Shown here: in pieces, positions 1-9,018 of the stretch | Position numbering within the stretch: position 1 is the stretch's first letter | Layout of the letters: the number at the start of each line of letters is the position of its first letter | Assembly: GCA_903872005.1 (NCBI GenBank) | Contig: CAIQJD010000958.1 | Span: 1 to 9,018, forward strand | Direction of reading: 5' to 3' | From: an uncultured bacterium | GTDB lineage: Bacteria > Chloroflexota > Anaerolineae > JACIWP01 | DNA length: 9,018 bases | Notes under the pieces: model-generated | What the model saw: only the letters and a program-made list of their open reading frames with translations | What the model was told of the DNA's origin: nothing | Database searches by the model: none | Made by a program: the position numbers and the translations under genes

Positions 1-148
1 AGGCAGCCAGGCCGGCGCCGGCGGCAGTCAGGCTGGCCCAGCGCAGAAAGGCACGGCGCGAGGAGCCGACAGACGAATGCGCCGGCGGGGTGAGGTCAAA
101 AGCCGCGTGATCCGAGGGCGTGCGTGCATCCTTCATGCTGTTATCCAT
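1..148 (-). CDS. Tat-exported protein, N-terminus only (runs off left edge)
   Basis: Reading the minus strand from ATG at 148-146 gives 49 residues open to the window edge. The start is polar (MDNSMKDARTPSDHAAFDLT), then SSRRAFLRW, then a hydrophobic Ala/Gly/Leu run. The S-R-R-A-F-L box followed by a moderately hydrophobic stretch is the twin-arginine (Tat) signal pattern, so the mature protein is probably exported folded, as many cofactor-containing enzymes and binding proteins are. The mature domain lies outside the window, so function cannot be named. A second in-frame ATG at 136-134 is an alternative start; a GAGAGG run lies directly against the first ATG and 12 bases from the second, so the choice is open. 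Transcribed divergently from the histidine kinase. Seen: reading frame and RR motif. Inferred: export. Confidence 0.72.
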   Translation of the reverse strand, partial: MDNSMKDARTPSDHAAFDLTPPAHSSVGSSRRAFLRWASLTAAGAGLAA

Positions 149-202
149 CCTCTCGCGTCTGAGCGGCGCACCCATTGCGCCGGAAATGACCCACTGCGCG
201 TA

Positions 203-211
203 ATGATACCA
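203..211 (-). promoter_or_regulatory. Possible extended -10 promoter for the Tat-signal gene
   Basis: On the minus strand the sequence TGG-TATCAT (211 to 203) matches an extended -10 box (TGn plus 5/6 of TATAAT). It would start RNA near base 196 and leave a leader of about 48 bases before ATG 148. No convincing -35 lies at 16-18 bases. This is the most A+T-rich part of the 149-302 gap. Prediction by eye only. Confidence 0.3.
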
Positions 212-254
212 TATTTCGGTCAAAATTGAGAATCGGGATAGCCTAAAAGTCAGG

Positions 255-283
255 TTGCGCGAGGTTGCATTTTGTGCTACGAT
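255..283 (+). promoter_or_regulatory. Possible promoter of the histidine kinase gene
   Basis: TGC-TACGAT at 275-283 is an extended -10 (hexamer 278-283, 4/6 to TATAAT). A weak -35, TTGCGC at 255-260, lies 17 bases upstream. The predicted start near base 290 would leave a leader of only about 13 bases before ATG 303. If this is correct, the TTG at 255 cannot be the translation start. Prediction by eye. Confidence 0.33.
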
Positions 284-292
284 ACAGACAAC

Positions 293-296
293 GAGG
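293..296 (+). promoter_or_regulatory. Ribosome binding site that fixes the kinase start at 303
   Basis: GAGG at 293-296 lies 6 bases before ATG 303 and directly against ATG 297. The 303 start therefore has the better spacing; the longer frame from TTG 255 lacks a comparable site. Confidence 0.5.
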
Positions 297-302
297 ATGG
301 CT

Positions 303-2720
303 ATGGCACTGTCTACTGATACGTTCGCCCTGACCGCACTCTTTCAGACATCGCTGGGCAGGTTGATGTACTACCTGCTCGCTTTGATCTGTCTGGAGGC
401 CGGCTGGGGCATGTGCTATGCCGAATGGCGCGGACGTGGCAAGCGCGAATATTTCAATATTCTGCTGGCTTTCAGCGCCCTGTTGATCTCGCGCGCCCTG
501 GCCGTCGTCACCGACCTGATGGGCGCCGGCGCCGGCAACGGCCTGCTGGGCGCGTCACAGATGCTGCTGGACATGGCGGCGCTGGTCCTGCTCTGTTGGG
601 CTTTCCAGTTCACCCTGGGCGATGCCCTGCCGCTGCGCCTCTATCTGAGCATCAACCTGAGCGGCATTGGCCTGCTCTACCTGCTGCATACGGTCAGCGC
701 CGGCCTGTGGCGCGGCGCCGTCCCGTTGGCGCCCTGGCAAGAGCGCGTCTGGCTGCTGTGGCAGTGTGTGTTGTGTCTCCTGGCCGCGGTCCTGATCCTG
801 CGCCGGCGGCATGCCGAGACGGTGCTGCAAGGGCTGGCCTTCGTCTTGTTAGCCCTGGGACGGCTGGGGCCGGCTCTGCTGCCGATTGCCGGCCTGCGCC
901 CCCTCAGCGACCTGATCGCCTTTCCCTTGCTGACCATCGCCCTCTACCAAAACATCACCGGTGAGCTGAGCAGCATGGCCCAGGAGTTCCAGGCCATCAG
1001 CGAGCCGGCTTCGCGCCAGATGCGCCAGTTGATGTTCTCCCTGGAGGCGGCGCGCCTGGCCGCCAGCCAACTGGAGCTACGCGCCCTGTTGCCGCGCTTG
1101 ACGGAGACCGTCGCGCTGGCCCTGGGCGCCGATCACTGCGCCCTCTTTGTGGTTGAAGAGGCCGAGGAGCCATTGGGTTGGGATGCCGCGCCGACGCCCG
1201 ACGAGGCCATCTTCTTGCGCCTGGGGAGCATCTACGATCCCTTGCAGCCGGCCCCGCCGCCAGCGCGCGCCTTCCCCGTGGCCGAGGCGCCCCTCTTCGC
1301 CCGAATTCTGGAAACCCGCCAGTTGACCCACCTGACGCCGGCCGACCACGCGACCGCCCTGCTGGCATGGGGGCCGGCGCTACGCAAAACGCACGTGGGC
1401 GACCTGTTGGCGCAGCCCTTGATCATGCACCGCAACGTGATGGGCGTCCTGATCGTCTCGCACCAACCGGACAAGGCGACCTTCGATGACGTGGACGAGC
1501 GGCTCTGTGAGGGCATGGCCGGCCCCATCGCCGCGGCCCTCTCCAATGCCCGCATGGTGCGGAGCCTCAAGTCCCAGGCGCGCCAGTTGGCGAATCTGCT
1601 GGAAGTGCAACAGATCGAGAACTCCAAGACGCGCGCCATGTTGGAGAGCATCGCCGATGGCGTCATCGTCTGCGACGCGGCGCGCCAGATCATGCTGACC
1701 AATCAGGCCGCGTCGCGCCTGTTGGGCGTGACCCGCGAGACGTTGCTCGAAGAAGATATGGCGCAATTGTCGCGCCGGCTGGGGCGCGATCTGCAACCCG
1801 AGCTGGCCGCCGAGCAGTTGGGCTTCCAGTCGGACCCGCTGGGCGCAGAGGGGCGCGTCTTACGCGGCTCCATCGCGCTGGTGCAGGCCGAAGACGGCCG
1901 GCATATCGGCAGCGTGATCGTCTTCCGCGACGTGACCAACGAGCTGCGCGCCGAACAGGCCAAGAGTGAGTTCCTGGCGACGGTGTCGCATGAGCTACGC
2001 ACGCCGCTCACCTCCATCAAAGGCTACTCGGAATTGTTGGCCGGCGGCATGGCCGGCGATCTCCCCGCGCCGCTGAAGCGCTTCTTGCGGATGATCGCCA
2101 CGAACGCAGACAAGATGGCGCATCAGGTGGATAACATCCTGTATGTGTCGGAAGCGGAGCATGGGACGATCCCGCTGAATCGCCGGCCGGCGGACATCCA
2201 GGAGTTGGTTCAAGACGCGGTGAAGATGGCCGCGCCCCTCTTCTCCGAGCGCAACATCACGTGCGAAACGCAGGTCGAGCCGGACTTGCCGAGCATGGAA
2301 GTAGACCCGGCGCGGCTGCGCCAGGTGATAGACAATCTGTTGCAGAACGCCGGCAAATACACGCCGGCCGGCGGGCGCGTCTGGGTGTCGGCGCGGCTGT
2401 ATGCCAAAGATGAAGTGCTGACCGACGAAACAGCCGGCCAGGAGATGGACTACCTGCTCATCACCGTGCGCGACACGGGCGTGGGTGTGCGCCCCGAAGA
2501 TCACCAGCGCATCTTCGAGCGTTTCTACCGCTCGCCCAACCCGTTGAGCGTGGAAGCCGGCGGCGCCGGCATCGGCCTCACCATCGTCAAATCGCTGGTG
2601 GAAGCCCACGGCGGGCGGGTTTGGGTGGATAGCATCGAGAACGAGGGGAGCGCCTTCAGCGTCCTGTTGCCGGCGCGGCGTGGCGAACGCCGGCTGGCGC
2701 TGCAAAGGCGCGCCGCATAG
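303..2720 (+). CDS. Membrane sensor histidine kinase (7TM-GAF-PAS-HisKA-HATPase)
   Basis: Predicted protein of 805 aa from ATG 303 (TTG 255 would add 16 residues). It senses a signal, autophosphorylates on histidine and passes phosphate to a response regulator at the inner face of the membrane. Residues 1-220 hold about seven hydrophobic segments. Residues 260-425 resemble a GAF domain, followed by a short Leu/Gln-rich helical linker. Residues about 440-550 are a PAS domain (LESIADGVIVCD...). HisKA follows with SHELRTPLTS, phospho-acceptor H563. The ATPase domain shows the N box (NLLQNAGKYTP, N682), G1 (DTGVGV, D724), F box (FERFYR, from F738) and G2 (GGAGIGL, 753-759). All catalytic motifs are intact. 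There is no receiver domain and no response regulator in the window, so its partner lies elsewhere. The next gene begins 10 bases after the stop and is probably co-transcribed. Ligand unknown. Confidence 0.95.
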   Translation: MALSTDTFALTALFQTSLGRLMYYLLALICLEAGWGMCYAEWRGRGKREYFNILLAFSALLISRALAVVTDLMGAGAGNGLLGASQMLLDMAALVLLCWAFQFTLGDALPLRLYLSINLSGIGLLYLLHTVSAGLWRGAVPLAPWQERVWLLWQCVLCLLAAVLILRRRHAETVLQGLAFVLLALGRLGPALLPIAGLRPLSDLIAFPLLTIALYQNITGELSSMAQEFQAISEPASRQMRQLMFSLEAARLAASQLELRALLPRLTETVALALGADHCALFVVEEAEEPLGWDAAPTPDEAIFLRLGSIYDPLQPAPPPARAFPVAEAPLFARILETRQLTHLTPADHATALLAWGPALRKTHVGDLLAQPLIMHRNVMGVLIVSHQPDKATFDDVDERLCEGMAGPIAAALSNARMVRSLKSQARQLANLLEVQQIENSKTRAMLESIADGVIVCDAARQIMLTNQAASRLLGVTRETLLEEDMAQLSRRLGRDLQPELAAEQLGFQSDPLGAEGRVLRGSIALVQAEDGRHIGSVIVFRDVTNELRAEQAKSEFLATVSHELRTPLTSIKGYSELLAGGMAGDLPAPLKRFLRMIATNADKMAHQVDNILYVSEAEHGTIPLNRRPADIQELVQDAVKMAAPLFSERNITCETQVEPDLPSMEVDPARLRQVIDNLLQNAGKYTPAGGRVWVSARLYAKDEVLTDETAGQEMDYLLITVRDTGVGVRPEDHQRIFERFYRSPNPLSVEAGGAGIGLTIVKSLVEAHGGRVWVDSIENEGSAFSVLLPARRGERRLALQRRAA

Positions 2721-2730
2721 GTCGTAGCAG

Positions 2731-3459
2731 ATGGAAGATGCCGAATCCTGGGAGGACGCGCCGGCCGGCGACGCGCCCGTGCTGGTGGCCGTGATGCGAG
2801 ATCGGGCCGATTGGGCGCGCCTGCTGGCCGAAGGCTGGTATCGCGTGCCGGCGCGCCGCGCCCCGCCCCAGATGGCCGCCGACTACCTGGCTTTCTACCA
2901 CACCGCCGCATTCCCCGCAGAGAAATGGAGCATCCGCTACTATGCCGCCGTGCGTGGCGTGCGCGTCGTGCGCCGGCGCGACCTCTTGCCGGCCGAAGCG
3001 GAGCATCCACGCGCCGGCGACGCCTACTTTCGCTTTGATCTCGGCCCCGTCTTGACGCTGGAGCGGCCGGTCTTCAGCCGGCGGCTGCGCCGCGTCACGT
3101 TCATCCATACGACCCTGGAGCGCCTGCAAACGGCCGGCGATGTGAGCGAGTTATGGATCACGCAGCCGCTGCGCGAGCGGCTGTGGATTGAGCTGAATCG
3201 CCAGGGAGCGCCGGCCGAAGCCGCGCCGGCCGACCTGCTCATCGCCTGCCAACACGGGCGCGTGGCGGTAGAGTGCGCCCCGCCGCAAGCCCTCGACGGT
3301 TTGCGCGACGGGAGCCTGACCTTGCCCGGTCAGGCTCCGCGAGAATTGGATGGCGTGTGGCTCCGTTTTGAGGACGCCGGCTGGCCGGCGCTCCTGGCGC
3401 CCTACATCGAGCGCATCTGGGCCGAAATCGGCCGGCTGGGCGGCCCCGCCGGGGCCTGA
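2731..3459 (+). CDS. Uncharacterised protein with degenerate nuclease-like C-terminus
   Basis: 242 aa, starting 10 bases after the kinase stop; no strong ribosome binding site, so translational coupling is likely. I cannot name it. The N-terminal two-thirds (residues about 15-145: VLVAVMRDRADW, EGWYRVP, YLAFYHTAAF, KWSIRYYA, RVTFIHTTLERL) resembles, from memory, an uncharacterised module that in other bacteria precedes a Vsr/DUF559-like PD-(D/E)xK endonuclease domain. The C-terminal part keeps the outline of that fold: an ERLWIELNRQG helix, then PADLLIACQHGRVAVECA (D168, E181), then a beta strand and terminal helix (YIERIWAEIGRL). The usual IECDG is ECA and the following H/R-rich catalytic stretch is missing. 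If the homology holds, the protein is probably not an active nuclease and may bind nucleic acid or be a remnant of function. No signal peptide or membrane segment. The coding frame is undamaged, so it is not an obvious pseudogene. Confidence 0.8.
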   Translation: MEDAESWEDAPAGDAPVLVAVMRDRADWARLLAEGWYRVPARRAPPQMAADYLAFYHTAAFPAEKWSIRYYAAVRGVRVVRRRDLLPAEAEHPRAGDAYFRFDLGPVLTLERPVFSRRLRRVTFIHTTLERLQTAGDVSELWITQPLRERLWIELNRQGAPAEAAPADLLIACQHGRVAVECAPPQALDGLRDGSLTLPGQAPRELDGVWLRFEDAGWPALLAPYIERIWAEIGRLGGPAGA

Positions 3460-3490
3460 CGACGGGTATGTTTCACGATGGGGGTGAATC

Positions 3491-3553
3491 GTAGCTTAGC
3501 GCCTTGTGCGCGTCCGACCGGGGCGCCAGAACGCCCACAAGGGGCTAAGCTAC
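3491..3553. repeat. 63-base palindromic repeat, copy A (hairpin between convergent genes)
   Basis: Arms 3491-3508 (GTAGCTTAGCGCCTTGTG) and 3536-3553 are inverted repeats matching at 17 of 18 positions around a 27-base loop; a further 4 base pairs can form inside after one mismatch. It fills most of the 139-base gap between two genes that converge (stops at 3459 and 3599). The same sequence, inverted, recurs at 6792-6852, so it is a dispersed element and not just a local terminator. No T-run follows either arm, so a classic intrinsic terminator is not supported, but such a stable stem could still stop or protect transcripts. The rest of the gap holds nothing recognisable. Confidence 0.75.
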
Positions 3554-3598
3554 GCCCCAATCCCCGCTGTCCGCTCCCCCAAACACACTTCTGACGGC

Positions 3599-4417
3599 TC
3601 ACAGCCGGGCGATCAACTCCCCGCGCGCGAAGGTCTTCACGGCGAACCGGATCAGCACGATGTCTGCAACCCACAGGATGGCCCCGATCAGCAGCGCCAC
3701 CGGCAGGCTGAAATAGAGCACGCCGCCGACCTGCCCGAAGACCAGCAGCAAGATGGGGAGCACCACCATCCCGCCGAGCTGATTGGCCTCCTGAAAACTC
3801 TTCACTTTGGCCGAAACCAGCACCATGACGCCGATGCCGAGGCCGGCCGCCGCCGGCACGACCCACAGGATCAGGACGAGCCACATGGCGGTGGGGAAGA
3901 AGAGCCGGCCCAGGGTCGGATAGCCGGCCGCGTTGACCACGATGGTGTAGAGGATGAACGAGCCGAACGAGACCAGCACGGCCGGCGTCCAGGCGCTCAA
4001 CGCCTTGCCCACGAAAAGCTCCATGTCGGTGGCCGGCGTATAAAGCAGCGCCTCCAGGGTCTTGCGCTCCTTCTCGCCGGCGAAGCTATCCGCGGCGATG
4101 ACGCTGGAGGTCATCATCGGGATGATCAGAAAGAAGGGCGCGAAGAAGTAGACCACAAAGAGGTAGGAGAAGGTCTGGGTCTCGCTCATGCCGGCGACTT
4201 GGGCCAGCATGGCGGCCGGCATATTCTTGATGAAACTCGCCATCTGCGACATCGTGGAGCCGGGGAAAGTGAGATAGGCCGGGGCCAACAGCATGGCGGC
4301 CGGCATTATCACGATCAGGATGAGCGGGACGATGGCGATGGGCAGCCAGACGCCCTTGTTCTGGGCCAGGGTGAGCAGGTCTTTACGCACAATGGCGCGT
4401 ACGGTGCGCGTGTTCAT
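3599..4417 (-). CDS. ABC-2 type transporter permease
   Basis: 272 aa. Membrane half of an ABC exporter. Hydrophobic segments lie at about residues 23-46, 84-109, then four more to the C-terminus, with a roughly 37-residue outer loop after the first. The segment DSFAGEKERKTLEALLYTP (110-128) is the hallmark coupling region of ABC-2/NatB-like permeases (GEKE...TLE.LL..P). ATG 4417-4415 overlaps the ATPase stop TGA (4416-4414) by 4 bases (ATGA), and GGGGAG lies 8 bases upstream inside the ATPase gene, so the two are translationally coupled and form one transporter. Length is short compared with double-size permeases, so a homodimer is likely. Substrate cannot be told from sequence; Na+ export (NatAB-like), drug or peptide export are the usual options. 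Confidence 0.95.
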   Translation of the reverse strand: MNTRTVRAIVRKDLLTLAQNKGVWLPIAIVPLILIVIMPAAMLLAPAYLTFPGSTMSQMASFIKNMPAAMLAQVAGMSETQTFSYLFVVYFFAPFFLIIPMMTSSVIAADSFAGEKERKTLEALLYTPATDMELFVGKALSAWTPAVLVSFGSFILYTIVVNAAGYPTLGRLFFPTAMWLVLILWVVPAAAGLGIGVMVLVSAKVKSFQEANQLGGMVVLPILLLVFGQVGGVLYFSLPVALLIGAILWVADIVLIRFAVKTFARGELIARL

Positions 4418-5361
4418 GATTGCGTCTCCCCATTCTCTTGCAGCTCAAAGTAAATCTCCTCGAGGGTATGCTCGCGCGGCGCGACGCGGAAGATGGCCGC
4501 GCCGGCCGCGGCCAGGGCGCTCACCAGCGCCGGCGTGCGCGCCGCATCGTCCAGGCGGACATCCAGACGCGGCCCGGCAGACGTGATTTCCAGGACGCCG
4601 GCCGCGGTCTGGACCTGCGCCAGCAGCGCCGGCGCTGGCGGCCCGCCCAGCTCGATCTGCACCCAGACGCCGCGCCAGAGGGTCTTCGCCAGTTCGGCCG
4701 GCGCGCCGACGGCCAGGAGCCGGCCGCGGTTGACGACCCCGACGCGGTCGCACAGGCGCTGCGCCTCGAAGAGATTGTGTGTGCACAGGAAGACGGTGCG
4801 CCCCTCTTGATGGCTCAATTCTTCAATGAGGTCTGTCACCTGGCGGGCGGCAGCCGGATCAAGGCCGGCCGTCGGCTCGTCCAGGAAGAGGAGTTCGGGC
4901 TGATGCACCAGGGCGCGGGCGATGACCAGGCGTTGCTTCATGCCTTTGCTGTACGCGCCGGCCTTCTCGCCGGCCCGTTCCGCCAGGCCCAGGGTTTTCA
5001 GCACAGCGTCGACGCGGGCGGGCAACTCGGCCGGCGGCGCGCCATACAGCTCGCCGAAGATGAGCAAGTTCTCGCGCGCGCTCAACTGCTCGTAGAGCGC
5101 CGGCGATTCGGTCAAAACGCCGGCGCGCCGGCGCACCTCGCTCCCCCGGGTCGTCGGGTCGTAGCCGGCGACGCGCGCCGAGCCGGCGCTGGGGGTCAGG
5201 ATGCCGTTGAGCATGCGGATCGTGGTGGTCTTGCCGGCCCCATGGGGGCCGAGGAACCCGAAGACTTCGCCGCGCGGCACCTGCAGATCCAGGCGATCCA
5301 CCGCGAGGTGTTCCCCGAAGCGGCGCGTCAACGCGTGGGTTTCGATGATGATGTCGTTCAT
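4414..5361 (-). CDS. ABC transporter ATP-binding protein (CcmA/NatA type)
   Basis: 315 aa. Drives the neighbouring permease by ATP hydrolysis in the cytoplasm. Visible motifs: Walker A GPHGAGKTT (38-46; His replaces the common Asn at 40), signature YSKGMKQR (137-144, the SKGMKQ form typical of this subfamily instead of LSGGQ), Walker B LLFLDEP (157-163) followed by TAGLD, and switch histidine H195 in CTHNLFEA. The Q-loop position reads LTESPALYE, with Glu where many ABC ATPases have Gln. Residues about 225-315 form the extra C-terminal domain seen in ABC-2 ATPases. ATG 5361 is chosen over longer in-frame alternatives because GGAGG (5374-5370) sits 8 bases upstream. It lies 59 bases downstream of the MFS stop and overlaps the permease start by 4 bases. 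Confidence 0.97.
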   Translation of the reverse strand: MNDIIIETHALTRRFGEHLAVDRLDLQVPRGEVFGFLGPHGAGKTTTIRMLNGILTPSAGSARVAGYDPTTRGSEVRRRAGVLTESPALYEQLSARENLLIFGELYGAPPAELPARVDAVLKTLGLAERAGEKAGAYSKGMKQRLVIARALVHQPELLFLDEPTAGLDPAAARQVTDLIEELSHQEGRTVFLCTHNLFEAQRLCDRVGVVNRGRLLAVGAPAELAKTLWRGVWVQIELGGPPAPALLAQVQTAAGVLEITSAGPRLDVRLDDAARTPALVSALAAAGAAIFRVAPREHTLEEIYFELQENGETQS

Positions 5362-5369
5362 ATCTTGCG

Positions 5370-5374
5370 CCTCC
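5370..5374 (-). promoter_or_regulatory. Ribosome binding site of the ABC ATPase
   Basis: GGAGG on the minus strand, 8 bases before ATG 5361. It overlaps the upstream in-frame ATG region (MEAQDM...), which argues that translation begins at 5361 and not at the longer frame. Confidence 0.65.
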
Positions 5375-5394
5375 ATACATGGGGCTATACGCAA

Positions 5395-5421
5395 CGCGGG
5401 GCGCAGTGTTGCGCGGGGCGC
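5395..5421. repeat. Short direct repeats at the MFS stop
   Basis: CGCGGGGCGC occurs at 5395-5404 and again at 5412-5421, with a CGCAAC/GTTGCG inverted pair spanning the interval (about 5390-5413). The second copy touches the MFS stop codon (5423-5421). It may fold in the transcript between the MFS and ABC genes and uncouple their expression. It does not match the 63-base repeat. Weak evidence for function. Confidence 0.35.
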
Positions 5422-6662
5422 TACGCTGCGCCTTGCGCGGCCGGCTTCCAGGCCAGCATCGCCAGGGCGGCCAGCAACGCCATGCCGCCGCCGAAGAGGA
5501 AGGGCGCTGCCGGCCCGAAGCCGGCCCAGCCGAAGGCGCCGTCCCACAATAGGCCGGCGATCAACGAGGCCGGAAAGTCGAGGATGCCCAGGATGGCGTT
5601 GTAGGTGCCGTAGGCCACGCCGCGCAAATGCGCCGGCGCGAGGTCGGCGACCATCGCTTTGGCGGTGCCATAGGCGCTGCCGTAGTAGGCCCCGTAGAGG
5701 ATGTACAAGGCCCAGATGTGCCAGCCGCGGCTCGCCAGCGCGAAGCCCAGGTAGATCGCGGCGTAGACGAACCAGCCGCCGATGATGAGCTTGCGCCGGC
5801 CGATGCGATCGGAGAGCCGGCCGGCCGGCGTCGAAATCAACATGTAGACCAGATTGAACGAGACCAGCATCCCCAAGACGCCCAGGACATTCAGGCCGCG
5901 TTCTTGCGCCCGCAGCACCAGAAAGGCGTCCGAAGAGTTGCCCAGGTCGAAGAGGCCGACGATCAGCATGAAGATGAGGAACGGCCGGCCCAGGCCCCTG
6001 AAGGTGATCTTGGGGGCCTGGCGCACGCCTTTCACCGGCACGTCGCGCGCCCCCAGGATCAGGGCCAGCACCGCCAACGCGGCCGGGATCAGGCTGGCAA
6101 GCACAATGATCTGGAAGGTGTGGCGCGTCAGGTTCATGCCGGCCGATTGGGTGAGCCAGACGATGAGCAGGGCGACGAGGAGGCCGAGCATCGCGCCGGC
6201 CGTGTCGGCGGCCCGATGGAAGCCGAAGGCCAGGCCGCGCCGGCGCTCATCAATGGAGTCGGCGACCAGAGCGTCGCGCGGTGCGGTGCGGATGCCCTTG
6301 CCGACGCGATCCACCCAGCGGGCGCCGGCCACCGCGCCCCAACTGGCGACGAAGTAAAAGAACGGCTTGGCGAGGGCCGAAAGGCCATAGCCGGCTACCG
6401 CCAGCCACTTGCGCTGCCCCAGCCGATCCGAGAGCCAGCCGGAGAAGACTTTCAGGATGCTGGCCGTCGCCTCGGCCACGCCTTCAATCAGGCCGATGAC
6501 ATTGGTCTTGACGCCCAGGACATTGGCGAGGAAGAGCGGGAGGATGTTCAACATCATCTCGCTGGAAACGTCCATGAAGAAGCTGGTCAGGCTGACCGCC
6601 CAGATGTTGCGCGGCAGCGACCAGATGGATGGTCGCGGTTCTTTCGGGGTGTCGTCGGGCAT
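5421..6662 (-). CDS. Major facilitator superfamily (MFS) transporter
   Basis: 413 aa from ATG 6662-6660; AAGGAG lies 7 bases upstream, so the longer frame starting at 6761 is rejected (it would begin within the promoter). About twelve hydrophobic segments. MFS motif A appears in both halves: GWLSDRLGQRKW (75-86) and GRLSDRIGRRK (281-291). A charged DRVGKGIRTAPRD (118-130) marks a sub-group of bacterial MFS proteins in which an RxGKGIR.APRD motif follows the fourth segment. A secondary transporter in the cytoplasmic membrane, probably a proton-coupled exporter; substrate unknown. First gene of the probable minus-strand operon with the ABC exporter, which might point to shared efflux, but the 59-base gap and own promoter mean this link is only an inference. 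Confidence 0.95.
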   Translation of the reverse strand: MPDDTPKEPRPSIWSLPRNIWAVSLTSFFMDVSSEMMLNILPLFLANVLGVKTNVIGLIEGVAEATASILKVFSGWLSDRLGQRKWLAVAGYGLSALAKPFFYFVASWGAVAGARWVDRVGKGIRTAPRDALVADSIDERRRGLAFGFHRAADTAGAMLGLLVALLIVWLTQSAGMNLTRHTFQIIVLASLIPAALAVLALILGARDVPVKGVRQAPKITFRGLGRPFLIFMLIVGLFDLGNSSDAFLVLRAQERGLNVLGVLGMLVSFNLVYMLISTPAGRLSDRIGRRKLIIGGWFVYAAIYLGFALASRGWHIWALYILYGAYYGSAYGTAKAMVADLAPAHLRGVAYGTYNAILGILDFPASLIAGLLWDGAFGWAGFGPAAPFLFGGGMALLAALAMLAWKPAAQGAA

Positions 6663-6669
6663 ATTCTTG

Positions 6670-6675
6670 CTCCTT
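6670..6675 (-). promoter_or_regulatory. Ribosome binding site of the MFS gene
   Basis: AAGGAG on the minus strand, 7 bases before ATG 6662. It decides the start against a longer in-frame ATG at 6761. Confidence 0.7.
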
Positions 6676-6698
6676 CGATCAATGACCTTGTGGTCGGA

Positions 6699-6720
6699 GA
6701 CCGCGCCGGCCGGCGCGGTC
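6699..6720. promoter_or_regulatory. Perfect 22-base palindrome in the MFS leader (operator or hairpin)
   Basis: Half-site GACCGCGCCGG (6699-6709) followed immediately by its exact reverse complement (6710-6720). It lies just downstream of the predicted MFS transcription start (about 6726) and 37 bases before the start codon. This is where a repressor dimer would bind or where a leader hairpin would form. Part of it is the GCCGGC word common in this genome, which raises the chance level, but 11 matched pairs with no mismatch is more than that word explains. Confidence 0.5.
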
Positions 6721-6732
6721 GCGCCGGGCTGT

Positions 6733-6761
6733 ACTATAGCGCGAGAGATAGCCGGCGTCAA
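6733..6761 (-). promoter_or_regulatory. Sigma-70-type promoter for the MFS/ABC operon
   Basis: On the minus strand: -35 TTGACG (6761-6756, 5/6 to TTGACA), 17-base spacer, -10 TATAGT (6738-6733, 5/6 to TATAAT). Best promoter match in the window. Predicted start near 6726 gives a leader of about 64 bases containing the 22-base palindrome. Confidence 0.65.
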
Positions 6762-6791
6762 GCGACGCCGGGCGTCTTGGGGCGCGTGTGT

Positions 6792-6852
6792 GTAGCCTAG
6801 CCCCTTGTGGGCGTTTGGGCCTCCGGTCAGACGCGCACCAGGCGCCGGCTAC
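6792..6852. repeat. Palindromic repeat, copy B (decayed, opposite orientation to copy A)
   Basis: The first 24 bases match the reverse complement of copy A with one mismatch (GTAGCCTAGCCCCTTGTGGG and onward). The second part (GGTCAGACGCGCAC, then GGCG...GCTAC) also matches, with a few substitutions and small gaps. The right arm has decayed (CCGGCTAC where copy A has TAAGCTAC), so the hairpin is weaker. It lies between the two divergent promoters of the 6663-6957 gap, upstream of both genes. The remaining bases of that gap (6853-6908) hold nothing I recognise. Confidence 0.68.
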
Positions 6853-6908
6853 CATGCGTCTGAAACTTGAAACGCACACCGGGGCGTCTTCTCTGGCCCT
6901 GGGCTGCT

Positions 6909-6938
6909 TTGGCAAGATTGCCCCTTTCATGCTAAACT
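6909..6938 (+). promoter_or_regulatory. Possible promoter of manA
   Basis: -35 TTGGCA (6909-6914, 5/6), 18-base spacer, extended -10 TGC-TAAACT (6930-6938, hexamer 4/6). The predicted start near 6945 leaves a leader of only about 13 bases. A GGGGG run (6952-6956) almost touches ATG 6958, too close for a normal ribosome binding site. Confidence 0.42.
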
Positions 6939-6957
6939 AGCGCTATCCTATGGGGGA

Positions 6958-7962
6958 ATGACTGCCTTGCCCGATCTCTATCCGCTCACCTTCGAGCCGG
7001 CGTTCCGCTCCTACATCTGGGGCGGGCGCAATCTGGAAGCCTGGGGCCGGCGGCTGCCGGCCGGGCCGGTCGCCGAAAGCTGGGAGATCAGCGGACACCC
7101 GGCCAGCCCCACCTGCGTCAAAGTCGGCCCCCTGGCCGGCCGGCCGCTGACCGAGCTGGTGGAGGAGCTGGGGCCGGCGCTGTTGGGCTGGCGCCATGCC
7201 GAGGCGCTGCGCCGGCGGCGTTTCCCCTTGCTGATCAAGCTCCTGGATGCCGCTCAGACCCTCAGCGTGCAGGTGCATCCCAATGACGCCTACGCCGCGG
7301 CCCACGAGGGCGGCGAATGGGGCAAGACCGAGATGTGGTACATCCTCAGCGCCGCGCCGGGTGCGCGCATCATCTATGGCCTGCGCGCCGGCGTCACGCC
7401 GCAACGCTTCCGCGCTGCCCTGGCCGCCGGCGATCTGGAATCGTGCTTGCACTATCTGCCGATCCGGGCCGACGACGCCATCTTCATCCCCGCCGGCGCG
7501 ATCCACGCCCTCTTGGGCGACGCCATGGTCCTGGAAATTCAACAGACCTCCGACATCACCTATCGGGTGTATGACTGGAACCGGCCGGGCGCCGACGGCA
7601 AGCCGCGCCCGCTGCACATCGAGCCGGCGCTGGAAGTGATTGACTTCAGCCTGATCGAGCCGGCCGCCTGTGGGGCGGTCGCGACGGCGACGCCCGATGG
7701 CGTTGTGCGCCGGCGCCTGTGCGGCAACGCCCCTTTCCTGGTGGAGCGGATCGAGCTGCCGGCCGGCGCGCGCTGGGATGGCTGTTGCGACGGCTCGACC
7801 TTCGAGATTTGGGCGACCCTGGCCGGCGCCGGCCAACTCCTGTGGGCCGGCGGGGCGCAACCCCTGCCGGCGCTGCAATTGGCCTTGTTGCCGGCGGCCC
7901 TGGGCGCATTCCAGATGCAGGCCGACCGGCCGTCGGTCTTCTTGCGCGTTGGCCTGGCATGA
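6958..7962 (+). CDS. manA: Mannose-6-phosphate isomerase, type I (short form)
   Basis: 334 aa, the length of the Bacillus-type short phosphomannose isomerases. Cytoplasmic zinc enzyme that interconverts mannose-6-phosphate and fructose-6-phosphate, feeding GDP-mannose and glycan synthesis or mannose use. Zinc-site residues are in place: Q105 and H107 in SVQVHPNDAY, E125 in GKTEMWYIL, H183 in IPAGAIHAL. The catalytic arginine R203 is in the DITYRVYDWNR segment. Other family landmarks: YIWGGRNL near the N-terminus and ESWEIS at 40-45. The C-terminal cupin half is present. The stop overlaps an ATG (7959-7961), but only a 15-codon frame follows. It has its own promoter and is divergent from the MFS gene; no other mannose gene is nearby. 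Confidence 0.96.
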   Translation: MTALPDLYPLTFEPAFRSYIWGGRNLEAWGRRLPAGPVAESWEISGHPASPTCVKVGPLAGRPLTELVEELGPALLGWRHAEALRRRRFPLLIKLLDAAQTLSVQVHPNDAYAAAHEGGEWGKTEMWYILSAAPGARIIYGLRAGVTPQRFRAALAAGDLESCLHYLPIRADDAIFIPAGAIHALLGDAMVLEIQQTSDITYRVYDWNRPGADGKPRPLHIEPALEVIDFSLIEPAACGAVATATPDGVVRRRLCGNAPFLVERIELPAGARWDGCCDGSTFEIWATLAGAGQLLWAGGAQPLPALQLALLPAALGAFQMQADRPSVFLRVGLA

Positions 7963-7998
7963 ACGCGCCGGCGCGCCGCAGAGGAGAGGGAAACCGCC

Positions 7999-8109
7999 AT
8001 GCCTGACCATGCCTTCCGTCCCATCCTCCTGGCGCAGATTCGGCTGCTGCCCGGCCGGTTCCAAAAGCGCCTCGACGCTCAATTCCTTCTGAGGAGACGA
8101 TTCATCTGA
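7999..8109 (+). CDS. Possible 36-aa small protein upstream of DUF362 gene
   Basis: ATG 7999 to TGA 8107-8109, preceded by GGAGAGGG (7983-7990) at 8 bases, a good ribosome binding site. Its stop overlaps the DUF362 start codon (TGATG), the usual sign of coupled translation. The peptide is basic toward its end (LLRRRFI) with no recognisable motif. It may be a leader peptide that couples translation to the next gene, or a chance frame. Supported by site and overlap only. Confidence 0.33.
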   Translation: MPDHAFRPILLAQIRLLPGRFQKRLDAQFLLRRRFI

Positions 8110-9018
8110 TGCCTACCGTGAGCCTGGTTCGCACGCCCCCCGCTCCTAGCTTCGAGCAGGTCGAAATCGCCGTTCGCCAGGCCGTGGCGCTGGCCGGCGG
8201 GCTGCAAGAGATTGTCCGCCCCGGCCAACGGGTGCTGCTCAAACCCAATCTGGTTGCCTCGCCGGCCCATCCGCGCGCCGGCGCCTGCACCAGCCCCGAA
8301 GTCTGCCGGGCGCTGGCCGTCATGGTGCGCGAGCTGGGCGCGCATCCTCTGATTGCCGAATCGGCCGCCGTCGGCGTGGACACGGAAGCCGCGATCCAGT
8401 TCATGGGCTACGGCCGGCTGCGCGATGAGGGGTTCGAGGTGCTCGACCTGAAAACTGCCGCGCCGGCGACGTTGGCCCTGCCCGACGGCGAAGTGGTGCA
8501 GGAGATTCAGACCTGGGAGCCGGTCGTCTCGGCCGATGTCATCATCAGCGTCGCCGTGATGAAGACCCACGACCAGTGCGAAGTGACGTTGAGCCTGAAG
8601 AACCTGAAGGGCATCATCACCGACGCCGAAAAGCGCCGGCTGCACCGCCGCGATAGGCGTCCCCACCACTTCAATCTGGCTCAGGTCGGCCACGCCCAGA
8701 CCGCGCTCAGCGGCCCGCCGGGTGATGTCCACTTCCGCGAGGTCGAAGCCCATCACGGCCGCGGCCACCGCGTCGGTGGCGACCAGGTCGCGGCCGGCCA
8801 GGACAAGATCCATCTCCAACGGGATGCCGCGCAGCGGCCCCAGCCCCTCCTGACACCAGATGCCGTCAATGACGCAGAAGGCCGGCTTGAAAGCCGCGGC
8901 CAGGTCGCATGTGCCGCCGGTGACGCCCAGGCGGTGCAGCAGGCGCTTGTCGGCGTCGGTGATGAGGCCCTTCAGGTTCTTCAGGCCCAGGGTCACTTCG
9001 CACTGGTCATGGGTCTTG
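8109..9018 (+). CDS. DUF362-family protein, N-terminal 180 aa, frame then crosses an inversion junction
   Basis: ATG 8109, with GAGGAG 12 bases upstream. Residues 1-180 are a clear DUF362 (COG2006) N-terminal half: VRPGQRVLLKPNLV (K45-P46-N47), TSPEVCRALAVMVRELG, the KTHDQCEVTLSLKNLKG core (K152-T153-H154), then TDAEKRRLHR. Family members are uncharacterised proteins, some linked to iron-sulfur chemistry. After R180 (base 8648) homology stops. The frame stays open to the window edge only because it reads the antisense of another DUF362 gene piece, giving a His/Gly/Gln-rich meaningless tail. So the true gene is truncated here: the expected LGVTGG...IDGI...D..A...MG half is missing on this strand. 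Start, homology and break are all visible in the sequence. Whether the break is biological is not. Confidence 0.82.
   Translation, partial: MPTVSLVRTPPAPSFEQVEIAVRQAVALAGGLQEIVRPGQRVLLKPNLVASPAHPRAGACTSPEVCRALAVMVRELGAHPLIAESAAVGVDTEAAIQFMGYGRLRDEGFEVLDLKTAAPATLALPDGEVVQEIQTWEPVVSADVIISVAVMKTHDQCEVTLSLKNLKGIITDAEKRRLHRRDRRPHHFNLAQVGHAQTALSGPPGDVHFREVEAHHGRGHRVGGDQVAAGQDKIHLQRDAAQRPQPLLTPDAVNDAEGRLESRGQVACAAGDAQAVQQALVGVGDEALQVLQAQGHFALVMGL
8562..9017. repeat. 87-base inverted repeat formed by two DUF362 gene pieces
   Basis: Left arm 8562-8648 and right arm 8931-9017 (read on the minus strand) align without gaps over 87 bases with 7 differences. Both encode KTHDQCEVTL(S/G)LKNLKG and on to LHR. 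The 282-base interval is minus-strand DUF362 coding sequence. The right arm may continue beyond the window. Four of the seven differences change amino acids (S/G, I/L, E/D, R/L), so these are two diverged gene copies, not one sequence folded back on itself. Confidence 0.88.
8649..9018 (-). pseudogene. DUF362-family protein, middle and C-terminal piece (enters from right edge)
   Basis: Minus strand, codons from 9017 downward: KTHDQCEVTLGLKNLKG, LITDADKRLLHRLGVTGG, FKPAFCVIDGIWCQEG, GIPLEMDLVLAGRDLVATDA, MGFDLAEVDI, then VGTPIAAV at about 8650. About 122 residues are a good DUF362 C-terminal half and contain exactly the part missing from the plus-strand gene. Below about 8649 the frame stays open as far as 8079, but that stretch is only the antisense of the plus-strand DUF362 gene. 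The last C-terminal residues therefore appear to be lost. The N-terminal half would lie beyond the right edge. The junction cannot be placed better than about 8641-8655. If the join is an artefact, this is simply a piece of an intact gene placed here wrongly. Confidence 0.82.

Follow-up and report, generated by a model that had tools for sequence, protein, structure and literature searches.

We analyzed a 9,018-nucleotide stretch of DNA (hereafter the window) from an uncultured bacterium of the Anaerolineae (contig CAIQJD010000958.1). Nine proteins, out of 52 listed open reading frames, were scanned with Pfam: a histidine kinase, an ABC-2 permease, an ABC ATPase, an MFS transporter, a phosphomannose isomerase, two DUF362 pieces, and two proteins without a match. 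The DUF362 pieces lie on opposite strands at the right end of the window. The first, on the plus strand (8109–8648), comprises the opening 180 codons of a DUF362 gene and matches positions 1–136 of the 200 positions of PF04015 (E = 1.6e-30, 107.1 bits). The second, on the minus strand (9017–8652), matches positions 109–199 of the same model (E = 3.2e-19, 70.2 bits). Both exceed the PF04015 gathering cut-off of 24 bits.

The closest homologue among the matches listed is P0001, a complete DUF362 protein of 390 residues. The plus piece is 86% identical to P0001, a value that none exceeds among 120 of 297 matches listed, and the minus piece is 89% identical, the best among 120 of 323 matches listed. 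P0001 itself has no solved-structure relative detectable by sequence at E 0.001, and it falls far under the cut-off of its sole NCBIfam match (105.3 of 500 bits). The initial annotation had proposed aligning both pieces to an intact DUF362 protein. This alignment places the plus piece at residues 1–180 of P0001 and the minus piece at about residues 152–276. The plus-strand reading, which had been described as losing its sense at about 8648, does track its homologues to the residues LHR, ending at 8648, and homology stops after the join. The minus strand had been said to encode a middle and C-terminal part. The middle part is there, but the C-terminal ~114 residues, which include several cysteines, were not found in readings through the join. 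Thus, a complete P0001-like protein with its cysteine-containing C-terminal part is not present; the pieces reach only about residue 276 of 390.

Self-comparison of the window by BLAST yields one strong inverted pair. Its left arm (8562–8649, plus strand, encoding KTHDQCEV to LHR) and right arm (9017–8930, minus strand) match over 88 nt with 92.05% identity (81/88, E = 3.3e-31) and are separated by a loop of 280 nt. Seven bases differ between the arms, and four of these differences change the encoded amino acid (S/G, I/L, E/D, and R/L). The earlier description of an 80/87 repeat with four amino acid changes is therefore correct; the lengths of 87 and 88 nt differ only in whether base 8649 is counted. 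The exclusion of a simple fold-back also holds: arms formed by fold-back of a single molecule would be identical, and their divergence calls for another switch or another template. The feature sits at most 370 bases from the window's end. Since the right arm touches the window edge, its homology probably continues past position 9018.

The minus piece is not uniform. Its outer part (8832–9017, KTHDQ to GLGPL) is identical to P0001 at all 62 residues, while its inner part (8643–8831, RGIPLEMDL to GTPIAAV) differs from P0001 at 14 of its first 60 residues. That is, identity falls from 62/62 over residues 1–62 to 46/60 over residues 63–122. This contrast, judged on protein letters and not on DNA, was compared over 122 positions with 197 of 199 homologues, the other two being left out because they had over three gaps there. 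Among 446 other homologue pairs with 10–18 differences, which are not independent of one another, none had zero differences in the first 62 residues and two had one, with the 62/63 boundary picked after the data were seen. None of these pairs had an identical run of 62 residues (the longest was 53), a comparison that needs no chosen boundary. The first half is naturally better conserved, since residues 1–62 hold on average a share of 0.41 of the differences between homologues, but less markedly so than in the comparison with P0001.

At the four arm residues that differ, the minus arm agrees with P0001 and the plus arm does not; at the S/G position, P0002 and P0003 match the plus arm. Because of this agreement and the 62/62 identity, the outer part of the minus piece looks like an allele from an organism of the P0001 type. 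For the inner part, a third allele or that of the window organism itself may be involved. It is not necessarily the latter, because the inner part stands further from P0001 (14/60 residues differ) than the plus piece does (26/180).

The join falls on the loop side of the arms, where arm homology stops, on the 7-nt word CACCGCC (8643–8649, plus strand). This word ends the plus piece and, on the minus strand, forms part of the GCGGCGGTG of GTPIAAV. The minus reading stays homologous through IAAV; when reverse-complemented, 8643–8651 reads GCG GCG GTG, the final three codons of these residues. GTPIAAV represents the last native residues of the minus piece, and the equivalent in P0001 is GAPIAAVGRRF. 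Since IAAV occurs in P0001, the CACCGCC bases are probably native to the minus piece as well as to the plus piece. In a simulation of 100,000 position pairs from the same region, an overlap of at least 7 nt at random positions had a frequency of 0.0015.

Next to the DUF362 gene, the window carries a phosphomannose isomerase gene (6958–7962), whose product is 81% identical to P0201 (JGI). P0001 and P0201 each come from a contig of 15038 bases, presumably the same one. We considered whether P0001 might lie on the window's own contig and rejected this, as the P0201 of the 15038-base contig is only 81% identical to the window's isomerase and so belongs to a related organism. Given that P0201, like P0001, is on a 15038-base contig, both organisms appear to share the DUF362/phosphomannose isomerase neighborhood. 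Another isomerase, P0200 (ENA), matches that of the window at all residues but one (R for L), and the longest contig of its cluster is 2952 bases; it therefore represents a near-identical strain assembled elsewhere.

Plasmid records gave no match to 8000–9018, and viral contigs scanned with P0001 gave none either. A scan of genome contigs returned one distant relative, 53% identical, in a Dehalococcoidia metagenome-assembled genome (locus L001). Of 400 genomes from the phylum of that locus, 133 had a DUF362 match. The best among the matches listed was 46% identical and belonged to the same genome as L001, and among the matches listed for this 400-genome sample none was sufficiently similar for use as a DNA reference.

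We conclude that the last 370 bases are very probably a technical inverted chimera combined with a strain switch, with part of an ordinary bacterial gene turned back on itself. The rearrangement probably arose outside the cell, during amplification, library preparation, or assembly. A chimera had been the more sober option of the initial annotation, and it gains support from the 7-nt microhomology, the loop size, a join located at the arm edge, and the mosaic minus piece. On this reading, a strand copied from a DUF362 gene would stop in CACCGCC at about codon 181. This end would anneal to a GGCGGTG word some 280 nt downstream in the same-sense strand of a DUF362 gene. The annealed strand would then be extended backwards, so that the start of the gene is followed by a reversed copy of its middle and the two arms enclose a 280-nt loop. 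The outer half of the reversed piece would come from, or be assembled through, the allele of a related organism of the P0001 type, which would explain why the arms are not identical. This second switch probably lies near 8831/8832. A change of allele would fit a sample that holds several related strains, whether through a second template or through the assembler.

Published chimeras show much of the same anatomy. According to the available text of one study, 406 of 475 phi29 chimeras were inverted, and more than 70% of junctions were primed at 2–21 complementary nucleotides (PMC1855051). There, inverted joins are attributed to re-priming of displaced 3' ends on a neighboring strand, and hairpin self-priming is assigned no major role (PMC1855051). 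For reverse-strand chimeras counted at read level, the available text of a second study reports a distance peak at 250–300 nt and an overlap peak at 6 nt, with most overlaps at 5–8 nt (PMC4595205). The window resembles these MDA chimeras, as far as they are described there, in its inverted join, its 7 nt of microhomology, and its pieces about 280 nt apart (PMC1855051, PMC4595205). The distance of 280 nt and the overlap of 7 nt are inside the published ranges and the allele change fits mixed strains, and we thus read the feature as a technical chimera.

The correspondence is not complete. Unlike MDA chimeras from a single template, the window's arms are 92% and not 100% identical, which implies that a second allele was involved. 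In the case favored in MDA, both pieces derive from one molecule or genome, which may or may not apply here: the arms are 92% identical, and the minus piece is mosaic with P0001-type sequence. Ligation-based nanopore libraries yield false inverted-repeat reads in microbial DNA, a further likeness to the window, according to the available portion of the source (PMC13141652). These false reads are described in that portion without microhomology-primed joins between alleles (PMC13141652).

The chimera might also have formed in a single technical switch, with the whole minus piece taken from one naturally mosaic gene of a third strain. We regard this variant as possible but rather doubtful. Related bacteria do exchange gene segments by recombination, a single join is the simpler assumption, and the inner part is more distant from P0001 (14/60) than is the plus piece (26/180), as a third allele might be; however, no intact protein with the same mosaic was found among 120 of the 323 matches listed for the minus piece. 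The data fit the two-switch form and the third-strain form alike and do not tell them apart. Microhomology joins arise in cells too. Replication template switching in cells would be expected to produce the same anatomy, with a 7-nt microhomology and a short inverted duplication. Thus, the window could carry a real scar, in which a microhomology-mediated inverted duplication during replication or repair left a broken DUF362 gene beside an inverted piece from a related copy. An arm difference of 8% is what divergence, or the presence of two paralogues, would lead one to expect. A scar would nevertheless need an extra recombination event to account for the abrupt change from 62/62 to 46/60 identity with another organism's protein, and its location no more than 370 bases from the window's end would have to be a coincidence. 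We therefore consider an in-cell scar unlikely. Still another in-cell origin is a template switch onto an imported DUF362 allele of the related organism, leaving a broken gene and an inverted foreign piece as a natural cross-species chimera; this we consider highly unlikely.

The more striking proposal of the initial annotation was a reversible inversion by which two facing DUF362 paralogues would swap their C-terminal halves. Invertible phase-variation switches do exchange gene ends, and their homologous arms face each other. The window shares this layout, with two homologous 88-nt arms in inverted orientation, but differs in three respects: neither orientation holds a complete gene within the window, the join falls at the arm edge and not inside the arms, and the Pfam scan of nine window proteins revealed no recombinase. 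When 8650–8929 is inverted in silico, the plus strand stays in frame to about residue 276, beyond which it reads reversed arm sequence, and the minus strand turns to nonsense after the arm. The flipped form ends in nonsense after GTPIAAV and never reaches a C-terminus. In neither orientation does the window encode a full DUF362 protein, and the exchange of C-terminal halves is therefore unsupported. Comparison with other genomes also argues against facing paralogues. Six loci of one related Dehalococcoidia genome (L001–L006) have one DUF362 match each, although L001 and L002 are apparently the same gene, giving five places, and L002–L006 are only about 4 kb long. In the 400-genome sample, with at most four candidates scored per genome, the only opposite-strand pair on one contig among the matches listed lies about 25 kb apart (genome G394, contig 73). 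In the literature searched, we found nothing that combines "DUF362" with "invertible." With no C-terminus in the flipped form, no recombinase among the nine proteins, and a closest listed homologue that is complete and presumably has the same phosphomannose isomerase neighbor, the proposed reversible exchange is not borne out, and we give it almost no weight. What looks like a gene-flipping switch most likely does not exist.

Diverged inverted arms at the end of a sequence can thus mimic an inversion that exchanges gene parts. The features that point to a chimera here are the word at the join, the length of the loop, the absent C-terminus, and the mosaic allele. Divergence between the arms by itself leaves an artifact possible where a sample holds several related strains.

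Away from the right end, the window holds several other features. A cut-off open reading frame at the left edge (2–223, minus strand) has no Pfam match and contains RRAFLRWASLTAAGAGLAA, which we take to resemble a twin-arginine signal. A 242-residue open reading frame (2731–3459, plus strand) immediately follows the histidine kinase gene and has no Pfam match at E 0.001. Between two convergent genes, a strong hairpin spans 3488–3556 (-40.9 kcal/mol, z = -5.25). An inverted copy of 55 nt of this hairpin, 87% identical, is found about 3.2 kb away between divergent genes (3490–3554 versus 6792–6845). Folding of this second copy (6770–6850, minus strand) is not clearly better than that of shuffled sequences (z = -1.47, with 18/200 as good), and the hairpin element has no Rfam match. 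Together, the hairpin and its inverted copy look like a small repeated intergenic element.
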